Positions 1 to 64,000 of a DNA stretch of 64,000 nt are shown one piece after another; positions within the stretch are counted from its first letter, which is position 1; each line of letters starts with the position of its first letter. Location: NCBI RefSeq assembly GCF_004916905.1, contig NZ_SDLV01000003.1:248001-312000 (forward strand), in the 5' to 3' direction. The DNA is from Chryseobacterium candidae (GTDB lineage Bacteria; Bacteroidota; Bacteroidia; Flavobacteriales; Weeksellaceae). The notes beneath the pieces were generated by a model, which was not told where the DNA came from, made no database searches, and saw only the letters and a program-made list of their open reading frames with translations. Position numbers and translations under genes: made by a program.

Positions 1-27
1 GAGATTATTCTCGAAAACAATAATATG

Positions 28-56
28 ACTACCTCAAAAACGAGGTAGTCATTTTT
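28..56 (+). terminator. Rho-independent terminator of a gene cut off at the left edge
   Basis: A perfect 9-bp stem (GACTACCTC at 28-36, GAGGTAGTC at 42-50) is followed by a T run. It should end a plus-strand gene whose coding end lies before it. Stops at 19-21 (frame 3) or 26-28 (frame 2) could be that gene's stop, but too little sequence is present to identify the gene. The A-rich loop and flanks may also let it serve pth, which ends at 116 on the other strand. Confidence 0.75.
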
Positions 57-115
57 TATATGAATTTCTTTTTAAAACTACTTTTTCATCTCATTAATAA
101 TTTTTTATAACGAAA

Positions 116-679
116 TTATTTTCCGTTAAAAGCAGACATCGTATTATTCAATCCGACAAAAACGAAAGAAAGAGCAGCTTTGGAAAAGGTTTCAATTCTT
201 TCGGTAAGCTTTTCAGCTTCTTCTTCATTCCAGGTTCCTAATACATAATCTACCTGTCGACCGGCAGCAAAGTCTGCAGAGATCCCGAAGCGAAGCCTGG
301 CGTAGTTTTGAGTCTGCAATACTTCATTGATATTTTTAAGTCCGTTATGACCCGCATCAGATCCTTTTCCTTTCAGTCTTAGAGTCCCGAAAGGAAGAGC
401 CAGGTCATCGGTAACAATGAGCACATTCTCCAAAGGAATGTTTTCTTTCTGCATCCAGTATTTCACAGCATTTCCCGAAAGATTCATATACGTATCAGGC
501 TTAAGGATAAAAACTTTTCTTCCTTTATGTTTTCCTTCTGCCAACCATCCGAAATTCGATGTATTGAATGATACTTCAAGGGTTTCCGCTATTTTCTCAG
601 CTACTTTAAAGCCTATGTTATGCCGTGTATTTTCATATTCTGAGCCTTTGTTACCAAGCCCGACAATTAAATATTTCAT
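116..679 (-). CDS. pth: Peptidyl-tRNA hydrolase
   Basis: This enzyme releases tRNA from peptidyl-tRNA that drops off the ribosome, in the cytoplasm. At 187 aa it has the usual bacterial Pth length. The N-terminal signature [14 protein letters not shown] is present, with Asn10 and catalytic His20 at the same positions as in E. coli. The YMNLSG segment supplies the second conserved Asn, and DDLALPFG plus [12 protein letters not shown] supply the catalytic Asp and substrate-binding loop. The usual proline after GLGN is lysine here. The start is an ATG at 679 with a TAATTTTG box at 693-700, so the 5' leader should be short. It is followed on the minus strand only by the window edge. Confidence 0.96.
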
Positions 680-766
680 CAGAAATTTTTTGCAAAATTA
701 AGGTATAAAAAATAAAAAACTCAATCTTAGGAAAGATTGAGTTTGAATATTGTTAAAAAAATTCTT

Positions 767-1699
767 CTATTGTGGTTTATAGATGTAATTAACGCCATAT
801 CCTTTTGTCATGTAAGTCTGAGGATCATAAACGTAATTGGTACTCTTCACTATCGGTGTCGGAATTGGCGGTGTAAGATCTGTTACCGACCATCTCTTAG
901 GGTTGTTTGGAGACAAGATAAGACTTTCTTTATCATTGATCACTGTAGATAATAATCTTGAAATTTTATATACATGCGGTAACAATGTGAATGGGCTTAC
1001 CTGCTCATCATAAGCATAGTATTCGTAGCTATATTTTCCGGTAACAGCACCAAATGCTCCTCCTGTCATTGTTCCATAGTGTCTTACCACTTTAGATACA
1101 TTGTCTCCTACATAAGTATAGGCAGTTTTGGAATAATCTGTGAAGTTAAGCGGCGCTCCCGGAACGTCCGGACCGTTTCTCATAATTATTGAATCCAGTT
1201 TTCCTGTAGCAGTACTGTACTTAACCTGATAAGCCGTTTTCTCTTTTTTCAGTAACGTCTGTGGTCCCGGAGGATCTCCAGGTATTAACGGCGGTGTTCT
1301 TCTGAAGGTTGAACGGTTTTCAGAAATCAGCTGCAGTTTGCTATTGTTTGCATAAGTAAACAATTGAGTATAGGATACACTGTCTTTATCCAGCTTTCCG
1401 TTTCCGTCAAGATCCAGGAAACCGTTGAAATTAATCTGACTGATTTTATCACCACTGTACATAATATCAGTGATAGAAGCACTGTCTGTTATTACTTTAG
1501 TCACAAGAAGTCCGCTGTAGCGATATTCTGCGATCGTATCTTTATCTGTAATTTCTCTGTATAATGCTCTGGGACCGCTTAATCCTCCTGTGTTGTTGAG
1601 ATCCAACAAAGGATTTCCATCCTCATCCAGCATGTCCTTGCAGGAATGTACTGAGGAGAAACCTGCGATTAGTAAAATAAAATAGAAAATTTGCTTCAT
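767..1699 (-). CDS. Putative lipoprotein, paralog of the next gene upstream
   Basis: This is a 310-aa protein with a lipoprotein signal peptide: a hydrophobic stretch at 3-17, then SVHSC with the lipidated Cys at 20. The rest is a predicted beta-rich, Tyr/Asn/Thr-rich chain without a domain I can name. The C-terminal third shares an arrangement with the 1799..2674 product: a Tyr-rich segment, then SPFTLLPHVYKISR, then SPNNPKRW, then a short YDPQTY end. The two are therefore tandem paralogs. A TATATTTG box (1726-1733, minus) precedes the ATG, so it has its own promoter. The function is unknown; an outer-membrane or periplasmic location is inferred from the lipobox. Confidence 0.8.
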   Translation of the reverse strand: MKQIFYFILLIAGFSSVHSCKDMLDEDGNPLLDLNNTGGLSGPRALYREITDKDTIAEYRYSGLLVTKVITDSASITDIMYSGDKISQINFNGFLDLDGNGKLDKDSVSYTQLFTYANNSKLQLISENRSTFRRTPPLIPGDPPGPQTLLKKEKTAYQVKYSTATGKLDSIIMRNGPDVPGAPLNFTDYSKTAYTYVGDNVSKVVRHYGTMTGGAFGAVTGKYSYEYYAYDEQVSPFTLLPHVYKISRLLSTVINDKESLILSPNNPKRWSVTDLTPPIPTPIVKSTNYVYDPQTYMTKGYGVNYIYKPQ

Positions 1700-1725
1700 T
1701 TCCTTGTAATTGATTATTTTTTTGA

Positions 1726-1733
1726 CAAATATA
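1726..1733 (-). promoter_or_regulatory. Bacteroidota -7 box (TATATTTG) for the 767..1699 lipoprotein
   Basis: It matches the TAnnTTTG consensus 26 bp upstream of the ATG. No clear -33 TTTG was required for the call. Confidence 0.6.
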
Positions 1734-1798
1734 ATTTTTTTTTGCCTAAAAATTGTATTATTATTTATATTCTGCTAAGATTAATAACTATATTTCTT

Positions 1799-2674
1799 CT
1801 ATAAATTTTTATAGGTAAAAGTTAAATTCTGGTTTTTCTCAACCACCACATACCCTTGATTATCATAAGAATAACTTTGAGCAGTATTAACAGGAGTAGC
1901 CGGTGATGGTAATTCTATGAACATAGAAGTGGGATTATTCGGAGATGTTTTATAGAACTGAGCCGGATTGATCAGACTTCGGGTGATGAAATATACTGAT
2001 GGCAATGTAGAATACGGGCTTTTCTGAGTATCGTAGTTCTGGAAACTATACTTACTTATTACTGCCGTACTCATATTCGGGTTTCCGTTGATATCCAGCA
2101 GACCTTTGGAACAAACGACCTGAATTATATTTTCTCCCGTATACACAAAAGAATAATTAATAAATCTGTTATAAGCGCTTATTCCTCCTTCTTTTCTTTT
2201 CTCAAGAATTTTGGTAAGCCTGTTGGTAACCGGATCATAGGTAAATGCATAATCACTTACAACAGAAACTGACGGCGTTGCTCCCGTAGCTGTAGAAGTA
2301 GCATTATAAATCTTTTTACCTATAGCATCCGGAACAATATTAAATTCATAAGTGAGGCTGGATGCTGCTGAACTTACATATTTAATTTTAGTGATATTTT
2401 TATCCGTGTATGTTACCGTTGCCGTATAATAAGCACTTCCGGCAAAAGACTCATCTTTAGACACTGCAGTCTGCAGATCTCCGGTTACAGCTGTTGTAAC
2501 ATATTCTTCCTGGGAAACATTATTGGCAGTAACCTTTGCTAAAATCTTTTTAGGAGGAGATCCGTCATCCGGATTCGGGATAGATTCTGTAGGATCTGAG
2601 GTAGTATTACATGCTGTCAGCAGCCCAAGAAAAGCAATACCGGCAAACATTTTAAAAAAATAGTTTTTTACCAT
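1799..2674 (-). CDS. Putative lipoprotein, paralog of the 767..1699 product
   Basis: The protein is 291 aa from the ATG at 2674. A longer reading to 2698 starts with TTG, but that TTG is the end of the -7 promoter box at 2696-2703, so the shorter start is preferred. The signal peptide ends in LLTAC (Cys22), a lipobox. The mature part is Ser/Thr/Tyr-rich and includes YSFVYTGENIIQVV and SPYSTLPSVYFITRSL followed by TSPNNP. The last two are also found in its neighbour. The closing YSYDNQGYVV resembles the C-terminus of secreted proteins with short Tyr-Asp repeats. I cannot assign a function. Confidence 0.8.
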   Translation of the reverse strand: MVKNYFFKMFAGIAFLGLLTACNTTSDPTESIPNPDDGSPPKKILAKVTANNVSQEEYVTTAVTGDLQTAVSKDESFAGSAYYTATVTYTDKNITKIKYVSSAASSLTYEFNIVPDAIGKKIYNATSTATGATPSVSVVSDYAFTYDPVTNRLTKILEKRKEGGISAYNRFINYSFVYTGENIIQVVCSKGLLDINGNPNMSTAVISKYSFQNYDTQKSPYSTLPSVYFITRSLINPAQFYKTSPNNPTSMFIELPSPATPVNTAQSYSYDNQGYVVVEKNQNLTFTYKNL

Positions 2675-2695
2675 ATAGAATTTTTTTAGCTTGTC

Positions 2696-2703
2696 CAAAT
2701 ATA
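2696..2703 (-). promoter_or_regulatory. -7 box (TATATTTG) for the 1799..2674 lipoprotein
   Basis: It is an exact TAnnTTTG match 21 bp before the ATG at 2674. Its final TTG creates a false upstream start in the same frame. Confidence 0.6.
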
Positions 2704-2768
2704 ATTCAATTTTCGATAATACACTTTACTTTATCTGAATAAATTCACAAGAAATAGAGTTAATAAAC

Positions 2769-2801
2769 AAAAAAAATCTAAAAACATAACGTTTTTAGAT
2801 T
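2769..2801 (-). terminator. Terminator of the three-gene secreted-protein operon
   Basis: An 11-bp perfect stem (AATCTAAAAAC at 2775-2785, GTTTTTAGATT at 2791-2801) is followed by a T run when read on the minus strand. It lies 26 bp beyond the stop of the last gene of the operon. Confidence 0.8.
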
Positions 2802-2826
2802 TATGATTATTGTATTATTATGAAAA

Positions 2827-3564
2827 TTAATAAGGTTGCAATATGGATGTTGTCAAAACAGACTGTGACATATCGCTGTTGAGGAAATTAGTATCAACCG
2901 CTTTTCCTATTCCCAAGGTTGTTCCTGCAATGGCTCTTTTTATACAGGCTACTTTAACAGAATACTGGTTTTTAGGAGTAAGATTGGTAAGGGTTGCATT
3001 AAGATTAAAAATCTTATAAGCACCACTATCCCCCAATAATACATCTGTTCTTACTGCTCTAAGGGCATTATCAACAAAAACACCACAGGCAAAACTTGCA
3101 GAATTCGTTCCCGTTTTCTGAACAGTTGTCTGAAATGAGAATGTAGCCTTATTTGTGCCATTGGTCACGGAGAATGTATCCACAGTTCCAGGAATTACTG
3201 TCCAGCCTCCAGTAAGGGCTTCCCCATCATTATAGGGATTGGTAGCCCCGCTGCTACCGGTAAAACTAACTCCGGTTTTGTCTGAAACGGTATTAATGGA
3301 AAACACAGACATACTTCCCTGCCCATCTGCAATTTTAATTGATTTCCAGTCATTTACACCTAAATCTGTATTATTGTGAAATATATCACCTGCTGTTCCG
3401 GCAGATCCTTTTAGGACATCAGTACCTCCTGTTCTTAATTCTTTTCTGATATTGAGATCTCCGTTCACATCCAGCATATTAGTCGGATTAGGAGTATTTA
3501 TACCCACTTGAGCATTTGCTGCAACAGCTGATAAAAGCGAAGTTACAAATAATATTTTTTTCAT
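2827..3564 (-). CDS. Secreted protein with N-terminal VGI..LDVNG motif (third of a paralogous trio)
   Basis: The protein is 245 aa with a classical signal peptide (cleavage expected after ANA, about residue 18), then QVGINTPNPTNMLDVNG and a basic RKELR segment. That opening is typical of Bacteroidota surface and tail-fibre-like proteins. The central and C-terminal part shares with the two upstream genes the words VSDKTGVSF, FSFQTTVQ, FACGVFVDNALRAVR and VKVACIKR. A conserved Cys sits in each of the last two, so a disulphide is plausible. It starts 8 bp after the stop of the 3573..4400 gene, so all three are probably one transcript. The function is unknown. Confidence 0.8.
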   Translation of the reverse strand: MKKILFVTSLLSAVAANAQVGINTPNPTNMLDVNGDLNIRKELRTGGTDVLKGSAGTAGDIFHNNTDLGVNDWKSIKIADGQGSMSVFSINTVSDKTGVSFTGSSGATNPYNDGEALTGGWTVIPGTVDTFSVTNGTNKATFSFQTTVQKTGTNSASFACGVFVDNALRAVRTDVLLGDSGAYKIFNLNATLTNLTPKNQYSVKVACIKRAIAGTTLGIGKAVDTNFLNSDMSQSVLTTSILQPY

Positions 3565-3572
3565 AATCCGTT

Positions 3573-4400
3573 TTAATTTATAATCGTATTAAACACTTCA
3601 GGAACTTCATATACGTCTACTTTAAGAGAAGATTGTGAAATAAAACTATTGATATTACTATACACATTAGTTCCTATAGAAAGGATATTTCCGGCTCCTG
3701 AAGCACCATAAGATCCTAATCTCGTACAGGCAACGCTAACGGTATGATTTCCCTGGGAAAGATTTTCTACAATCCCGATCTGGGTATGAGTAAGAAAAGG
3801 ATATGAAGTAGTAATTGCCTTTAGATTTCTCTGTCTCAGGTTCACCAGCTTATTATCCACAAAGATACCACATGCATAATCTATGGAGTTATCTGTACTT
3901 CCTGCTGCCATAAAATCAGCCTGTACAACAGTTTCAAACTGGAAGTAAGCCTTGCTTTGAGTACTGAAAACAGTAATGGTTTGTGAAAGGCCGTCTATTT
4001 TCTTAAAATTGGTAAGTGTACTATAGTCCTTTCCCTTCGTAAAGGTTCCGCCTCTTGAAGTCATGCTTACTGAAGAGTTTTCTGAAGAAGAAAAGGTGAC
4101 TCCTACTTTATCTGAAAAAGAGTTGTTATAGATCAGGTAAAATTTATTGGGTTCATATTCAGGAATACGCAATGATTTCCAGATTGGAGGAAAGCCTTCA
4201 CCCTGAGAAACAAGAATCTGATCATTGTTTCCTTGAAATATTGAGTTATCAGCAGCATTAAGGACCGCAATTTTATTTCTGAAATTCACATCTCCGTTTA
4301 CATCAAGTTTTGCGTTTGGGGTATCTGTTTTTATTCCCACCTGAGCCGTTGCAAAAATGCTTATGCTAAGAAGCAGCGTTGATATTAGTTTTTTCATCAT
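3573..4400 (-). CDS. Secreted protein with VGI..LDVNG motif (second of the trio)
   Basis: The protein is 275 aa with a signal peptide ending near ATA, then QVGIKTDTPNAKLDVNG. Shared with its neighbours are VSQGEGFPPIWKSLRI, SDKVGVTFSS, YFQFETVVQ, YACGIFVDNKLVNLRQR and VSVACTRLG. The ATG overlaps the stop of the upstream gene by one base (TAATG), which suggests translational coupling. A second ATG three bases inside is equally possible as the start. It is part of a three-gene minus-strand operon of unknown function. I infer export to the periplasm or surface. Confidence 0.8.
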   Translation of the reverse strand: MMKKLISTLLLSISIFATAQVGIKTDTPNAKLDVNGDVNFRNKIAVLNAADNSIFQGNNDQILVSQGEGFPPIWKSLRIPEYEPNKFYLIYNNSFSDKVGVTFSSSENSSVSMTSRGGTFTKGKDYSTLTNFKKIDGLSQTITVFSTQSKAYFQFETVVQADFMAAGSTDNSIDYACGIFVDNKLVNLRQRNLKAITTSYPFLTHTQIGIVENLSQGNHTVSVACTRLGSYGASGAGNILSIGTNVYSNINSFISQSSLKVDVYEVPEVFNTIIN

Positions 4401-5221
4401 TAGTTGTTTTTATAGCTCACGTATTCTATAACATCCATTTTCATGGTAGATTCCAGCGTAAATGCACTGGAAGCGCCATTTGAAGACTCTACATTTCGTC
4501 CGATAGCAAATTGTGAAGTAGAACTTGAAGTATCAATCTTTCTGCACGCGATTTCAATATTGTGAACCCCTACAGGGACGTTCTGTTCTGTATAATTAAG
4601 AGTAAAGATATAGTCCTGAAGGCCAGCTTTCCCACTATTATTATTAGAAGCAATTCTATCCGGGCGTACCGCTACCAATGCTCCGTTTCTGAAAACACCA
4701 CAAGCAAATCGTACGCTTTGTACGGCAGTAGATGAGGATGCTTTCATTTCAATTCCTGTCTGGAACTGATAGGTAAGTCTGTTTTTTCCGTTTTTGATGG
4801 TAAAAGTATTGTCAAGTCCGTCTATCTTTTTCCAATTTCCTTTAGTAACATCAGTAATATTATCTCCAACTTGGTTTGTGTAGACACCGTCACCGGCAAC
4901 ACCAGCGGTAAGTGATATAATACCTGTTTGATCTGATGACAGATAAGAATTAATCAACTTATACTGTCCCTCTTCCATAAAGGAAACATTCAAAGATTTC
5001 CACACAGGCGGCAATCCTTCGCCCTGAGAAACCAAAACCTGGCCGTTTAACCCGGCATTTCCAGCCTGAGTTGATGTACCGCCTACTCTAAGTTCTTTTC
5101 TTAAGGTGGTTTTTCCGTTCACATCAAGAACAGATTTGGGCTTTGCAGTACCTATCCCCACCTGAGCGTTGGCGTAGAATGAAAGAAATCCAGCTACGCA
5201 GCAATGTATAATTGTTTTCAT
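4400..5221 (-). CDS. Secreted protein with VGI..LDVNG motif (first of the trio)
   Basis: The protein is 273 aa from the ATG at 5221. An upstream TTG at 5236 is the tail of the TAACTTTG promoter box, so I do not use it. The signal peptide ends at YANA and QVGIGTAKPKSVLDVNG follows. RKELRVGGT, VSQGEGLPPVWKSL, LTYQFQTGI, FACGVFRNGALVAVRPDR and IEIACRKID match the other two members. It is the first gene of the operon. Pairwise similarity is clear but many positions differ, so the triplication is old. Confidence 0.8.
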   Translation of the reverse strand: MKTIIHCCVAGFLSFYANAQVGIGTAKPKSVLDVNGKTTLRKELRVGGTSTQAGNAGLNGQVLVSQGEGLPPVWKSLNVSFMEEGQYKLINSYLSSDQTGIISLTAGVAGDGVYTNQVGDNITDVTKGNWKKIDGLDNTFTIKNGKNRLTYQFQTGIEMKASSSTAVQSVRFACGVFRNGALVAVRPDRIASNNNSGKAGLQDYIFTLNYTEQNVPVGVHNIEIACRKIDTSSSTSQFAIGRNVESSNGASSAFTLESTMKMDVIEYVSYKNN

Positions 5222-5233
5222 AATTAATGACTG

Positions 5234-5241
5234 CAAAGTTA
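5234..5241 (-). promoter_or_regulatory. -7 box (TAACTTTG) for the secreted trio operon
   Basis: It is a TAnnTTTG match 12 nt before the ATG at 5221. Confidence 0.6.
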
Positions 5242-5513
5242 CATAACGAAGTCGAAAAAATTTCAGTCACCAATCTATAAGCCTATAGAAATAAACACAT
5301 TAGAAGATAGAATTATTCACACACAAAAGTAGAATTATTTCTACATAACTCTACTTTTCATGTATTAAAAAAAGGTACTCACACCTCAACCCCTTGCTGT
5401 ATGGGGTTTTACAAGATTTTTTTTATCATTACAAAGTGATTACAAGCCCTCGAAAACAGGCTTAATTCTCTTTAACGGGAATACTACAAAAGAAAAATAT
5501 GATAATAATCACA

Positions 5514-5550
5514 AAAAAACGCATAAAAAATCAAGTTTTTGATGCGTTTT
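5514..5550 (-). terminator. mfd terminator
   Basis: A stem ACGCAT-AAAAA paired with TTTTT-ATGCGT has one bulge. Read on the minus strand it is followed by a run of seven T. It lies 43 bp after the mfd stop. Confidence 0.8.
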
Positions 5551-5592
5551 AGTAATTTTTATAATGCTACTTCCAATAAATGAAACAAAAAT

Positions 5593-8500
5593 TTAATCAT
5601 GATTAATGATTGCTTTCAACAATAGATTAACTTCATCTACATTTTTAACTCTTTCTTTCCTCATCATCAACTGATTACCTTCTTTTCCTGATTTTTCTTT
5701 AAGCTGGGCTTCGGCCGGATTCCGGGTCAGATAACTAATAATATGCCGGAATCTATCTGTCTGATAAAACTTATCCTGAGGATTTCCCGGGAAGTACCCT
5801 AAAAATACGCCGTTTTTCATGACTATCTTTTCAAAACCGATGTCAGCAGCAAGCCACTTCAATGAAACACTCTTCAAGAGATTGACAGCTTCTTTCGGCA
5901 GTGCCCCAAAACGGTCAATCAGTTCCAGTTCAAACTGATGAAGGCCTGCTTCATTAGTAATTTCAGCAATTTTCTGATAGAGCAGCAACCTTTCTTCTGT
6001 ATTGGAAATATAGGAGTCCGGCAGCATCAATTCCAAATCAGTATCAATATTGACATCCTTCACAGATTTAAAAAGCTTCTGCCTGTCTTCTTCATTTTCA
6101 AAAAGGTTTTCAAAATCTGCATCATCTTTTAGTTCTTCCAGTGCTTCCTGCATTAGTTTCTGATAGGTTTCAAACCCCATCTCATTGATGAACCCACTCT
6201 GCTCAGCACCCAGAAGATCTCCTGCACCTCGGATTTCCAGGTCTTTCATCGCAATCTGGAAACCGCTTCCCAGATCTGAAAACTGTTCAATAGCTTCCAG
6301 ACGTTTTCTGGCATCCGAAGTCATCATATCATAAGGTGGAGTAATCAGATAACAGAATGCTTTCCTGTTACTACGTCCTACCCTTCCTCTCATCTGATGC
6401 AGATCCGCCATACCAAACCTTTGTGCATCATTGATAAAAATAGTATTGGCATTCGGAACATCTACTCCACTTTCTACAATGGTAGTGGACACAAGAACAT
6501 CATATTTCCCTTCCATAAAATCCAGAACATTCTTTTCAAGCTGCTTCCCTTCCATTTGCCCATGCCCTGTAATCACTCTCGCATCAGGAACCAGCCGCTG
6601 GATAAGTCCTGCAATATCTTTCAGGTTTTCAATTCTGTTATTGATAAAGTATACCTGACCATCTCTCTGAAGCTCATAAGAAACGGCATCGCGAAGGGTT
6701 TCTTCATTGAATCCTATTAATTGCGTATCTACAGGCTGTCTGTTTGGCGGCGGTGTTTTGATAACGGATAAATCCCTTGCAGCCATTAATGAGAACTGTA
6801 AAGTCCTCGGAATAGGAGTCGCTGTAAGGGTAAGTGTATCCACATTATTTTTCAAAGTTTTCAGTTTATCTTTTACTGAAACCCCGAATTTATGTTCTTC
6901 ATCAATAATCAGCAATCCAAGATCTTTAAATTTTACTGAACTGCTTACCAACTGATGTGTTCCTATAATGATATCTACTTTTCCGTTCTTTAAAGCCTCT
7001 AAAGTCTCCGATTTCTGCTTAGCTGTCCTGAATCGGTTTACATACGCAACATTCACCGGAAAATCTTTAAGTCTTTCTTTAAAACTTCTGTAATGCTGAA
7101 AGGCAAGAATAGTGGTTGGAACCAATACTGCAACCTGCTTACCATCTGTAGCGGCTTTAAATGCAGCTCTGATCGCAACTTCCGTTTTACCGAAACCTAC
7201 GTCACCACAGACAAGCCTGTCCATCACCGTATCAGCTTCCATATCTTTCTTTACATCTACGGTAGCCTTTTCCTGATCCGGCGTATCTTCATAAATAAAG
7301 CTGGCTTCCAGCTCGTTCTGCAGGTAGGAATCCGGAGTAAAAGCAAAGCCTTTAGCCGTTTTCCTCTGGGCATACAGTTGAATCAGGTCAAAAGCAATCT
7401 GCTTAACCTTCGCTTTTGTCTTCTGTTTTAAAGATTTCCATGTTGGAGACCCAAGTTTACTCAGAACAATTTCTCTTCCATCCGGTCCATTGTATTTCGA
7501 TATTTTATGCAGAGAGTGAATACTTACATATAATAAATCTCCATTTTTATAGGTAAGTTTGAAACATTCCTGGATCTTTCCGTCATTATTCACTTTCACC
7601 AATCCCATAAACTTCCCGATTCCATGATCAATATGGGCAATATAGTCTCCTATTTTCAGAGACATCAGGTCTTTCAGGGTGAGTTGTTCAGATTTTGCAA
7701 AGGTATTTTTAGCTTTATATCTCTGGTAACGGTCAAATATCTGATGATCCGTGTAAACCAGTAACTTGTGTCCGTTATCTACAAATCCTTCATGAAGTTC
7801 AGACTTAAAACTTTTAAATGGAAGCTCATGTTGAAGCTCTTCAAAGATGGATTCCAGCCTTTCTTTCTGTTTTTCTGTTGAAAAGGAAATCCAGGTATCA
7901 AATCCGCTGTTCTGTTTTTCTTCGATATCTTCAATCAACAATTCGAAGTTTTTATGAAAAGAAGGCTGTGGAAGCTGCTCCATTTTTACTTCAGCTACTT
8001 CTTTCAGTCCTTCAATGATCATTCCTCCAAAATCAATTGTTTTGAATTTTTTATAGTCAAACAGAAACTCCTGATCAGAAATAAAAAGCTCCTGCGGAGT
8101 CCTGTGGGCAATGTCTTTACTTAATGTATCATATTTTTCCAAAGATCTTTCATAGAACGTCCGGATCTTCTGCATTCCTACCATTCCGTTTTTAGAAACC
8201 ACAAAACTTTCCGTAGGCAATAGCTGCAACAGAGAAACCCTGGTTCCCGTTACTGAAAAGTTCATATTGGAAACCAACTGGAAATCCTTTACTTTATCTA
8301 CCGAAAGCTGTGTTTCGATATCAAAGGTTTTGATACTTTCCACTTCATTACCGAAGAACGTAATTCTGTACGGTTTTTCATGTGAATAGGAAAACACATC
8401 CACAATTCCTCCTCTCACAGAAAATTCTCCCGGTTCAGAAACAAAATCAGCCTGCTGGAAATGATAATGATTAAGCAGTTCATCCACAAAATCAAAATCC

Positions 8501-8961
8501 AGCTGGTCTCCTACTTTAATATGATGGGAAATTGCTTTAAAATCTTCCTTTTTCAAAACCTTTTCAGATAAAGCTCCGGCGTAAGCCACAATAACTTTCG
8601 GAGATCTCCCGGAATTGATTTTATTAAGAACCTCAGTCCTTAAAACCAGATTGGCATTCTGAGTCTTTTCTACCTGATAAGGTTCAAGATGGGTTGCCGG
8701 AAAATACAGCACCTTATCCTTGCCCAAAAGATCTTCCATCTCAGTATTGGCATACAAGGCATCTTCCTTATCATCTACCAGATAAAGAATATTCTTCTTG
8801 TGGGCCAAAAAAAGCTCAGCCACAAAAATAGAAACCGAAGATCCGGCGCTTCCTTTTACAGCAATATGCTGACTGTTTTCTAACTGGGTAAAAATTTCTT
8901 TCCCAAACTCTTTCTGCATAAGGTCTGGAAGGAACTTTTCATTGATGGATTTTAACTGCAT
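5593..8961 (-). CDS. mfd: Transcription-repair coupling factor Mfd
   Basis: This ATP-driven DNA translocase pushes stalled RNA polymerase off lesions and recruits UvrABC. The product is 1122 aa, close to the usual length of about 1150. The N-terminal UvrB-like region includes EPGEFSVRGGIVDVFSYSH. The RNA-polymerase-interacting part around IGDYIAHIDHGIGKF follows. The RecG-like motor has Walker A GDVGFGKTEVAIRAAF, Walker B IIDEEHKFGV, motif III TATPIPRTL and motif VI RGRVGRS. The C-terminal TRCF domain is complete. I chose the ATG at 8961. A TTG 66 bp upstream lies inside the promoter box at 9025-9032 and cannot be the start if that box is used. Confidence 0.96.
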   Translation of the reverse strand: MQLKSINEKFLPDLMQKEFGKEIFTQLENSQHIAVKGSAGSSVSIFVAELFLAHKKNILYLVDDKEDALYANTEMEDLLGKDKVLYFPATHLEPYQVEKTQNANLVLRTEVLNKINSGRSPKVIVAYAGALSEKVLKKEDFKAISHHIKVGDQLDFDFVDELLNHYHFQQADFVSEPGEFSVRGGIVDVFSYSHEKPYRITFFGNEVESIKTFDIETQLSVDKVKDFQLVSNMNFSVTGTRVSLLQLLPTESFVVSKNGMVGMQKIRTFYERSLEKYDTLSKDIAHRTPQELFISDQEFLFDYKKFKTIDFGGMIIEGLKEVAEVKMEQLPQPSFHKNFELLIEDIEEKQNSGFDTWISFSTEKQKERLESIFEELQHELPFKSFKSELHEGFVDNGHKLLVYTDHQIFDRYQRYKAKNTFAKSEQLTLKDLMSLKIGDYIAHIDHGIGKFMGLVKVNNDGKIQECFKLTYKNGDLLYVSIHSLHKISKYNGPDGREIVLSKLGSPTWKSLKQKTKAKVKQIAFDLIQLYAQRKTAKGFAFTPDSYLQNELEASFIYEDTPDQEKATVDVKKDMEADTVMDRLVCGDVGFGKTEVAIRAAFKAATDGKQVAVLVPTTILAFQHYRSFKERLKDFPVNVAYVNRFRTAKQKSETLEALKNGKVDIIIGTHQLVSSSVKFKDLGLLIIDEEHKFGVSVKDKLKTLKNNVDTLTLTATPIPRTLQFSLMAARDLSVIKTPPPNRQPVDTQLIGFNEETLRDAVSYELQRDGQVYFINNRIENLKDIAGLIQRLVPDARVITGHGQMEGKQLEKNVLDFMEGKYDVLVSTTIVESGVDVPNANTIFINDAQRFGMADLHQMRGRVGRSNRKAFCYLITPPYDMMTSDARKRLEAIEQFSDLGSGFQIAMKDLEIRGAGDLLGAEQSGFINEMGFETYQKLMQEALEELKDDADFENLFENEEDRQKLFKSVKDVNIDTDLELMLPDSYISNTEERLLLYQKIAEITNEAGLHQFELELIDRFGALPKEAVNLLKSVSLKWLAADIGFEKIVMKNGVFLGYFPGNPQDKFYQTDRFRHIISYLTRNPAEAQLKEKSGKEGNQLMMRKERVKNVDEVNLLLKAIINHD

Positions 8962-9024
8962 AAATAGTAATGGTATAAACGAAAAAAGCGATTTCGGGAG
9001 TTTTCCGAAACCGTTGATGGTATA

Positions 9025-9032
9025 CAAAGGTA
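9025..9032 (-). promoter_or_regulatory. -7 box (TACCTTTG) for mfd
   Basis: It is a TAnnTTTG match 63 nt upstream of the mfd ATG at 8961. It settles the start choice because the alternative TTG codon is part of the box. Confidence 0.55.
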
Positions 9033-9211
9033 CGGATATTTTTTCTCTTCCTCAGAAAAACAGAAAGACCGAAGGTTTAAAATGAAGGACTTATCTTCAT
9101 AAATCTTAATTTTTTACAATTTTATCTAATAACCTGTTAAAAAAAATCAACTTTCTCCCCATGGCATAGTGTTTGGGACTTCCAGCCTAACCAAACATTA
9201 AGAATAGTATT

Positions 9212-9607
9212 ATGAAAAAAGCAATTAAAATCTTAGGAGTTATGATGCTGTTATTATTCACAGCATTATCTTTTTCGTCGTGCAGCAAAGATGACGACCC
9301 TGTCAACAATGAATTTTTCGCCGGAACCTACAAAGGAAAAGTCTCTTATAATGATGGAGGCTCTACCAATATCAGCACAGACAATGGAAGTGTATTTGTA
9401 ACGAAGATCGCCAGCGGCACCAAATATAATTTCGCTTTCTCCAACAGCATTCCGAATCTTAACGGAATAGAGTTTAATCAGGAAGGAGATCATACTCTGG
9501 TGATGATTGGTTCTACAGCAACCTCTTATATCAGAATTGACAATAATGTTCTAAAAATCCTGTATGTCAAAGATGGCAAAACGTGGACAGCCAACTGTAC
9601 GCGCTAG
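9212..9607 (+). CDS. Small lipoprotein, probably surface-exposed
   Basis: The protein is 131 aa with a lipoprotein signal peptide and lipobox FSSC (Cys24). The residues after the Cys, SKDDDP, resemble the K/D-rich lipoprotein export signal described in Capnocytophaga and Flavobacterium, so I infer that it is displayed on the cell surface. The mature domain is about 105 aa, beta-rich, and opens with FAGTYKGKVSY, as in small lipocalin-like lipoproteins of this phylum. It closes with the Trp/Cys-containing TWTANCTR. No partner gene is evident and the function is unknown. Confidence 0.75.
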   Translation: MKKAIKILGVMMLLLFTALSFSSCSKDDDPVNNEFFAGTYKGKVSYNDGGSTNISTDNGSVFVTKIASGTKYNFAFSNSIPNLNGIEFNQEGDHTLVMIGSTATSYIRIDNNVLKILYVKDGKTWTANCTR

Positions 9608-9630
9608 CCATGTCTATTTATATATTATGC

Positions 9631-9665
9631 AAGCCTGTTTCCGGAAATGGAGACGGGCTTTTTCA
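9631..9665 (+). terminator. Terminator of the 9212..9607 lipoprotein gene
   Basis: A 12-bp stem with two G-U pairs (AAGCCTGTTTCC, GGAGACGGGCTT at 9631-9660) is followed by a short T run. Confidence 0.75.
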
Positions 9666-9788
9666 TTGTAAATGAAGTGTTTTAATTTTTTTTTAAGCTG
9701 TAATAAACTTTAGTTAAGTTTGAAAATACTGTTTTTGTAGCCTGCTTTTTGTATATCTTTATTTAACAAAAAACAAACAATAATTCTT

Positions 9789-10085
9789 ATGAAAAAATTC
9801 TTATCTGCAATGTCTTTGATCCTGGGATTAGGACTTGCCACTGCTCAGCAGACTGCTCCCGCTACAGGTGCTACTGCACATCCGCCTGTAAAAGCAACTA
9901 CAGCAAAAGCTGCGAAACCAGCTGAAGTGAAAGCTGCAAAACCTGCAATGGATGCAAAAGCAGTGAAGCCTGCACAACCGGCTGCCAAAATGAAAAAAGA
10001 CGGCACTCCGGATAAGAGATATAAAGAAAACAAACACCTGAAAAAAGACGGTACTCCTGATAAAAGGTACAAAGAAAATAAATAA
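9789..10085 (+). CDS. Secreted Ala/Lys-rich protein with duplicated KKDGTPDKRYKENK motif
   Basis: The protein is 98 aa. Its signal peptide ends near ATAQQ (about residue 20). A low-complexity Ala/Lys/Pro segment at about 23-68 is built from KA, KPA and VKAAKPA units. The C-terminus carries two copies of KKDGTPDKRYKENK separated by HL. The two copies differ at many third codon positions, so the duplication is old and the protein sequence is under selection. The similar reading frames on the opposite strand are shadows of the low-complexity region. The strong positive charge suggests binding to an anionic surface (inference). The function is unknown. Confidence 0.75.
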   Translation: MKKFLSAMSLILGLGLATAQQTAPATGATAHPPVKATTAKAAKPAEVKAAKPAMDAKAVKPAQPAAKMKKDGTPDKRYKENKHLKKDGTPDKRYKENK

Positions 10086-10130
10086 GCATAACATTAACAT
10101 ATAGTTGTTATTTTCATAATCAAATTTCGA

Positions 10131-10163
10131 AAAACCGGTGGAACACGTTCCATCGGTTTTTTT
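10131..10163 (+). terminator. Terminator of the KDGTPDKRYKEN gene
   Basis: A 14-bp stem (AAAACCGGTGGAAC at 10131-10144, GTTCCATCGGTTTT at 10147-10160, one G-U pair) is followed by T's. Confidence 0.85.
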
Positions 10164-10208
10164 ATGTGAAGCTTCGTAAAAAATGATTCAAGATTCTTTA
10201 CTTATTTA

Positions 10209-10216
10209 TAAATTTG
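10209..10216 (+). promoter_or_regulatory. -7 box (TAAATTTG) 4 nt from the GH3-family ATG
   Basis: It is an exact TAnnTTTG match. Only four bases separate it from the ATG at 10221, so transcription should start at or very near the start codon. Confidence 0.6.
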
Positions 10217-10220
10217 ACCC

Positions 10221-11720
10221 ATGTTAAACTTCTTCAAGAAAAATGCAGCGCTGATTTGGGCAAAGAGACATGTTCAGAAAGCGGAGGATTTCAAAAAAAA
10301 TGCTGAAAAAAACCAGGAAGACTTATTAATTTCTCTGGTGAATACAGCTCAAAAAACACTTTTTGGACGGGAACATGATTTTGAAAACATTCATTCTGTA
10401 AAGGATTTTCAGGACAGAGTTCCTGTAGCCGATTATGAAGATCTGAAACCTTATATTGAAAGGGTAAAAAAGGGACAGTCCAATATTTTATGGACGGAAA
10501 CTCCGGAATATTTTGCCAAAACTTCGGGAACGACTTCCGGATCTAAGTACATTCCGATTTCCAAAGAAGGAATGCCATTTCAGATTGCCGGAGCCCAAAG
10601 TGCATTATTTCATTATATCAGCAAAAAGAATAACGCTGATTTTGTAAACGGAAAAATGATTTTCCTTCAGGGAAGCCCGGAACTGGAAGAAGTATTTGGA
10701 ATAAAAACAGGAAGACTGTCTGGTATTGTAGCGCATCATATTCCTAATTACCTTCAGAAAAACCGTCTGCCAAGCTGGAAAACCAATATTATGGAAGACT
10801 GGGAAGCGAAAGTAGACAAAATCATAAAGGAAACGGAACATGAAAACATGACACTCATCTCAGGAATTCCACCATGGCTGATCATGTATTTTGAAAAGTT
10901 AACAGAAAAACACGGTAAAAAGATCAAACAGCTTTTCCCAAATCTTCAGCTTATTGTAACAGGAGGAGTCAACTATGAACCTTATCGTGATAAAATGGAA
11001 GAGTTATTGGGAGGCAAAGTAGACATTGTTCAGACTTTCCCTGCTTCTGAAGGTTTTTTTGCTTTTCAGGATGATTACACCAAAGAAGGACTGCTGCTAT
11101 TGACCAATCATGGAATTTTCTACGAATTCATACCTTTGGAAGAATATGGCAAGCCTGGAGCAAGAAGATTGACGTTAAAAGAAATTGAGCTTCATAAAGA
11201 TTATGCATTGATTCTTACGACCAATTCCGGATTGTGGGCTTATTCTATAGGAGATGTTGTAAGATTTATCAGTAAAGATCCGTACAGGGTTTTGGTGAGC
11301 GGGAGAACCAAACATTTTACCTCTGCATTTGGTGAGCATGTGATTGCTATTGAAGTGGAAGAAGCAATGAAAGCTGCGCTTGAAAAACATCCTGCACAGA
11401 TTACGGAATTCCATCTCGCTCCGCAGGTGAATCCGGCTGAAGGACTTCCCTATCACGAATGGCTGATAGAATTTGAAAAAGAACCTGAAAACTTCGAAAC
11501 TTTCAGGGATGAACTGGATCTGCAGCTTCGGGCAAAGAATACTTACTATGATGATTTGATTTCGGGAAATATTTTACAAAAACTGCAAATCACCAGACTT
11601 AAAAAAAATGCCTTTCATGAATATGCAAAATCCCAGGGAAAATTAGGGGGGCAAAATAAGACCCCAAGATTGGCTAATGACAGAAAGATTGCAGATCTAT
11701 TGGAAATTTATAAAATTTAA
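10221..11720 (+). CDS. GH3 auxin-responsive promoter family protein (acyl-adenylate-forming enzyme)
   Basis: The protein is 499 aa and full-length for the bacterial GH3 family, whose plant members adenylate a carboxylate and join it to an amino acid. The ATP-binding loop TSGTTSGSKYIPIS is at about residues 105-118. A tyrosine/aspartate adenylate motif follows (YSIGDVVRF near 342), then the domain hinge VSGRTKHFTSAFGEHV. It is cytoplasmic. The bacterial substrate is not known; condensation of an acyl or amino acid is inferred from the family alone. It is monocistronic by context, with a probable leaderless start. Confidence 0.88.
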   Translation: MLNFFKKNAALIWAKRHVQKAEDFKKNAEKNQEDLLISLVNTAQKTLFGREHDFENIHSVKDFQDRVPVADYEDLKPYIERVKKGQSNILWTETPEYFAKTSGTTSGSKYIPISKEGMPFQIAGAQSALFHYISKKNNADFVNGKMIFLQGSPELEEVFGIKTGRLSGIVAHHIPNYLQKNRLPSWKTNIMEDWEAKVDKIIKETEHENMTLISGIPPWLIMYFEKLTEKHGKKIKQLFPNLQLIVTGGVNYEPYRDKMEELLGGKVDIVQTFPASEGFFAFQDDYTKEGLLLLTNHGIFYEFIPLEEYGKPGARRLTLKEIELHKDYALILTTNSGLWAYSIGDVVRFISKDPYRVLVSGRTKHFTSAFGEHVIAIEVEEAMKAALEKHPAQITEFHLAPQVNPAEGLPYHEWLIEFEKEPENFETFRDELDLQLRAKNTYYDDLISGNILQKLQITRLKKNAFHEYAKSQGKLGGQNKTPRLANDRKIADLLEIYKI

Positions 11721-11763
11721 TCATATTTTTTCAATTCCAAAAACGTATATTCAAAAAAAATTA

Positions 11764-11771
11764 TAAATTTG
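11764..11771 (+). promoter_or_regulatory. -7 box (TAAATTTG) for the 11790..12152 lipoprotein
   Basis: It is an exact TAnnTTTG match 18 nt before the ATG. Confidence 0.6.
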
Positions 11772-11789
11772 AAAAACTAAAAGAAAATA

Positions 11790-12152
11790 ATGAAAGCATC
11801 TGTACTGTTGAAATCATCTTTACTAACATCTTTATTTGTTATTACATCTTGTGCTACTACAAAATACAGCGAAGATATTTCAAAAAATAATTACTCTAAT
11901 CTTGAAGCCGGAAAAATATACAAAGTTACAATGAGAGACGGCTCTCCGAAGCAGACGATCTTATTCAGAAACGTTGTTGGCGAAAATCTTGTAGGTACAG
12001 CCGGTAAAAAAGACAGTACAGAAGTGATTATTCCTAAAGCAAATGTAGCTGCCGTAAAAGACAGAAGAAAAGCAAGAATTGCGGCAGGTGCTACCATTAT
12101 CGGAGCAGCAGGTGTTGCTGCCATCGTATTAAGTTCTTCCAGAGCTGACTAA
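11790..12152 (+). CDS. Small lipoprotein with C-terminal hydrophobic helix
   Basis: The protein is 120 aa with lipobox VITSC (Cys21). The short mature domain contains AGKIYKVTMRDGS and QTILFRNVVGENLVG, as in small bacterial beta-barrel folds. A basic KDRRKARI stretch comes before a Gly/Ala-rich hydrophobic helix (about 92-115). A lipidated N-terminus plus a C-terminal membrane segment suggests a cell-envelope anchor. No known family is recognised and no partner gene is evident. Confidence 0.75.
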   Translation: MKASVLLKSSLLTSLFVITSCATTKYSEDISKNNYSNLEAGKIYKVTMRDGSPKQTILFRNVVGENLVGTAGKKDSTEVIIPKANVAAVKDRRKARIAAGATIIGAAGVAAIVLSSSRAD

Positions 12153-12208
12153 AATAGATTTTATCTTTTGAGACTTATTTAATATATCTTTCAAAAATTG
12201 TCATATGA

Positions 12209-12240
12209 ATAGCCCTAAATAAATTTTTAGGGCTATTTTT
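12209..12240 (+). terminator. Terminator between the lipoprotein gene and the MFS gene
   Basis: An 11-bp stem (ATAGCCCTAAA at 12209-12219, TTTAGGGCTAT at 12226-12236) is followed by T's. The T tract also forms the promoter box of the next gene. Confidence 0.8.
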
Positions 12241-12241
12241 G
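12234..12241 (+). promoter_or_regulatory. -7 box (TATTTTTG) embedded in the terminator T tract, for the MFS gene
   Basis: TAnnTTTG is matched exactly by the end of the terminator stem plus its T run. Only three bases separate it from the ATG at 12245. Confidence 0.5.
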
Positions 12242-12244
12242 TTC

Positions 12245-13480
12245 ATGATTTCCTTTACCCCGTTACAAACATTACAAAATGTTGAGTTCAGAAATCTTCT
12301 TAGCGGGAGATTTTTTATTGTTTTAGCCTTCCGAATGCTCGCTACTTTATTAGGATGGTGGGTGTATCAATTAACAAAAGATCCTTTTTCAATAGGCCTT
12401 ATCGGACTTTCAGAGGTGATTCCTGCTGTAAGCTGTGCGCTGTATGCCGGACATGTTATTGATATGAATGAAAAAAAGAGACTGCTTCTTATTTGTAATT
12501 ATGCCTATATTTTTCTGATCGGACTTCTGCTGATTCCTGCATTCCTGGATGTGGAAATGCACTTTACAGGTCATCAGATTACCTATTATATTTATGGGGT
12601 TATCTTTTTCACCGGGATAGCAAGAGCCTTTATCGGTCCCATTGTTCCTTCCATGATACCTAAAATCGTAAAGAAAGAGAATCTTCCCAATGCCGTAACC
12701 CTGAACCAGGCCACTTTCCTGATTTCTTCTGTTTGCGGACATGCTATTGGAGGTGTTCTTATTGGATTTATCGGTGTAAAATGGACACTGGTTGCTATTT
12801 TAGCACTCATATTGGTTGCTTCATTATTTTTCTGGCAGCTTCACAAACAGTATTCAGAATACAAAAAGGAAACAGTAAATGTAGCAGAAAGCATGCGCGA
12901 AGGAATTTCTTATATTTTTAAAACCAAGGAGATTCTGGGTGCTTTATGTCTTGATATGTTTGCCGTACTTTTTGGCGGAGCAGTAGCTATGATCCCCGTA
13001 TTTGCAACAGACATCCTGAATTCAGGAGCTGAAGGTTTCGGCTTACTGAATGCAGCTTCGGATATTGGTTCCATGTGTATTATTACTATTTTATCTATTG
13101 TTCCTCTCCGAAAAAATCAGGGAAAAATACTTCTTGCTGTTGTTACAGGATTCGGGCTATGTATCATTGGATTCGGTTTATCAAAATTATATTGGCTGTC
13201 TTTTATGTTCCTGGTGATGAGCGGAATGCTGGATGGAATTTCTGTGGTTATCCGAGGTACCATTGTACAGTTAAAAACACCGGATCACATCAGAGGTCGT
13301 GTTCTGAGTGTGAATTCAATTTTCATCATGTCCAGCAATGAAATGGGACAGTTTGAAAGTGGACTTATGGCCAAATTACTTGGTGTTGTGCGCTCTGTGG
13401 TATTTGGCGGCTGTATGACTGTTTTAATTGCCCTGCTGGTGGGAAGTACCAATCCTAAATTGAGAAAGATGCAATATTAA
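12245..13480 (+). CDS. MFS transporter, EntS-like (MFS_3) exporter
   Basis: The protein is 411 aa and has about 11-12 hydrophobic helices. It opens with the MFS_3-type phrase EFRNLLSGRFFIVLAFRML. A cytoplasmic loop with RGRVLSVNSIFIM near the third quarter is typical of the EntS/enterobactin-exporter branch. It probably exports a small molecule or siderophore by proton antiport, but the substrate cannot be read from the sequence. I start at the ATG at 12245; a TTG six bases upstream lies in the terminator/promoter. No siderophore biosynthesis genes are nearby. Confidence 0.88.
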   Translation: MISFTPLQTLQNVEFRNLLSGRFFIVLAFRMLATLLGWWVYQLTKDPFSIGLIGLSEVIPAVSCALYAGHVIDMNEKKRLLLICNYAYIFLIGLLLIPAFLDVEMHFTGHQITYYIYGVIFFTGIARAFIGPIVPSMIPKIVKKENLPNAVTLNQATFLISSVCGHAIGGVLIGFIGVKWTLVAILALILVASLFFWQLHKQYSEYKKETVNVAESMREGISYIFKTKEILGALCLDMFAVLFGGAVAMIPVFATDILNSGAEGFGLLNAASDIGSMCIITILSIVPLRKNQGKILLAVVTGFGLCIIGFGLSKLYWLSFMFLVMSGMLDGISVVIRGTIVQLKTPDHIRGRVLSVNSIFIMSSNEMGQFESGLMAKLLGVVRSVVFGGCMTVLIALLVGSTNPKLRKMQY

Positions 13481-13540
13481 TTTATTGTTTATCAGACCAT
13501 TTAAAATCTGACGTCAAAAAAACAAGAATCCGAAATACTT

Positions 13541-13580
13541 AAAATCAGAATAGAACGTTTTCTATTCTGATTTTTATTTT
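13541..13580 (+). terminator. MFS gene terminator
   Basis: A perfect 15-bp stem (AAAATCAGAATAGAA at 13541-13555, its complement at 13560-13574) with a 4-nt loop is followed by T-rich sequence. Confidence 0.85.
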
Positions 13581-13756
13581 ATACCTGTTTTTTAAAAATT
13601 TATAAAAGAATTCAATCTCAAATATTTATCAAAACCACCAATATCTTTACGATCTCCATATAATCTAACCCAAACAATAAAATACAATATTTAAAACCAA
13701 CACATTACTTTCGTTAAATATATCTCAAAATCTTTAATTTAACGTTAATAATTTTT

Positions 13757-13764
13757 TATATTTG
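13757..13764 (+). promoter_or_regulatory. -7 box (TATATTTG) for the 13784..14389 gene
   Basis: It is an exact TAnnTTTG match 19 nt before the ATG. Confidence 0.6.
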
Positions 13765-13783
13765 CTTCATAAAATATCCCCCT

Positions 13784-14389
13784 ATGACTAAACTTTTACT
13801 AATTTTGAGCTTTCTCATGACAGGTTCTCTGATAAATGCTCAATTTTTTTCAGATCAAACCCTACAACAATCTGTTTTGCAGCTCAATAATGCTACAACA
13901 GAAAACGACTACAATATGCTTTTTTCTAAGTTTTCAGAAGCTAAAACTTCAGAAAAATGGCAGGCTAATTACTACGCTGCAGCAACATTGTATCTTAAGA
14001 CCAATTTCCTTTTAAAGAACAGCCCGAACAGTCCTCTTGGAGAGCCTAATGAATCTGCAAGAAAACTGGCCATGCAGGCCCTTGCTTCTGAAAAGAATAA
14101 TGGGGAGGTAAATATTCTCCTTGCTCTTATTCATTTTCAGAAAATAAGAATAAAAACAGCTGCAGACCCTCAAAAGGAATTAAAAACAGCTACAGGCTTT
14201 ATGGCCAAAGCGGAAACTACTTTAAAGAACAATCCCAGACTTTCTTTTTTAAAGGCTGAAATAGCTGAAAAACAAGGAAACAAGACGGAGGCTATAAAGT
14301 TCTATAAAAAAGCAGCCAAAGAATTTGAAACATCAGACCCCTCATCCGCTTCACCTAATTGGGGAAGACAGCTGATCGGAACAAATTAA
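13784..14389 (+). CDS. Secreted helical (TPR-like) protein
   Basis: The protein is 201 aa with a signal peptide (cleavage after INA, about residue 19). The mature part is all-helical. It has repeated two-helix units with Ala and Tyr at TPR-like positions, including WQANYYAAATLYLK, NNGEVNILLALIHFQ and LKAEIAEKQGNKTEAIKFYKKAAKEFE. I read this as a periplasmic TPR-like scaffold of unknown function. It has its own promoter box and terminator. Confidence 0.75.
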   Translation: MTKLLLILSFLMTGSLINAQFFSDQTLQQSVLQLNNATTENDYNMLFSKFSEAKTSEKWQANYYAAATLYLKTNFLLKNSPNSPLGEPNESARKLAMQALASEKNNGEVNILLALIHFQKIRIKTAADPQKELKTATGFMAKAETTLKNNPRLSFLKAEIAEKQGNKTEAIKFYKKAAKEFETSDPSSASPNWGRQLIGTN

Positions 14390-14411
14390 CAGTAAGAATA
14401 TGCATGATCTC

Positions 14412-14440
14412 CTGATCAAATCGGGACGATCAGTTTTTTT
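14412..14440 (+). terminator. Terminator after the TPR-like gene
   Basis: A 6-bp stem CTGATC/GATCAG (14412-14417, 14428-14433) is followed by seven T's. Confidence 0.6.
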
Positions 14441-14557
14441 GATATGAAAGACTTAAAAATCCATCGAATGTTTAGAGAAACATTACTTTATATCAGATAA
14501 AAAACAGCATTTTTTGTAACTAAACACTTTTACTATTTGTTTTTAAAATTAATTCTC

Positions 14558-16630
14558 ATGAAAAAAACATTACTTGTTTTCTTAATCATATTTTCACATA
14601 TTTTATTTGCTCAATCAGATTGCGGCACTGCAATGGCGGTGTGCGGCAACACTGATATATCCTATACTCCCAACGGCCATGGAGACATTGCGGAAGACCT
14701 CGGCGGATGTTTAACTTCTGACGAAAAGTTCTCCGTATGGTATTCTTTTACCGTTGCTACAGGTGGAACTCTTACCTTTGAAATCATCCCTAACGACCAG
14801 GGAGATGATTATGACTTTGGAGTATACGGACCAAACAAATCTTGCGGAAACCTGGGAGCTCCAATACGTTGTTCATATTCCGGACAAAGTGGAAACACTG
14901 GTCTTAATATGACCGCTACAGATCTTAGTGAGGACGCTACAGGGGACAAATGGGTAAAATATCTTGACGTATTGCCTGGCCAGACTTACTATATTATTGT
15001 AAACAACCACAGAGAGACAGCTAACGGATTCAAATTATCATGGGGTGGTACAGCTACTTTATCATCTCCGTTCACTGATCCGAATATTCAGCCTTATCCA
15101 TTCGTTCCACCGGGAATTCCAGGAGCTAATCCTACTGACCCAAGAGAAGTAGTGGTATGTTCAAATCCGGCGACTTTTGATTTCGCATCGTTATCAGCAG
15201 GAATTCTTAATGGTAACCCTAATTTCAGCATCAGCTACCACACCAGTCAAAATGATGCCTTAACCGGTAACAACCCTCTTGTTGGCCCACAAACTGTTAC
15301 TCCTGTTGGCGTTTATTTCTATAGCATCAATTATACTGATCCTACTAACCCGAACAGCCCTGTTAATAAATGCAGACAGACGGGTAAATTTAAATTTAAA
15401 GATGGCACCATCAAGGCTACCAATGTAACGCTAACAAGCTGTAATAATAACAATGCAGGTACCGCAACTTATGATCTAACAACTGCCGCTGTTTTTGCTG
15501 ATCCAACCGCGACTAAAAAATATTATCATACTTTATACGATCTGAATAACTCAATTAATGAGATTACCAACATCTATCAGTTTGTTTCTGCAGAAGGTAA
15601 AATATATGCAAAGGTAACCTCTGTTTTCGGATGTAGTGATATTGCAGAAATTACCCTTAAGTTCTACCCGCAAATCATTGCAAAAGATGCAGAATTAAGA
15701 TCATGCTTTATTGAGGCAAATCCTTCCACAGCTTTATTCAACCTTGATAATGCTGCTGTAATCACTCCACAGGCAGGTATTACTAAAAAATACTTCCCTT
15801 CACTGACCGATGCAATTGATGGAACCAATGAAATTTTAAACGCTAATTATATTGCACCAAGCGGTTTGGTATACGTAAGAGTATCTGACACCAGAGGATG
15901 TTATGTAGTAGTGAAAATTGGTTTAACAGTAATTGCCCCGGTAACATCTAATGTATTGAAAGACAAAATTATCTGTATAGAAGACACTACAACTTTAGAT
16001 GCGGGACCCGGATTCAAAAGCTATGAATGGAGCACAGGAGCTACAACACAGTCTATCAAAGATGTAGGTGTAGGTATTTACTGGGTAAAATTAAAAACAG
16101 GAGAATGTGTTGCCACTCAAAAGGTAACAGTTTATCCTTCTGAACAGCCGGTAGTAACAAACATCGATATTAACAACACTACATTAACAATCAATGTTAT
16201 TGGAGGAACTCCGGATTATCAGTATTCTATGGATAAAATTTTATGGCAGCCGTCTAATGTATTCTCCAATGTAGCAAGAGGAACTTACAAAGTGTATGTA
16301 AAAGATGCTTATGACTGCGAACCTATTGAAGTGAACGTAGTAGTTCCTAACCTTATCAATATGATTACTCCCAACGGAGATGGCGTGAATGATGTAGTAG
16401 ATTATTCTGCTATGGCAGATAAACAGAACCTTATTTTAAGTATCTTTGACAGATACGGAACAAAAATCCACCAGGGAGATAAATCCAACGGTTACAAATG
16501 GGATGGTAGAATTGCCGGCAAGAATATTCCTACAGGTACTTACTGGTATTCTGTAACATGGAACGAAAATGACAAGAAGAACACTCCTTTCAAGTTTTCA
16601 GGATGGATTGTTGTAAAAAACAGAGAATAA
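14558..16630 (+). CDS. T9SS type B sorting-domain surface protein (paralog 1)
   Basis: The protein is 690 aa from the ATG at 14558; an upstream TTG in frame gives no signal peptide. After the signal peptide (ends LFAQ) comes a Cys-rich beta domain opening SDCGTAMAVCGNTDISY, about 150 aa. A linker and a CSNPATFDF module follow, then two tandem repeats starting LTSCNNNNAGTATYDL and LRSCFIEANPSTALFNL. The later modules are LDAGPGFKSYEWSTGATTQSI and a GGTPDYQYSMD domain. The last 85 aa begin ITPNGDGVNDVVDYS and end FSGWIVVKNRE; this is the gliding-motility-associated C-terminal domain that directs export by the type IX system. A surface role such as adhesion is inferred. Confidence 0.9.
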   Translation: MKKTLLVFLIIFSHILFAQSDCGTAMAVCGNTDISYTPNGHGDIAEDLGGCLTSDEKFSVWYSFTVATGGTLTFEIIPNDQGDDYDFGVYGPNKSCGNLGAPIRCSYSGQSGNTGLNMTATDLSEDATGDKWVKYLDVLPGQTYYIIVNNHRETANGFKLSWGGTATLSSPFTDPNIQPYPFVPPGIPGANPTDPREVVVCSNPATFDFASLSAGILNGNPNFSISYHTSQNDALTGNNPLVGPQTVTPVGVYFYSINYTDPTNPNSPVNKCRQTGKFKFKDGTIKATNVTLTSCNNNNAGTATYDLTTAAVFADPTATKKYYHTLYDLNNSINEITNIYQFVSAEGKIYAKVTSVFGCSDIAEITLKFYPQIIAKDAELRSCFIEANPSTALFNLDNAAVITPQAGITKKYFPSLTDAIDGTNEILNANYIAPSGLVYVRVSDTRGCYVVVKIGLTVIAPVTSNVLKDKIICIEDTTTLDAGPGFKSYEWSTGATTQSIKDVGVGIYWVKLKTGECVATQKVTVYPSEQPVVTNIDINNTTLTINVIGGTPDYQYSMDKILWQPSNVFSNVARGTYKVYVKDAYDCEPIEVNVVVPNLINMITPNGDGVNDVVDYSAMADKQNLILSIFDRYGTKIHQGDKSNGYKWDGRIAGKNIPTGTYWYSVTWNENDKKNTPFKFSGWIVVKNRE

Positions 16631-16645
16631 AACACCTTATAATAT

Positions 16646-16675
16646 AAAAAGCCGCTTTGGCGGCTTTTTCTTTTA
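16646..16675 (+). terminator. Terminator between T9SS paralogs 1 and 2
   Basis: A perfect 10-bp stem (AAAAAGCCGC at 16646-16655, GCGGCTTTTT at 16660-16669) has a 4-nt loop. It overlaps the region of longer in-frame starts for the next gene, which supports the ATG at 16732. Confidence 0.85.
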
Positions 16676-16731
16676 CAAAGAATGATAAAAATTTATTGAT
16701 TTCAAGTTTGTTTAACAAAAAAGTTTTAACA

Positions 16732-18879
16732 ATGAAAAAAATATTACTTCTTTTTATTTTATTGATAACACAAATGGTGTTTTCACAGTCAGACTGTGTC
16801 ACAGCAATTCCCATCTGTGGTAATTCTGACATTTCATACACCCCTTCAGGCCCGGGGAATATTATAGAGATTCTTAACCAAAACGGAGGATGCCTCAGCA
16901 CCAATGAAAGATATACAGTTTGGTATACTTTCACTGTATCCACACCAGGAACGCTGGCATTTAAAATAAAACCAAACGATCAGGGTGATGACTATGATTT
17001 TGCAGTTTACGGACCAACGGCAAACGGCTGTGCTTCCTTACAGAATGCGGATCACGTTTTCATACAGCCTATAAGATGTAACTATAGTGGTACTGCAGGA
17101 GATACAGGTCTGGATCTTACTCTTGCTCCGCCCGCAGTATTTCCTACCAATCCTCCCGGTGTTACATCCAGTATGAACAATGGAAAATGGAGTCCTTACA
17201 TGGATGTATTAATGGGACAGACCTATTATCTGGTTATTGACAATTTCAGTAGATCCGTTAATGGTTTTTCTTTAGAATGGTCAGGAACTGCAAGCTTAAG
17301 TTCTGCATTTAACGATCCCGTTCTTTCCCCCAACCCATTTATCGCGCCGGGTATTCCGGGAGCTACACCTAATGACCCTAATCAGGTAATGGTTTGTGCG
17401 TTGCCTACCCAGTTTGATTTTACAACATTATCTGCAGCTATTATTAATGGTAACAGCCCGAACTTCAAGGTTACTTATCACAAAACCACCAACGATGCTC
17501 TTACAGGACAGAACCCTCTTACAGTAACTACTGTAGACGGAACCACAACATATTATTACAGAATTGTATACCAGGATCCCAGCAATCCGAACAACCCTAT
17601 CAATGGATGCTTTATAACAGGTAAATTCAAGTTTATCAATGTGGGGATCTCCGCCAATTCGGCAACTCTATACTCCTGTAACAACAACGGAGCTGGTACT
17701 GCAAAGTATAATTTAACAACAGCCAATGTATTTGGAGGAACCGGAGCAACGATTAAATATTATGCAACGGCGGCGGATATGAATGCGGATATTAATGAAA
17801 TTACAGATCCCGCCAACTATGTTTCTGCCGAATCTACAATCTATGTAAAAGTAATTTCTTCTTTCGGATGTATTGCAACTACTACCATCAGACTATTATT
17901 CTATCCAGCTGTTGTGCTAAAAGATGCTGTACTCCAAAACTGCTATATCGACAACGATGTTATGCGTTCAACATTCGATCTTTCCAAAGCAGATATCGGT
18001 GTAGCTGTTCCCACACCTACCGGAACTATTATTAAGTATTACACAACGGTAGCGGATGCTAAAGCACAGACCAATCCTATAACAGCAGCATTCAATTATC
18101 TTTCGGAAAGCAAAACAGTATATGCAAGAGTAGATAATGACAAACAGTGTTATTCTATTGCCAAAATAGAGCTTATAGTATTACCTCCTGTAAAATCAGC
18201 AGTATTAAAAGACAAAACAATTTGTGCTGAAGCCAAAACAACTTTGGATGCAGGACCTGGATTTGTAAGCTATGAATGGAGCACTGGTGAAACAACACAA
18301 TCTATCAGCAACGTAGGAGTTGGGGTTTATTGGGTAAAACTTCAGACCGGAAAATGTTTCACACTTCAGGAAGTACGTGTACACGCAAGCCTTCAGCCAG
18401 TAGTTTCAGGAATTGAAATTACCAATAACAATATCACCGTAACAGCTACAGGAGGCGTTCCTCCTTACAAATTTTCTGTAGACGGTGTTAACTGGCAGGA
18501 TTCCAACGTTTTCACAGGCCTTCCCCGAGGAGAAAATACAATATATGTAAAAGACACTTACAACTGTACGCCTATCCAGGTAACCGTGACAGTTCCTAAT
18601 CTTATCAACGCCATTACTCCGAACGGAGATAACGTAAATGATGTTATTGACTATTCTGCATTAGCCTACAAGAAAAACCTTATCTTCATTGTATATGACA
18701 GGTATGGAAACAAACTTCATGAAGCGAAGAAATTCAATAACTTCTCTTGGGACGGAACTGCTTTTGGTAAGAAAATTCCAACCGGAACTTACTGGTACAC
18801 GATCTCCTGGAACGAAAACAATAAAAACAGTACCGAAACCAAATATTCAGGATGGGTATTGGTAAAGAATAAAGAATAA
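16732..18879 (+). CDS. T9SS type B sorting-domain surface protein (paralog 2)
   Basis: The protein is 715 aa from the ATG at 16732, with a signal peptide ending at VFSQ. The N-terminal domain (SDCVTAIPICGNSDISY, then RYTVWYTFTVS and NDQGDDYDFAVYGP) is the same type as in paralog 1. The middle tandem repeats begin LYSCNNNGAGTAKYNL and LQNCYIDNDVMRSTFDL. The LDAGPGFVSYEWSTGETTQSI and GGVPPYKFSVDGVNW modules follow. The C-terminal sorting domain starts ITPNGDNVNDVIDYS and ends YSGWVLVKNKE. That C-terminal type is shared with paralog 3 rather than paralog 1. It should be exported by the type IX machinery. Confidence 0.9.
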   Translation: MKKILLLFILLITQMVFSQSDCVTAIPICGNSDISYTPSGPGNIIEILNQNGGCLSTNERYTVWYTFTVSTPGTLAFKIKPNDQGDDYDFAVYGPTANGCASLQNADHVFIQPIRCNYSGTAGDTGLDLTLAPPAVFPTNPPGVTSSMNNGKWSPYMDVLMGQTYYLVIDNFSRSVNGFSLEWSGTASLSSAFNDPVLSPNPFIAPGIPGATPNDPNQVMVCALPTQFDFTTLSAAIINGNSPNFKVTYHKTTNDALTGQNPLTVTTVDGTTTYYYRIVYQDPSNPNNPINGCFITGKFKFINVGISANSATLYSCNNNGAGTAKYNLTTANVFGGTGATIKYYATAADMNADINEITDPANYVSAESTIYVKVISSFGCIATTTIRLLFYPAVVLKDAVLQNCYIDNDVMRSTFDLSKADIGVAVPTPTGTIIKYYTTVADAKAQTNPITAAFNYLSESKTVYARVDNDKQCYSIAKIELIVLPPVKSAVLKDKTICAEAKTTLDAGPGFVSYEWSTGETTQSISNVGVGVYWVKLQTGKCFTLQEVRVHASLQPVVSGIEITNNNITVTATGGVPPYKFSVDGVNWQDSNVFTGLPRGENTIYVKDTYNCTPIQVTVTVPNLINAITPNGDNVNDVIDYSALAYKKNLIFIVYDRYGNKLHEAKKFNNFSWDGTAFGKKIPTGTYWYTISWNENNKNSTETKYSGWVLVKNKE

Positions 18880-18899
18880 GTTTTTACTTCATCTTGTTG

Positions 18900-18932
18900 A
18901 AAAATCACCTCAGACTGAGGTGATTTTTTTTA
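18900..18932 (+). terminator. Terminator after T9SS paralog 2
   Basis: A perfect 13-bp stem (AAAAATCACCTCA, TGAGGTGATTTTT; 18900-18928) with a 3-nt loop is followed by T's. Confidence 0.9.
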
Positions 18933-19022
18933 TCAACAATAGCAACCTCCTGCTTACAGCATTTTACGAAAGACTGCTAATAATTTGTTGAATACTATTT
19001 TTTTATTTTTTTTTAAATAAAC

Positions 19023-19030
19023 TATCTTTG
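19023..19030 (+). promoter_or_regulatory. -7 box (TATCTTTG) 4 nt before the dnaB ATG
   Basis: It is an exact TAnnTTTG match, with CACC between it and the ATG at 19035. Because the box normally ends about 4 nt before the transcription start, the mRNA should begin at the start codon. Confidence 0.6.
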
Positions 19031-19034
19031 CACC

Positions 19035-20621
19035 ATGGCGCAGAAAGAAACATTATCATCCCTGACACACGGAAACTTTGCAAAAGAATTGTCTATTGCG
19101 GATGGAAAAATGCCTCCCAATGCAGTGGATTTTGAAAGACTGGTTATCGGAACTTTTTTGATTGATAAAAAAGGTCTTGACCACTCCATTGACCTTCTTA
19201 CCCCGGAGGTATTTTATGATCCCAGACATCAGGTCATCTTTTCTACTATCCTGAAATTGTATGAAGGCAACCACCCGGTAGACTTAATGACGATTATTCA
19301 GGAGTTAAAAAAAGAAGACAAACTGAGCCAGGCAGGTGGCGATCATTACATTATTGACCTTACCATGGGAGTAAGTTCATCTGCCCATATCGAATATCAC
19401 GTACGCGTTATTCTTGAAAAATACATTTTAAGAAGCCTTATTAATGTTTCTGCTAATGTTATTGATTCTTCCTACAAAGAATCAACAGATGTTTTCGAAC
19501 TTCTGGATAAGGCAGAACAGTCTTTCTTCGAGATTACCAACGGAACAATCAAAAAAGGATTCGATACCGCCAACTCATTGGTAAAACAAGCCATTGATAC
19601 AATTAAATCTTTAAAAGACAAACAGGGACTTTCCGGAGTTCCTTCAGGATTCAGAGATGTAGATAAGGAAACGGGTGGATGGCAGAATTCTGACCTCATT
19701 ATTATTGCAGCCCGTCCGGCAATGGGTAAAACTGCCTTCCTTCTTTCCATGGCAAGAAATATTGCAGTAGGCCACAAAATCCCTATGGCTTTATTCTCTC
19801 TCGAGATGGCATCAGTACAGCTGATCACCAGAATGATTGCTTCTGAAACAAGAATTTCTTCAGAGAAACTAAGAAAAGGAACTCTGGACGATGAAGAATG
19901 GCAGAGACTATTTTCCAATGTATCTGAACTGGAAAATGCTCCTTTATATATTGACGAAACCCCTTCCCTTTCCATATTCGACTTCCGTGCCAAATGCCGA
20001 AGACTGGTAATGCAGCACGGTGTAAGACTTATCATGGTTGACTACCTTCAGCTGATGACAGCCGGCGGCGGTGGAAAAGGCGTTGGAAATCGTGAACAGG
20101 AAATTTCCATGATTTCACGTTCATTAAAAGCGATTGCAAAAGAACTTAACGTACCGGTAATTGCTCTTTCCCAGCTTTCAAGAAGTGTGGAAGCCCGTCC
20201 CGGAAAAAGACCTCAGCTTTCAGATCTGAGAGAATCCGGAGCAATTGAGCAGGATGCGGATATTGTATCTTTCATCTTCAGACCTGAGTATTACAAAATT
20301 ACCGTTTGGGATAATGATGAGGAAGGCCAGGAAACTTCTACAGAAAACCAGGCCGAACTGATTATTGCAAAACACAGAAATGGTGCTACGGCAGATGTCC
20401 GATTATCATTCTTAAAACATTTTGCAAAATTCGGTGATATTGAAGCTGCATTTGATGGTGGTGCCGGAGGCGGATATCCTTCCAACTTCGGAGAACCAAG
20501 CGGCTTCGACAAGATCAAAACAACAATTCAGCCAGGAGCAGCATTTGACCTTCCGGACAGCTCAAAACTTTCCGGTTCATCAATGAATGACTTTGATGAT
20601 GACGATGACTTTCCTTTTTAG
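19035..20621 (+). CDS. dnaB: Replicative DNA helicase DnaB
   Basis: This hexameric 5'-3' helicase works at the replication fork. The product is 528 aa. An N-terminal DnaG-interacting helical domain (about 28-175) is followed by the RecA-like motor with Walker A ARPAMGKTA (226-234), Walker B MVDYLQLM and the conserved SQLSRSVEARPGKRPQLSDLRESG. No intein interrupts it. The last 12 residues, MNDFDDDDDFPF (517-528), form an acidic tail ending in Phe-Pro-Phe. This closely resembles the SSB C-terminal tip. The ATG at 19035 is favoured; the next Met (residue 26) would remove a normal linker. It sits between T9SS genes and is followed 58 bp later by rnhA. Confidence 0.96.
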   Translation: MAQKETLSSLTHGNFAKELSIADGKMPPNAVDFERLVIGTFLIDKKGLDHSIDLLTPEVFYDPRHQVIFSTILKLYEGNHPVDLMTIIQELKKEDKLSQAGGDHYIIDLTMGVSSSAHIEYHVRVILEKYILRSLINVSANVIDSSYKESTDVFELLDKAEQSFFEITNGTIKKGFDTANSLVKQAIDTIKSLKDKQGLSGVPSGFRDVDKETGGWQNSDLIIIAARPAMGKTAFLLSMARNIAVGHKIPMALFSLEMASVQLITRMIASETRISSEKLRKGTLDDEEWQRLFSNVSELENAPLYIDETPSLSIFDFRAKCRRLVMQHGVRLIMVDYLQLMTAGGGGKGVGNREQEISMISRSLKAIAKELNVPVIALSQLSRSVEARPGKRPQLSDLRESGAIEQDADIVSFIFRPEYYKITVWDNDEEGQETSTENQAELIIAKHRNGATADVRLSFLKHFAKFGDIEAAFDGGAGGGYPSNFGEPSGFDKIKTTIQPGAAFDLPDSSKLSGSSMNDFDDDDDFPF

Positions 20622-20679
20622 GTAAAGAATCAATTCAGTTTAATTGTACGGTCAATACATCAATTTTTAAAAAGCAGAT

Positions 20680-21156
20680 TTGAGAATCGAAATTTATACG
20701 GACGGAGCTTGCAGCGGAAACCCCGGAAAAGGCGGATATGGAATTCTTATGCGCGTTCCTGAAAAAAATTATCAGAAAACATTTTCCAAAGGTTTTAGAA
20801 AAACAACCAACAACAGAATGGAACTTCTGGCTGTTATCACCGCATTGGAAAAACTGAAATCTACAGAAAATGACATCCATGTATATACAGACAGTAAATA
20901 CGTATCCGATGCCATTAACCAAAACTGGATTGCGGGATGGATCAAAAGAGGATGGAAAAATGTAAAGAACCCTGATCTCTGGAAAAAATTCATTGAACTC
21001 TACAACAAACACAACCCAACAATGCATTGGGTAAAAGGTCATGCCGGGCACTTTGAAAACGAGCTTTGTGACAAATTAGCCGTTGCAGCAGCCAGCTCTC
21101 CGGATCTTGAAATTGATACGTATTTTGAGGGTTTGGATAACAATTCCTTATTTTAA
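20680..21156 (+). CDS. rnhA: Ribonuclease HI
   Basis: This enzyme cuts the RNA strand of RNA-DNA hybrids such as R-loops and primer remnants. The product is 158 aa. The catalytic acidic set is visible: Asp8 in IEIYTDG, Glu48 in NRMELLA, Asp71 in VYTDSKYV and Asp131, with His121 in WVKGHAGH. The start is a TTG at 20680: an in-frame stop lies 12 bp upstream, and starting any later would remove the first strand and Asp8. It follows dnaB on the same strand with no terminator visible between them, so cotranscription is likely. Confidence 0.95.
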   Translation: MRIEIYTDGACSGNPGKGGYGILMRVPEKNYQKTFSKGFRKTTNNRMELLAVITALEKLKSTENDIHVYTDSKYVSDAINQNWIAGWIKRGWKNVKNPDLWKKFIELYNKHNPTMHWVKGHAGHFENELCDKLAVAAASSPDLEIDTYFEGLDNNSLF

Positions 21157-21321
21157 TTTAATTAATGCAAATACGTATTAGCTACTATAATATTCACCAT
21201 TATATCACAATAAGCAGTATTTTTTTAAAATATTATTAAAATTTAAGCGAAATTAACATTAAATACATATTATTTAATTGGGATTTAATATCTTTACATA
21301 TTAATCTAAGTCCCATTATAA

Positions 21322-23580
21322 ATGAATAAAAATCTATTATTGTATTTATCTGTTTTTTTACTCTGTATAGCCGGGAAGTCCTTTTCCCAGACTTATCAGC
21401 TTATCGGAAATCCAGTGAACACTACTGGATGGACAATGGTTTCACCTACTCAGGTAAATACAGATTTTATTCAGCTAACCCCGGACACCAACAACCAATC
21501 CGGTTCCATAAGGCTGAATGATCCTATCAATCTAAAATATTGCGACAAATGGAGAGTAGAATTTGATTTCAGAATGGATTCCAACCAAACCTCCAACGGA
21601 GATGGAATTGCCTTCTGGTATCTTGCCAATCCGCCTGTTGCCAGCGTGTTAGGTTCCGGCCTTGGTGTTTCTCAGAATGCAGTAGGACTTGTAGTAGGGC
21701 TTGATACTTACAATAATACCACAACAGCTACCATGAGTAAAGTTCATGTTGCTTACGGACAGGTTCAAAATACCACTGACACCAACAACGTTGAATTCTT
21801 CAATATACCCGGAAGTTCTTTCCATTCACCGGATCTGAATACTACACAACCTTTTCAGGGAACAACTTTTAAACATGTGGAAGTAACAGCACAGGTAGAC
21901 CCTGCAGCTCCCACCAGCTGGATTATAAAAATAACAATAGACGGTAATGTAATTTGTAATCAGTCTTTTGCACCTTCAGGCACAGCTGCCGCAATGACTG
22001 TAGGCTATTTTGGCTTTTCAGCGTCTACAGGGGGAGCAAGATCAAGACATTCCATTAAAAATGTAAAAATTTATACGGATAAAGTTCCTATTTTGCAGAA
22101 TTCAGCAACACAGTCATTCTGCCCTAATCCTGCTACAGGATACGGATCTGTAAACCTTACTACTTTCAATTCGCAATTTGTAAGCAACCCTTCCAATTAT
22201 ACATTTACTTATTATCCATTCGGAAGCTCTACACCCATTGCTAATCCCGCCAATTATCAGTTTAACGCCAACTCAACAGTAACAGTTGTTATTAAAGATA
22301 ATGCAGGCTTGCTCTGCGACAACCCGGATGGTAAAGTTTTATTGGTTCTTGCTCCTTTTAAAGCGGAAGATAAAACGATTACTGTATGCAATAATAATAA
22401 AGCCGGAACAGCAGCCTTCAACCTGAATACAGCAGCTGTCACAAATGTTCCTGGGGTTAGTAAAAAATATTATAAAACGTTAGCAGACCTCAATGCAGAT
22501 ACGAATGAGATTCAAAATCCTAACAATTACATATCCGCCCCCGGAGTTGTTTATGTAAAAGTAACCACTCCTCAGGGATGTACAGGTTCAGCAAAAATTA
22601 CATTGGCATTCTATCCCGACACTCCTGTGAAGGAAGCCACTCTAAGATCATGTTTTATTGAAAATAATATCACAAGTGCTATTTTTAATTTGACAACCGC
22701 AGATGTTACTACTTTAGGAACCGGCACAGCCAAAAAATACTACACATCCATCGCTAATGCATTAGACGGCATCAATGAAATCATGAATCCACTTCAGTAT
22801 TTATCCACAAGTACTGTAGTGTATGCAAAAGTAACAGATGCTAACGGATGCTTCAATATTGCTAAAATCAATCTTATGGTATTACCACCTGTAACATCTT
22901 CTGTTTTAAAAGACAAAACCATTTGTATTGGAGAAAAAACAGATTTGGATGCAGGACCGGGATTTGACGGTTATGAATGGAGTACGGGAGCAACTACCTC
23001 ATCTATTAAAGATGTAGGGGTTGGCACTTATTGGGTAAAACTGAAAACCGGCAACTGCATCACTACACAGACTGTCAATGTAAAAGCCTCTGCAAATCCT
23101 GTGATCTCCAGCATTGATATTGACAACAACACTATTACTGTAAATGCAGCAGGAGGAACGCCTCCATATCAATACTCTGTGGACGGAGTTAATTGGCAGC
23201 AGGGCAATATATTCACAGGGTTAGCAAGAGGAGAAGTAAGAGTATATATAAAAGATTTCTATAACTGTACCCCTGTTGAAGTTCAGATCACCGTTCCTAA
23301 TCTGATTAATGCCATCACTCCAAACGGGGATAATGTAAATGATGTCATTGATTATTCAGCGCTGGCTTACAAGAAAAATCTGATATTTATCGTCTACGAC
23401 AGATATGGTAATAAATTGTATGAAGCCGGAAAGATGAGAAACTTCACATGGGACGGAACTGCTTCCGGTAAAAAAATTCTTACAGGAACGTACTGGTACA
23501 CCATTTCATGGAACGAAAACAATAAAGACAATACTGAAACAAAATACTCAGGCTGGGTATTGGTTAAAAACAGAGAATAA
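21322..23580 (+). CDS. T9SS type B surface protein with L-type-lectin-like N-terminal domain (paralog 3)
   Basis: The protein is 752 aa with a signal peptide ending at SFSQ. Residues about 24-255 form an L-type (legume) lectin-like domain: YCDKWRVEFDFRM, NGDGIAFWYLANPP, GLGVSQNAVGLVVGLDTYNN and VGYFGFSASTGGARSRHSI. The same tandem middle modules as in the other paralogs follow, opening VCNNNKAGTAAFNLNT and LRSCFIENNITSAIFNL. Next come LDAGPGFDGYEWSTGATT and GGTPPYQYSVDGVNW. The C-terminal sorting domain begins ITPNGDNVNDVIDYS, nearly identical to paralog 2 in protein but with many synonymous differences in DNA. Glycan binding is inferred from the fold only. Confidence 0.9.
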   Translation: MNKNLLLYLSVFLLCIAGKSFSQTYQLIGNPVNTTGWTMVSPTQVNTDFIQLTPDTNNQSGSIRLNDPINLKYCDKWRVEFDFRMDSNQTSNGDGIAFWYLANPPVASVLGSGLGVSQNAVGLVVGLDTYNNTTTATMSKVHVAYGQVQNTTDTNNVEFFNIPGSSFHSPDLNTTQPFQGTTFKHVEVTAQVDPAAPTSWIIKITIDGNVICNQSFAPSGTAAAMTVGYFGFSASTGGARSRHSIKNVKIYTDKVPILQNSATQSFCPNPATGYGSVNLTTFNSQFVSNPSNYTFTYYPFGSSTPIANPANYQFNANSTVTVVIKDNAGLLCDNPDGKVLLVLAPFKAEDKTITVCNNNKAGTAAFNLNTAAVTNVPGVSKKYYKTLADLNADTNEIQNPNNYISAPGVVYVKVTTPQGCTGSAKITLAFYPDTPVKEATLRSCFIENNITSAIFNLTTADVTTLGTGTAKKYYTSIANALDGINEIMNPLQYLSTSTVVYAKVTDANGCFNIAKINLMVLPPVTSSVLKDKTICIGEKTDLDAGPGFDGYEWSTGATTSSIKDVGVGTYWVKLKTGNCITTQTVNVKASANPVISSIDIDNNTITVNAAGGTPPYQYSVDGVNWQQGNIFTGLARGEVRVYIKDFYNCTPVEVQITVPNLINAITPNGDNVNDVIDYSALAYKKNLIFIVYDRYGNKLYEAGKMRNFTWDGTASGKKILTGTYWYTISWNENNKDNTETKYSGWVLVKNRE

Positions 23581-23592
23581 ATTTTAGTATCA

Positions 23593-23618
23593 GAAACTAC
23601 CTCTTTTGGGGTAGTTTC
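23593..23618 (+). terminator. Hairpin after T9SS paralog 3
   Basis: A 9-bp stem GAAACTACC/GGTAGTTTC (23593-23601, 23610-23618) has no T run right after it. It is a weak terminator or a transcript-end stabilising hairpin. Confidence 0.5.
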
Positions 23619-23740
23619 GGTATTAAAAACAGCATCTGCCCAATCAGAGATTGAGACCAGACATTTCTTTTTCACTATAATTTAAACATTAAAAAAAACG
23701 ATTTTATACCAAAAAACAATAACATCATAATCCATCCACT

Positions 23741-25999
23741 ATGAAAAAAGATATACTCATTTTTTTACTGACTATCTTATTATGCTTGCCGGGAAGGTTT
23801 CTTTCACAAACGTATCAGCTTACCGGAAACCCTGTAAATACAACAGGCTGGGATCTTGTCTCTGATGCTATCGTAAGCGGAGATTTTGTAAGACTTACCA
23901 CAGATCAAACCAGCAGATACGGGGCTGTAAAATTATCCACTCCTATTACGTTGAGCTATTGCGATAAATGGAAAGTAGAATTCGATTTCAGAATTGACGG
24001 AAACGGAACCACACAGTTTGGAAAAGGAGATGGTTTTACCTTCTGGTATCTTGCCAATCCGCCAACAGGATTTGTATCAGGAGGAGGGCTGGGTATTCCA
24101 GCCAATGCTTCCGGGCTAATGGTTGGTTTTGATATCTTCAACAATACGACTGAAGGCCAGATGAGCAAAGTTCATATTCTTTATGGCACTAATAATACCA
24201 CAGGTAACAATATTGAATTCAACAATACTCCAGGAAGTACCTTCCACTCTCCGGACCTTATCGCTACCAACCCATTTGTAGGAGATACTTACAGACACGT
24301 TGAAGTAAATGGAGAAACAGACCTTACCAACCCAACAAACTGGATCATCAAGGTAAGAATAAACGGTGTGCTTATCGTAGATCAGTCTTTTGCACCTTCC
24401 GGAGGTGCCGTGGGAATGTCACAGGGATATTTTGGCTTCTCCGCAGCAACAGGAGGTGCCAGCGCGAGACATTCTATTAAAGCAGTAAAAGTTTTCGTAG
24501 ATAAAGTTCCTATTTTAAGTAATACAGTCTCGCCGTTCGTTTGTACAAATCCCGCTACCGGAAATGGTACAGTAGACCTTACTTCTTATAATTCTCAATT
24601 TGTAAACAATCCGGGAAATTATATCTTCACATATTATGTATTGGGAAGTTCTACTCCTATCGCAAATCCTGCAAGTTTCCAGTATTCAGGAAATACTACC
24701 ATCAAAGTGGTAGTGAAGGATCCTACTTCTACTCTTTGTGATAATGGCGACGGTATTATTCAGCTTAACCCTACTCCATTTGCAGCAACAGATGCCAGTC
24801 TTACAGGATGTAATAACAACAATGCAGGAACAGCAACTTTTGATCTCAATACTGCAGCTGTAACAACTGTTGCCGGAGTTACCAAGGAATTCTACCCCAC
24901 CCTGTACGATTTGAATAATGGCACGAACCCAATAACCAATCCTTCCGCCTATGCCTCTGCAGCAGCAACAATATATGTAAAAGTAACCACACCTCAGGGC
25001 TGTGTAAGTACGTCTAAAATTACACTGAATATTTACCCCGTAGTGGTTGTCAATGATGTTGAACTCAAATCCTGTTTTATTGAAACCAATCCATCTATGG
25101 CTTCCTTTAATCTTACAGGCGCTGTAGTTTCCCAGGGTGGACTTACAAAAGAATACTATCCATCGTTGACGGATGCCATCAGTGGAACTAATGCAATCTC
25201 TACGCCGGCAGCATATATTGCTCCCAATGGAGTAGTTTATATTAAGGTATTCAGTGCAAACGGATGTTATTCTATTGCTAAAGTTACATTAACTGTTATC
25301 CCTCCTGTTTATTCAAGAACTTTGCTTGACAAGACGATTTGTATAGAAAACACAACTACTTTAGATGCAGGAGCTGGTTTCAAAAGCTACGAATGGAGCA
25401 CAGGAGCTACTACTCAGTCTATCAAAAATGTAGGAGTAGGCACTTACTGGGTAAAACTTAAAACCGGAGATTGTATCGCCACACAGAAAGTAACAGTATA
25501 CCCTTCCGATAATCCGGTTATTACAACGGTTGACATTTCAGGAAGTACGGTAACAATATATGCTAATGGCGGAACTCCTCCTTATCAGTATTCTATGGAT
25601 AATATCAACTGGCAGGACTCCAATGTATTTACCAATATTGCGAGAGGAGAAGCTAAAGTATACGTAAGAGACGGCTATAATTGCGTTCCTGTGGAAATCA
25701 ATATTACAGTCCCTAACCTGATCAATATAATTACTCCTAATGATGATGGTATTAATGATTTTGTTGATTACTCTGCATTAGCTAACAAACAAAATCTGGA
25801 AATAGCCATCTTTGACAGATATGGTTATAAAATGTTCAAAGCAGATAAAACCAATGGCTACAAATGGGCAGGAACTACCAATGGACATAAAAAAGTCCCT
25901 ACAGGAAACTATTGGTATTCGGTTTCGTGGAATGAAAATAATAAAAACAGTACTCCTATAAAATTCTCAGGCTGGATTGTTGTAAAAAACAGAGAATAA
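23741..25999 (+). CDS. T9SS type B surface protein with L-type-lectin-like N-terminal domain (paralog 4)
   Basis: The protein is 752 aa with a signal peptide ending at FLSQ. The lectin-like domain (about 24-257) carries YCDKWKVEFDFRI, GDGFTFWYLANPP, GGGLGIPANASGLMVGFDIFNN and QGYFGFSAATGGASARHSI. Tandem middle modules open GCNNNNAGTATFDLNT and LKSCFIETNPSMASFNL. The tail modules LDAGAGFKSYEWSTGATTQSI and GGTPPYQYSMDNINW and the C-terminal domain ITPNDDGINDFVDYS...FSGWIVVKNRE match paralog 1 more than the neighbouring paralog 3. Export by the type IX system is expected, and a role in carbohydrate-dependent attachment is inferred. Confidence 0.9.
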   Translation: MKKDILIFLLTILLCLPGRFLSQTYQLTGNPVNTTGWDLVSDAIVSGDFVRLTTDQTSRYGAVKLSTPITLSYCDKWKVEFDFRIDGNGTTQFGKGDGFTFWYLANPPTGFVSGGGLGIPANASGLMVGFDIFNNTTEGQMSKVHILYGTNNTTGNNIEFNNTPGSTFHSPDLIATNPFVGDTYRHVEVNGETDLTNPTNWIIKVRINGVLIVDQSFAPSGGAVGMSQGYFGFSAATGGASARHSIKAVKVFVDKVPILSNTVSPFVCTNPATGNGTVDLTSYNSQFVNNPGNYIFTYYVLGSSTPIANPASFQYSGNTTIKVVVKDPTSTLCDNGDGIIQLNPTPFAATDASLTGCNNNNAGTATFDLNTAAVTTVAGVTKEFYPTLYDLNNGTNPITNPSAYASAAATIYVKVTTPQGCVSTSKITLNIYPVVVVNDVELKSCFIETNPSMASFNLTGAVVSQGGLTKEYYPSLTDAISGTNAISTPAAYIAPNGVVYIKVFSANGCYSIAKVTLTVIPPVYSRTLLDKTICIENTTTLDAGAGFKSYEWSTGATTQSIKNVGVGTYWVKLKTGDCIATQKVTVYPSDNPVITTVDISGSTVTIYANGGTPPYQYSMDNINWQDSNVFTNIARGEAKVYVRDGYNCVPVEINITVPNLINIITPNDDGINDFVDYSALANKQNLEIAIFDRYGYKMFKADKTNGYKWAGTTNGHKKVPTGNYWYSVSWNENNKNSTPIKFSGWIVVKNRE

Positions 26000-26023
26000 T
26001 TACACTTTCCATCACATCAAAAG

Positions 26024-26053
26024 AATCACCCCGCAGGCCGGGGTGATTTTTTG
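26024..26053 (+). terminator. Terminator after T9SS paralog 4
   Basis: A perfect 9-bp GC-rich stem AATCACCCC/GGGGTGATT (26024-26032, 26040-26048) is followed by T's. Confidence 0.85.
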
Positions 26054-26108
26054 TATAAACAAGGAGGAGATATTTCATTTTAAAGACACTTTATTCATAT
26101 TCAATTCT

Positions 26109-26116
26109 TAAATTTG
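26109..26116 (+). promoter_or_regulatory. -7 box (TAAATTTG) 4 nt before the nitroreductase ATG
   Basis: It is an exact TAnnTTTG match with TCCT between the box and the ATG at 26121. The spacing is the same as at dnaB, the GH3 gene and xrtF. Confidence 0.6.
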
Positions 26117-26120
26117 TCCT

Positions 26121-26747
26121 ATGAATTATTTGGAAGCTTTAAGCAGAAGATATTCTGTAAAAAAATTCAATCATCAGATTATTCCTCAGGAAACCCTTCA
26201 CAACATTCTTGAGTCAGGAAAGCTGTCTGCCAGTTCGCTGGGACTTCAGCCTTATAAAATTGTGATTGTTGAAAGTGAGGAAATGAAGCAGAAGCTGATT
26301 CCGGCTTTCTATAATCCATCTCAGATTTCCACCTGTTCTCATCTTATTGTCATTATTTCAAAGAAAGTGATTGAAGAGAGCTATATCCGGGGTTATTTTA
26401 ATCATATTTCTGAAGTAAGAGAAACTCCTATGGAAACACTGGACCCCTTCAGAAACAGCATTAATCAGCATATCAACCAGAAAACACATGATGAAATTTT
26501 CAACTGGGCAGAAAAACAGTCTTATATAGTATTGGCCAATCTTATGTATGCCGCAGCTATTGAAAATATAGATTCCTGTCCTATGGAAGGTTTCCGCCAG
26601 GATCTTATAGAAGAAATTCTGAATATCGAGCCTGAAACAGAAAAAGTAACTGTTACCCTCGCTTTAGGTTTCCGTTCTGAAGAAGATCATTTCCAGCACA
26701 TGAAAAAAGTAAGAAAACCAAACGAAAAATTGTTTAAATTTATTTAA
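26121..26747 (+). CDS. Nitroreductase-family NAD(P)H-dependent oxidoreductase
   Basis: The protein is 208 aa and FMN-dependent by family. The opening ALSRRYSVKKFNHQ matches the FMN-phosphate-binding RRSxRxF element. GKLSASSLGLQPYKIVIVES matches the NfsB-type flavin pocket, and CPMEGFRQDLIEEIL is the conserved substrate/flavin loop. VTLALGFRSEED closes the fold. It probably reduces quinones or nitro compounds in the cytoplasm, but the true substrate is unknown. It lies 31 bp upstream of nadB on the same strand, so the NAD synthesis genes may share its promoter. Confidence 0.88.
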   Translation: MNYLEALSRRYSVKKFNHQIIPQETLHNILESGKLSASSLGLQPYKIVIVESEEMKQKLIPAFYNPSQISTCSHLIVIISKKVIEESYIRGYFNHISEVRETPMETLDPFRNSINQHINQKTHDEIFNWAEKQSYIVLANLMYAAAIENIDSCPMEGFRQDLIEEILNIEPETEKVTVTLALGFRSEEDHFQHMKKVRKPNEKLFKFI

Positions 26748-26778
26748 TATTTTAAACGATTGTACCTAAAGCCAGCAT

Positions 26779-28350
26779 ATGATAAAAGCGGATGTATTAG
26801 TAATCGGTTCCGGTATTTCCGGACTTTCCTATGCCATTAAAGTTTCTGAACAGCACCCTGATGCCAAAATCATTATTGTAACCAAATCTGATGAAGACGA
26901 AAGCAATACCAAGTATGCACAAGGCGGTCTTGCTGTCGTTACAGATTTTCAGAATGACAATTTCCAAAAACATATTGACGACACCATGCGTGCCGGCGAT
27001 GGAGAAAATAAACGTGATGTCGTAGAAATGGTGGTAAGAGAAGCTCCTGCGAGATTCAATGAAATTGTAGAATGGGGTGCACAGTTTGATATGAAGAACG
27101 GCAAATTTGCTTTAGGCAGAGAAGGAGGCCATACTGAAAACAGAATCGTCCATCATAAAGATATCACAGGATTTGAGATTGAAAGGGCTTTATTGGAAAC
27201 AGTCAAAAACAGCCCGAACATTGAAATCCTCGACCACCATTATGTGATTGACATCATTACCCAGCACCATGTTCCGGGAAAAGAACTTAATGAAGGCGAC
27301 ATCCACTGTTATGGTGCCTATATTCTGGATGAAAAATCCAAAACCATCAAAAAAATCACTTCTAAAATAACGCTGGTTGCCACAGGAGGTGCCGGACATG
27401 TTTATAAAAATACAACCAATCCCACGATTGCAACTGGAGACGGAATTGCTTTCGTTGCCCGTGCCAAAGGAAAGGTTTCCAATATGCAGTATTACCAGTT
27501 TCATCCAACAGCTTTGTACAGCAAAATGGATGGAATGTTGTTTTTAATTTCAGAGGCCGTTCGTGGAGACGGAGCGAAATTAAGAACCAAAAGAGGCGAA
27601 AAATTCATGCATAAATACGATGAACGTGAAGAATTAGCATCCAGAGATATCGTTGCAAGAGCCATCGACGCTGAAATGAAAATCACCGGAGACGAATTCG
27701 TCGGCTTAGACTGTAAGGAAATGAACCATGAAAAATTCTTAGAACATTTCCCGAATATTTATAAAAAATGTAAAGACGAAGGAATTGATCCTTTCACTCA
27801 GCTGATTCCTGTTGTACCAGCCTGCCACTATCTCATGGGAGGGATTGAAGTAGACAGAGACGGACAGTCTTCCATCAGAAATCTTTTCGCAGTAGGAGAA
27901 TGTACCAACTCAGGACTTCATGGTGCCAACAGACTAGCGTCCAACTCGTTGCTTGAAGGCTTGGTTTTCGGACATAATGCTGCTATGAAAACTGTAGACC
28001 TCCTGAATGAAAACAGTTTCAACTTTGATGATCTGAAAGCCGTTCCGGAATGGAATGAAGAAGGAATGAAAATCATGGACGAAATGGTCATCGTCAGCTA
28101 TCTGAGAAAACAGCTGCAGGAAATGATGAGCGACCTGGTAGGTATTGTAAGAAGTAACAGACGTCTGAATATGGCACTTCAGAAACACCAGGAGATTGCC
28201 GCTGCCGTAGATGAAATATACCACTACTCTATTTTGTCCCCACAATTATCAGAATTAAGAAACTTAACAACCGTTGCCCACCTTATTATTATCCAATCTA
28301 TGGAAATGACAGAAAATAAGGGAGCGTTTTATAATAAAGATTTAGCCTAA
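26779..28350 (+). CDS. nadB: L-aspartate oxidase
   Basis: This enzyme oxidises L-aspartate to iminoaspartate, the first step of de novo NAD synthesis, with FAD. The product is 523 aa. It has the N-terminal dinucleotide fold VLVIGSGISGLSYAIKV and TKYAQGGLAVV. The succinate-dehydrogenase-like core includes GREGGHTENRIVHHKDITG, YYQFHPTALY and SEAVRGDGAKL. The FAD/substrate loop VPACHYLMGGIEVD and HGANRLASNSLLEGLVFG complete it. nadC follows 13 bp downstream. The quinolinate synthase gene nadA is not in the window. Confidence 0.95.
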   Translation: MIKADVLVIGSGISGLSYAIKVSEQHPDAKIIIVTKSDEDESNTKYAQGGLAVVTDFQNDNFQKHIDDTMRAGDGENKRDVVEMVVREAPARFNEIVEWGAQFDMKNGKFALGREGGHTENRIVHHKDITGFEIERALLETVKNSPNIEILDHHYVIDIITQHHVPGKELNEGDIHCYGAYILDEKSKTIKKITSKITLVATGGAGHVYKNTTNPTIATGDGIAFVARAKGKVSNMQYYQFHPTALYSKMDGMLFLISEAVRGDGAKLRTKRGEKFMHKYDEREELASRDIVARAIDAEMKITGDEFVGLDCKEMNHEKFLEHFPNIYKKCKDEGIDPFTQLIPVVPACHYLMGGIEVDRDGQSSIRNLFAVGECTNSGLHGANRLASNSLLEGLVFGHNAAMKTVDLLNENSFNFDDLKAVPEWNEEGMKIMDEMVIVSYLRKQLQEMMSDLVGIVRSNRRLNMALQKHQEIAAAVDEIYHYSILSPQLSELRNLTTVAHLIIIQSMEMTENKGAFYNKDLA

Positions 28351-28363
28351 CAGAAATCACACA

Positions 28364-29224
28364 ATGAAAAGACCAGCATACGTAACTGACAAAGCATTAA
28401 AGATATTCATTAAAAACGCCCTTGAAGAAGATATTCAGGATGGTGATCACTCTACGCTGTCTACTATTCCGCAGGACCTTGTACAAAGCGCCAGGCTTTT
28501 GGTAAAACAGGAATGTATTCTTGCAGGTGTGGAGCTGGCAGAAATTATTTTCAACACTTTTGATAAAAATCTGAAAGTAGAAGTTTTTATTAAAGACGGA
28601 ACTCCCTGTAAATTCGGAGATGTGGCCCTTATGGTCACAGGAAGCGCAAGATCTATCCTTTCTACAGAAAGATTTGTTCTTAACTGTATGCAAAGAATGA
28701 GCGGGATTGCCACCCTTACTCATGACTGGGATTCAAGATTGGTGGGGACAAAAACTAAACTTTTAGATACAAGAAAAACCACTCCCAACTTCAGAATGTG
28801 TGAAAAATGGGCGGTTGCCATAGGCGGAGGAACCAATCACAGGTATGGTCTTTATGATATGATCATGCTGAAAGACAATCATATTGATTACAACGGAAGC
28901 ATTACTAATGCTGTGGCAATGGCAAAGGATTACGTTAAAAAGAATAAGAAAAAGTTAAAAATAGAGGTTGAAACCAGAAACCTTGAAGAGGTACAGGAAG
29001 CAATCAATGCAAAGGTGGACAGAATCATGTTAGATAATATGGATGTAAAAACGATGAAGCAAGCTGTAAAAATGATCAACGGTTCTTGTGAATCTGAAGC
29101 TTCAGGTGGAATTACCCGCGATATGCTGAAAGAAATTGCCTCTACAGGCGTTACCTACATCTCTGTAGGAGCCCTTACACACTCTGCTGAGAATATAGAT
29201 CTGAGTCTCAAAGCAGTGAAATAG
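28364..29224 (+). CDS. nadC: Nicotinate-nucleotide pyrophosphorylase (carboxylating)
   Basis: This enzyme converts quinolinate and PRPP to nicotinate mononucleotide, CO2 and pyrophosphate. The product is 286 aa, the family's usual length. The conserved segments are ALEEDIQDGDHST, RFVLNCMQRMSGIAT, LLDTRKTTPNFRMCEKWAV (quinolinate/PRPP binding), GGGTNHRYGLYDMIMLKDNHI, IEVETRNLEEV, IMLDNMD and ASGGITRDML. It is in an operon with nadB. Confidence 0.96.
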   Translation: MKRPAYVTDKALKIFIKNALEEDIQDGDHSTLSTIPQDLVQSARLLVKQECILAGVELAEIIFNTFDKNLKVEVFIKDGTPCKFGDVALMVTGSARSILSTERFVLNCMQRMSGIATLTHDWDSRLVGTKTKLLDTRKTTPNFRMCEKWAVAIGGGTNHRYGLYDMIMLKDNHIDYNGSITNAVAMAKDYVKKNKKKLKIEVETRNLEEVQEAINAKVDRIMLDNMDVKTMKQAVKMINGSCESEASGGITRDMLKEIASTGVTYISVGALTHSAENIDLSLKAVK

Positions 29225-29226
29225 CG

Positions 29227-29269
29227 TTGAATTTTTAACAAAAACACCCCCACTTTGTTAAAAATTCAA
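29227..29269 (+). terminator. Long AT-rich hairpin after nadC
   Basis: Perfect 16-bp arms (TTGAATTTTTAACAAA at 29227-29242 and its complement at 29254-29269) surround an 11-nt loop with a C run. A T run lies about 9 bp further on. It starts 2 bp after the nadC stop. It may terminate or protect the nad transcript. Confidence 0.6.
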
Positions 29270-29432
29270 TAACATGACTTTTTTCATACAAAAATTCAAT
29301 TTTTAGCCATAATACTGATTTTTAACACATTAACATTATTAAGACTGATTAAAAATTAACATTGAGTTAATAATAGTTAAATTTTATTTTGCGAATTTTG
29401 CAGAAAATTAAATCTAATTATTACTAACGATT

Positions 29433-32024
29433 ATGAAATTAATCAACAAATCAATACTAACTGCGGTTATTACTTTATCTACAGCTAGTGTTTATTACGC
29501 TCAGGAGGTTCAGGATTCTACGAAAACTAAATCTAAGGACATTGAGGAGGTAATCTTAAGAGGTGTTACAGATATCGCTAAAGATAGAAAAACGCCTGTT
29601 GCAGTATCTACTATTAAAGCTGCACAGATTTTAGAAAGACAAGGAAACCAAGAACTTGTCGAAATACTAAACACAACACCTTCTGTATATGCTACAAAAG
29701 GAGGTGGTGGTTTCGGAGACTCTCAAATTGTTATGCGTGGGTTTGAGTCTAGAAACATTGCAGTAATGGTAAATGGTATGCCTGTAAACGATATGGAGGG
29801 CGGTACTGTTTATTTCTCAAACTGGACTGGATTATCTGACGTAACAAGTACATTGCAGGTTCAAAGAGGTTTAGGATCATCTAAATTAGCGATTGCTTCT
29901 GTAGGAGGTACAATGAACTTCATTACCAAGTCTGCAGACATGAAAAGAGGTGGGGTTATTAGATTAGGAGTTGGTAACAATGACTATTTAAAAACATCTT
30001 TTGCTTATAATACCGGAAAATCTAAGGATGGTGTTTCCGCATCATTCTTAATGAGCAGACAAGCCGGAGGTACTTATATTGAAAATACTGATTATGAATC
30101 TTATGCATATTTCTTTGCATTAGGTTATGAAATCAACAAAAAACATAACTTACAGTTCTCAATTACTTCTGCACCTCAGTGGCACGATCAAAGAACTTTT
30201 GCACCGACTATCCAAAACTATATTAACTATAACCCAGATCATGACGGGACTCCATATAGAAGATATAATTCAGATTTTGGTTATTACACAGATGCCAACG
30301 GAAATAAAGTAGCTTTAGCAAACAGAGCCAACTACTATTCTAAGCCGGTGATGATGTTAAACTGGGACTGGACAATGAATGAAAAGTCTAAATTAAGTAC
30401 AGTATTATACATGTCTAACGGTAGAGGTGGTGGAACAGGTGACTTAGGACGACTAGGAAATAAAAGTATCAATGATGCCAGCTTTACAGATGCTTCAGGA
30501 CACATTAACTATGATGCTGTTTTTGCAGCTAACGCAGCGGTTAATTTAAATACTGCAGGTGCAGGAAGCACGATTGTTCGTCGATCAAGTATCAATTCAC
30601 ACAACTGGTATGGTATTTTAGCAAACTTCCAACATAAAGTTAATGATAACTGGAATTTCTCAATCGGTACTGACGACAGATACTACTACGGTTACCATTA
30701 TCAGGTGCTTACAGACCTTTACGGAGCTAAAGGATATAAAGATGCGGCTAACAAAAACATCGCTACACCTAGAATAGTAAACGCACTTTATGATTACAAA
30801 AAACTTTCGTGGAATCCTTTCGGAGGAAAATTAGCTCCAGCTGAAGATCAGGTAGGATATAGCAATGATGGAGAGGTTATTTGGTACAGTGGATTTGCAC
30901 AAGTAGAATATACTAAAAATAATCTATCTGCATTCTTACAAGGTTCCGTATCTAATCAAGGTTACCAGAGAATTGATAACTATGTAGTAGACGGAAGCAC
31001 ATTAAGAGGTCAAACCATCAACACGAAAACAGGATTTAAAAATATTTTCGGATATAATATTAAAGGGGGTGCTAACTATAACATTAATGAGCAACATAAC
31101 GTTTTTGCTAACTTAGGTTATTACAGCAAGCAACCATTCCTTAATACTGTTTACCCAAGTAACCAGCAGCTTATTAACCCTTATCTAACGAACGAGAAGA
31201 TTTCTTCTGCGGAAGTTGGTTATGGATTCAGATCTGCAAAATTCACAGCAAACGTTAACGTATACAGAACACAGTGGAAAGACAGATGGTTAAGAAAAAC
31301 AGGTCAGACTTTCAATTTAGCAGACGGTACAACGACTACAGGTTATTCTGAAATCAATGGTATTACTGAGGTTCACCAGGGAGTAGAATTCGATGGAGTT
31401 TACAAACCAAACCGTTTCTTAGAAATTCAAGGGATGTTCTCTTGGGGAGATTACTATTACAAAGGAAATGCTAGTGTAGCTTCTTTTGATGACAACAACA
31501 ACCCTGTTACTTTAGCTGGATCAGCAGGAAACGAATTATACTTAGATAAAGTAAAAGTAGGAGGTTCAAGTAACAACAGTATCCCTCAGATGACTGCATC
31601 ATTAGGACTTACTGTAAAACCGGTAAAAGATCTTAACATCTTTGGAACATGGAGATATGTAGGTAAACTTTATTCTACCATTGACGCTGGAACATTTACC
31701 AATATTGCAGCTCAAGACAGAGGAGTATTGAAATTACCTGATTTCAACTTATTTGATGTAGGGTTCTCTTACAAAATCAGATTACAAAACGAAGCTCAGT
31801 ACTTCACAATCGGAGCTAACGTTTACAACCTGTTTGATAAAATTTATATTTCTGATTCTGCTACAAGTATTTTCGGAACTGATAAAATTACAGCAAACAA
31901 TGATCCTGACAAAGGAAAAACTTATGAAGAAGCTGGTAGAATGTATAATGGTATTGCAACGGGTAACCGTGCTTATTTCGGATTCGGAACTACTTGGGCA
32001 GCAACCTTATCATTCAACTTCTAA
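29433..32024 (+). CDS. TonB-dependent outer-membrane receptor
   Basis: The protein is 863 aa with a signal peptide ending at VYYAQ. After a short TonB-box-like stretch (IEEVILRGV near 36-44) comes the plug domain: DRKTPVAVSTIKAAQI, GGGGFGDSQIVMRGFESRNIAVMVNGMPVNDM and LQVQRGLGSSKLAIASVGGTMNFIT. A beta barrel ends in ATLSFNF with the C-terminal Phe used by the Bam machinery. Unlike the 42421..45297 receptor, it has no N-terminal carboxypeptidase-like domain and no SusD/lipoprotein partner beside it. The ligand is unknown; the family suggests a metal complex or other nutrient. Confidence 0.92.
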   Translation: MKLINKSILTAVITLSTASVYYAQEVQDSTKTKSKDIEEVILRGVTDIAKDRKTPVAVSTIKAAQILERQGNQELVEILNTTPSVYATKGGGGFGDSQIVMRGFESRNIAVMVNGMPVNDMEGGTVYFSNWTGLSDVTSTLQVQRGLGSSKLAIASVGGTMNFITKSADMKRGGVIRLGVGNNDYLKTSFAYNTGKSKDGVSASFLMSRQAGGTYIENTDYESYAYFFALGYEINKKHNLQFSITSAPQWHDQRTFAPTIQNYINYNPDHDGTPYRRYNSDFGYYTDANGNKVALANRANYYSKPVMMLNWDWTMNEKSKLSTVLYMSNGRGGGTGDLGRLGNKSINDASFTDASGHINYDAVFAANAAVNLNTAGAGSTIVRRSSINSHNWYGILANFQHKVNDNWNFSIGTDDRYYYGYHYQVLTDLYGAKGYKDAANKNIATPRIVNALYDYKKLSWNPFGGKLAPAEDQVGYSNDGEVIWYSGFAQVEYTKNNLSAFLQGSVSNQGYQRIDNYVVDGSTLRGQTINTKTGFKNIFGYNIKGGANYNINEQHNVFANLGYYSKQPFLNTVYPSNQQLINPYLTNEKISSAEVGYGFRSAKFTANVNVYRTQWKDRWLRKTGQTFNLADGTTTTGYSEINGITEVHQGVEFDGVYKPNRFLEIQGMFSWGDYYYKGNASVASFDDNNNPVTLAGSAGNELYLDKVKVGGSSNNSIPQMTASLGLTVKPVKDLNIFGTWRYVGKLYSTIDAGTFTNIAAQDRGVLKLPDFNLFDVGFSYKIRLQNEAQYFTIGANVYNLFDKIYISDSATSIFGTDKITANNDPDKGKTYEEAGRMYNGIATGNRAYFGFGTTWAATLSFNF

Positions 32025-32057
32025 TAAAATCACAATATTAGATTTTCTCAATATCAA

Positions 32058-32082
32058 TCCCGGCTTTGAGCCGGGATTTTTG
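32058..32082 (+). terminator. Terminator of the TonB receptor gene
   Basis: A stem of AATCCCGGCT and AGCCGGGATT flanks a 2-4 nt loop and is followed by T's. It sits directly before the next gene's -7 box. Confidence 0.8.
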
Positions 32083-32083
32083 T

Positions 32084-32091
32084 TATCTTTG
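32084..32091 (+). promoter_or_regulatory. -7 box (TATCTTTG) for the 32112..32543 gene
   Basis: It is an exact TAnnTTTG match 20 nt before the ATG at 32112. The GTG overlapping the box is not used as start. Confidence 0.6.
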
Positions 32092-32111
32092 TGTACAAAA
32101 AAAATAGAATT

Positions 32112-32543
32112 ATGGATTTTTACAACATTTTACTTAATGCCCACAAAGGATTCGGGTATCTTGAAATTCTTTTGGTAACATTATTTGTTATCGCACTTTT
32201 AGCTACCATGTTCGGTTTCAGTGGAAAAGTGAACAAGTTTTTGAAGAAGACAACTCTTTTCACGATGATTTTCTTTCATGTTCAGTTTTTATTGGGAATC
32301 ATTATGCTGATCACCACTTTCAGCAAAGGATTAAACATGGGAGAAGTAATGAAAAATGCAGCATTAAGATTCCAATATGTTGAACATCCATTCTCTATGC
32401 TTATTGCAGCCGTTTTGATGACCATTGTCAACAAAAAAGTAAAATCAAATGATACTATTTCTTTAGGAGTAGTAATTATGGGATTGATTGCAGTAGGTTT
32501 ATTTGCATTCGCATTCCCTTGGACAAGGGTCTTCGGGGCTTAA
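32112..32543 (+). CDS. Small four-helix integral membrane protein
   Basis: The protein is 143 aa from the ATG at 32112. It has four hydrophobic helices (about 14-36, 46-68, 90-106 and 114-134). Histidines near helix ends (His11 in NAHKG, His50 in FFHVQF, His87 in VEHPF) are arranged in a way that could bind a cofactor such as haem, as in small cytochrome b-like proteins. That is inference only. It has its own promoter, with asd 65 bp downstream. Confidence 0.75.
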   Translation: MDFYNILLNAHKGFGYLEILLVTLFVIALLATMFGFSGKVNKFLKKTTLFTMIFFHVQFLLGIIMLITTFSKGLNMGEVMKNAALRFQYVEHPFSMLIAAVLMTIVNKKVKSNDTISLGVVIMGLIAVGLFAFAFPWTRVFGA

Positions 32544-32608
32544 AAAGATAAAAAAATTATATGTGTTATAATTTATAAATAGTTTAATCTTAAATTTTAA
32601 TTAAATCA

Positions 32609-33601
32609 ATGAAAGTAGCTGTAGTAGGTTCAACAGGAATGGTTGGGCAAGTTATGCTTAAAGTTTTGGAGGAGAGAAACTTCCCTGTAACAGAATTAAT
32701 TCCGGTAGCATCCGAAAGATCTGTAGGCAAGAAGGTGAAGTATAAACAGAAGGAATTTACCATCGTAAGCATGAAGGACGCTATAGCTGCCAAACCGGAT
32801 ATTGCAATCTTCTCTGCAGGAGGTTCTACTTCACTTGAATTCGCTCCTCTGTTTGCAGAAGCAGGAACAACAGTCATTGATAATTCTTCTGCATGGAGAA
32901 TGGACCCTGACAAAAAATTAGTCGTTCCTGAAATCAATGCTGATGTTTTAACAAAAGAAGATAAAATCATCGCAAATCCGAATTGTTCTACCATCCAATT
33001 GGTAATGGTTCTTGGACCTTTGAACAAAAAATATGATTTAAAAAGAGTAATCGTTTCTACCTACCAGTCTGTAACAGGAACAGGAAAAGCTGCTGTAGAC
33101 CAGTTAAACGGTGAAATAAGCGGAGATGATTCTACTGAAAAAGTATATCCTTATCAGATCTTCAAAAATGCATTACCACATTGTGATGTATTTGCTGATG
33201 ATGATTACACCAAAGAAGAGATTAAACTGATGAAGGAGCCTAAGAAGATTTTAGGAGATGATACCTTCAACCTAACAGCAACTGCTGTAAGAGTTCCGGT
33301 TCAGGGAGGGCATTCTGAAAGTGTAAACATTGAATTTGAAAATGAATTCGAACTGGATGAAGTAAGAAAAATCTTATCTGAAACTCCTGGTGTTATTGTA
33401 ATGGATGATGTAAAAAACAACCACTACCCGATGCCGCTGTACTCTGAAGGAAAAGACGAGGTTTTCGTTGGAAGAATCAGAAGAGATCTGTCACAGCCTA
33501 AAACGCTCAACCTCTGGATTGTTGCAGACAATCTGAGGAAAGGAGCAGCAACAAACGCTGTACAAATTGCAGAATACCTTGTAGCAAACAACTTAGTATA
33601 A
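32609..33601 (+). CDS. asd: Aspartate-semialdehyde dehydrogenase
   Basis: This enzyme reduces aspartyl phosphate to aspartate semialdehyde with NADPH, feeding lysine/diaminopimelate, threonine and methionine synthesis. The product is 330 aa. It begins with the Rossmann motif AVVGSTGMVGQVML. The catalytic Cys126 lies in ANPNCSTIQ. YQSVTGTGKAA and ALPHCDVF are conserved, as is VRVPVQGGHSESVNIEF with the substrate Arg/His. It is monocistronic by context. Confidence 0.96.
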   Translation: MKVAVVGSTGMVGQVMLKVLEERNFPVTELIPVASERSVGKKVKYKQKEFTIVSMKDAIAAKPDIAIFSAGGSTSLEFAPLFAEAGTTVIDNSSAWRMDPDKKLVVPEINADVLTKEDKIIANPNCSTIQLVMVLGPLNKKYDLKRVIVSTYQSVTGTGKAAVDQLNGEISGDDSTEKVYPYQIFKNALPHCDVFADDDYTKEEIKLMKEPKKILGDDTFNLTATAVRVPVQGGHSESVNIEFENEFELDEVRKILSETPGVIVMDDVKNNHYPMPLYSEGKDEVFVGRIRRDLSQPKTLNLWIVADNLRKGAATNAVQIAEYLVANNLV

Positions 33602-33618
33602 ACTAACAAAATAAAAAA

Positions 33619-33647
33619 GAGTCTCAAAATTGAGATTCTTTTTTTTA
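33619..33647 (+). terminator. asd terminator
   Basis: A 9-bp stem with one G-U pair (GAGTCTCAA at 33619-33627, TTGAGATTC at 33630-33638) is followed by nine T's. Confidence 0.85.
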
Positions 33648-33658
33648 TCAAACTCTAT

Positions 33659-34654
33659 ATGAATACCCACAAAGAAAAAATAGGATTCCAGAAACTTATT
33701 GCCGTATTTGGAGTTATTCTTTTTATCGGAAAGATTATTGCCTGGAAACTTACCAATTCTGATGCTGTATTTTCCGATGCCATGGAAAGTATCGTTAATG
33801 TTATCAGTGCATTCATGGGATTATATTCTCTCCACCTTGCCGCCAAACCTAAAGATGAAGATCATCCTTACGGTCATGGAAAGGTAGAGTTCGTGACTTC
33901 CGGTATTGAAGGTGCACTTATCGCTATTGCCGGCGTGATGATCATTTATGAAGGAATCCATAGTCTTATTGTAGGAAAAACGCTAAGTAAAATTGATCTT
34001 GGGATATGGATTATTGCAGCCACTGCAGTTGTTAATTATCTGCTGGGATATATCTCTATAAAAAAAGGAGAAAGAGAGAATTCTCTGGTTCTTATTTCGT
34101 CCGGTAAACACCTTCAGTCAGATACTATTACAACCCTTGGAGTAGTGGCCAGTTTAATCATTGTTTATTTCACTAAAATCTATTGGCTGGATTCCGTAGT
34201 AGCATTAAGTTTTGGACTTTACATCATATTTGTAGGCTATAAAATAGTCCGAAAATCTTTAAGCGGTATTATGGATGAACAGGATCCTGAAATACTCAAT
34301 CAGGTCATTAGAATCCTTGAGGAAAACAGGCATGTAGAATGGATTGATATACATAATATGAAAATCCAGCAATTCGGATCTTCTCTTCATATTGATGCTC
34401 ATATTACGCTTCCCTGGTATTATGATCTTCGCGATGCCCATGGTGAAATGGAAAAAGTCATTATTCTTCTTGCAGAAAATATTAAACGTACTATTGAGTT
34501 TAATTTTCATATGGACGACTGTAAACCTATTTCGTGTCCGGTATGTCAGATCAAAGATTGTCCTGTCCGCGAAAAAGATTTTATCAAACGTGTAGAATGG
34601 ACTCCGGAAAATGTTACCAGTGTGGATAAACATACAATCATTGAAGGAGAATAA
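33659..34654 (+). CDS. Cation diffusion facilitator (CDF) transporter with Cys-rich tail
   Basis: The protein is 331 aa. It has about six transmembrane helices and exports divalent metal (Zn, Co, Fe or Mn) by proton antiport. The metal sites are visible: SDAVFSDAMESIVN (helix 2), DHPYGHGKVEF (loop) and SSGKHLQSDTITTLGVV (helix 5). A cytoplasmic domain with SLHIDAHITLP follows. The C-terminus carries a Cys-rich stretch, DDCKPISCPVCQIKDCPV (about residues 289-306), absent from the classic FieF/ZitB core, which may bind metal. It converges with the xrtF pair. Confidence 0.92.
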   Translation: MNTHKEKIGFQKLIAVFGVILFIGKIIAWKLTNSDAVFSDAMESIVNVISAFMGLYSLHLAAKPKDEDHPYGHGKVEFVTSGIEGALIAIAGVMIIYEGIHSLIVGKTLSKIDLGIWIIAATAVVNYLLGYISIKKGERENSLVLISSGKHLQSDTITTLGVVASLIIVYFTKIYWLDSVVALSFGLYIIFVGYKIVRKSLSGIMDEQDPEILNQVIRILEENRHVEWIDIHNMKIQQFGSSLHIDAHITLPWYYDLRDAHGEMEKVIILLAENIKRTIEFNFHMDDCKPISCPVCQIKDCPVREKDFIKRVEWTPENVTSVDKHTIIEGE

Positions 34655-34673
34655 GCAAATCGCTTTTAATTTC

Positions 34674-35111
34674 TCAGCTTTCTTTACTGATCACCTGTTT
34701 TCTATAATAGAACATCGGAACAATCAAGAGTATAATCAACGGCTGAATCACAAATCTTCTCATATAAAAAGAAAAAAGATATCCTATTTCAAATTTGCTG
34801 TGAATACAGTAAAGGTAAATCGGAAATGTAATGGAAAATACAACAATCATTAACACTACTCCCTGTATCGTCCAGTCTTTATTTTTAAATAAACCGTAAA
34901 TAATCAGGCAGGAAAAAAAAAGATTTAAAATAAACCTGAGCACATGTCCGGCAATCAGTTTTCCCCATTCAAAGGCAGGGAATTCAATATTTTTATTCGC
35001 TTCATGAAAATAGCCTAGGAAAGGATCATAAAAAAGGGTATCCTCCAGAACTCTTACTCCTATCAAACCGCAGATTCCTGCGATAACCAACACCCAGCTA
35101 AGAATTTTCAT
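34674..35111 (-). CDS. Exosortase F-associated membrane protein
   Basis: The protein is 145 aa and very hydrophobic, with about four helices (4-22, 50-72, 83-102, 110-138). It carries RVLEDTLFYDPFLGYFH after the first helix and RFILNLFFSCLIIYGLF. This matches the flavobacterial family always found beside XrtF. It overlaps the 3' end of xrtF by 14 bp (35098-35111), which indicates translational coupling. Its biochemical role is unknown. I infer that it assists or is modified together with XrtF in the inner membrane. Confidence 0.85.
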   Translation of the reverse strand: MKILSWVLVIAGICGLIGVRVLEDTLFYDPFLGYFHEANKNIEFPAFEWGKLIAGHVLRFILNLFFSCLIIYGLFKNKDWTIQGVVLMIVVFSITFPIYLYCIHSKFEIGYLFSFYMRRFVIQPLIILLIVPMFYYRKQVISKES

Positions 35112-35628
35112 ATTTTAAAGCAAAAAATTTAATCCAGATCAGCCAAAGTAAAACAACGCCTCCATAAATAATAGCAGGGAAAATGAAATCATGAAACATT
35201 TTACCATATTCCTTATAGTCGGACATCACGATATTTAACCCTACAATTCTCAAAAGATTTATAATGTATAATAATACTAATCCTGCTCCTACAAAAACAA
35301 AGGTTTTCACTCCTTTATAAAAGGCAAAAACAAAAGACACAAATAAAATGATGACAGAAACGGCATTGCATCCTTCCACCATTCTCGTCACATAATTCTG
35401 TTTTACATAAAACCAAACCTGCTCATTCTTTACATCATTATAAAGTTCTGTAGGGTAGCCTATCGCATTCTGGAGAGACATTACCTGATTGGCAATCATC
35501 CTTGAAAAAGCATCCAACCCGGAGTCTTTACCGCTGTTCAGGTAGAACTGATAGGCAAAAAGCAATACCAGGTAGATAACAATAAAACGCAATAAAATAC
35601 CTAAAACAGGCTTAAAGTCTTTCAGCAT
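35098..35628 (-). CDS. xrtF: Exosortase family protein XrtF
   Basis: The protein is 176 aa with about five transmembrane helices. It belongs to the exosortase/archaeosortase fold, whose members cleave and transfer C-terminally sorted proteins at the inner membrane. The catalytic triad is visible: Cys87 in VEGCNAVSV, Arg127 in NLLRIVGLN and His146 in MFHDFIFP. No exopolysaccharide genes or recognisable PEP-CTERM-like targets are in the window. A -7 box (TATCTTTG) ends four bases before the ATG, so the mRNA is probably leaderless. It forms a two-gene operon with the overlapping downstream gene. Confidence 0.9.
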   Translation of the reverse strand: MLKDFKPVLGILLRFIVIYLVLLFAYQFYLNSGKDSGLDAFSRMIANQVMSLQNAIGYPTELYNDVKNEQVWFYVKQNYVTRMVEGCNAVSVIILFVSFVFAFYKGVKTFVFVGAGLVLLYIINLLRIVGLNIVMSDYKEYGKMFHDFIFPAIIYGGVVLLWLIWIKFFALKYENS

Positions 35629-35632
35629 AGTG

Positions 35633-35640
35633 CAAAGATA
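35633..35640 (-). promoter_or_regulatory. -7 box (TATCTTTG) 4 nt before the xrtF ATG
   Basis: It is an exact TAnnTTTG match on the minus strand, with CACT between it and the ATG at 35628. Confidence 0.6.
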
Positions 35641-35837
35641 AAAATTAGACTGTAATATACTGAATTTGAATAAAGAAAGTTAAAACCCAAAAAGTAAATT
35701 TCACAATATTGAGGCACAATTCTGAAAATTTTTCATAAAAACATTTAATAAAAAAAATTATACAACTCAATTATCATACTCTTCAACCCTAATCGATCGG
35801 TTCTTTAAACTATGATTTCCAACTCATGTTAATTTAG

Positions 35838-35845
35838 TATATTTG
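35838..35845 (+). promoter_or_regulatory. -7 box (TATATTTG) for the amgK-like gene
   Basis: It is an exact TAnnTTTG match 10 nt before the ATG at 35856. Confidence 0.6.
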
Positions 35846-35855
35846 TTTTCATATT

Positions 35856-36875
35856 ATGACTTCTGAAAACGCAAAACGATTTTTTGAAAACCATTTAGGT
35901 CAAAAATCTTCTGAATTCGTCACATTAGCTCAAAGCGGTTCTGCGAGGGTAAATTTTCTGGCCACTGCAGGTACCTGGAAATACATTATCACGTACAATG
36001 AAAATATCCCGGAAAACGAAAGTTTTCTTTACTATTCCCAAGTATTTTCAGAACTAAATCTTAATACTCCTTACATTTTTGCTGTTTCAGATGACAGGAA
36101 AATGTACATCCAGGAATTTTTAGGACAGCATACTCTTTCTGAGGTGATTACCAAAGAGCAGCGGTCTCCCACTGTAAGACATTTGGTACAGCAAACCTTA
36201 GAAAAGCTTTTCCAGATGCAGATGCAGACACAGGGAAAAATTGATTTTTCAAAAACCTTTGAATACGAAAGTTATGATGAACTTCCCGTGATTCATGATC
36301 TTTACTATTTTAAAAATTTCGTTGCCGATTTTCTGGAACTTGAATACAACAAATCTACCCTTCTGAAAGAATTCAAAAGAATTGCAGCTTTTATTGAAAA
36401 TATTGAACCTAAAGGGATTATGATCCGTGATTTCCAGGCAAGAAATATCATGGTGAATGAAAAGCATGAAGTCTCTTTCATCGATTATCAATCGGCCATG
36501 AAAGGACCTTTACTATATGATGTCATATCTTTTCTTTTTCAGGCTAAAGCCAATTTCCCGGAAGATTTCAAACAGGAAATGCTGGATTTTTATATTGAGC
36601 ATTTTGAAAATCCTGAAACAAAGACTCAGTTAAGAAATGCAGTGATGCCTATTCAAATGATGAGATTTTTACAGGTTTTAGGAGCCTACGGATTCCGGGG
36701 CCTGATTCAGAGGAAACAACATTTCCTGGGCAGCCTGGAAAAAGGGATCCAGAATATTATACAGTTTTCAAATTCCTGGGACTCAATGAAGGATTACCCC
36801 GAACTTAAAAAAGTAATTCAGCAGTTAACGTCTGATAAGGCAAAACAAAAAATTGAGGAAATATTAAATAACTAA
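35856..36875 (+). CDS. AmgK-like sugar kinase (APH/phosphotransferase fold)
   Basis: The protein is 339 aa with an aminoglycoside-phosphotransferase fold. The N-lobe carries SGSARVNFLATAGTWKYIIT. The catalytic loop is IMIRDFQARNIMV, with Asp192 as general base and Asn197 for Mg. SFIDYQSAMKGPLLYDVISFLF contributes the DFG-like Asp210. In AmgK this fold phosphorylates the anomeric carbon of MurNAc/GlcNAc for peptidoglycan recycling. I infer the same here because a MurU-like nucleotidyltransferase lies two genes downstream. It is cytoplasmic. An 86-bp gap containing a repeat-like sequence separates it from the next gene. Confidence 0.82.
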   Translation: MTSENAKRFFENHLGQKSSEFVTLAQSGSARVNFLATAGTWKYIITYNENIPENESFLYYSQVFSELNLNTPYIFAVSDDRKMYIQEFLGQHTLSEVITKEQRSPTVRHLVQQTLEKLFQMQMQTQGKIDFSKTFEYESYDELPVIHDLYYFKNFVADFLELEYNKSTLLKEFKRIAAFIENIEPKGIMIRDFQARNIMVNEKHEVSFIDYQSAMKGPLLYDVISFLFQAKANFPEDFKQEMLDFYIEHFENPETKTQLRNAVMPIQMMRFLQVLGAYGFRGLIQRKQHFLGSLEKGIQNIIQFSNSWDSMKDYPELKKVIQQLTSDKAKQKIEEILNN

Positions 36876-36877
36876 GT

Positions 36878-36900
36878 CTTCGACTCCGCTCAGACTGACA
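36878..36900. repeat. Dispersed flavobacterial intergenic repeat fragment (CTTCGACTCCGCTCAG-type)
   Basis: The 23-nt sequence at 36878-36900 is much more GC-rich than its surroundings and starts 2 bp after the stop of the amgK-like gene. It has the form CTTCGACTCCGCTCAG then ACTGACA. From memory, such words recur between genes of many flavobacteria. Only one copy is visible here, so the repeat status is inference. Confidence 0.4.
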
Positions 36901-36961
36901 GAAACGAAATAAAACACTTCAACATCACTAAATAAGCCTTAATGGTTTAAAAATAAAAAAT

Positions 36962-37369
36962 ATGCTAAACATCGAGATACACAGTTTTTCATACAAAAAA
37001 GGAGGAATACCTAAAGACCACTCAGGAAATGGCGGAGGTTTCGCTTTTGACTGCCGTGGAATTTTAAATCCGGGAAGAATTGAAGAATATAAAATCCAGA
37101 CCGGAAATGACATAGGAGTTCAGGAATACCTGGAAACAAAAACGGAAATGCCAAAGTTTTTAGAACTGGTAAAATCTCTTGTTTCCATCAATATCGATGA
37201 TTACCTTGCAAGAGGTTTTGAACATCTTCAGATCAATTTCGGATGCACAGGCGGGCAACACAGATCAGTATATTCCGCTATAAAAATTGCAGAATTTATC
37301 AAAGAAAAATATCCTGAAGGAACTACCGTGACCCTTCAACACGATGAACAGCCGCAACTGAATCAATAA
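36962..37369 (+). CDS. Stand-alone RapZ C-terminal-domain protein
   Basis: The protein is 135 aa and corresponds only to the C-terminal half of RapZ; the N-terminal P-loop kinase half is absent. The hallmark motifs are HSFSYKKGGIP, GFAFDCRGILNPG (Asp30, Arg32) and INFGCTGGQHRSVYSA (residues 91-106), which in E. coli RapZ form the glucosamine-6-phosphate-sensing and RNA-binding domain. Lying between an AmgK-like kinase and a MurU-like transferase, it may sense an amino-sugar phosphate or regulate this salvage route (inference). No GlmZ-like RNA is evident. Confidence 0.85.
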   Translation: MLNIEIHSFSYKKGGIPKDHSGNGGGFAFDCRGILNPGRIEEYKIQTGNDIGVQEYLETKTEMPKFLELVKSLVSINIDDYLARGFEHLQINFGCTGGQHRSVYSAIKIAEFIKEKYPEGTTVTLQHDEQPQLNQ

Positions 37370-37370
37370 A

Positions 37371-37451
37371 TGATAAGTGATCATTGATAAATGATTTAAT
37401 TGTCATTTATTGATGATAAAAAGTATTATCATTCATCAATTACCATTTATC
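37371..37451. repeat. Imperfect long inverted repeat between the rapZ-like and murU-like genes
   Basis: The left arm at 37371-37395 begins TGATAAGTGATCATTGATAA. It pairs with the right arm at 37430-37451, whose complement begins TGATAAATGGTAATTGATGA, with roughly 20 of 24 positions matching. A shorter related ATTGTCATTTATTGATGAT lies in the loop. It fills almost the whole 93-bp gap. It may be a mobile-type repeat or an mRNA-processing hairpin within the operon. Confidence 0.5.
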
Positions 37452-37462
37452 AATTATAAAAA

Positions 37463-38176
37463 ATGAAAGCTTTAATCTTCGCAGCTGGAAAAGGAACCAG
37501 ACTTAAACCGTTCACAGATCACCATCCGAAAGCATTGGCAAAGGTAAATGAAGTTCCGCTTCTGGAAAGAAATATCAAATACCTGAAAAGTTTCGGAATC
37601 ACTGATTTTGTAATTAATATTCACCATTTTGGAGATCAGATTGTCGATTTTTTGAATAAAAACAGTAATTTCGGATGTAAGATTGATATCTCTGATGAAA
37701 CCAACGAACTTCTGGAAACAGGGGGCGGCTTGATATTTGCAAGAAAATTTCTTGATCACGGAGAAGATTTTTTAATCATGAACGCTGATATTCTAACAGA
37801 CCTGAATATCAATGCACTGGTAGACTACCACAAAAAGATAAAAGATTTTGCTACTTTAGCGGTTTCGGACAGAGAAAGTTCGAGAAAACTCCTTTTCAAT
37901 GATGATATGGTTTTGAGAGGCTGGCTGAATGTACAAACCGGAGAACAAAGGCTTGCAGAATTCAACAAAGGATTCAGACCCCTTGCATTCAGTGGAATTC
38001 ATTGTATCAATCCTATCATCTTTGAAAAAATAAAAAGAACAGGCAAATTCTCTGTTATGGAAGAATATCTGGATCTGATGCAGACCGAACATATACATGG
38101 TTTTGTACACGACAGTATTCTTATTGACGTTGGAAGACCTTCGTCCGTAATAGAGGCTGAAAAACATTTTAAATAA
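37463..38176 (+). CDS. MurU-like nucleotidyltransferase
   Basis: The protein is 237 aa with a sugar-1-phosphate nucleotidyltransferase fold. The signature IFAAGKGTRLKPFTDHHPKAL (residues 5-25) binds NTP and MNADILTDLN supplies the metal Asp. ETGGGLIFARKFL and FSGIHCINP are the sugar-binding segments. In pseudomonads MurU makes UDP-MurNAc from MurNAc-1-phosphate formed by AmgK. The neighbouring AmgK-like gene supports the same salvage role here, although the sequence alone also fits a GDP-mannose- or UDP-GlcNAc-type enzyme. The LOG-family gene follows 8 bp downstream. Confidence 0.84.
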   Translation: MKALIFAAGKGTRLKPFTDHHPKALAKVNEVPLLERNIKYLKSFGITDFVINIHHFGDQIVDFLNKNSNFGCKIDISDETNELLETGGGLIFARKFLDHGEDFLIMNADILTDLNINALVDYHKKIKDFATLAVSDRESSRKLLFNDDMVLRGWLNVQTGEQRLAEFNKGFRPLAFSGIHCINPIIFEKIKRTGKFSVMEEYLDLMQTEHIHGFVHDSILIDVGRPSSVIEAEKHFK

Positions 38177-38184
38177 ATTTTACA

Positions 38185-38937
38185 ATGGAAATTGATGGAA
38201 TCAGGGATGAAAGTTTAGTAAATCCAGAACTTGACATAAACGAAACAAAACTGCACAACAGTTTCAGACAGAAAACCTGGGACGAAACAATCACCAAAGA
38301 CAGCTGGATGGTCTTTAAGGTCATGGCTGAATTTGTAGATGGTTATGAAAAACTGGCTAAGATTGGCCCGTGTGTTTCTATATTTGGTTCTGCCCGACTG
38401 AAGCCGGAGAACAAATACTATGAAATGGCAGTCGATATTGCTGAAAAAATCACCAAGCTAGGTTTTGGAATTATTACAGGAGGCGGTCCGGGTATCATGG
38501 AAGCAGGAAATAAAGGAGCATTCAATGCCAAAGGGAAATCTATAGGACTTAATATTGATCTCCCTTTTGAACAGCATTTTAATCCCTATATCAATAAATC
38601 CTATTCCATGAATTTTGATTACTTTTTCGTGAGAAAAGTAATGTTTGTAAAATACTCTCAGGGGTTTGTAGTAATGCCCGGAGGATTTGGAACATTGGAT
38701 GAGCTGACTGAAGCGATGACCCTGATTCAAACCAATAAGATTGGAAGATTCCCAATCGTTTTGGTGGGAAGTGAATTCTGGAGAGGATTACTGGATTGGT
38801 TTAAGGCAACGCTGTTGAAAGAAGGAATGATTGCCGAAGATGATCTTGATCTTTATCGTGTGGTAGACACTGCTGACGAGGCTGTAGCGCATATTAAAGC
38901 CTTCTATGATAAATATTCTGTGAATGTAAATTTTTAA
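38185..38937 (+). CDS. LOG-family protein (TIGR00730, lysine-decarboxylase-like Rossmann fold)
   Basis: The protein is 250 aa. It has the Rossmann opening CVSIFGSARLKPENKYYEMA and the signature pair GGGPGIMEAGNKGA and MPGGFGTLDELTEAMTL. PGGxGTxxE is diagnostic of LOG proteins, which release free bases from nucleoside 5'-monophosphates (cytokinin-type phosphoribohydrolases). The true bacterial substrate is often AMP or related nucleotides. It is cytoplasmic. It is probably cotranscribed with the murU-like gene, 8 bp apart. Confidence 0.88.
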   Translation: MEIDGIRDESLVNPELDINETKLHNSFRQKTWDETITKDSWMVFKVMAEFVDGYEKLAKIGPCVSIFGSARLKPENKYYEMAVDIAEKITKLGFGIITGGGPGIMEAGNKGAFNAKGKSIGLNIDLPFEQHFNPYINKSYSMNFDYFFVRKVMFVKYSQGFVVMPGGFGTLDELTEAMTLIQTNKIGRFPIVLVGSEFWRGLLDWFKATLLKEGMIAEDDLDLYRVVDTADEAVAHIKAFYDKYSVNVNF

Positions 38938-38995
38938 TTGGCATATTATTTGTGACTTATAACAAACAGCTATGATTGTAAATCTATTAATTAAG

Positions 38996-39466
38996 ATGAA
39001 AAAACTTTTATATATATCAGGAATTTTAACATTTTTTGTGTTAATGAGTTTTATGTATGCAGACTTTTTCTCTTCAATGACCAAAGTTGACTATATTGAT
39101 GGAAGCAAGACGTTGAAGTTTACCACAAAAATGAATACAAGCCATATCTCTGATGCTATTAAAATAAACCCTAATACGGCAGGATTTGAAGCGGAGGTAA
39201 AAAAATATGTGAACAATAATTTTGATGTATTTGTCAATGGGTCTCCTAAAACGATTACCTTCACAGGAAGTCAGGTCAGCGGAGAAACTGTATGGGTGTA
39301 TTTTGAAGCCGGAGGCGTTTCGGACATCAGCACCTTAAAGATTAAAAATACGATCCTTTTAAGCGCTTTTCCTAAGCAGATCAATCTGGTAAACATTGCT
39401 TATAAAGGCAGCCAGAAAACAATGAACTTCCAAAGAGGAAAAGAAGTAAACGAGGTCTCTTTTTAA
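38996..39466 (+). CDS. DUF6702-like membrane-anchored or secreted protein
   Basis: The protein is 156 aa from the ATG at 38996, which puts the KK-hydrophobic signal at the start; an ATG 24 bp upstream is less fitting. After the signal (about 1-20) comes a beta-rich domain: TKVDYIDGSKTLKFTTKMNTSHI, YVNNNFDVFVNGS, TVWVYFEAGG and INLVNIAYKG. This order matches the DUF6702 family of Bacteroidota envelope proteins. The function is unknown. Confidence 0.75.
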   Translation: MKKLLYISGILTFFVLMSFMYADFFSSMTKVDYIDGSKTLKFTTKMNTSHISDAIKINPNTAGFEAEVKKYVNNNFDVFVNGSPKTITFTGSQVSGETVWVYFEAGGVSDISTLKIKNTILLSAFPKQINLVNIAYKGSQKTMNFQRGKEVNEVSF

Positions 39467-39498
39467 ACGAAAATTAGATTTAACCATTATAAAATGGG

Positions 39499-39534
39499 TA
39501 CCCTGGAAAGTTGAACTTTTCAGGGTATTTTTAT
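39499..39534 (+). terminator. Terminator of the DUF6702-like gene
   Basis: A 14-position stem with one G-U pair (TACCCTGGAAAGTT at 39499, AACTTTTCAGGGTA at 39514-39527) is followed by T's. Confidence 0.8.
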
Positions 39535-39631
39535 TCTCCGAAAAATAATCACACAAAAGGGACTAATTAAGTACAAATACCTAATCTTAAATTTCAGCAT
39601 TTTCACTCTAACATTTTCACTTTCACCCATG

Positions 39632-39639
39632 TACATTTG
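39632..39639 (+). promoter_or_regulatory. -7 box (TACATTTG) for the AidA/PixA-like gene
   Basis: It is a TAnnTTTG match about 100 nt before the ATG, so the leader would be unusually long for this window. Confidence 0.45.
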
Positions 39640-39742
39640 TATTGTAATTACAACCAACAATGTGAAGCCGGAATCACTTAAATAACGGGGCGGAATCTGA
39701 AAAGCCATATGAGTAAGAAAACACCAGACAAAACTAAATATC

Positions 39743-40294
39743 ATGGAAGATATAGAACTAAAATCGTCCAGTCAGGAAATTGATGTCCTGATCGTTATAG
39801 ACACGGATTATGTAAGAAATACTTATAAAAGCCCAAGTACAGATCCTAATAATCCTACAGGAATTGATCATAACAGCCAGCATATGATTGTTTCGAATGC
39901 CAATGCTATTTCCGGGCAAGGTACAGCCGATCTGAACTTCAGTGCAAGAGCCGGAGACACCGTTTCTTTCAGAGGAACTTCAATCTACCAAAACTCTGAT
40001 GATGCTGTCATTATCTACAATATTAAATACTGGTCCGGAGATCAGGTTTTTAACAGCTTTATCTACAATTCTGTTGAAAGAAGACAGGCTGCGGTACCTA
40101 ATTTGAATTCTCAAAACGGTCTTCCTGCTGCCAGCGCTGATATTACTTTTGCAAGTATCGACTCTAAAGTAAAAGCTACAGGAACAGAGAATTTCTATGT
40201 ACAGTTTGGACTTTACATTTTAGATCCGAATGACAGTAACAAACAGATTCTATACGGTTACTTTTACTGGGATCCAACAATTACGGTTAAATAA
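39743..40294 (+). CDS. AidA/PixA-family inclusion-body-type protein
   Basis: The protein is 183 aa with no signal peptide. The order EIDVLIVIDTDYVRN, NSQHMIVSNANAISGQGTADLNFSARAGDTVSFRGTSI, IYNIKYW and FYVQFGLYILD...GYFYWDPTITVK matches the AidA/PixA family. That family includes the methionine-rich inclusion protein PixA of Xenorhabdus and quorum-regulated AidA proteins. The family is beta-rich and its function is poorly known. It has a bidirectional terminator downstream and its own upstream promoter. Confidence 0.82.
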   Translation: MEDIELKSSSQEIDVLIVIDTDYVRNTYKSPSTDPNNPTGIDHNSQHMIVSNANAISGQGTADLNFSARAGDTVSFRGTSIYQNSDDAVIIYNIKYWSGDQVFNSFIYNSVERRQAAVPNLNSQNGLPAASADITFASIDSKVKATGTENFYVQFGLYILDPNDSNKQILYGYFYWDPTITVK

Positions 40295-40303
40295 AAGAAA
40301 ATA

Positions 40304-40335
40304 AAAAACCACTGCATCAGCAGTGGTTTTTGTTT
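40304..40335. terminator. Bidirectional terminator between two convergent genes
   Basis: A perfect 12-bp stem (AAAAACCACTGC, GCAGTGGTTTTT; 40304-40331) with a 4-nt loop has A/T runs on both sides. It serves the AidA-like gene (+) and the 40345..40842 gene (-). Confidence 0.9.
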
Positions 40336-40344
40336 CTTAGCGGA

Positions 40345-40842
40345 TTAAAATCCAGTCTTCCATAAAAGGGTCGCAAGGTCTAGTTTACTGATATTAAAAT
40401 CATTCTGATGATCTTTAAATCCAGGCTTATTTTTCAGTTCTTCAATAGCTTTTTCTGCTTTTTCTAAAGATGAAAATACTCCGACATATCTTTCGTCATC
40501 CAGAAAGCTGTGTATGGTATAATAATGACTGACACTGAAAACCGTATTTAAACCTAACTCTTTTATTGAAATACAGTTGTCATCTATCTCGTCGCCTTTT
40601 AAAATATAGTCACGTCCAATTTCCCCAATGACCTCCTGAAATCCTTCATTCCAATGTATCTTATCCAGAATATAACAATCTGTAAAAAATGATTCGGGAT
40701 AATCTCTGAATCCGGATAGAATAACTGCTTTGGTTTTCAGTTCCTCCAAATCTTCAATACTATTGGAAAACCCGAGAAATTTGGTATCTGTATGGGATTC
40801 ATCTGTGTAGGTATGGTTTAATGCATAAATAAAATATTCCAT
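40345..40842 (-). CDS. DUF7336-like small cytoplasmic protein
   Basis: The protein is 165 aa from the ATG at 40842. Longer readings run into the hairpin at 40922-40948 and are rejected. It has no signal peptide. The C-terminal half, SVSHYYTIHSFLDDERYVGVFSS then EKAEKAIEELKNKPGFKDH, has the order of the DUF7336 module, seen in proteins near bacterial toxin-immunity and SMI1-like loci. No toxin gene is beside it. I see no promoter box close to the start. The assignment is tentative. Confidence 0.6.
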   Translation of the reverse strand: MEYFIYALNHTYTDESHTDTKFLGFSNSIEDLEELKTKAVILSGFRDYPESFFTDCYILDKIHWNEGFQEVIGEIGRDYILKGDEIDDNCISIKELGLNTVFSVSHYYTIHSFLDDERYVGVFSSLEKAEKAIEELKNKPGFKDHQNDFNISKLDLATLLWKTGF

Positions 40843-40915
40843 TTTAGATTTACTTTCCTTTTTAGAAATAAAAGTATAAAATTGCAATTGATTTAAACAA
40901 CTTTCTATCGTTAAA

Positions 40916-40948
40916 AATAAGATCGGGCAGCTTTTCAAGCTGCCCGAT
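40916..40948 (-). terminator. Terminator of the TonB receptor-DUF5689 operon
   Basis: An 11-bp stem (ATCGGGCAGCTT and AAGCTGCCCGAT region, 40922-40948) has a T-rich tail on the minus strand. It lies about 40 bp after the DUF5689 stop. Confidence 0.85.
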
Positions 40949-40987
40949 TTTTATAAAGTGTATCAGAATATATTTTATCCTAATGTA

Positions 40988-42394
40988 TTACTCAATTTTG
41001 ATATTATCAATCTGAAGATCATACACTCCTCCATTCCCGGTTTTGATAGCAAACATATCTTTTCCGGCTGTAGTGTTAATATCAGCAATACCTGTAAGGG
41101 TAAGCTCAACTAATCTCCACTGTCCATTTGTATTGATAGAACCGTTGTAAGAGTTAGCACTTTCTACTCCTAAAGTAGCACCAGTAGAGAATGTTCCTAA
41201 GTTGAATACGTAGAAGCCTCCACCTGCTTTATATACGTTGAAAGAAAGACTTTTCCCTGTTGCAGTACCTTTGATATACATTGTAATTCTTTTTGGCACC
41301 GCTGGGATTCCTGTAGTAGCCACAGATGTAAATACATAATCGTTAGCTGTAGGAGTACCTTTGATCTGAAGTGAATTTGTACCATTATACCCAAGACCAA
41401 CACCTTGTGTAGCGTAAGGCTTAAGACCGAAAGTATTTACACTTGATAAGAAAGATGTCCAGTTTTCAAAGTCAGAACCTGCGAAAAGGTTTACAGCAGA
41501 AGCAGACGGAGCATCAGGTTCACCCGGATTGAATCTGTCGTTAGGGAAGTTAATATCATCAAGATTTCTGATATAAGCCTGATCTGTGAAAATCGTTGCA
41601 TTACTTGAGCTGGTAAAACGGCTTAGTAGAAGAACGATATCACCACTTTTTGCATATTTAGGAGAGATCGGCGATTTCGCAAAAGTTGCATAGTTACTGA
41701 AACGAAGATCTAATCTACCAGCCTTTTTATCAGTGATATAACGGTCTCCTGTTCCTGATTCATCAGCAAAAGTTTTTGTCAATTCAGGATCTTCGAACTG
41801 AACATTTTTAATTTTTACGAGCTGATTGATGTGAGCACCATTTTTAAGAGCATCAGCGATAGAATTAAACTCTAATGGCTTTATTGCAGTTACAACAGCC
41901 TTTTGTCCGTCACAAACTCTTGCAATATAATTTGAAACTTTATTAGGGTTGATTCTTCCAATAGGATAGTTAGGGTCATAAGAACCTACTTTAATGTTTC
42001 CATTAACTCCCTGAACGATCAATCCTTTCAGGTTGATTCTTACTAAAGCTCCAATAGGATAATCAAGATACTGATTTCCACCATCGATGTCAATTTCAAT
42101 CCCTTGCGTTGGGTTTTCAGGTTTATCCTGAAGGAACATCATTTTATAGATATTTCCTGATTCATCACTTGAAGAAACATAAGCTTCAACAATGTAATCT
42201 TCTTTAATGATATCAGCTTCAGTTGGTTTTGCTTTTGCAATGGTAGCAAGATCAGTTAACGGGTGATTAGCTGCTGCAAATTTGTTGGTACATTTAATTT
42301 CCGGTAATTCATAATCATCAGTTTTTACACAAGACGAGAATGTCAGCATTGAAATAGCACTAAAGATCGCCGCTTTAAAATATATATTTTTCAT
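40988..42394 (-). CDS. DUF5689-domain surface lipoprotein
   Basis: The protein is 468 aa with lipobox FSSC (Cys22). The residues after it, VKTDDYE, resemble the flavobacterial lipoprotein surface-export signal. The N-terminal DUF5689 region contains ADIIKEDYIVEAYVSSSDESGNIYK and GLIVQGVNGNIKVGSYD, an OB-like nucleic-acid-binding-type fold by family. The C-terminal part (from about 300: AVNLFAGSDFENWTSFL to the end) is a jelly-roll or carbohydrate-binding-like domain. It starts 26 bp after the TonB receptor stop, so the pair is an operon similar to SusC/D arrangements. It probably captures substrate for the receptor. Confidence 0.85.
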   Translation of the reverse strand: MKNIYFKAAIFSAISMLTFSSCVKTDDYELPEIKCTNKFAAANHPLTDLATIAKAKPTEADIIKEDYIVEAYVSSSDESGNIYKMMFLQDKPENPTQGIEIDIDGGNQYLDYPIGALVRINLKGLIVQGVNGNIKVGSYDPNYPIGRINPNKVSNYIARVCDGQKAVVTAIKPLEFNSIADALKNGAHINQLVKIKNVQFEDPELTKTFADESGTGDRYITDKKAGRLDLRFSNYATFAKSPISPKYAKSGDIVLLLSRFTSSSNATIFTDQAYIRNLDDINFPNDRFNPGEPDAPSASAVNLFAGSDFENWTSFLSSVNTFGLKPYATQGVGLGYNGTNSLQIKGTPTANDYVFTSVATTGIPAVPKRITMYIKGTATGKSLSFNVYKAGGGFYVFNLGTFSTGATLGVESANSYNGSINTNGQWRLVELTLTGIADINTTAGKDMFAIKTGNGGVYDLQIDNIKIE

Positions 42395-42420
42395 TGTTTT
42401 CGATTTTTAATTTTAGTTTT

Positions 42421-45297
42421 TTAGAATCTGAATTGAAGATTAACAAAATAAGATCTGCCCTGATTATACCAATACTTTGGAGCGAATACCATATTTCCGC
42501 TGTCGTAATCATTAGCGTAATCAATATAGTTAACGTTTCTGGTCTGTTCAAATCCTCCTGTAATATAATTTCTGTTATTAAGGATGTTATTAACCGATGC
42601 AGACACCAATACATAATACTTACCAATCAGCCAGGACTTCCCTGCATTGACATTGAAGAAGAATGCTGAAGGAAGCTTTGTAGGTGTAAGAACTCTTGCA
42701 AGTTCTTCATCAGTTACCTGATCATAAGGAACTCCAGGTGTGTTAGGATTGGTATAGAATCTTGCGGTTCTGGTTACCGGAGACGGATCCAGGAACGAAT
42801 GTCCGAAATAGTTCCATGTTGCTCCCAGCCACCAGTATTTAGGGCTGCTGTAACGAAGACCTAGCGTATATGCTTCCTGAGGCGTTCCACCCTGTCTGTA
42901 GTTTTTAAGTGTTGCTTCGCCCATATTGGTATAAGATCTTGATACGATATTTCCGTTCCCGTCAAGCTCTCTGAATGTTCCAACAGCGTCAGATGCAAAA
43001 TAAACGGTAGGGTTATTGGTATAAGTGTATTGCCCTAAGCTTAATAAACCACTTGCTGTTAAAGTAGGAGTTACTTTTACTTGTGCGCCAAGCTCAATTC
43101 CCATATTTCTTTTATTTGCACCTGCCAGTACCTGCGTAATGAAAGCTCCATCCTGAACCGGAGCCTGATCACCACTCTCAGTAAGGTTTGTCAGTTTAAC
43201 TCCCTGTGCAAAATATCTTTGTACACTTGTTTCGTTTTGAGTATTAACAAGGTAACCTGTCAGTCTAAGTTTAACAATCGGAGTAGAGATTACATAACTC
43301 AGATCGTTGGCATCAACAACAACATTCTTGATTCCCGGCGTTGTAACACCACTTACTCTTGTATTAAAATAAATATCATTTAAGAAAGGAGACTGTGAAA
43401 AGTAAGCTCCGTTATAAACAAGGAAGTTTCTACCATTAATTTTATAGGTAACCTGACCTTTCACCCCTGCATTCCAGAAGTTTTGGTCTGCACCTTTTCC
43501 ATAAGAAGACTCATACAGATAATGTTGGAATAATCCTTCTCTGCTATTTGTTGTATATCCGAATAATCCGGAAATAAAAACATCAAATTTTCCTGTAGAG
43601 AATTTGAAAGCAGGGTTTATTTTGAATTCCTGTCTTCTGAAAATATAGCTGTACCCGATTTTATCGCCTTCTCTTTTGGCAACATCTGTATCACTTTCTC
43701 TCGTATTAAATTTTCCCCAAACGCTTCCTGCATTCGTATTGGATGCAAACGGATCCATATTCAGGGCAAAATCAGCACCTAAAAGGTCATTTACTTCTCT
43801 GTACTGTTCAGATCTGTAATTCTGGTAAGATAAGTTTAAGATAAAACGGGAAGTATCCGTGAAGTTATAAGTATAGTGAGTAGATACATTCCATACTTTA
43901 TCGTCTTTTACATCATCTACAAGATAATAAGCAGCTCTTCTTCCGCCCAATAATGCATTGTATTCTACATTTCGGTTGGCATTATAAAGATTATCCCAGT
44001 TGATCTGTGTGTGTGATTGATCGTCATTGGTCCACCAGTCTCTCGTAATTCCGATATTGGCAGCCTGTTCCGGTGATGGATTTGTATAGTTTAACCAATA
44101 GCTTGGCAGATTACGGTAATAGGTTGGAGAAGGGTTATTGGCTCTGTACCAGTCCAGTCTTGAACTGTACTCTTTACCGAACTGGTAAGAAACAGATGTC
44201 CATAGCTGAGAGTTTTTATTGATTTTCCAGAAATCCTGCAACTGGATCATCGGCTGGAATCCTCTTTTCACTCTTTCATTTCTTTTATCTCCGTTCTGCC
44301 ATCCCCAATAAGAGTTATAATGAACTCCTCTGAAGTCATATACTTCCTGAGTACTTGGACTTGAGGAACTTCTTGCATATTTAGATCCAATGGCATTTAA
44401 AGTCATGGTATGACTATCACTGAATTTTTTTTCAATACCAAGATACCCACTGTATGCATCATAAGCGGTACCATCCTGGATCCCTTCCTGTGCCCATCTT
44501 CTGGCAATCATTCCTGTAAATGCCCATCCGTTCTTATTCATTCCGGATGAAAACCTGTAGGATAATCTATTGGTATAATTTCTGTTGGTCAGAGAGTAGG
44601 TTAACTGACTTCCTTTTCTATACTCGCTGGCTCTTGTATTCTTATAAAATACTCCGGTAGTTCCTCCGAAAGCATATTCTGAAGGGGCATGGTTAGCTGC
44701 AATTTCCGGGTAACGGGTAATTTCGTTCAATCCTCCCCAGGTACTGAAGTCTACATCTCCATTATCTGCAGCAGCCATAGAAACCCCGTTAATCATATTC
44801 TCACCTGTTCTGCTGTCAATCCCTCTTGGGCGAAACCAGTAGGGTCCCAAATCAAAACTTGCCATTCTGTTGAAAACATCCTGAGAAGACTGTAGTAGTC
44901 CTACGGTTGCAGTTTGCTGTGCACCACCGCCGTCGCTTTCTCCGGAATCTTCTATGATAGCTAACCCCTGATCTGCACCATTCAGTGCAGAATAAAGAGT
45001 AATTACTCCAAGATCTTTTCTTTTCTCATCACTGGTTACATCAAATTCAAAAACTTTAGTTTCAAAATTGGGTTTTGTAACCATAATCTGATAATGTCCG
45101 GGCATCAAATCCGTAAATTGGAAATATCCGATTTTGTCTGCCTTTGCATCATTTCCTGCTCCTTTTAAATCTACACTTGCCTGCTCAACAGGCTTGCCTT
45201 CCGCATCCTTAAGATACGCAAACACTGTTGTCTGCGCATAATAATATGATGCAGGCAGCAAGGTAAATAAAGAGATCAATGATAATTTTTTAATCAT
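42421..45297 (-). CDS. TonB-dependent receptor with N-terminal carboxypeptidase-regulatory-like domain
   Basis: The protein is 958 aa from the ATG at 45297; longer readings lack a signal at the start. The signal peptide ends at YYAQ. An N-terminal beta-sandwich (VFAYLKDAEGKPVEQASVDLKG and FQFTDLMPGHYQIMVTKPNF) is followed by a plug that lacks the classic DxxxRG line but has YWFRPRGIDSRTGENMINGVSM. A large barrel ends in YFVNLQFRF with a C-terminal Phe. It is paired with the downstream DUF5689 lipoprotein. The ligand is unknown; the divergent nuclease-like gene suggests nucleic-acid or phosphate material. Confidence 0.92.
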   Translation of the reverse strand: MIKKLSLISLFTLLPASYYYAQTTVFAYLKDAEGKPVEQASVDLKGAGNDAKADKIGYFQFTDLMPGHYQIMVTKPNFETKVFEFDVTSDEKRKDLGVITLYSALNGADQGLAIIEDSGESDGGGAQQTATVGLLQSSQDVFNRMASFDLGPYWFRPRGIDSRTGENMINGVSMAAADNGDVDFSTWGGLNEITRYPEIAANHAPSEYAFGGTTGVFYKNTRASEYRKGSQLTYSLTNRNYTNRLSYRFSSGMNKNGWAFTGMIARRWAQEGIQDGTAYDAYSGYLGIEKKFSDSHTMTLNAIGSKYARSSSSPSTQEVYDFRGVHYNSYWGWQNGDKRNERVKRGFQPMIQLQDFWKINKNSQLWTSVSYQFGKEYSSRLDWYRANNPSPTYYRNLPSYWLNYTNPSPEQAANIGITRDWWTNDDQSHTQINWDNLYNANRNVEYNALLGGRRAAYYLVDDVKDDKVWNVSTHYTYNFTDTSRFILNLSYQNYRSEQYREVNDLLGADFALNMDPFASNTNAGSVWGKFNTRESDTDVAKREGDKIGYSYIFRRQEFKINPAFKFSTGKFDVFISGLFGYTTNSREGLFQHYLYESSYGKGADQNFWNAGVKGQVTYKINGRNFLVYNGAYFSQSPFLNDIYFNTRVSGVTTPGIKNVVVDANDLSYVISTPIVKLRLTGYLVNTQNETSVQRYFAQGVKLTNLTESGDQAPVQDGAFITQVLAGANKRNMGIELGAQVKVTPTLTASGLLSLGQYTYTNNPTVYFASDAVGTFRELDGNGNIVSRSYTNMGEATLKNYRQGGTPQEAYTLGLRYSSPKYWWLGATWNYFGHSFLDPSPVTRTARFYTNPNTPGVPYDQVTDEELARVLTPTKLPSAFFFNVNAGKSWLIGKYYVLVSASVNNILNNRNYITGGFEQTRNVNYIDYANDYDSGNMVFAPKYWYNQGRSYFVNLQFRF

Positions 45298-45359
45298 GAG
45301 TATATTTATTTTTTTAATACTTTTCTTGTTAATTTTCAACAGTTTAAAAGTTGGGGGCA

Positions 45360-45367
45360 CAAATTTA
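45360..45367 (-). promoter_or_regulatory. -7 box (TAAATTTG) for the TonB receptor operon
   Basis: It is an exact TAnnTTTG match on the minus strand, 62 nt before the ATG at 45297. Confidence 0.55.
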
Positions 45368-45506
45368 ATCAAATTTTGCAATCCGGAACTTTTTTAACGG
45401 ATTTTTTTCTTAACATTGCAATCTTTTAAGAATCATTATAAAAGAGAGATTCGAATTACTGCTTTTAAATTTACAAATATTTAAAACGCAGTGAGTTAAA
45501 AAAAAG

Positions 45507-45514
45507 TAAATTTG
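45507..45514 (+). promoter_or_regulatory. -7 box (TAAATTTG) for the EEP-fold nuclease gene
   Basis: It is an exact TAnnTTTG match 31 nt before the ATG at 45546. It is divergent from the receptor promoter. Confidence 0.55.
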
Positions 45515-45545
45515 TAATTAATAGAATAATAAAAACTCTAAAGAG

Positions 45546-46736
45546 ATGAAGAGATTTTCGAGTTTGTTTGCCCTGTTTATTTCGATCGTGGCATTCTCAC
45601 AACAACAAGGAAAACTGAGAAAAGTAGCAACCGTGGGTTTCTTAAATGTAGAAAACCTTTGGGATACTATTCGCTCAGCAGATTATATAGACGGAACCAA
45701 AGACATTAAAAATCCCGCTTTCCACAGAAGTATTCCTATAGATTCTATTAAGTTTCTGGAAGCTGAAAAATATGACGGGCCATGGAGTGACGGAGCTTTA
45801 ATTGGCAAAAAAGTAGTTAGAGAACAAGGTGGTTCTGAAGAGTTTACTCCAAAAAGTGCAAAGAACTACGGAAGTAAAATTTATAAGGCAAAGCTGGCTA
45901 ACGAAGCTAAGGTAATTTCTGAAATGGGAGCTCAATATACCAAAACAGCTCCCGCGGTAGTGGGTCTTATTGAAGTTGAAAACAGACAGGTGATTCAGGA
46001 TCTTGTGAATGAGCCGGCTTTAAAGAAATATGATTACGGAATTATCCACTACAATTCTTATGATTACAGAGGAATTGATGTGGCGTTGATCTATCAGAAA
46101 AGAAGATTTACTCCTACCAATTCATTAAAAAAAGAACTGGTCATTTACGGTGATAGCGGAAGAAGAGAATATACAAGAGATATTCTTGTGGTAACAGGAT
46201 TTTTAGATAATGAAAAAGTAGCATTTTTCATGAACCACTGGCCTTCAAGAAGAGGTGGTGAAGCAATTTCTTTACCTAAAAGAAATGCTGCCGCAGCGTT
46301 ATTAAAAAAACAAATGGACAGTGTAAGAGCAGCAGATCCCACCACAAAGCTTTTTGCAATGGGCGACTTTAATGATGACCCTGTAAGCCCAAGTTTAAAA
46401 AACCATTTGAAAGCTCAGGCCAATCCAAAAGATTTAAGCGAGGAAACTCCTTATCTTAACCTGATGTATCCTTTATATAAGAAAGGGGTTGCTTCTTTGG
46501 CTTATCAGGACGCCCCGAACCTGTTTGACCAGATTATCGTTTCTAAAAACGTAATTTCAGATCAGGTAACTAAAGAATATTCTGTTTACAAAGCAGAAAT
46601 CTTTGCCCCGCCTTACCTCGTTAATAAAGAAGGGAATTATAAAGGATATCCTTTCAGATCCTGGAATGGAGACCAGTTTACAGGAGGCTACAGTGATCAC
46701 TTCCCGGCATTTGTAGTTCTTCAGAAAGAACCATAA
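45546..46736 (+). CDS. Secreted endonuclease/exonuclease/phosphatase (EEP) family protein
   Basis: The protein is 396 aa with a signal peptide ending at AFSQ. The Mg-dependent EEP hallmarks are present: VGFLNVENLWD (metal Asn), VVGLIEVENRQVI (metal Glu), YRGIDVALIYQKRRF, FMNHWPSRRGGE (catalytic His), FAMGDFNDDPVSPSL (metal Asp/Asn) and GYSDHFPAFVVL (final Asp-His). It probably acts in the periplasm or outside the cell as a nuclease or phosphodiesterase. It is divergent from the TonB receptor-DUF5689 operon, which suggests a shared uptake role. Confidence 0.88.
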   Translation: MKRFSSLFALFISIVAFSQQQGKLRKVATVGFLNVENLWDTIRSADYIDGTKDIKNPAFHRSIPIDSIKFLEAEKYDGPWSDGALIGKKVVREQGGSEEFTPKSAKNYGSKIYKAKLANEAKVISEMGAQYTKTAPAVVGLIEVENRQVIQDLVNEPALKKYDYGIIHYNSYDYRGIDVALIYQKRRFTPTNSLKKELVIYGDSGRREYTRDILVVTGFLDNEKVAFFMNHWPSRRGGEAISLPKRNAAAALLKKQMDSVRAADPTTKLFAMGDFNDDPVSPSLKNHLKAQANPKDLSEETPYLNLMYPLYKKGVASLAYQDAPNLFDQIIVSKNVISDQVTKEYSVYKAEIFAPPYLVNKEGNYKGYPFRSWNGDQFTGGYSDHFPAFVVLQKEP

Positions 46737-46745
46737 AAAAGTTAG

Positions 46746-46770
46746 GCACTCTTATTGGAGTGCTTTTTTT
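46746..46770 (+). terminator. EEP gene terminator
   Basis: A 6-bp stem GCACTC/GAGTGC (46746-46763), extendable by A-T pairs, is followed by seven T's. Confidence 0.8.
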
Positions 46771-46786
46771 ATATAAATGTCACGTC

Positions 46787-47206
46787 ATGAAAAATATTGT
46801 TTTATTAGTAATAATTGCCTTGATACCTTTAAGCTGTTTTTCTCAGGAAACTCCAAAGAAAAATAAGGAGCAACATGAAATGAAGCCCTCTAAAAATGAA
46901 GACGGAGAATGGGACCTTACCGTTATCGATACCCAATTTGACTATTTTCTGAGTGCTGTTGCAAAACCCATCAGCCAGTATTCAGAATCTTATCTGAAAA
47001 CAAAAAATACGTTTTTGGTGAATGAATGGAATGGTTATTATAATTCCGGCAGATACAGAAATATTATAGAATCCGGAATAGATTATGATCCTAAGGAAAA
47101 TTACGGAATCAGGTTTGAATATAAATTATATCAGGTTTTTGTCTATGTAAACTGGAAGTATAAGCTAAGATTGAATGGATTATCCGGAAGCGATGCGATA
47201 AGGTAA
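46787..47206 (+). CDS. Small secreted protein of unknown function
   Basis: The protein is 139 aa from the ATG at 46787; the longer reading would start within the preceding terminator. The signal peptide ends near SLKCFSQ-type residues (LSCFSQ, about residue 19). A charged linker of Lys/Glu/Asn comes next, then a compact domain rich in Tyr/Trp: DTQFDYFLSAVAKPISQYS, LVNEWNGYYNSGRYR and YQVFVYVNWKYKLRLNGLSG. This resembles small DUF6146-type lipoproteins/periplasmic proteins of Bacteroidota, but I am not sure of the family. Confidence 0.65.
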   Translation: MKNIVLLVIIALIPLSCFSQETPKKNKEQHEMKPSKNEDGEWDLTVIDTQFDYFLSAVAKPISQYSESYLKTKNTFLVNEWNGYYNSGRYRNIIESGIDYDPKENYGIRFEYKLYQVFVYVNWKYKLRLNGLSGSDAIR

Positions 47207-47226
47207 ATTTAAATAATACTCAATAA

Positions 47227-47258
47227 AAAAGGTTCAGAGTAATTCTGAACCTTTTCAT
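47227..47258. terminator. Bidirectional terminator between the small secreted gene and sodA
   Basis: A perfect 12-bp stem (AAAAGGTTCAGA, TCTGAACCTTTT; 47227-47255) with a 5-nt loop has A/T runs on both sides. Confidence 0.9.
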
Positions 47259-47276
47259 TTTTATAATAGCTGAAAA

Positions 47277-47873
47277 TTATTTATTGAATAATTCCTCTAC
47301 TTTATCCCAGTTTACTACATCGAAAAATGCAGAAACATAGTCAGGTCTTCTGTTTTGGTAGTTCAGATAGTAAGCGTGCTCCCAAACGTCTAATCCTAAA
47401 ACCGGAGTTCCTTTAACGTCTGCTACAGGCATTAATGGGTTATCCTGGTTAGGGGTAGAAGAAACAGATACAGAACCGTCAGTATTTTTTACTAACCAGG
47501 CCCATCCTGAACCGAATCTTGTTTTAGCAGCCTCAGAAAAATCAGTTTTGAATTTATCAAAACCTCCGTAATTTTCGATAGCAGCCTTTACATTTCCTAC
47601 AGGCTCTTTGCTTCCACCGGGAGTTAAAATTTCCCAGAATAAAGAGTGGTTAAAGTGACCTCCTCCGTTATTTCTTACTGCTGGCTTGTCAGTTCCTGTC
47701 TGGCAGATTTCTTCAATAGTTTTTCCTGCTAGTTCAGTTCCTTCAACTGCTTTATTTAAATTGTCAATATATGCCTGGTGGTGTTTTGTATGGTGGATTT
47801 CCATAGTTCTTGCATCGATCGTTGGTTCCAATGCATCGTATGCATATCCTAGTTTTGGTAATTCAAATGACAT
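47277..47873 (-). CDS. sodA: Superoxide dismutase, Mn/Fe family
   Basis: This enzyme dismutates superoxide to oxygen and hydrogen peroxide in the cytoplasm. The product is 198 aa. The metal ligands are His27 (MEIHHTKHH), His76 ([11 protein letters not shown]), Asp162 and His166 (LDVWEHAYY). Gly-Gly before the second His and Gln143 in TPNQDNPL are the pattern of Mn-type or cambialistic enzymes rather than Fe-type. It is monocistronic, with its own promoter box at 47899-47906. Confidence 0.95.
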
Positions 47874-47898
47874 AATCTTTATTTTTAATGTTATTATT

Positions 47899-47906
47899 CA
47901 AAATTA
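47899..47906 (-). promoter_or_regulatory. -7 box (TAATTTTG) for sodA
   Basis: It is an exact TAnnTTTG match 25 nt before the ATG. Confidence 0.6.
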
Positions 47907-48009
47907 GCCAATATTTAAGGTATTATCAAGGATTGTGGATTACTTTAATAAATCTTTAACATTGATATATTGATTTAGAATGAATTAAGTTTTAATTTTT
48001 TTATCATAT

Positions 48010-48043
48010 TAATAAAAAGCACGAACCCAATGATCCGTGCTTT
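48010..48043 (-). terminator. rho terminator
   Basis: An 8-bp stem AAAGCACG/CGTGCTTT (48016-48023, 48036-48043) has an AT-rich tail on the minus strand, about 25 bp after the rho stop. Confidence 0.65.
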
Positions 48044-48067
48044 CTATTTAACAATATTAAATTAAAT

Positions 48068-49891
48068 TTATTTATTCATAGACATCAGGAATTCCTCATT
48101 ATTGAGAGTTCCTTTGATGTTTTTATTTACAAATTCCATTGCTTCTACAGGATTCATTTCAGAAAGATATTTTCTGAAGATCCACATTCTCTGGGAAGTT
48201 ACTTCATCCAGAAGCAGATCATCTCTACGTGTGCTGGAGGAAATAAGGTCAATAGCAGGATAAATTCTTCTGTTCGCAATTTTTCTGTCTAGCTGAAGCT
48301 CCATATTACCGGTACCTTTAAATTCTTCAAAGATAACTTCATCCATTTTAGATCCTGTATCAATTAATGCCGTTGCAATGATGGTAAGAGATCCTCCTCC
48401 TTCAATTTTTCTTGCCGCTCCGAAAAATCTTTTAGGCTTGTGAAGAGCATTGGCATCTACCCCACCGGAAAGTACTTTACCAGATGCAGGCGTTACGGTA
48501 TTGTAAGCTCTTGCTAGTCTTGTAATAGAGTCCAGTAAAATCACTACATCATGTCCGCATTCTACCATTCTTTGTGCTTTTGCAAGAACAAGGTTGGCTA
48601 CTTTTACATGTTTTTCTGCTGCTTCATCAAATGTAGAGGCAATTACTTCTGCATTTACGCTTCTTTCCATATCAGTAACCTCTTCCGGACGCTCATCAAT
48701 CAGAAGAACCATCATATAAACTTCCGGGTGGTTTGCCGCAATAGAGTTAGCTATATCTTTAAGCAACATCGTTTTACCGGTTTTAGGCTGTGCAACAATC
48801 ATTGCTCTCTGACCTTTTCCGATAGGTGCAAATAAATCTACAATTCTGGTAGAAATGGTAGAATTACTTCCTGCTAAATTGAATTTCTCTTCCGGGAAAA
48901 GGGGAGTAAGATATTCAAAAGCAACACGGTCTTTGATAAATGCAAGGTCACGTCCGTTAACTTCTGTTGGCTTTAGCAATGAAAAGTATTTCTCCCCTTC
49001 TTTTGGAAGTCTTACAATTCCTTTCACGGTATCTCCGGTTTTTAACCCGTAATTCCTGATCTGAGCTGTAGAAACATACACATCATCAGGAGAAGATATA
49101 TAACTGAAATCTGAAGAACGTAAAAACCCGTAGTTATCCGGTAAGATCTCCAAAACCCCTTCAATACTTACCAATCCATCGAAATTGAATTCTTTTTTAT
49201 GGTCGTGCTGCTCCTCTCCTTTTTCAGAATTTCTGTTTTGATTCTGATTTTGGTTTTGATGCTGCTGGTGCTGTTGGTTTTGATTTTTATGTTGGTTTCC
49301 ACTGTTCTGTGGATGGTTGTGTCCTTTTGGAGGTCTGCTAGCCTGCTGTTGTTGAGGGTTGTTAGGCTTTTCTTCAGCCTGAACAGGCTCTTGAGGTTCT
49401 GTGTTTTTTGGAGCTTCAACTCTTTCCTGAGATACTTCTGCGTTAGCTGTATTGGTAGAAACTCTTTTTCTTTTCTTTTTTGCCTGAGCGCTTGCTGCTG
49501 ATTCTTCTGTTGCTACAGCGGTTTCAGCTTTGGGTTCTTCCGGTTTTATTTCTTCAGAAACAGGTATCTTTTCTTCTGTTATTTCCTCTGTTTTAGTTTC
49601 TACCGGAACTTTTGCAATTGCTTTTGGCCTGGCTGCTGTTTTTTTCGGGGCAGCTTTTTTTGCCGGGGCTTTGGCAGGTTTCTCTGCTGGAGCCTCTTCA
49701 GTATTTACACTGGCGGTTTCTGTGGCGTTGAAATAATCTTTTGCAACTTTAGGGTTAGAAGCCTGAAAGTCAAGAATAGCAAAGATCTTGTCATTTTCAT
49801 TGCTGGTTCTTGCAACTTTAACGCCCAAATCTTTTAAGATTTTAGTCAGTTCCGTTACGGATTTTGACCTTAACGTTTCTATGTTAAACAT
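48068..49891 (-). CDS. rho: Transcription termination factor Rho with a Q/N/H-rich insert
   Basis: This hexameric RNA helicase ends transcription. The product is 607 aa, far longer than the roughly 420 of E. coli. Residues 1-45 are the N-terminal helical region. About 55-165 form an Ala/Lys/Glu/Pro linker with PAKKAAPKK. About 175-232 are rich in Gln, Asn and His. The RNA-binding domain follows ([15 protein letters not shown], then DVYVS). The motor has Walker [10 protein letters not shown] and Walker [17 protein letters not shown], and the Q/R loops include GALSG-like [19 protein letters not shown]. The insert is probably disordered. Confidence 0.95.
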
Positions 49892-49970
49892 ATTTAATGT
49901 AAAAATGTAATTAATTGTGAGTAAGAAAAGTAAGTCCGGCGACTTTGGTTTTCAAGTACATTGTATAATG

Positions 49971-49978
49971 CAAATCTA
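49971..49978 (-). promoter_or_regulatory. -7 box (TAGATTTG) for rho
   Basis: It is a TAnnTTTG match 79 nt before the rho ATG, so the 5' leader is long, as expected if Rho controls its own message. Confidence 0.5.
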
Positions 49979-50009
49979 CACTTATTTTTGAATTGTGCAA
50001 AATTTATAT

Positions 50010-50017
50010 TATTTTTG
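50010..50017 (+). promoter_or_regulatory. -7 box (TATTTTTG) for the DUF4293 gene
   Basis: It is an exact TAnnTTTG match 18 nt before the ATG. It is divergent from the rho promoter. Confidence 0.55.
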
Positions 50018-50035
50018 CCAAGAATTTAATATTCA

Positions 50036-50425
50036 ATGCTACAGAGAATACAAACCATATGGACCTTATTAGCAGTTTTAGCTGCAGTTTTCCTTTTTAT
50101 AACAGGACAGGATGTTGTCATTTCAGACAGTATTCCTTTACTTAATATAGGCTGTATGGTACTTGTTATCACCGGAGCATTAAGTATTTTCAGTTTCAAA
50201 AACAGAAAAAGACAAATTTTGCTGAATACCATCAGCATCATTATAAACGCTTTGTTGATTGGTGTATTGGCGTACTGGTTACTAAACTTATCCGGAGGAA
50301 TTCAAATTCCTGAGAAGGGTATTGAGCCGATTTTCCCATTGATTGCGGTAATCTGTCTGCTTATAGCAAACGTTTACATCCGTAAAGATGAGAGGCTCGT
50401 AAAATCTGTAGACAGACTTCGATAG
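50036..50425 (+). CDS. DUF4293 membrane protein
   Basis: The protein is 129 aa with four hydrophobic helices (about 7-24, 34-54, 60-80 and 96-114). It has the family opening MLQRIQTIWTLLA and the closing IRKDERLVKSVDRLR. DUF4293 genes commonly lie beside rho in Bacteroidota, and here the two are divergent. The function is unknown and the protein is in the inner membrane by prediction. Confidence 0.88.
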   Translation: MLQRIQTIWTLLAVLAAVFLFITGQDVVISDSIPLLNIGCMVLVITGALSIFSFKNRKRQILLNTISIIINALLIGVLAYWLLNLSGGIQIPEKGIEPIFPLIAVICLLIANVYIRKDERLVKSVDRLR

Positions 50426-50449
50426 CCTTACAACGATTTTTTGAGTGAG

Positions 50450-50478
50450 AACAGCTTCTTTTTAGGAGCTGTTTTTTT
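50450..50478 (+). terminator. DUF4293 gene terminator
   Basis: A stem AACAGCTTC paired with GGAGCTGTT (50450-50473) is followed by T's. Confidence 0.75.
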
Positions 50479-50571
50479 ATTTTGTCATCCCATTCTTAAT
50501 TTAAATTATGTAAATTCATTGCAACTTTTTGATTAAAAACACGACATATCATATAATTTTAACAAAAGACA

Positions 50572-51492
50572 ATGAAAAAGCTAACCTATCTTACTTTATC
50601 ACTATTCTCCATATTTACCTTTGGACAGGAGGTTTCCAAAGAAAGAGTAAAAACAGTTCTTTCCACTCTCGCTTCAGATGAAATGAAAGGCCGTGAAATC
50701 GGGACTCAGGAAAATGAAAATGCTGCCAATTATATCGCTAAACTTTTCAAAGAAAATAATCTGGAATACTGTACCGGAACATCTTATCTGGTTCCTTTTG
50801 ACTACAACGGAAAGACGGTATACAATGTTTGCGGAATCAAAAAAGGAAAATCAGGTCAGTATCTTGGTTTTTCAGGGCATTTTGATCATATCGGAACCAG
50901 TGATAAAAGCGGAGACAATATTTATAACGGAGCAGATGATGATGCCAGCGGAATCACTACTCTGGTAGGTATTGCCGATTATTTTAAAAACAAAAAACCG
51001 GAATTCTCCATGGTATTTATGGCATTCAATGGAGAGGAAAAAGGAATGCTGGGCTCACGAGCTATTTCCACAGATAAAAATCTGGATCATATTTATAATA
51101 AGATGACAGCTCTTTTCAATTTCGAAATGGTAGCTACAGAATCTCAATGGGGGAAAAACGCATTATATATGACAGGAGACGGATTCTCAGATCTTGACGA
51201 GCTTTTCAATAAAAATGCAGTAAACGGATTAAAAATTAATGCCGATCCTTATGCGAAACAGCAGTTGTTCTACCGTTCAGACAATGTGAGTTTTGTAAAA
51301 AAGAAAATCATTGCCCATTCATTTTCTACCGTTGATATGACAAAAGCATCTCATTACCACCATGAAAATGATGATATCAATATTGTAGACTTCGATAACA
51401 TGACACAGATCATCAATAACTTTGGAAAAACACTGGATCAACTGGGTCCTAAAAATTTTGCTCCGAAGTACAATGACCAGGTTAAATTGTAA
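50572..51492 (+). CDS. M28-family zinc metallopeptidase
   Basis: The protein is 306 aa with a short signal peptide (ending about ifTFGQ). It has a di-zinc aminopeptidase/glutaminyl-cyclase-type fold: YLGFSGHFDHIGTS (His, Asp), IYNGADDDASGITTLVG (bridging Asp), FMAFNGEEKGMLGSRA (Glu-Glu), an FEMVATES segment, and ASHYHHENDDINIVDF (final His). It probably trims peptides in the periplasm. It has terminators on both sides, so it is monocistronic. Confidence 0.9.
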   Translation: MKKLTYLTLSLFSIFTFGQEVSKERVKTVLSTLASDEMKGREIGTQENENAANYIAKLFKENNLEYCTGTSYLVPFDYNGKTVYNVCGIKKGKSGQYLGFSGHFDHIGTSDKSGDNIYNGADDDASGITTLVGIADYFKNKKPEFSMVFMAFNGEEKGMLGSRAISTDKNLDHIYNKMTALFNFEMVATESQWGKNALYMTGDGFSDLDELFNKNAVNGLKINADPYAKQQLFYRSDNVSFVKKKIIAHSFSTVDMTKASHYHHENDDINIVDFDNMTQIINNFGKTLDQLGPKNFAPKYNDQVKL

Positions 51493-51506
51493 GTGAAATC
51501 ATAAAA

Positions 51507-51530
51507 AATTGCTGTTGCAGCAGTTTTTTA
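51507..51530 (+). terminator. M28 peptidase gene terminator
   Basis: An 8-bp stem (AATTGCTG, CAGCAGTT; one G-U pair) with a 3-nt loop is followed by six T's. Confidence 0.8.
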
Positions 51531-51693
51531 CTAAATAGCAATACCTTTTTATCTCCTGTTCTTAAGCCATGCTAAGGTTTATTTATTCAAAAAATAAAGC
51601 TGAATAGCGCTGGGTTGTAACAAAAAGATACTTTTTGAAACTTATCCAATAAAGTAAAACAGGATTAAGAACGTCTTATCTTGTAATTTTACG

Positions 51694-51701
51694 TAATTTT
51701 G
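51694..51701 (+). promoter_or_regulatory. -7 box (TAATTTTG) for the ABC exporter
   Basis: It is an exact TAnnTTTG match 20 nt before the ATG. Confidence 0.6.
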
Positions 51702-51721
51702 CTATCCAATTTTTTCATTGA

Positions 51722-53560
51722 ATGAACGAGTATAAAAAAATCTTAAAGTTCGCGAGACCGCATCAGAAATATATCTACGGCAGTTTATTTTTCAATATCC
51801 TGTACTCTGTATTTCAGATTGCTTCCTTAGGGACTATTCTACCGGTTTTGGGAATGCTTTTTGGCACCATAAAACCCGAGAAATATAAAACTGCACCTGT
51901 TTATTCCGGTGATCTTATTGACTTTTTCTCTTTTGCAAAAGATTATTCCAATTATTTTATTCAGTCATTAGTTTCTGAATATGGCTCTCTAAAAGTACTT
52001 GCCTGGCTATGCATTATCACAGCATTTATGTTTCTCTTAAGAAATATTTTCAGGTATTTAGGCTCACTTTTATTGATCAATTACCGTGTAGGTGTTACTA
52101 AAGATTTACGGGGAGCTATGTACAGGAAAATATTGACTTTACCCGTTTCTTTTTTTACAGAAAGCCGAAAAGGAGATATGATGTCCCGTATGTCTAATGA
52201 CGTAGGAGAAGTGGAAGGAAATATTCTGGGAAGCTTAGTTGAATTAATCAACGCGCCTTTTATGTTGATCAGCACTTTGATTTCTTTATTTATTGTGAGT
52301 CCGGAAATGACACTTTTCTCATTATTGGTATTGCCTGTAATGGGAACAATGATCGCTTTGATTGGAAAAAGTCTAAAAAAAGACTCCCATGAAGCACAAC
52401 ATGAGCTGGGAACCATCTTTTCTATCGTAGACGAAACACTAAAATCTTCAAAGGTTATTAAAATATTTAATGCTGAAAAGATCATGGATAACCGCTTCAT
52501 GCAGTCCATGAACAGATGGATTTCCAGCTCAATGAGCTTGGGAAAAAAGAAAGAATTAGCATCGCCAATGAGTGAATTTCTAGGTTCTATTACCTTTTTA
52601 ATCATTGCATGGTATGGAGGAAAACAGATTATTGTAGACCAAAGTTTATCGCCTGCAGGGTTTTTGGTATTCTTGGGAATGTTTTTCCAAATCTTACCAC
52701 CGGCCAAAAGCTTATCTACATCCATTTCCAATGTACAGAAAGGAGAAGCTTCATTGAAAAGAGTATTGGAAATTCTTGATGCAGACGTAAAAATTGATGA
52801 AATACCCAATCCTGTTTCGATCTCAACATTAAATCATTCCATCGAATTTAATAATATTGGCTTTTACTACGATAAAGATCATACCATTCTTAAAAACTTC
52901 TCACTTTCTATCCCTAAAGGGAAAACAGTTGCTCTTGTCGGGCAAAGTGGAAGCGGTAAAACAACGATTGCCAATCTTTTAGCCAGATTCTATGATGTTT
53001 CGGAAGGAGAAATTCTGATTGACGGAACCGATATCAAGCATTTAAAATTACAGGAATACCGTAAGCTATTGGGAATGGTAACCCAGGAATCTGTATTGTT
53101 CAATGATTCCGTTTATAATAATATTCTGATGGGTAAACCTGATGCTACCAGAGAAGAAGTAATTGCTGCAGCAAAAATTGCCAATGCAGACTCATTTATT
53201 ACAAGGCTTCCTGAAGGTTATGATTCCAATATCGGAGATGACGGTGGTAAACTTTCCGGAGGTCAGAAACAAAGAGTTTCTATTGCCAGAGCGGTATTAA
53301 AAAACCCGCCAATCATGATTCTGGATGAAGCAACCTCTGCGCTGGACACGGAATCTGAAAGATTCGTACAGGATGCACTGGAGAAAATGATGGAAAACAG
53401 AACGTCTTTAGTCATTGCCCACCGCCTTTCAACCATTCAGAAAGCAGACTGGATTGTAGTGATGGAAAAAGGAGATATTGTGGAACAGGGAACCCACCAC
53501 GATCTGATCGCAAAAAGAGGAATGTATCACAAACTTGTTGAACTTCAAAACTTCGACTAA
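51722..53560 (+). CDS. MsbA-like ABC exporter (fused membrane and ATPase domains)
   Basis: The protein is 612 aa. Six transmembrane helices (about 18-355) carry the coupling phrase SFFTESRKGDMMSRMSNDVGEVE. The nucleotide-binding domain has Walker A VGQSGSGKTTI, a Q loop VTQESVLFND, the signature LSGGQKQRVSIARA, Walker B IMILDEATSALD and the switch His in IAHRLST. It probably flips lipid A core or another lipid outward from the inner leaflet. The family also includes drug exporters, so msbA is not assigned as a symbol. DUF1801 follows 18 bp downstream. Confidence 0.93.
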   Translation: MNEYKKILKFARPHQKYIYGSLFFNILYSVFQIASLGTILPVLGMLFGTIKPEKYKTAPVYSGDLIDFFSFAKDYSNYFIQSLVSEYGSLKVLAWLCIITAFMFLLRNIFRYLGSLLLINYRVGVTKDLRGAMYRKILTLPVSFFTESRKGDMMSRMSNDVGEVEGNILGSLVELINAPFMLISTLISLFIVSPEMTLFSLLVLPVMGTMIALIGKSLKKDSHEAQHELGTIFSIVDETLKSSKVIKIFNAEKIMDNRFMQSMNRWISSSMSLGKKKELASPMSEFLGSITFLIIAWYGGKQIIVDQSLSPAGFLVFLGMFFQILPPAKSLSTSISNVQKGEASLKRVLEILDADVKIDEIPNPVSISTLNHSIEFNNIGFYYDKDHTILKNFSLSIPKGKTVALVGQSGSGKTTIANLLARFYDVSEGEILIDGTDIKHLKLQEYRKLLGMVTQESVLFNDSVYNNILMGKPDATREEVIAAAKIANADSFITRLPEGYDSNIGDDGGKLSGGQKQRVSIARAVLKNPPIMILDEATSALDTESERFVQDALEKMMENRTSLVIAHRLSTIQKADWIVVMEKGDIVEQGTHHDLIAKRGMYHKLVELQNFD

Positions 53561-53578
53561 CCTTTTAACTGAATTAAA

Positions 53579-53926
53579 ATGAACCCTATACAAGAGTATT
53601 TCTACAGAATCCAAGAACCTGAAAGAAGTACTCTTTTATTTTTGCGTGATACCATCTTAGCTTCAGATCCGGAAAATATTACAGAAACATTCAGTTTCGG
53701 ACTTCCGTTTATCAAATACAAAAAGAAAATGCTATGCTACTTTTATTACAGCAAAAAATATCAAAAGCATTATCTGAGTTTTTATCATGGTGACAGACTT
53801 GATTATCCTGAATTGATACAGGATGGCAGAAAGAAGTTTAAAATCCTTCTTATCGATATGGATAAGGATATCCCTGTGGAATTAATATTAAACATGATAC
53901 AGGACGTTAAAAAACATATAAAATAA
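53579..53926 (+). CDS. DUF1801-domain protein
   Basis: The protein is 115 aa, cytoplasmic, in the YdhG/DUF1801 alpha-beta fold. The key elements are FYRIQEPERSTLLFLRDTIL, ETFSFGLPFIKYKKKMLCYFYY and YLSFYHGDRL near the middle, with a C-terminal helix LILNMIQDVKKHIK. The family fold resembles the frataxin/SufE-type small proteins, and its function is poorly understood. It is probably cotranscribed with the ABC exporter. Confidence 0.82.
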   Translation: MNPIQEYFYRIQEPERSTLLFLRDTILASDPENITETFSFGLPFIKYKKKMLCYFYYSKKYQKHYLSFYHGDRLDYPELIQDGRKKFKILLIDMDKDIPVELILNMIQDVKKHIK

Positions 53927-53929
53927 AAA

Positions 53930-53957
53930 ACTCCGGCACGAATAATCGTGCCGGAGT
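53930..53957. terminator. Bidirectional terminator between convergent genes
   Basis: A perfect 12-bp GC-rich stem (ACTCCGGCACGA, TCGTGCCGGAGT; 53930-53957) with a 4-nt loop serves DUF1801 (+) and the 603-aa gene (-). Confidence 0.85.
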
Positions 53958-53976
53958 CATCTTTAAAAAACTTTTA

Positions 53977-55788
53977 TCATTGTGTGTTTATTCCATTGAA
54001 TTCTGCCTTTTTAATGGCCCATGCAAGAGCATTGGCATAGAATATTGAATTGTATACGTTCATCTCATAAGCAGCAGCTCCGTTTCCATAGTTGGGTTTA
54101 GGAATAGGCTTATAGTTCGTATCTGCATAGAATGGGCATATTGTGTCTGAAGTATTCGGAGCAGCCACCGTTCCACACTGAGAATTGAATCCACCATCTC
54201 CTACCCAGATGAAATTTAAACTGTTATGCTTAAATGCAGTTACACGGCCTACTGTTCCTGATGGTGAAGCTGTAGAGATATTTGTATCTCCTGAATATAC
54301 TGTAATTTCACTTGATGGCAGCCCTGTAGCATAGGTTGTAGCAGAAGCATCTTCTCCCCATTGCAATCCTCTGATATCACCAAAAGGACCGTTCAGGATT
54401 TCATCATTAGTCAGGGGCAACTTATAGATTGATCCTGCGCTGTTTACACTTCCTGTATTTACAGATCCATCAAAAACATTTCTTAACAGGTTCTGCATTC
54501 CGCTGTTACTTTCAGAATAAGCAACAATTACACCACCCTTTGTCAGGTAATTTCTTAATACCTGTGCTTCTGCAGCATTCATTCCCCATGCATATCCTAT
54601 TACAATAATATCTACAGGGTTAGCTCCCGTTGTCCATGTTGTAAGCTGAGCAGCGCTTGGGCTGTCTGTACCGTCTATGATTTGATCCCATCCTTCATAT
54701 TTTACAATACTATTAGCCAATGTGCCAAAATTGGCTGCGGCTTTGGTTACCATCCCTGATGGAGAAGTTCCGGATACGTTATATCCACAACCGTTGGGTG
54801 CTGTTCCAATAGTTAGAAGTTTTTTCTTGGGAATCACTACAATTACATTTACAGAGCATGTGGTAGATACTCCTCCCTGGCTGTCGGAAGTAATGGTCAT
54901 TGTTTTAACCGTCGTAGAAGAAGGTGAACCTGTTCCTTGTAAAGTAATATTCTGATTTCCTGTAGAGGTAAATGTTCCTGATCCGCTGAAAGAAATTCCA
55001 TCAACGGTATTGGTTGTAACCGTGTAACTTCCCAATGCCGAAACATTTACAGGCAATGTAATTGTATTGGACGCTGTAAGTGCTGTTCCCACTTTATACA
55101 CGCCATTTACGGTTGCACTTCCACAGCTCATGGTATAAGACCCGGCCGGGCTTAGTACTGCAATAGAAATTGCTGGTGTACAATTAACTGCTGCCCCATT
55201 GGCTTCAAGTGTTATATTATCCGTCTGCACATTCTGAGGAGTTCCCTGCCCCGGAATCTGTATTGTTTGTACGCCTGTATTAAGGAAAACACCTGTTCCA
55301 TAAAAGTTATATCCATTCGGTGTAGTTCCTGTAATTGTATAATTTCCTAATTTAGTTACATTTACAGCAATACTCAGGTAATTTGAACTGGTAAGTTCTT
55401 TTCCTTTAACATAGCTTCCCATTGCTTTGGAAGAAGAGCAATCTACTGTAAAAACAGCTTTCCCCATCTGTCCGCAGACACTTTTCCACTCATTATCAGC
55501 AAGACTCCAGTAATTAATACAGTCTTCTGTTGTATTATAAATTGTCAAGCCATCATCTTGAGCATTGTTGATTACAATAGCATTTCTTTGTGCTTCAGTA
55601 AGTCTAGGGATAAGAACCCCTTTGTTGTTATTACTAGAAACAACATCCAATACAGAATTGGCATTAGGTGTTGTAGTATTAATCCCTACTGCACCATTGG
55701 TGCTTTGAGAATAATATTCTCCAAAAGTAAAGAGAAGTGCAATTAAAATGCACTTGATCGAGGGCGATTTAAATTTTGTACTCATCAT
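53977..55788 (-). CDS. Large secreted protein with VGINT motif, two tandem beta repeats and an amidotransferase-like C-terminal domain
   Basis: The protein is 603 aa with a signal peptide (about 1-28). GAVGINTTTPNANSVLDVV begins the mature part, followed by GVLIPRLTEAQRNAI and NTTEDCINYWSLADNEWKSVCG, as in many Chryseobacterium surface proteins. Two tandem beta repeats of about 95 aa follow (each: Cys, then SYVKG or GVYKVGTALTASN, then LGSYTVTT...GISFSGSGTF). The C-terminal part from about 330 looks like a class I glutamine-amidotransferase-like fold (VDIIVIGYAWGMNAAEAQVLRNYL, GGVIVAYSES) with no clear catalytic Cys triad. A palindrome lies 92 bp upstream. Confidence 0.82.
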   Translation of the reverse strand: MMSTKFKSPSIKCILIALLFTFGEYYSQSTNGAVGINTTTPNANSVLDVVSSNNNKGVLIPRLTEAQRNAIVINNAQDDGLTIYNTTEDCINYWSLADNEWKSVCGQMGKAVFTVDCSSSKAMGSYVKGKELTSSNYLSIAVNVTKLGNYTITGTTPNGYNFYGTGVFLNTGVQTIQIPGQGTPQNVQTDNITLEANGAAVNCTPAISIAVLSPAGSYTMSCGSATVNGVYKVGTALTASNTITLPVNVSALGSYTVTTNTVDGISFSGSGTFTSTGNQNITLQGTGSPSSTTVKTMTITSDSQGGVSTTCSVNVIVVIPKKKLLTIGTAPNGCGYNVSGTSPSGMVTKAAANFGTLANSIVKYEGWDQIIDGTDSPSAAQLTTWTTGANPVDIIVIGYAWGMNAAEAQVLRNYLTKGGVIVAYSESNSGMQNLLRNVFDGSVNTGSVNSAGSIYKLPLTNDEILNGPFGDIRGLQWGEDASATTYATGLPSSEITVYSGDTNISTASPSGTVGRVTAFKHNSLNFIWVGDGGFNSQCGTVAAPNTSDTICPFYADTNYKPIPKPNYGNGAAAYEMNVYNSIFYANALAWAIKKAEFNGINTQ

Positions 55789-55845
55789 ATTAAGTTATAA
55801 TTGTTTAATGGTTAATTATTTTAACTAAAATTATAAAACTTTTCG

Positions 55846-55853
55846 CAAAATAA
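55846..55853 (-). promoter_or_regulatory. -7 box (TTATTTTG, one mismatch) for the 603-aa gene
   Basis: It differs from TAnnTTTG at one base. Its centre is exactly 47 bp from the centre of the palindrome at 55880-55913, the same spacing as at the regulator gene. Confidence 0.5.
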
Positions 55854-55879
55854 CAACAACATTTGCTTAATATCATGAT

Positions 55880-55913
55880 TTTAGCTACGCAATACTACTC
55901 ATGCGTAGCTAAA
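55880..55913. promoter_or_regulatory. Palindromic operator-like site A
   Basis: Perfect 12-bp arms (TTTAGCTACGCA and TGCGTAGCTAAA) flank the 10-nt core ATACTACTCA. The core and inner arm TACGCA/TGCGTA recur at 58295-58316. It sits upstream of the 603-aa secreted-protein gene. Confidence 0.65.
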
Positions 55914-56150
55914 CTCATAAACAACCAACGAATTATAACACATATTAAATAATAATCAAATTTAAGTGATTTTATAAAAAAGAAAAATGATTATGAACAT
56001 TAAAAAAACAATCAAAACATTAAGAGCATTAAAACATGCACCGCTTTAAGCATAAAAACAGAACAATGTCTTATGTTTTAGGTTTTTCATAAAGACCTTA
56101 AATAGCAAATAGTCTTTGATAACGTAAAAGTTCATGGCAAAAACACCTTT

Positions 56151-56471
56151 TCATTCATTAAAAATAGTTTTCCATTTGGAAATAGTATTTCTACTTATCT
56201 TAAACAGTCTGCTCAGCTGGAGATTATTAAGTCCGTTCTGTTTCTGATATTTCAGAATTTTTAATATAGATTTTTCGTCATATGAACGAAGTCTTTGATT
56301 ATTAAATCCAACCGCATATTCAGGCTCTCCAAAAACCAGCTGATTAAACTTGAGAACATCAAAAGCCGAATTCAATGTTTTAAGCTTAAGCCTGATTGTA
56401 GCGTCTATTAACTTTTCCGGGAACTTTTCCTCGAGAATATCAGTATAAATCTGTTTGTAATCCGGAGTCAT
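56151..56471 (-). CDS. Small helix-turn-helix protein
   Basis: The protein is 106 aa and cytoplasmic. The C-terminal HTH is LNNLQLSRLFKISRNTISKWKTIFNE (about 80-106), of the type used by IS3-OrfA-like and MerR/homeodomain-like proteins. The N-terminal half, KQIYTDILEEKFPEKLIDATIRLKLKTL, is helical. It starts 1 bp after the stop of the upstream HTH gene, so the two are one operon. There is no transposase catalytic domain and there are no terminal repeats, so I take it for a regulator, not an insertion sequence remnant. Confidence 0.72.
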   Translation of the reverse strand: MTPDYKQIYTDILEEKFPEKLIDATIRLKLKTLNSAFDVLKFNQLVFGEPEYAVGFNNQRLRSYDEKSILKILKYQKQNGLNNLQLSRLFKISRNTISKWKTIFNE

Positions 56472-56472
56472 A

Positions 56473-56886
56473 TTATATTTTTTTCATCCATTTGTATAAA
56501 GTAGTTTTAGGTATTTTATACCTTTCCACAGCATCGCTGACAGTCATTGTTCCGGTTTTTATTTTTTCCAGAATAAAATCCTTCACCTCTTGCGTATAAA
56601 TGCTTTTTCTGAAAATCAGGGTATTTTCCTTTTTTCTGAATGCATTATCAATTCTGGACTGCGGAGAATACAAAATAAGATGCCCGGTATAAAATCTAAA
56701 GAAATCAAACTTTAAAAGCTTGCACCATTTCAGAAGGATATCGGTATCCATACTTTTCGTATGGTACATTTTTTCTATATCTTCTTCCGTTTGCTCGAAA
56801 AATCTGCAGATTCTTTCTATAGAAATCTGATGCTCTTCTACTTTGGACCTGATCAGATCCCCAATATTAATGTCCTTAATATTCAT
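56473..56886 (-). CDS. Helix-turn-helix regulator with N-terminal XRE-like and C-terminal transposase-type HTH
   Basis: The protein is 137 aa from the ATG at 56886. A TTG at 56925 overlaps the possible promoter box and is not used. The N-terminal half, IGDLIRSKVEEHQISIERICRFFEQTEEDIEKMY, looks like a POU/XRE-type helical unit. The C-terminal half, KIKTGTMTVSDAVERYKIPKTTLYKWMKKI, is a second HTH. In memory, similar double-HTH proteins are common in Chryseobacterium and are sometimes called transposase. I infer DNA binding for regulation. It is in an operon with the 106-aa gene. Confidence 0.72.
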   Translation of the reverse strand: MNIKDINIGDLIRSKVEEHQISIERICRFFEQTEEDIEKMYHTKSMDTDILLKWCKLLKFDFFRFYTGHLILYSPQSRIDNAFRKKENTLIFRKSIYTQEVKDFILEKIKTGTMTVSDAVERYKIPKTTLYKWMKKI

Positions 56887-56922
56887 CACAATATTTTTAA
56901 GTAAAAATATTGACAAGAGAAG

Positions 56923-56930
56923 CAAAGATC
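56923..56930 (-). promoter_or_regulatory. Possible -7 box (GATCTTTG) for the two-gene HTH operon
   Basis: It has one mismatch to TAnnTTTG, 36 nt before the ATG at 56886. No clear palindrome copy lies at the expected 47-bp spacing. Confidence 0.35.
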
Positions 56931-56983
56931 ACCAAGAAAAACTACTCAAAACTACGTATAAGTAATAAAAAACAGGATTCTGT

Positions 56984-57976
56984 TTAAATTTTTATAAGAA
57001 AGCTGTTGATATTGATCTCCGAGGAAATATTCAGTTTTTTCCGGATTCTGTATTTTTTACTTTCTACGGCGCGAATACTGTTATTGGTACACTGTGCTAT
57101 TTTCTTAGTATCAAAATCCAGCTTCATCAAAGCACAAAAATACAACTCAGAATGAATGAGATTAGGATTGATCGTTAAAAGATCTGGAATAAAATGAGGA
57201 AAAAACACCTGAAACTTTTCAAAAAACATAGGCGAATTGTTTTCTGCCAACATTAAAATTTCCCTGATATTTTCTTCCGAAAGATGATTGATAAGCATTT
57301 GATGCTTCATCAGCTCTGCATTCGTTTTTACAAGATCTTTGATGGTAGAATCTTTCTCATTTTTATCTGTAATTAAGCCATGGATCAACTGATCTTTCTG
57401 GGTTATAAAAACGATATCCACCAGGAAAGAGGCAACAGAAAACAAAATATTCAGCAATTTTATGGTCTTAAAATCCTCTTTTTCTATAAATCTGCTTTTA
57501 GGAAGAAAATCAAAATCAAAGTAAAGGCAAGCAATAAAGTTAATGCTGATAATAAAAGTAATAAAAAAAATTGCAAAAGCATCTTTTTTATAGTTCAGAA
57601 AGAATGGAACGGCAAACAAAAGACAAAAATAGAAATACTCTACTCCTGCATTTTTATAGGTATAGATATTAAAAAAGTTCACTATAAAAGTAAGTAAAAC
57701 GAATATTCCGATTATGGAGGTTTTCAAAATCTTTTTAAAACGTTTCGTTTTTCCTTTTATAGCAATCAGAAACAGCCAGAAAAAGGTAATGACAGTAAGG
57801 AATATGGAGATCAGCATATCTCCGAAAAAAGTAATAATAAAAATAGAATAAAACAGGAATATGAAAAACAATAAAAGCAAATACCGGTTAATAAGATGAA
57901 GATAATTACTTTCAAAATCATCATCCATGTTCTCAGCTTCGTCGTTGATCACCTTAAATAAAAATTTATAAATCAT
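56984..57976 (-). CDS. Membrane-anchored LuxR-like HTH regulator
   Basis: The protein is 330 aa. About six transmembrane helices (residues about 30-205) come first, then a charged linker (KNEKDSTIKDLVKTNAELMK, coiled-coil-like). The C-terminal HTH is YFCALMKLDFDTKKIAQCTN then SIRAVESKKYRIRKKLNI (about 275-318), typical of the LuxR-like domains of Bacteroidota signalling proteins (KEIA, RSVE, RxRLRKKL). It is probably a one-component membrane sensor acting on nearby genes. It carries its own upstream palindrome copy at 58295-58316. Confidence 0.82.
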   Translation of the reverse strand: MIYKFLFKVINDEAENMDDDFESNYLHLINRYLLLLFFIFLFYSIFIITFFGDMLISIFLTVITFFWLFLIAIKGKTKRFKKILKTSIIGIFVLLTFIVNFFNIYTYKNAGVEYFYFCLLFAVPFFLNYKKDAFAIFFITFIISINFIACLYFDFDFLPKSRFIEKEDFKTIKLLNILFSVASFLVDIVFITQKDQLIHGLITDKNEKDSTIKDLVKTNAELMKHQMLINHLSEENIREILMLAENNSPMFFEKFQVFFPHFIPDLLTINPNLIHSELYFCALMKLDFDTKKIAQCTNNSIRAVESKKYRIRKKLNISSEININSFLIKI

Positions 57977-58135
57977 CTTGATGTTTTTTATGTTTTCACA
58001 AGCTTAAGTTGGCATTTGTACTCCTGAAGGCATAAATTTCCCAATATTAACAGCTTTTTATGCAAAAAAAACTACAAATGAAATTTACTAGTCTTTTTCA
58101 GCATTAAAAGAATATGATTAAGGTGTTTTTTCTAG

Positions 58136-58207
58136 CTACAATTTACTAAAAATTGATATTAAAATTATCAAATGAAATATCATTTTTGAAAACAAATTAA
58201 TAAGCAT
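58136..58207 (-). CDS. Possible small hydrophobic leader peptide (23 aa)
   Basis: ATG at 58207 to TAG at 58136. The product is MLINLFSKMIFHLIILISIF plus three residues, which looks like a single transmembrane peptide. GAGG lies 4-5 nt before the ATG. The region is so AT-rich that a chance reading frame of this kind is likely. Treat it as a candidate only. Confidence 0.2.
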   Translation of the reverse strand: MLINLFSKMIFHLIILISIFSKL

Positions 58208-58254
58208 TTACCTCATATCACTTAAAAAGCATGAGCTTGTGTTTTTTGAGCATG

Positions 58255-58262
58255 CAAAATTA
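58255..58262 (-). promoter_or_regulatory. -7 box (TAATTTTG) for the membrane regulator
   Basis: It is an exact TAnnTTTG match on the minus strand whose centre is 47 bp from the centre of the palindrome at 58295-58316. Confidence 0.55.
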
Positions 58263-58294
58263 TTAATCACAATGGAAAAGCACCCATCTTCCAA

Positions 58295-58316
58295 TACGCA
58301 ATATTACTCATGCGTA
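58295..58316. promoter_or_regulatory. Palindromic operator-like site B
   Basis: 6-bp arms TACGCA/TGCGTA flank the core ATATTACTCA, which differs from site A at a single base. It sits upstream of the membrane LuxR-like gene at the same promoter spacing as site A. Confidence 0.65.
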
Positions 58317-58361
58317 ATTTAAACTTTATACACTTAAATGTGGTTTCGTATTACTAAATAA

Positions 58362-58388
58362 AAAAGAGAGCTGTATAAGCTCTCTTTT
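58362..58388 (-). terminator. psd operon terminator
   Basis: A perfect 11-bp stem (AAAAGAGAGCT, AGCTCTCTTTT; 58362-58388) with a 5-nt loop has a T-rich tail on the minus strand. Confidence 0.9.
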
Positions 58389-58410
58389 CATTCTATATGC
58401 GATAAGAATA

Positions 58411-59067
58411 TTAATTTTCTTTCAGTTTGGCGATAACATCCTCACCACCTTTTGTAATATCTCCGATTTTACAGATAATCTCAGTATCCAAAGGCAGGAA
58501 TACATCCATTCTGGAACCGAATTTGATAAATCCGAATTCATGTCCGGCTTTTGCCTTATCTCCTTCATTACAGTAGAAAACGATTCGTCTTGCAACATAA
58601 CCTGCAATCTGTCTGAAGACTACTTTATGATCAGTCATCGTCTGAATAGCTACCGTAGTTCTTTCGTTCTCCGTAGAAGACTTTTCATGCCATGCTACAA
58701 GATACTTTCCAGGGTGGTATTTTTTGTAAATAACATCTCCCGAAACCGGATATCTACAAATGTGAACATTGAGAGGAGACATAAAAATAGAAACCTGGAT
58801 AGCTTTTCCTTTGATAAACTCATCCTCTTCCACTTCTTTGATCATTACCACTTTTCCGTCCACCGGAGCAATTACGTTTTCTTTGTGATCAAGAATATTA
58901 CGATCAGGAACTCTGAAGAACCAGAAAACTAAACCGTAAATAACCAATAAAGGCATAATGATCACCAGTGACCATATTTTAAGGAAATAGATTGCGAGAG
59001 CACCCAGTATAATAAAAAGCAGGGTTGCAACGGTAATCGTTCCTTTTGATTCTCTATGTAATTTCAT
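58411..59067 (-). CDS. psd: Phosphatidylserine decarboxylase proenzyme, short type
   Basis: This enzyme makes phosphatidylethanolamine from phosphatidylserine. The product is 218 aa, the short prokaryotic type with an N-terminal membrane region (about 12-52). The pyruvoyl self-cleavage site is KFGSRMDVF (Gly184-Ser185). APVDGKVV, QVSIFMSPLNVHICRYPVSG and YHPGKYLVAWHEKSSTENER are the conserved core. It starts 4 bp after the cdsA stop, so the two phospholipid genes are cotranscribed. Confidence 0.94.
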   Translation of the reverse strand: MKLHRESKGTITVATLLFIILGALAIYFLKIWSLVIIMPLLVIYGLVFWFFRVPDRNILDHKENVIAPVDGKVVMIKEVEEDEFIKGKAIQVSIFMSPLNVHICRYPVSGDVIYKKYHPGKYLVAWHEKSSTENERTTVAIQTMTDHKVVFRQIAGYVARRIVFYCNEGDKAKAGHEFGFIKFGSRMDVFLPLDTEIICKIGDITKGGEDVIAKLKEN

Positions 59068-59071
59068 GAGA

Positions 59072-59944
59072 CTAAATAAATTTTTCTAAAATAAAGTACA
59101 AATATACGACAGGAACGCAGATAATAAAACTATCAAGTCTGTCTAAAACTCCTCCATGTCCAGGAATAATGTTTCCACTGTCCTTTACACCGAAGTTTCT
59201 CTTCAATTGACTCTCCACCAAATCGCCTAATGGCGCAAAGGCAGCCACTAAAAATCCTACGACCATCCAGTTCCCCCTCAACTCCGGCTGATAATGCTCA
59301 ATAAAGTAGGATAAAACCAGTGTTAACACGACACCTCCCGCATATCCTTCCCATGTTTTTTTAGGAGATATTTTAGGGGCCATTTTATGTTTGCCGAAAA
59401 ACTTCCCTACCAGGTAAGCAAAGGTATCGCTACTCCAGATCAGAATGAACAGAAACAGAACCTCCAAAGAGAAACTATCACTATAGCTGGAGAACTTTGG
59501 CAGCCCTAATGCAAAACTAAATGGCAGTGCTACGTAGATAACAGTAAAAATAAGCTTCCCGCTGTCGAAGTATAATTCGTTAGGATATTTGAATAAAGTA
59601 ACTACAGCAATACCAATAAGTGCCAGTGCCAGTATTTCACTAAGCCTGAAATCAAAAAAGAAATCGTGATTAAAATATCTTTTGGAAAACATGTAGAAAA
59701 TAAAAATGACCAATGGATATACGACCCATTTTTCATAGCCGTTTCCAAACTTCATGATTTTTACACATTCCCAGGTTCCTACAATCAGCAGCAGACTCAT
59801 CAATCCATGATAAAGATACTGTTGCTTGATAAGACCCGGTACAATATTGTTCAGCAGCTGTGCTCCCAGCGGAGTAGAACAAAGAATAATGATAGCTACA
59901 TAAACGATACCTGATATGGTTCTTTGAATGAGATTTTTGTCCAA
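59072..59944 (-). CDS. cdsA: Phosphatidate cytidylyltransferase
   Basis: This enzyme makes CDP-diacylglycerol from phosphatidate and CTP in the inner membrane. The product is 290 aa with about eight transmembrane helices. The signature SSDTFAYLVGKFFGKHKMAP then SPKKTWEG is intact, as is DLVESQLKRNFGVKDSGNIIPGHGGVLDRLDS with the Mg-binding Asp residues. The start is TTG at 59944 (LDKNLIQRT, read as Met), since no ATG lies near. It is second in an operon LUD-cdsA-psd. Confidence 0.94.
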   Translation of the reverse strand: MDKNLIQRTISGIVYVAIIILCSTPLGAQLLNNIVPGLIKQQYLYHGLMSLLLIVGTWECVKIMKFGNGYEKWVVYPLVIFIFYMFSKRYFNHDFFFDFRLSEILALALIGIAVVTLFKYPNELYFDSGKLIFTVIYVALPFSFALGLPKFSSYSDSFSLEVLFLFILIWSSDTFAYLVGKFFGKHKMAPKISPKKTWEGYAGGVVLTLVLSYFIEHYQPELRGNWMVVGFLVAAFAPLGDLVESQLKRNFGVKDSGNIIPGHGGVLDRLDSFIICVPVVYLYFILEKFI

Positions 59945-59968
59945 AATTTAAAATTTAGAAATGGTTGC

Positions 59969-60550
59969 TTAATCTTCAAGCAGCAATAAAAACAGTTTTG
60001 TACTGGAATTGGAAGAACTGTCCATTTTTGATTGGCTTCCGCTAATGGAAGTAAGGTTCTTGATATTTCCGTTCCTTTTTATTTTCCCCATAGCATCATT
60101 CAGGTTGTTTACAATCTGAGAAACATTGGCAATGATGATAATTCTATCGGGAAGCCTTGAAGAATGATAATGAAGAATATTATTATGTGAAAGCATGATT
60201 CTGCCATCATAGGCGATCAGGTATTCACAGGTGATGAATGCGGCGTCATTAGACGGCTGAAGTTCTGAAGTGTAGGTAGACTTCACAACATTCAAAAAGT
60301 TCTGAAGTTCTTTATCCCAACAGAAAAGGTTTTGAATACCTTCTATTTTGACAATCTGATTTAAAGTTTGTAGAGCTTCCGCTTCATCTGCACAATAATT
60401 AAAAAATCCCCCGGAATGCGTAAATAATTGCGCAAACTTATAGTCAAGATCCGCATTTTTCAGCGAATCCCCAAGCTTCTCCAGGCTCTGTTTATCCTCT
60501 TCTTCAGGCTGGTTGGTAAGTTTGCTTACAATCCTCTTGAATAAATTCAA
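59969..60550 (-). CDS. LUD-domain protein
   Basis: The protein is 193 aa in the LUD (LutB/LutC) fold. It includes NYCADEAEALQTLNQIV, DAAFITCEYLIAYDGRIMLSHNN and RIIIIANVSQIVNNLNDAMGKI, with a C-terminal LFLLLLED. It is a stand-alone domain without the iron-sulphur clusters of LutB. The role is unknown; lactate use is only a family association. The start is TTG at 60550, because an in-frame stop lies close upstream and no ATG follows nearby. It leads an operon with cdsA and psd. Confidence 0.8.
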   Translation of the reverse strand: MNLFKRIVSKLTNQPEEEDKQSLEKLGDSLKNADLDYKFAQLFTHSGGFFNYCADEAEALQTLNQIVKIEGIQNLFCWDKELQNFLNVVKSTYTSELQPSNDAAFITCEYLIAYDGRIMLSHNNILHYHSSRLPDRIIIIANVSQIVNNLNDAMGKIKRNGNIKNLTSISGSQSKMDSSSNSSTKLFLLLLED

Positions 60551-60628
60551 CTTAATCTATTTTTAGTCAACTTTATACAAAAATAGAAAATAAATTACAA
60601 TAGTGTCCAAAATATCTCCTTAAATATA

Positions 60629-60662
60629 AAAAACCTGACAATTTTACAGTTGTCAGGTTTTT
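60629..60662 (-). terminator. ftsH terminator
   Basis: A perfect 13-bp stem (AAAAACCTGACAA, TTGTCAGGTTTTT; 60629-60662) with an 8-nt loop lies after the ftsH stop. Confidence 0.85.
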
Positions 60663-60686
60663 ATGAATTATATTTTTTTTAGAATC

Positions 60687-62708
60687 TTAAAGCTGTGTCG
60701 GGCTTTCCGGAGCCTGAATTTCGCTTCCTTCTTCTTTTTCTTTGATCTGAGGTGTTTCCACTACTAGCGGCTCATCTTTTTCAGGAATAGTATTGGTTAC
60801 AGGCTTCTCTGTCAATTCTGGATCCCATGCTCTTTTTCCGAATATTTCTTCTAAGTCTTCACGGAAGATCACTTCTTTTTCTAACAGTTTATTAGCCAAA
60901 GCATCAAGTTTATCTTTATTTTCTTCAAGAATTCTTACCGCTCTTTCATACTGATTTTCGATAATCAATTTGATCTCAGCATCAATTTTGGTAGCCGTTT
61001 CTTCGGAATATGGTTTTCCGAAATTGTATTCAGACTGGCCAGAACTGTCATAGTAAGAAATATTACCGATATTAGGGCTTAAACCGTAGATTGTAACCAT
61101 TGCCTGAGCTCTCTTTGTTACTGTTTCCAGATCAGAAAGTGCTCCTGTAGAAATATTATTGAAGATCACCTGCTCTGCTGCTCTACCTCCTAATGTTGCA
61201 CACATTTCGTCCAACATCTGTTCAGTAGTGGTAAGCTGTCTTTCTTCCGGAAGATACCATGCTGCTCCTAAAGAACGTCCTCTTGGAACAATCGTTACCT
61301 TTAAAAGTGGAGATGCATGTTCTACCAGCCAAGAGATTGTAGCGTGACCTGCTTCATGATAAGCAACTCTTCTCTTTTCAGATGGTTTGATTGCCATGTT
61401 TTTCTTTTCAAGTCCACCGATAATTCTGTCAACCGCATCCAGGAAATCCTGTTTTGTAACAGAAGTATGGTTATATCTGGCCGCAATAAGCGCAGCTTCG
61501 TTACAAACATTAGCAATATCTGCCCCACTGAATCCAGGAGTTTGTTTTGCTAAGAAATCTCTATCAACATTATCATCAAGCTTGATCTTTTTCAAGTGCA
61601 CATCAAAGATTTGTCTTCTTTCGTGAAGCTCCGGAAGGTCTACATAGATAGAACGGTCAAAACGTCCTGCTCTCATCAAAGCTTTATCCAGGATATCTGC
61701 TCTGTTGGTTGCAGCCATTACAATTACATTCACATCTGTTCCGAAACCGTCCATTTCAGTAAGAAGCTGGTTCAGGGTATTTTCTCTTTCGTCGTTTCCG
61801 CCGGAGAAATTATTTTTTCCTCTTGCACGTCCGATGGCATCAATCTCATCAATGAAGATAATTGCCGGAGATTTTGCTTTTGCCTGAGCAAAAAGGTCTC
61901 TTACTCTTGAAGCACCTACTCCTACAAACATTTCAACGAAATCTGAACCTGAAAGTGAGAAGAACGGAACTTTAGCTTCCCCAGCAACGGCTTTTGCCAA
62001 TAACGTTTTACCTGTTCCCGGAGGCCCTACCAAAAGAACACCTTTAGGAATTTTACCTCCAAGTTTTGTATATTTTTCGGAGTTCTTCAAGAAATCTACC
62101 ACTTCCTGAACTTCTTCTTTGGCTCCTTCCAATCCTGCAACATCTTTAAATGTTACCTGAATTCTTTCTTTTTCGTCGAAAAGCTTTGCTTTGGATTTTC
62201 CGATTGAGAAGATCTGTCCGCCAGGACCTCCGCCTCCACCCATCTTTCTGAAAAGAAGGAAGTAGAATAATCCAAGAATAGAAATCCAAACCAGCGCAGG
62301 AACCAAGATGTCCATTAGAGCACTTTTGCCTGTTCCGTAATCTTTAGTTGTTTTAATAGCCGGATTGCTGGCTTTGACCTGCTCAAATTTCTGAAGGAAA
62401 AGTTGAAGGTCTCCGTATTTCACAGAAAAATCTGCTTTAGGAGCCATTTCGAAAGCAGAAAGAGGATTGTTTTCTTTTCCTGCTTTGGAAACCATTGCCG
62501 TTTTCGCTTCTTTTGTTAGGAAAACATCAGCTTTCTCTATGTCTTTGTATATAATTATATTCTGGACTTTGCCCGCCTGCATTTCTCTAAAGAAACCATC
62601 TTCATCAATAGATTTTGCTGCATCACCTCCAAGGAAATTGGAACCAAAGAATAGCAAAAGAGCTACGATTGCAATAGGAAAGAACCAGTTGAATCCTTTA
62701 TTATTCAT
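60687..62708 (-). CDS. ftsH: ATP-dependent membrane zinc protease FtsH
   Basis: This hexameric AAA+ protease degrades membrane and short-lived cytosolic proteins. The product is 673 aa. Two transmembrane helices (about 8-24 and 132-153) flank a periplasmic domain. The AAA+ part has Walker A GPPGTGKT (228-235), Walker [13 protein letters not shown] and the second-region arginines RAGRFDR. The zinc site is HEAGH (451-455). The C-terminal tail is rich in Glu/Pro. rsfS lies 21 bp upstream on the same transcript. Confidence 0.96.
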
Positions 62709-62729
62709 TTAGACTTTTTAAAATTTTTA

Positions 62730-63095
62730 TTATTCATTTTCAATTTTGGTAATGACTGCGTCACCCCAAAGTTCTTCTATGTCGTAGTACTCACGTACCT
62801 GTTTTTGGAATATATGAACCACCACTGAAACGTAATCCACCAATACCCACATTGCATTTTCAGTACCTTCTACGTGCCAGGGTCTGTCCTGTAGTTCGTT
62901 TCTTACTTTCTTCTCTACATTTCCTGCCAATGCAGCTACCTGTGTATTTGAGTTTCCGCTGCATATCACGAACGTTTCTGCTACGGAGTTTTCGATGTTG
63001 GAAAGATCGAAGATCATAATGTCTTCCCCTTTTACATCCTGGATAGCTTCAACGATTTTATCTATTAACGCTTGTTTTTCTGCTGTTTTATTCAT
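62730..63095 (-). CDS. rsfS: Ribosomal silencing factor RsfS
   Basis: This factor binds ribosomal protein L14 and blocks subunit joining when nutrients are scarce. The product is 121 aa, with the family's core DIMIFDLSNIENSVAETFVICSGNSNTQVAALA, the conserved RPWHVEGTENAMWVLVDYVSVVVHIF and the acidic end YYDIEELWGDAVI. It is the first gene of a two-gene operon with ftsH. Confidence 0.95.
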   Translation of the reverse strand: MNKTAEKQALIDKIVEAIQDVKGEDIMIFDLSNIENSVAETFVICSGNSNTQVAALAGNVEKKVRNELQDRPWHVEGTENAMWVLVDYVSVVVHIFQKQVREYYDIEELWGDAVITKIENE

Positions 63096-63115
63096 TAAAA
63101 AAATACTATAATCTG

Positions 63116-63123
63116 CAAATTTA
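63116..63123 (-). promoter_or_regulatory. -7 box (TAAATTTG) for rsfS-ftsH
   Basis: It is an exact TAnnTTTG match on the minus strand, 20 nt before the rsfS ATG. Confidence 0.6.
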
Positions 63124-63182
63124 TTGTTTTTTCTTTACTTTAACCTTACTTTTACCCTCTTAATCTCTTAAAGTTTTCTTAA

Positions 63183-63896
63183 ATGAGTCAACTCTTCTAT
63201 CTGAAAGAATGTTCTTCTACTAATGACGAAATATCAAAGTTTTTACTTTACGGAGATTCAAATTTTATAGGGCTTCATACTTTTAATCAAACAAAAGGCC
63301 GTGGTCAGTATGGAAATGTCTGGACTCAGACTGCCGGAAAAAACCTGGCTTATACGCTGGCAGTGAATACTCAGAACATCCTGTGCTCCGACTTTATGTT
63401 CAATTATTATACCGCAATGGTGATCCGTGATTTTCTTGCCAATTTGTCTGACTCTGAGGTAAAAATCAAATGGCCGAATGATATTATCCTTAAAGGTAAA
63501 AAAATCGTTGGAATTTTAATAGAAAAGAAAAAAATTAATCAGAATAATTATTTCATCATCGGAGCAGGCATCAATATTCTGCAGGAAAATTTTGATGAAA
63601 TATCCAATGCAGGATCACTCCTGACACAGACAGGACTCCAATTTGACCTGGAAGAGCTTGCTTTAAACCTTCATGAATATTTGTCCGGAAAACTGAAAAA
63701 CATGCCTTCCGATCAGGAAATTCTGGATGGATTCAATAAAAGACTTTTCAGAAAAGATCAGATATCGGTCTTTGAAATTGAAAAAGAACGACAAAATGGC
63801 ATCATCCGATATGCAGACGAAAAGGGCGAACTCTGGATTGAACTGGAAGACGGAATGCATTCCTTTTATCACAAAGAAGTAAAACTTCTTTATTGA
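63183..63896 (+). CDS. birA: Biotin-[acetyl-CoA carboxylase] ligase, class I (no DNA-binding domain)
   Basis: This enzyme attaches biotin to the carboxyl-carrier protein through biotinyl-AMP. The product is 237 aa. It lacks the N-terminal winged helix of E. coli BirA, so it should be a pure ligase and not a repressor. ECSSTND, the ATP/biotin loop TKGRGQYGNVWTQ, NLAYTLAVN, VKIKWPNDIILKGKKIVGILIE and the GAGIN motif are all present. Its 3' end overlaps the convergent permease gene by 7 bp. Confidence 0.94.
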   Translation: MSQLFYLKECSSTNDEISKFLLYGDSNFIGLHTFNQTKGRGQYGNVWTQTAGKNLAYTLAVNTQNILCSDFMFNYYTAMVIRDFLANLSDSEVKIKWPNDIILKGKKIVGILIEKKKINQNNYFIIGAGINILQENFDEISNAGSLLTQTGLQFDLEELALNLHEYLSGKLKNMPSDQEILDGFNKRLFRKDQISVFEIEKERQNGIIRYADEKGELWIELEDGMHSFYHKEVKLLY

Positions 63897-64000
63897 TTGG
63901 CTCTTTTGATATAAAGATAAAGGGTAAGCGGTAAAAATACCATATTAGGCAGCCACATGGCTACTGCTGGAGACAGGCTTTTATTTTCTGAAACCACTTT
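63890..64000 (-). CDS. LptF/LptG-family (YjgP/YjgQ) permease, C-terminal end only
   Basis: The last 36 residues of a gene cut by the window edge read SENKSLSPAVAMWLPNMVFL then PLTLYLYIKRANQ. The SP.VA.WLPN.(V/I)FLPL motif is the final transmembrane helix of the LPS-export ABC permeases LptF/LptG. The stop (63890-63892) lies inside the birA stop region, so the two genes converge with a 7-bp overlap and no room for a terminator. Whether it is LptF or LptG cannot be told. Confidence 0.8.
   Translation of the reverse strand, partial: KVVSENKSLSPAVAMWLPNMVFLPLTLYLYIKRANQ

Follow-up and report, generated by a model that had tools for sequence, protein, structure and literature searches.

Probable promoter-linked operators at a surface-protein locus of Chryseobacterium, with a membrane LuxR-type protein as candidate regulator

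Two matching inverted repeats in the genome of Chryseobacterium candidae, here called sites A and B, each lie upstream of a minus-strand gene, A before the gene of a 603-aa secreted protein and B before that of a membrane protein with a LuxR-like DNA-binding domain (hereafter LuxR). A preliminary description of the window, which is the whole stretch of 64,000 nucleotides that was analysed, proposed that they form a regulon of two promoters controlled by the membrane protein. This raises the question of whether these sites are operators, how far the regulon extends and which protein binds them. To our knowledge, few operators are known for regulators of Bacteroidota. The comparative data presented here supply an operator at nucleotide level, a fixed promoter geometry and a named candidate regulator, in a candidate system tied to a surface protein with a swapped C-terminal domain. 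The features of the locus are listed in Table 1.

Table 1. Features of the locus, with positions in the window
Feature	Position	Strand	Description
603-aa secreted protein	53977..55788	-	signal peptide; VGINTTTPN head; Ig-like domains ~110-300; alpha/beta C-terminal domain
-7 box, promoter A	55846..55853	-	TTATTTTG; 5/6 consensus bases of TAnnTTTG; inferred TSS near 55841
Operator A	55886..55917	-	TGAGTTTAGC-TACGCATGAGTA-GTAT-TGCGTA; 5' of the secreted protein gene; model E 9.4e-13
H106	56151..56471	-	106-aa HTH protein, partner of H150
H150	56473..56886	-	137-aa HTH protein, ATG fits promoter C; 150 aa from TTG in the ORF list; multi-copy family
-7 box, promoter C	56902..56909	-	TATTTTTA; inferred TSS near 56897, 11 nt 5' of the ATG of the HTH gene
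Operator C	56943..56974	-	22-mer TACTTATACGTAGTTTTGAGTA at 56943-56964; 5' of the HTH gene pair; model E 8.3e-8
Membrane LuxR/NarL-type regulator	56984..57976	-	330 aa; proposed binder
-7 box, promoter B	58255..58262	-	TAATTTTG; 6/6 consensus bases; inferred TSS near 58250
Operator B	58295..58326	-	AAGTTTAAAT-TACGCATGAGTA-ATAT-TGCGTA; 5' of the LuxR-like gene; model E 1.6e-13
Terminator-like hairpin	58361..58389	.	between psd (58411-59067) and operator B; separates B from the upstream gene

Structure of the sites and geometry of their promoters

Site A (55880-55913) reads TTTAGCTACGCA-ATACTACTCA-TGCGTAGCTAAA and site B (58295-58316) reads TACGCA-ATATTACTCA-TGCGTA. Verification on the sequence confirmed the coordinates and letters given in the preliminary description, including the 10-nt cores, which differ at one base, and the distance of 47 from the centre of the palindrome to the centre of the box, equal in A and B. 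The sites had been read as TACGCA and TGCGTA arms around a 10-nt core; the arms are present, but this core contains a further half-site. A simple TACGCA..TGCGTA palindrome was ruled out, since the arms are no better conserved than the bases between them and a 10-nt element upstream. The alignment of the relatives' sites showed, in the direction of the gene, a conserved unit TGAGTTTTAC-TACKCRYGMGTA-GTAT-TGCGTA; about 32-33 variable bases separate it from TAnnTTTG. The operator is an array of half-sites. The TAC..GTA half-site arrays of the locus may resemble NarL-type sites. In one genome (G145) the whole 32 bp are near-palindromic, at 26 of 32 positions, which suggests that two dimers sit on the same face of the DNA.

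In the genome of 4.69 Mb, TACGCAATANTACTCATGCGTA as a joint pattern has exactly two matches when up to three mismatches are allowed; both have the same orientation, and the reverse one does not occur. A model of 77 positions, comprising site, spacer and -7 box, recovered B, A and a third site, C, and gave nothing further below an E-value of 0.44; a loose scan for more members with three mismatches gave 15 matches in the genome versus 14 in a control. Operator C is located between the LuxR gene and the genes of two small HTH proteins, H150 and H106, with its box at offset 33. The regulon of two promoters thus stands as regards A and B but not as regards their total number, since the site before the 137-aa HTH gene had been missed. 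Scattered copies, named beforehand as the mark of a dispersed repeat, were absent: the genome contains three, each before a promoter. The regulon would then be purely local, that is, the locus itself.

In Bacteroidota, the -7 box TAnnTTTG has its consensus position at -12 to -5 (PMC9723704), and the locus carries this sigma-A promoter element. Of the 66 A sites, 65 have a perfect TAnnTTTG 32-34 nt further on, as do 59 of the 63 B sites, with about 0.09 expected for each, and 32 of the 34 C sites have a box with five of the six consensus bases at offset 33. The fixed spacing proposed for A and B is therefore kept across 70 species. Within one genome, A and B share 80% identity in the operator versus 33% in the spacer, so that the distance between operator and box is kept while the spacer sequence drifts. 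The orientation of the site relative to its gene is also fixed. No conserved column was found in the spacer alignment at the expected -33 position, in agreement with the earlier remark that no clear element of this kind can be seen.

Counting from inferred start sites, with the box taken at -12 to -5, the centre of the 12-bp core falls at -60.5 in A and B and at -61.5 in C, which would correspond to the position of a class I activator. Class I activators bind at such positions, CRP at -61.5 being an example. The locus resembles class I activator-dependent promoters in this centre, in a site that precedes the core promoter at a fixed helical phase (offsets of 32-34 nt) and in the lack of a -33 element, and it differs in its Bacteroidota-type -7 box TAnnTTTG; the start sites in this comparison are inferred ones.

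From promoter B, the LuxR transcript would have a leader of about 274 nt (57977-58250); its length is similar in other loci in which LuxR comes first, and it may carry a further control element. In the genome studied here, site A (55876-55917) has long and perfect outer arms, TTTAGC/GCTAAA, which produce a long hairpin with a very strong fold, absent in the relatives compared.

The RNA fold of A (-23.2 kcal/mol, z -5.7) could indicate that the sites act as transcription terminators or as RNA hairpins, but the folds of B and C are weak (z -1.3 and -0.8), no T-tract follows the sites, none of them is called in a terminator scan, a terminator-like hairpin belonging to psd lies ahead of B, and the outer arms of A are not conserved in relatives. 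We consider such a role hardly credible.

Distribution of the sites and changes of gene content

In a sample of 173 Chryseobacterium genomes, an orthologue of LuxR (at least 50% identity) is present in 70 and absent from 103. The pattern derived from the two sites of the window was found in 63 of the 173 genomes, mostly as pairs of sites 1.4-2.4 kb apart. The orthologue is encoded in 61 of these 63; nine LuxR genomes were missed by the pattern, two of the 103 others were positive and 101 had neither (p=2.9e-34). The model detected a strong site in 70 of 70 LuxR genomes, which do not represent 70 independent events, because the loci are related by descent, and in one of the 103 others (G053, a relic locus); since it was trained on these loci, the absences carry the information. 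No match was obtained in 148 genomes from 32 other genera of the same family. The co-occurrence with the LuxR-like protein expected by the preliminary description was thus observed, and copies in genomes that lack the regulator, which it had regarded as contrary evidence, are almost absent (two of 103 by the pattern and one of 103 by the model).

Among the 70 LuxR loci, operator A was found with up to three mismatches in 66 and operator B in 63; operator C was found with the same tolerance in 34 loci, and the model picked up weaker copies in one more clade. As read from these genomes, the arrangement is nearly identical in 70 species. One genome (G006) has LuxR and A, and a recognisable B was not found in it. 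Similar sites in G071, G096, G099 and G151 (TGCGCAATA.TACTC..) were dropped, since they adjoin unrelated genes. LuxR is the sole regulator found at every locus; it is also the gene nearest to the sites, so co-occurrence alone cannot separate it from an unlinked factor of like distribution. Stronger arguments lie in the spacers, which drift independently, in orphaned sites, which decay, and in a paralogue of LuxR described below.

The position of the locus adjoining psd is conserved, and its gene content and order vary. In loci with the alternative order B-H150-H106-LuxR-A, an operator still precedes each unit and B moves to the front, and in G057 and G080 a different VGI-type secreted protein is found behind A. 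The rule is one operator for each transcription unit, in any gene order. Where the secreted gene was lost (G073, G061, G062 and G112), operator A is weakened or absent. In G053 the entire module between psd and the gene of a 115-aa protein was lost, leaving one decaying operator/promoter with a mutated box (5270-5790 of the locus).

The presence of copies in the same orientation near both ends of a block of about 2.4 kb, which can be lost as in G053, would also be expected of recombination or attachment sites (dif-like sites or transposon ends) around a mobile cassette. However, a third copy lies inside the block and every copy is locked to a promoter; G054 and G091 lost the H150-H106 pair yet retain both flanking sites; and the deletion in G053 took the secreted gene too, which recombination between A and B would have spared. 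None of the three deletions (G054, G091 and G053) ends at a site, and the locus keeps its place beside psd. A recombinational function is extremely improbable.

The proteins H150 and H106 deserve attention as binders in place of LuxR: the genes of these two predicted HTH proteins lie between the sites and have operator C in front of them. Their genes are missing, however, at 12 LuxR loci that retain operator A, mostly exact, and homologues of H150 occur in about 166 of the 173 genomes while the sites are confined to those with LuxR, so it is LuxR, and not the H150-H106 pair, that follows the sites. In addition, C decayed where the pair was lost in G054 and G091, and A and B remained intact. 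Binding by H150 and/or H106 is very unlikely.

The membrane LuxR-type protein and its probable mode of action

The AlphaFold2 model of LuxR shows about six predicted transmembrane helices and a long linker helix and, at the C-terminus, a four-helix HTH domain of the GerE type (residues 275-329). Confidence is moderate for the full-length protein (pLDDT 73) and about 81-91 for the HTH. Foldseek matched the latter to the domains of VraR, LiaR, NarL, RcsB and ComA, mostly with probability 0.9-1.00 and TM 0.7-0.8, and with E-values above 0.3 for this small domain. Against the C-terminal 88 aa, the Pfam family GerE (PF00196) scored 14.1 bits (cut-off 23.5; E 0.037), and the full protein gave no match. 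A Pfam search found neither an autoinducer-binding nor a receiver domain, and the N-terminal half is transmembrane. A search of solved structures by sequence gave no useful match, and in the open-access literature we found no study of this locus and no operator for a membrane LuxR protein of this type.

The likeness to LuxR/NarL (GerE) regulators therefore resides in the C-terminal four-helix fold (Foldseek probability about 1.0), whereas the locus protein differs in carrying its HTH on about six transmembrane helices, in the lack of a detected receiver or autoinducer domain and in a Pfam GerE score below the cut-off; the autoinducer-binding domain that marks quorum-sensing LuxR proteins was not detected. 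With the ToxR family and CadC (PMC7888679, PMC6320335) it shares a predicted membrane sensor and a DNA-binding domain in one chain, but those proteins have an N-terminal winged HTH, one transmembrane helix and a periplasmic domain, while the locus protein has a C-terminal LuxR-type HTH and a polytopic membrane domain, which places it outside that family. BT3442_fam (NCBIfam NF053779) resembles its HTH region (E 2.6e-6 over residues 241-322), but the score is far under the cut-off (26 of 940 bits) and the N-terminal part is different. In the same genomes, LuxR-HTH proteins about 480-525 aa long have roughly 40-52% identity to the locus protein in the HTH, and their N-terminal parts are different.

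LuxR is the best candidate for the binder and very probably acts as an autoregulated local activator. We propose as a likely reading that this membrane LuxR/NarL-type protein binds A, B and C from a class I position and activates its own gene, H150-H106 and the gene of the secreted protein. With four half-site positions about one helical turn apart, the bound LuxR oligomer probably consists of two dimers; it would cover about -45 to -76, in promoters where a good -7 box is present but a -33 element cannot be recognised, and would recruit RNA polymerase from there. LuxR would thereby activate its own gene in positive autoregulation, together with the H150-H106 pair and the secreted surface protein, and the signal may be sensed through the membrane domain.

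Negative autoregulation is common, and the position of the operators is indirect evidence, so LuxR might bind and repress, or switch between repression and activation. We regard this as unlikely: every operator is placed entirely upstream of the core promoter, at a distance that is constrained, no element is conserved in the -33 region, and a constant helical phase is a typical trait of activators. In addition, LuxR/NarL proteins are mostly activators. Together with the operator sequence, the promoter geometry and the candidate regulator, the natural deletions described above and a paralogue with altered site specificity make binding, autoregulation and the specificity code directly testable.

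Paralogues and the proteins of the locus

This paralogue, about 41% identical to LuxR, occurs in G016, G095 and G096, with the variant site CACTCGTGAGTATTCATGAGTG and its relatives before its own gene. A related site is also found before the next gene, with 32 nt to the box in clear cases, and the model, which had not been trained on the sites of the paralogue, found them (E 3e-5 to 0.03). These sites support the view that the geometry is a property of the regulator family. For paralogues with 30-36% identity, pairwise comparison within single loci revealed nothing convincing as common sites.

Most paralogous membrane LuxR genes (30-48% identity) stand immediately upstream of a gene for a secreted or surface protein, an arrangement that points to a family of cassettes. 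Chryseobacterium surface-protein cassettes could each have their own membrane LuxR and operator specificity, forming several self-reinforcing switches per genome, insulated from one another, for surface proteins that have diversified, and perhaps sensing contact or the export of the surface protein itself; we put this forward as a tentative idea that is rather doubtful at present.

For the secreted protein, Foldseek gave generic Ig-like matches only. Its first 300 residues have 85-90% identity among close species, and residues from about 305 to 590 fall into discrete types, sequences of one type being mostly more than 90% alike and those of different types 40-46%. On the LuxR tree, a quick tree in which supported branches force only some of the changes, the two main C-terminal types require at least 10 of them. 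The C-terminal domain was likely replaced repeatedly between species, and the surface protein appears to diversify rapidly. Such domain swapping is expected for phage receptors or recognition proteins, which is a guess as to its role.

The H150-H106 pair belongs to a multi-copy family, with about 10 more intact or partial copies in this genome (paralogues at C38, C19, C12, C32, C31, C28, C9 and C49); other genomes of the genus have as many as about 20. The copies usually have as neighbours secreted proteins whose N-terminus reads (Q)VGINTxxP, and the C-termini of the family resemble the HTHs of transposases.
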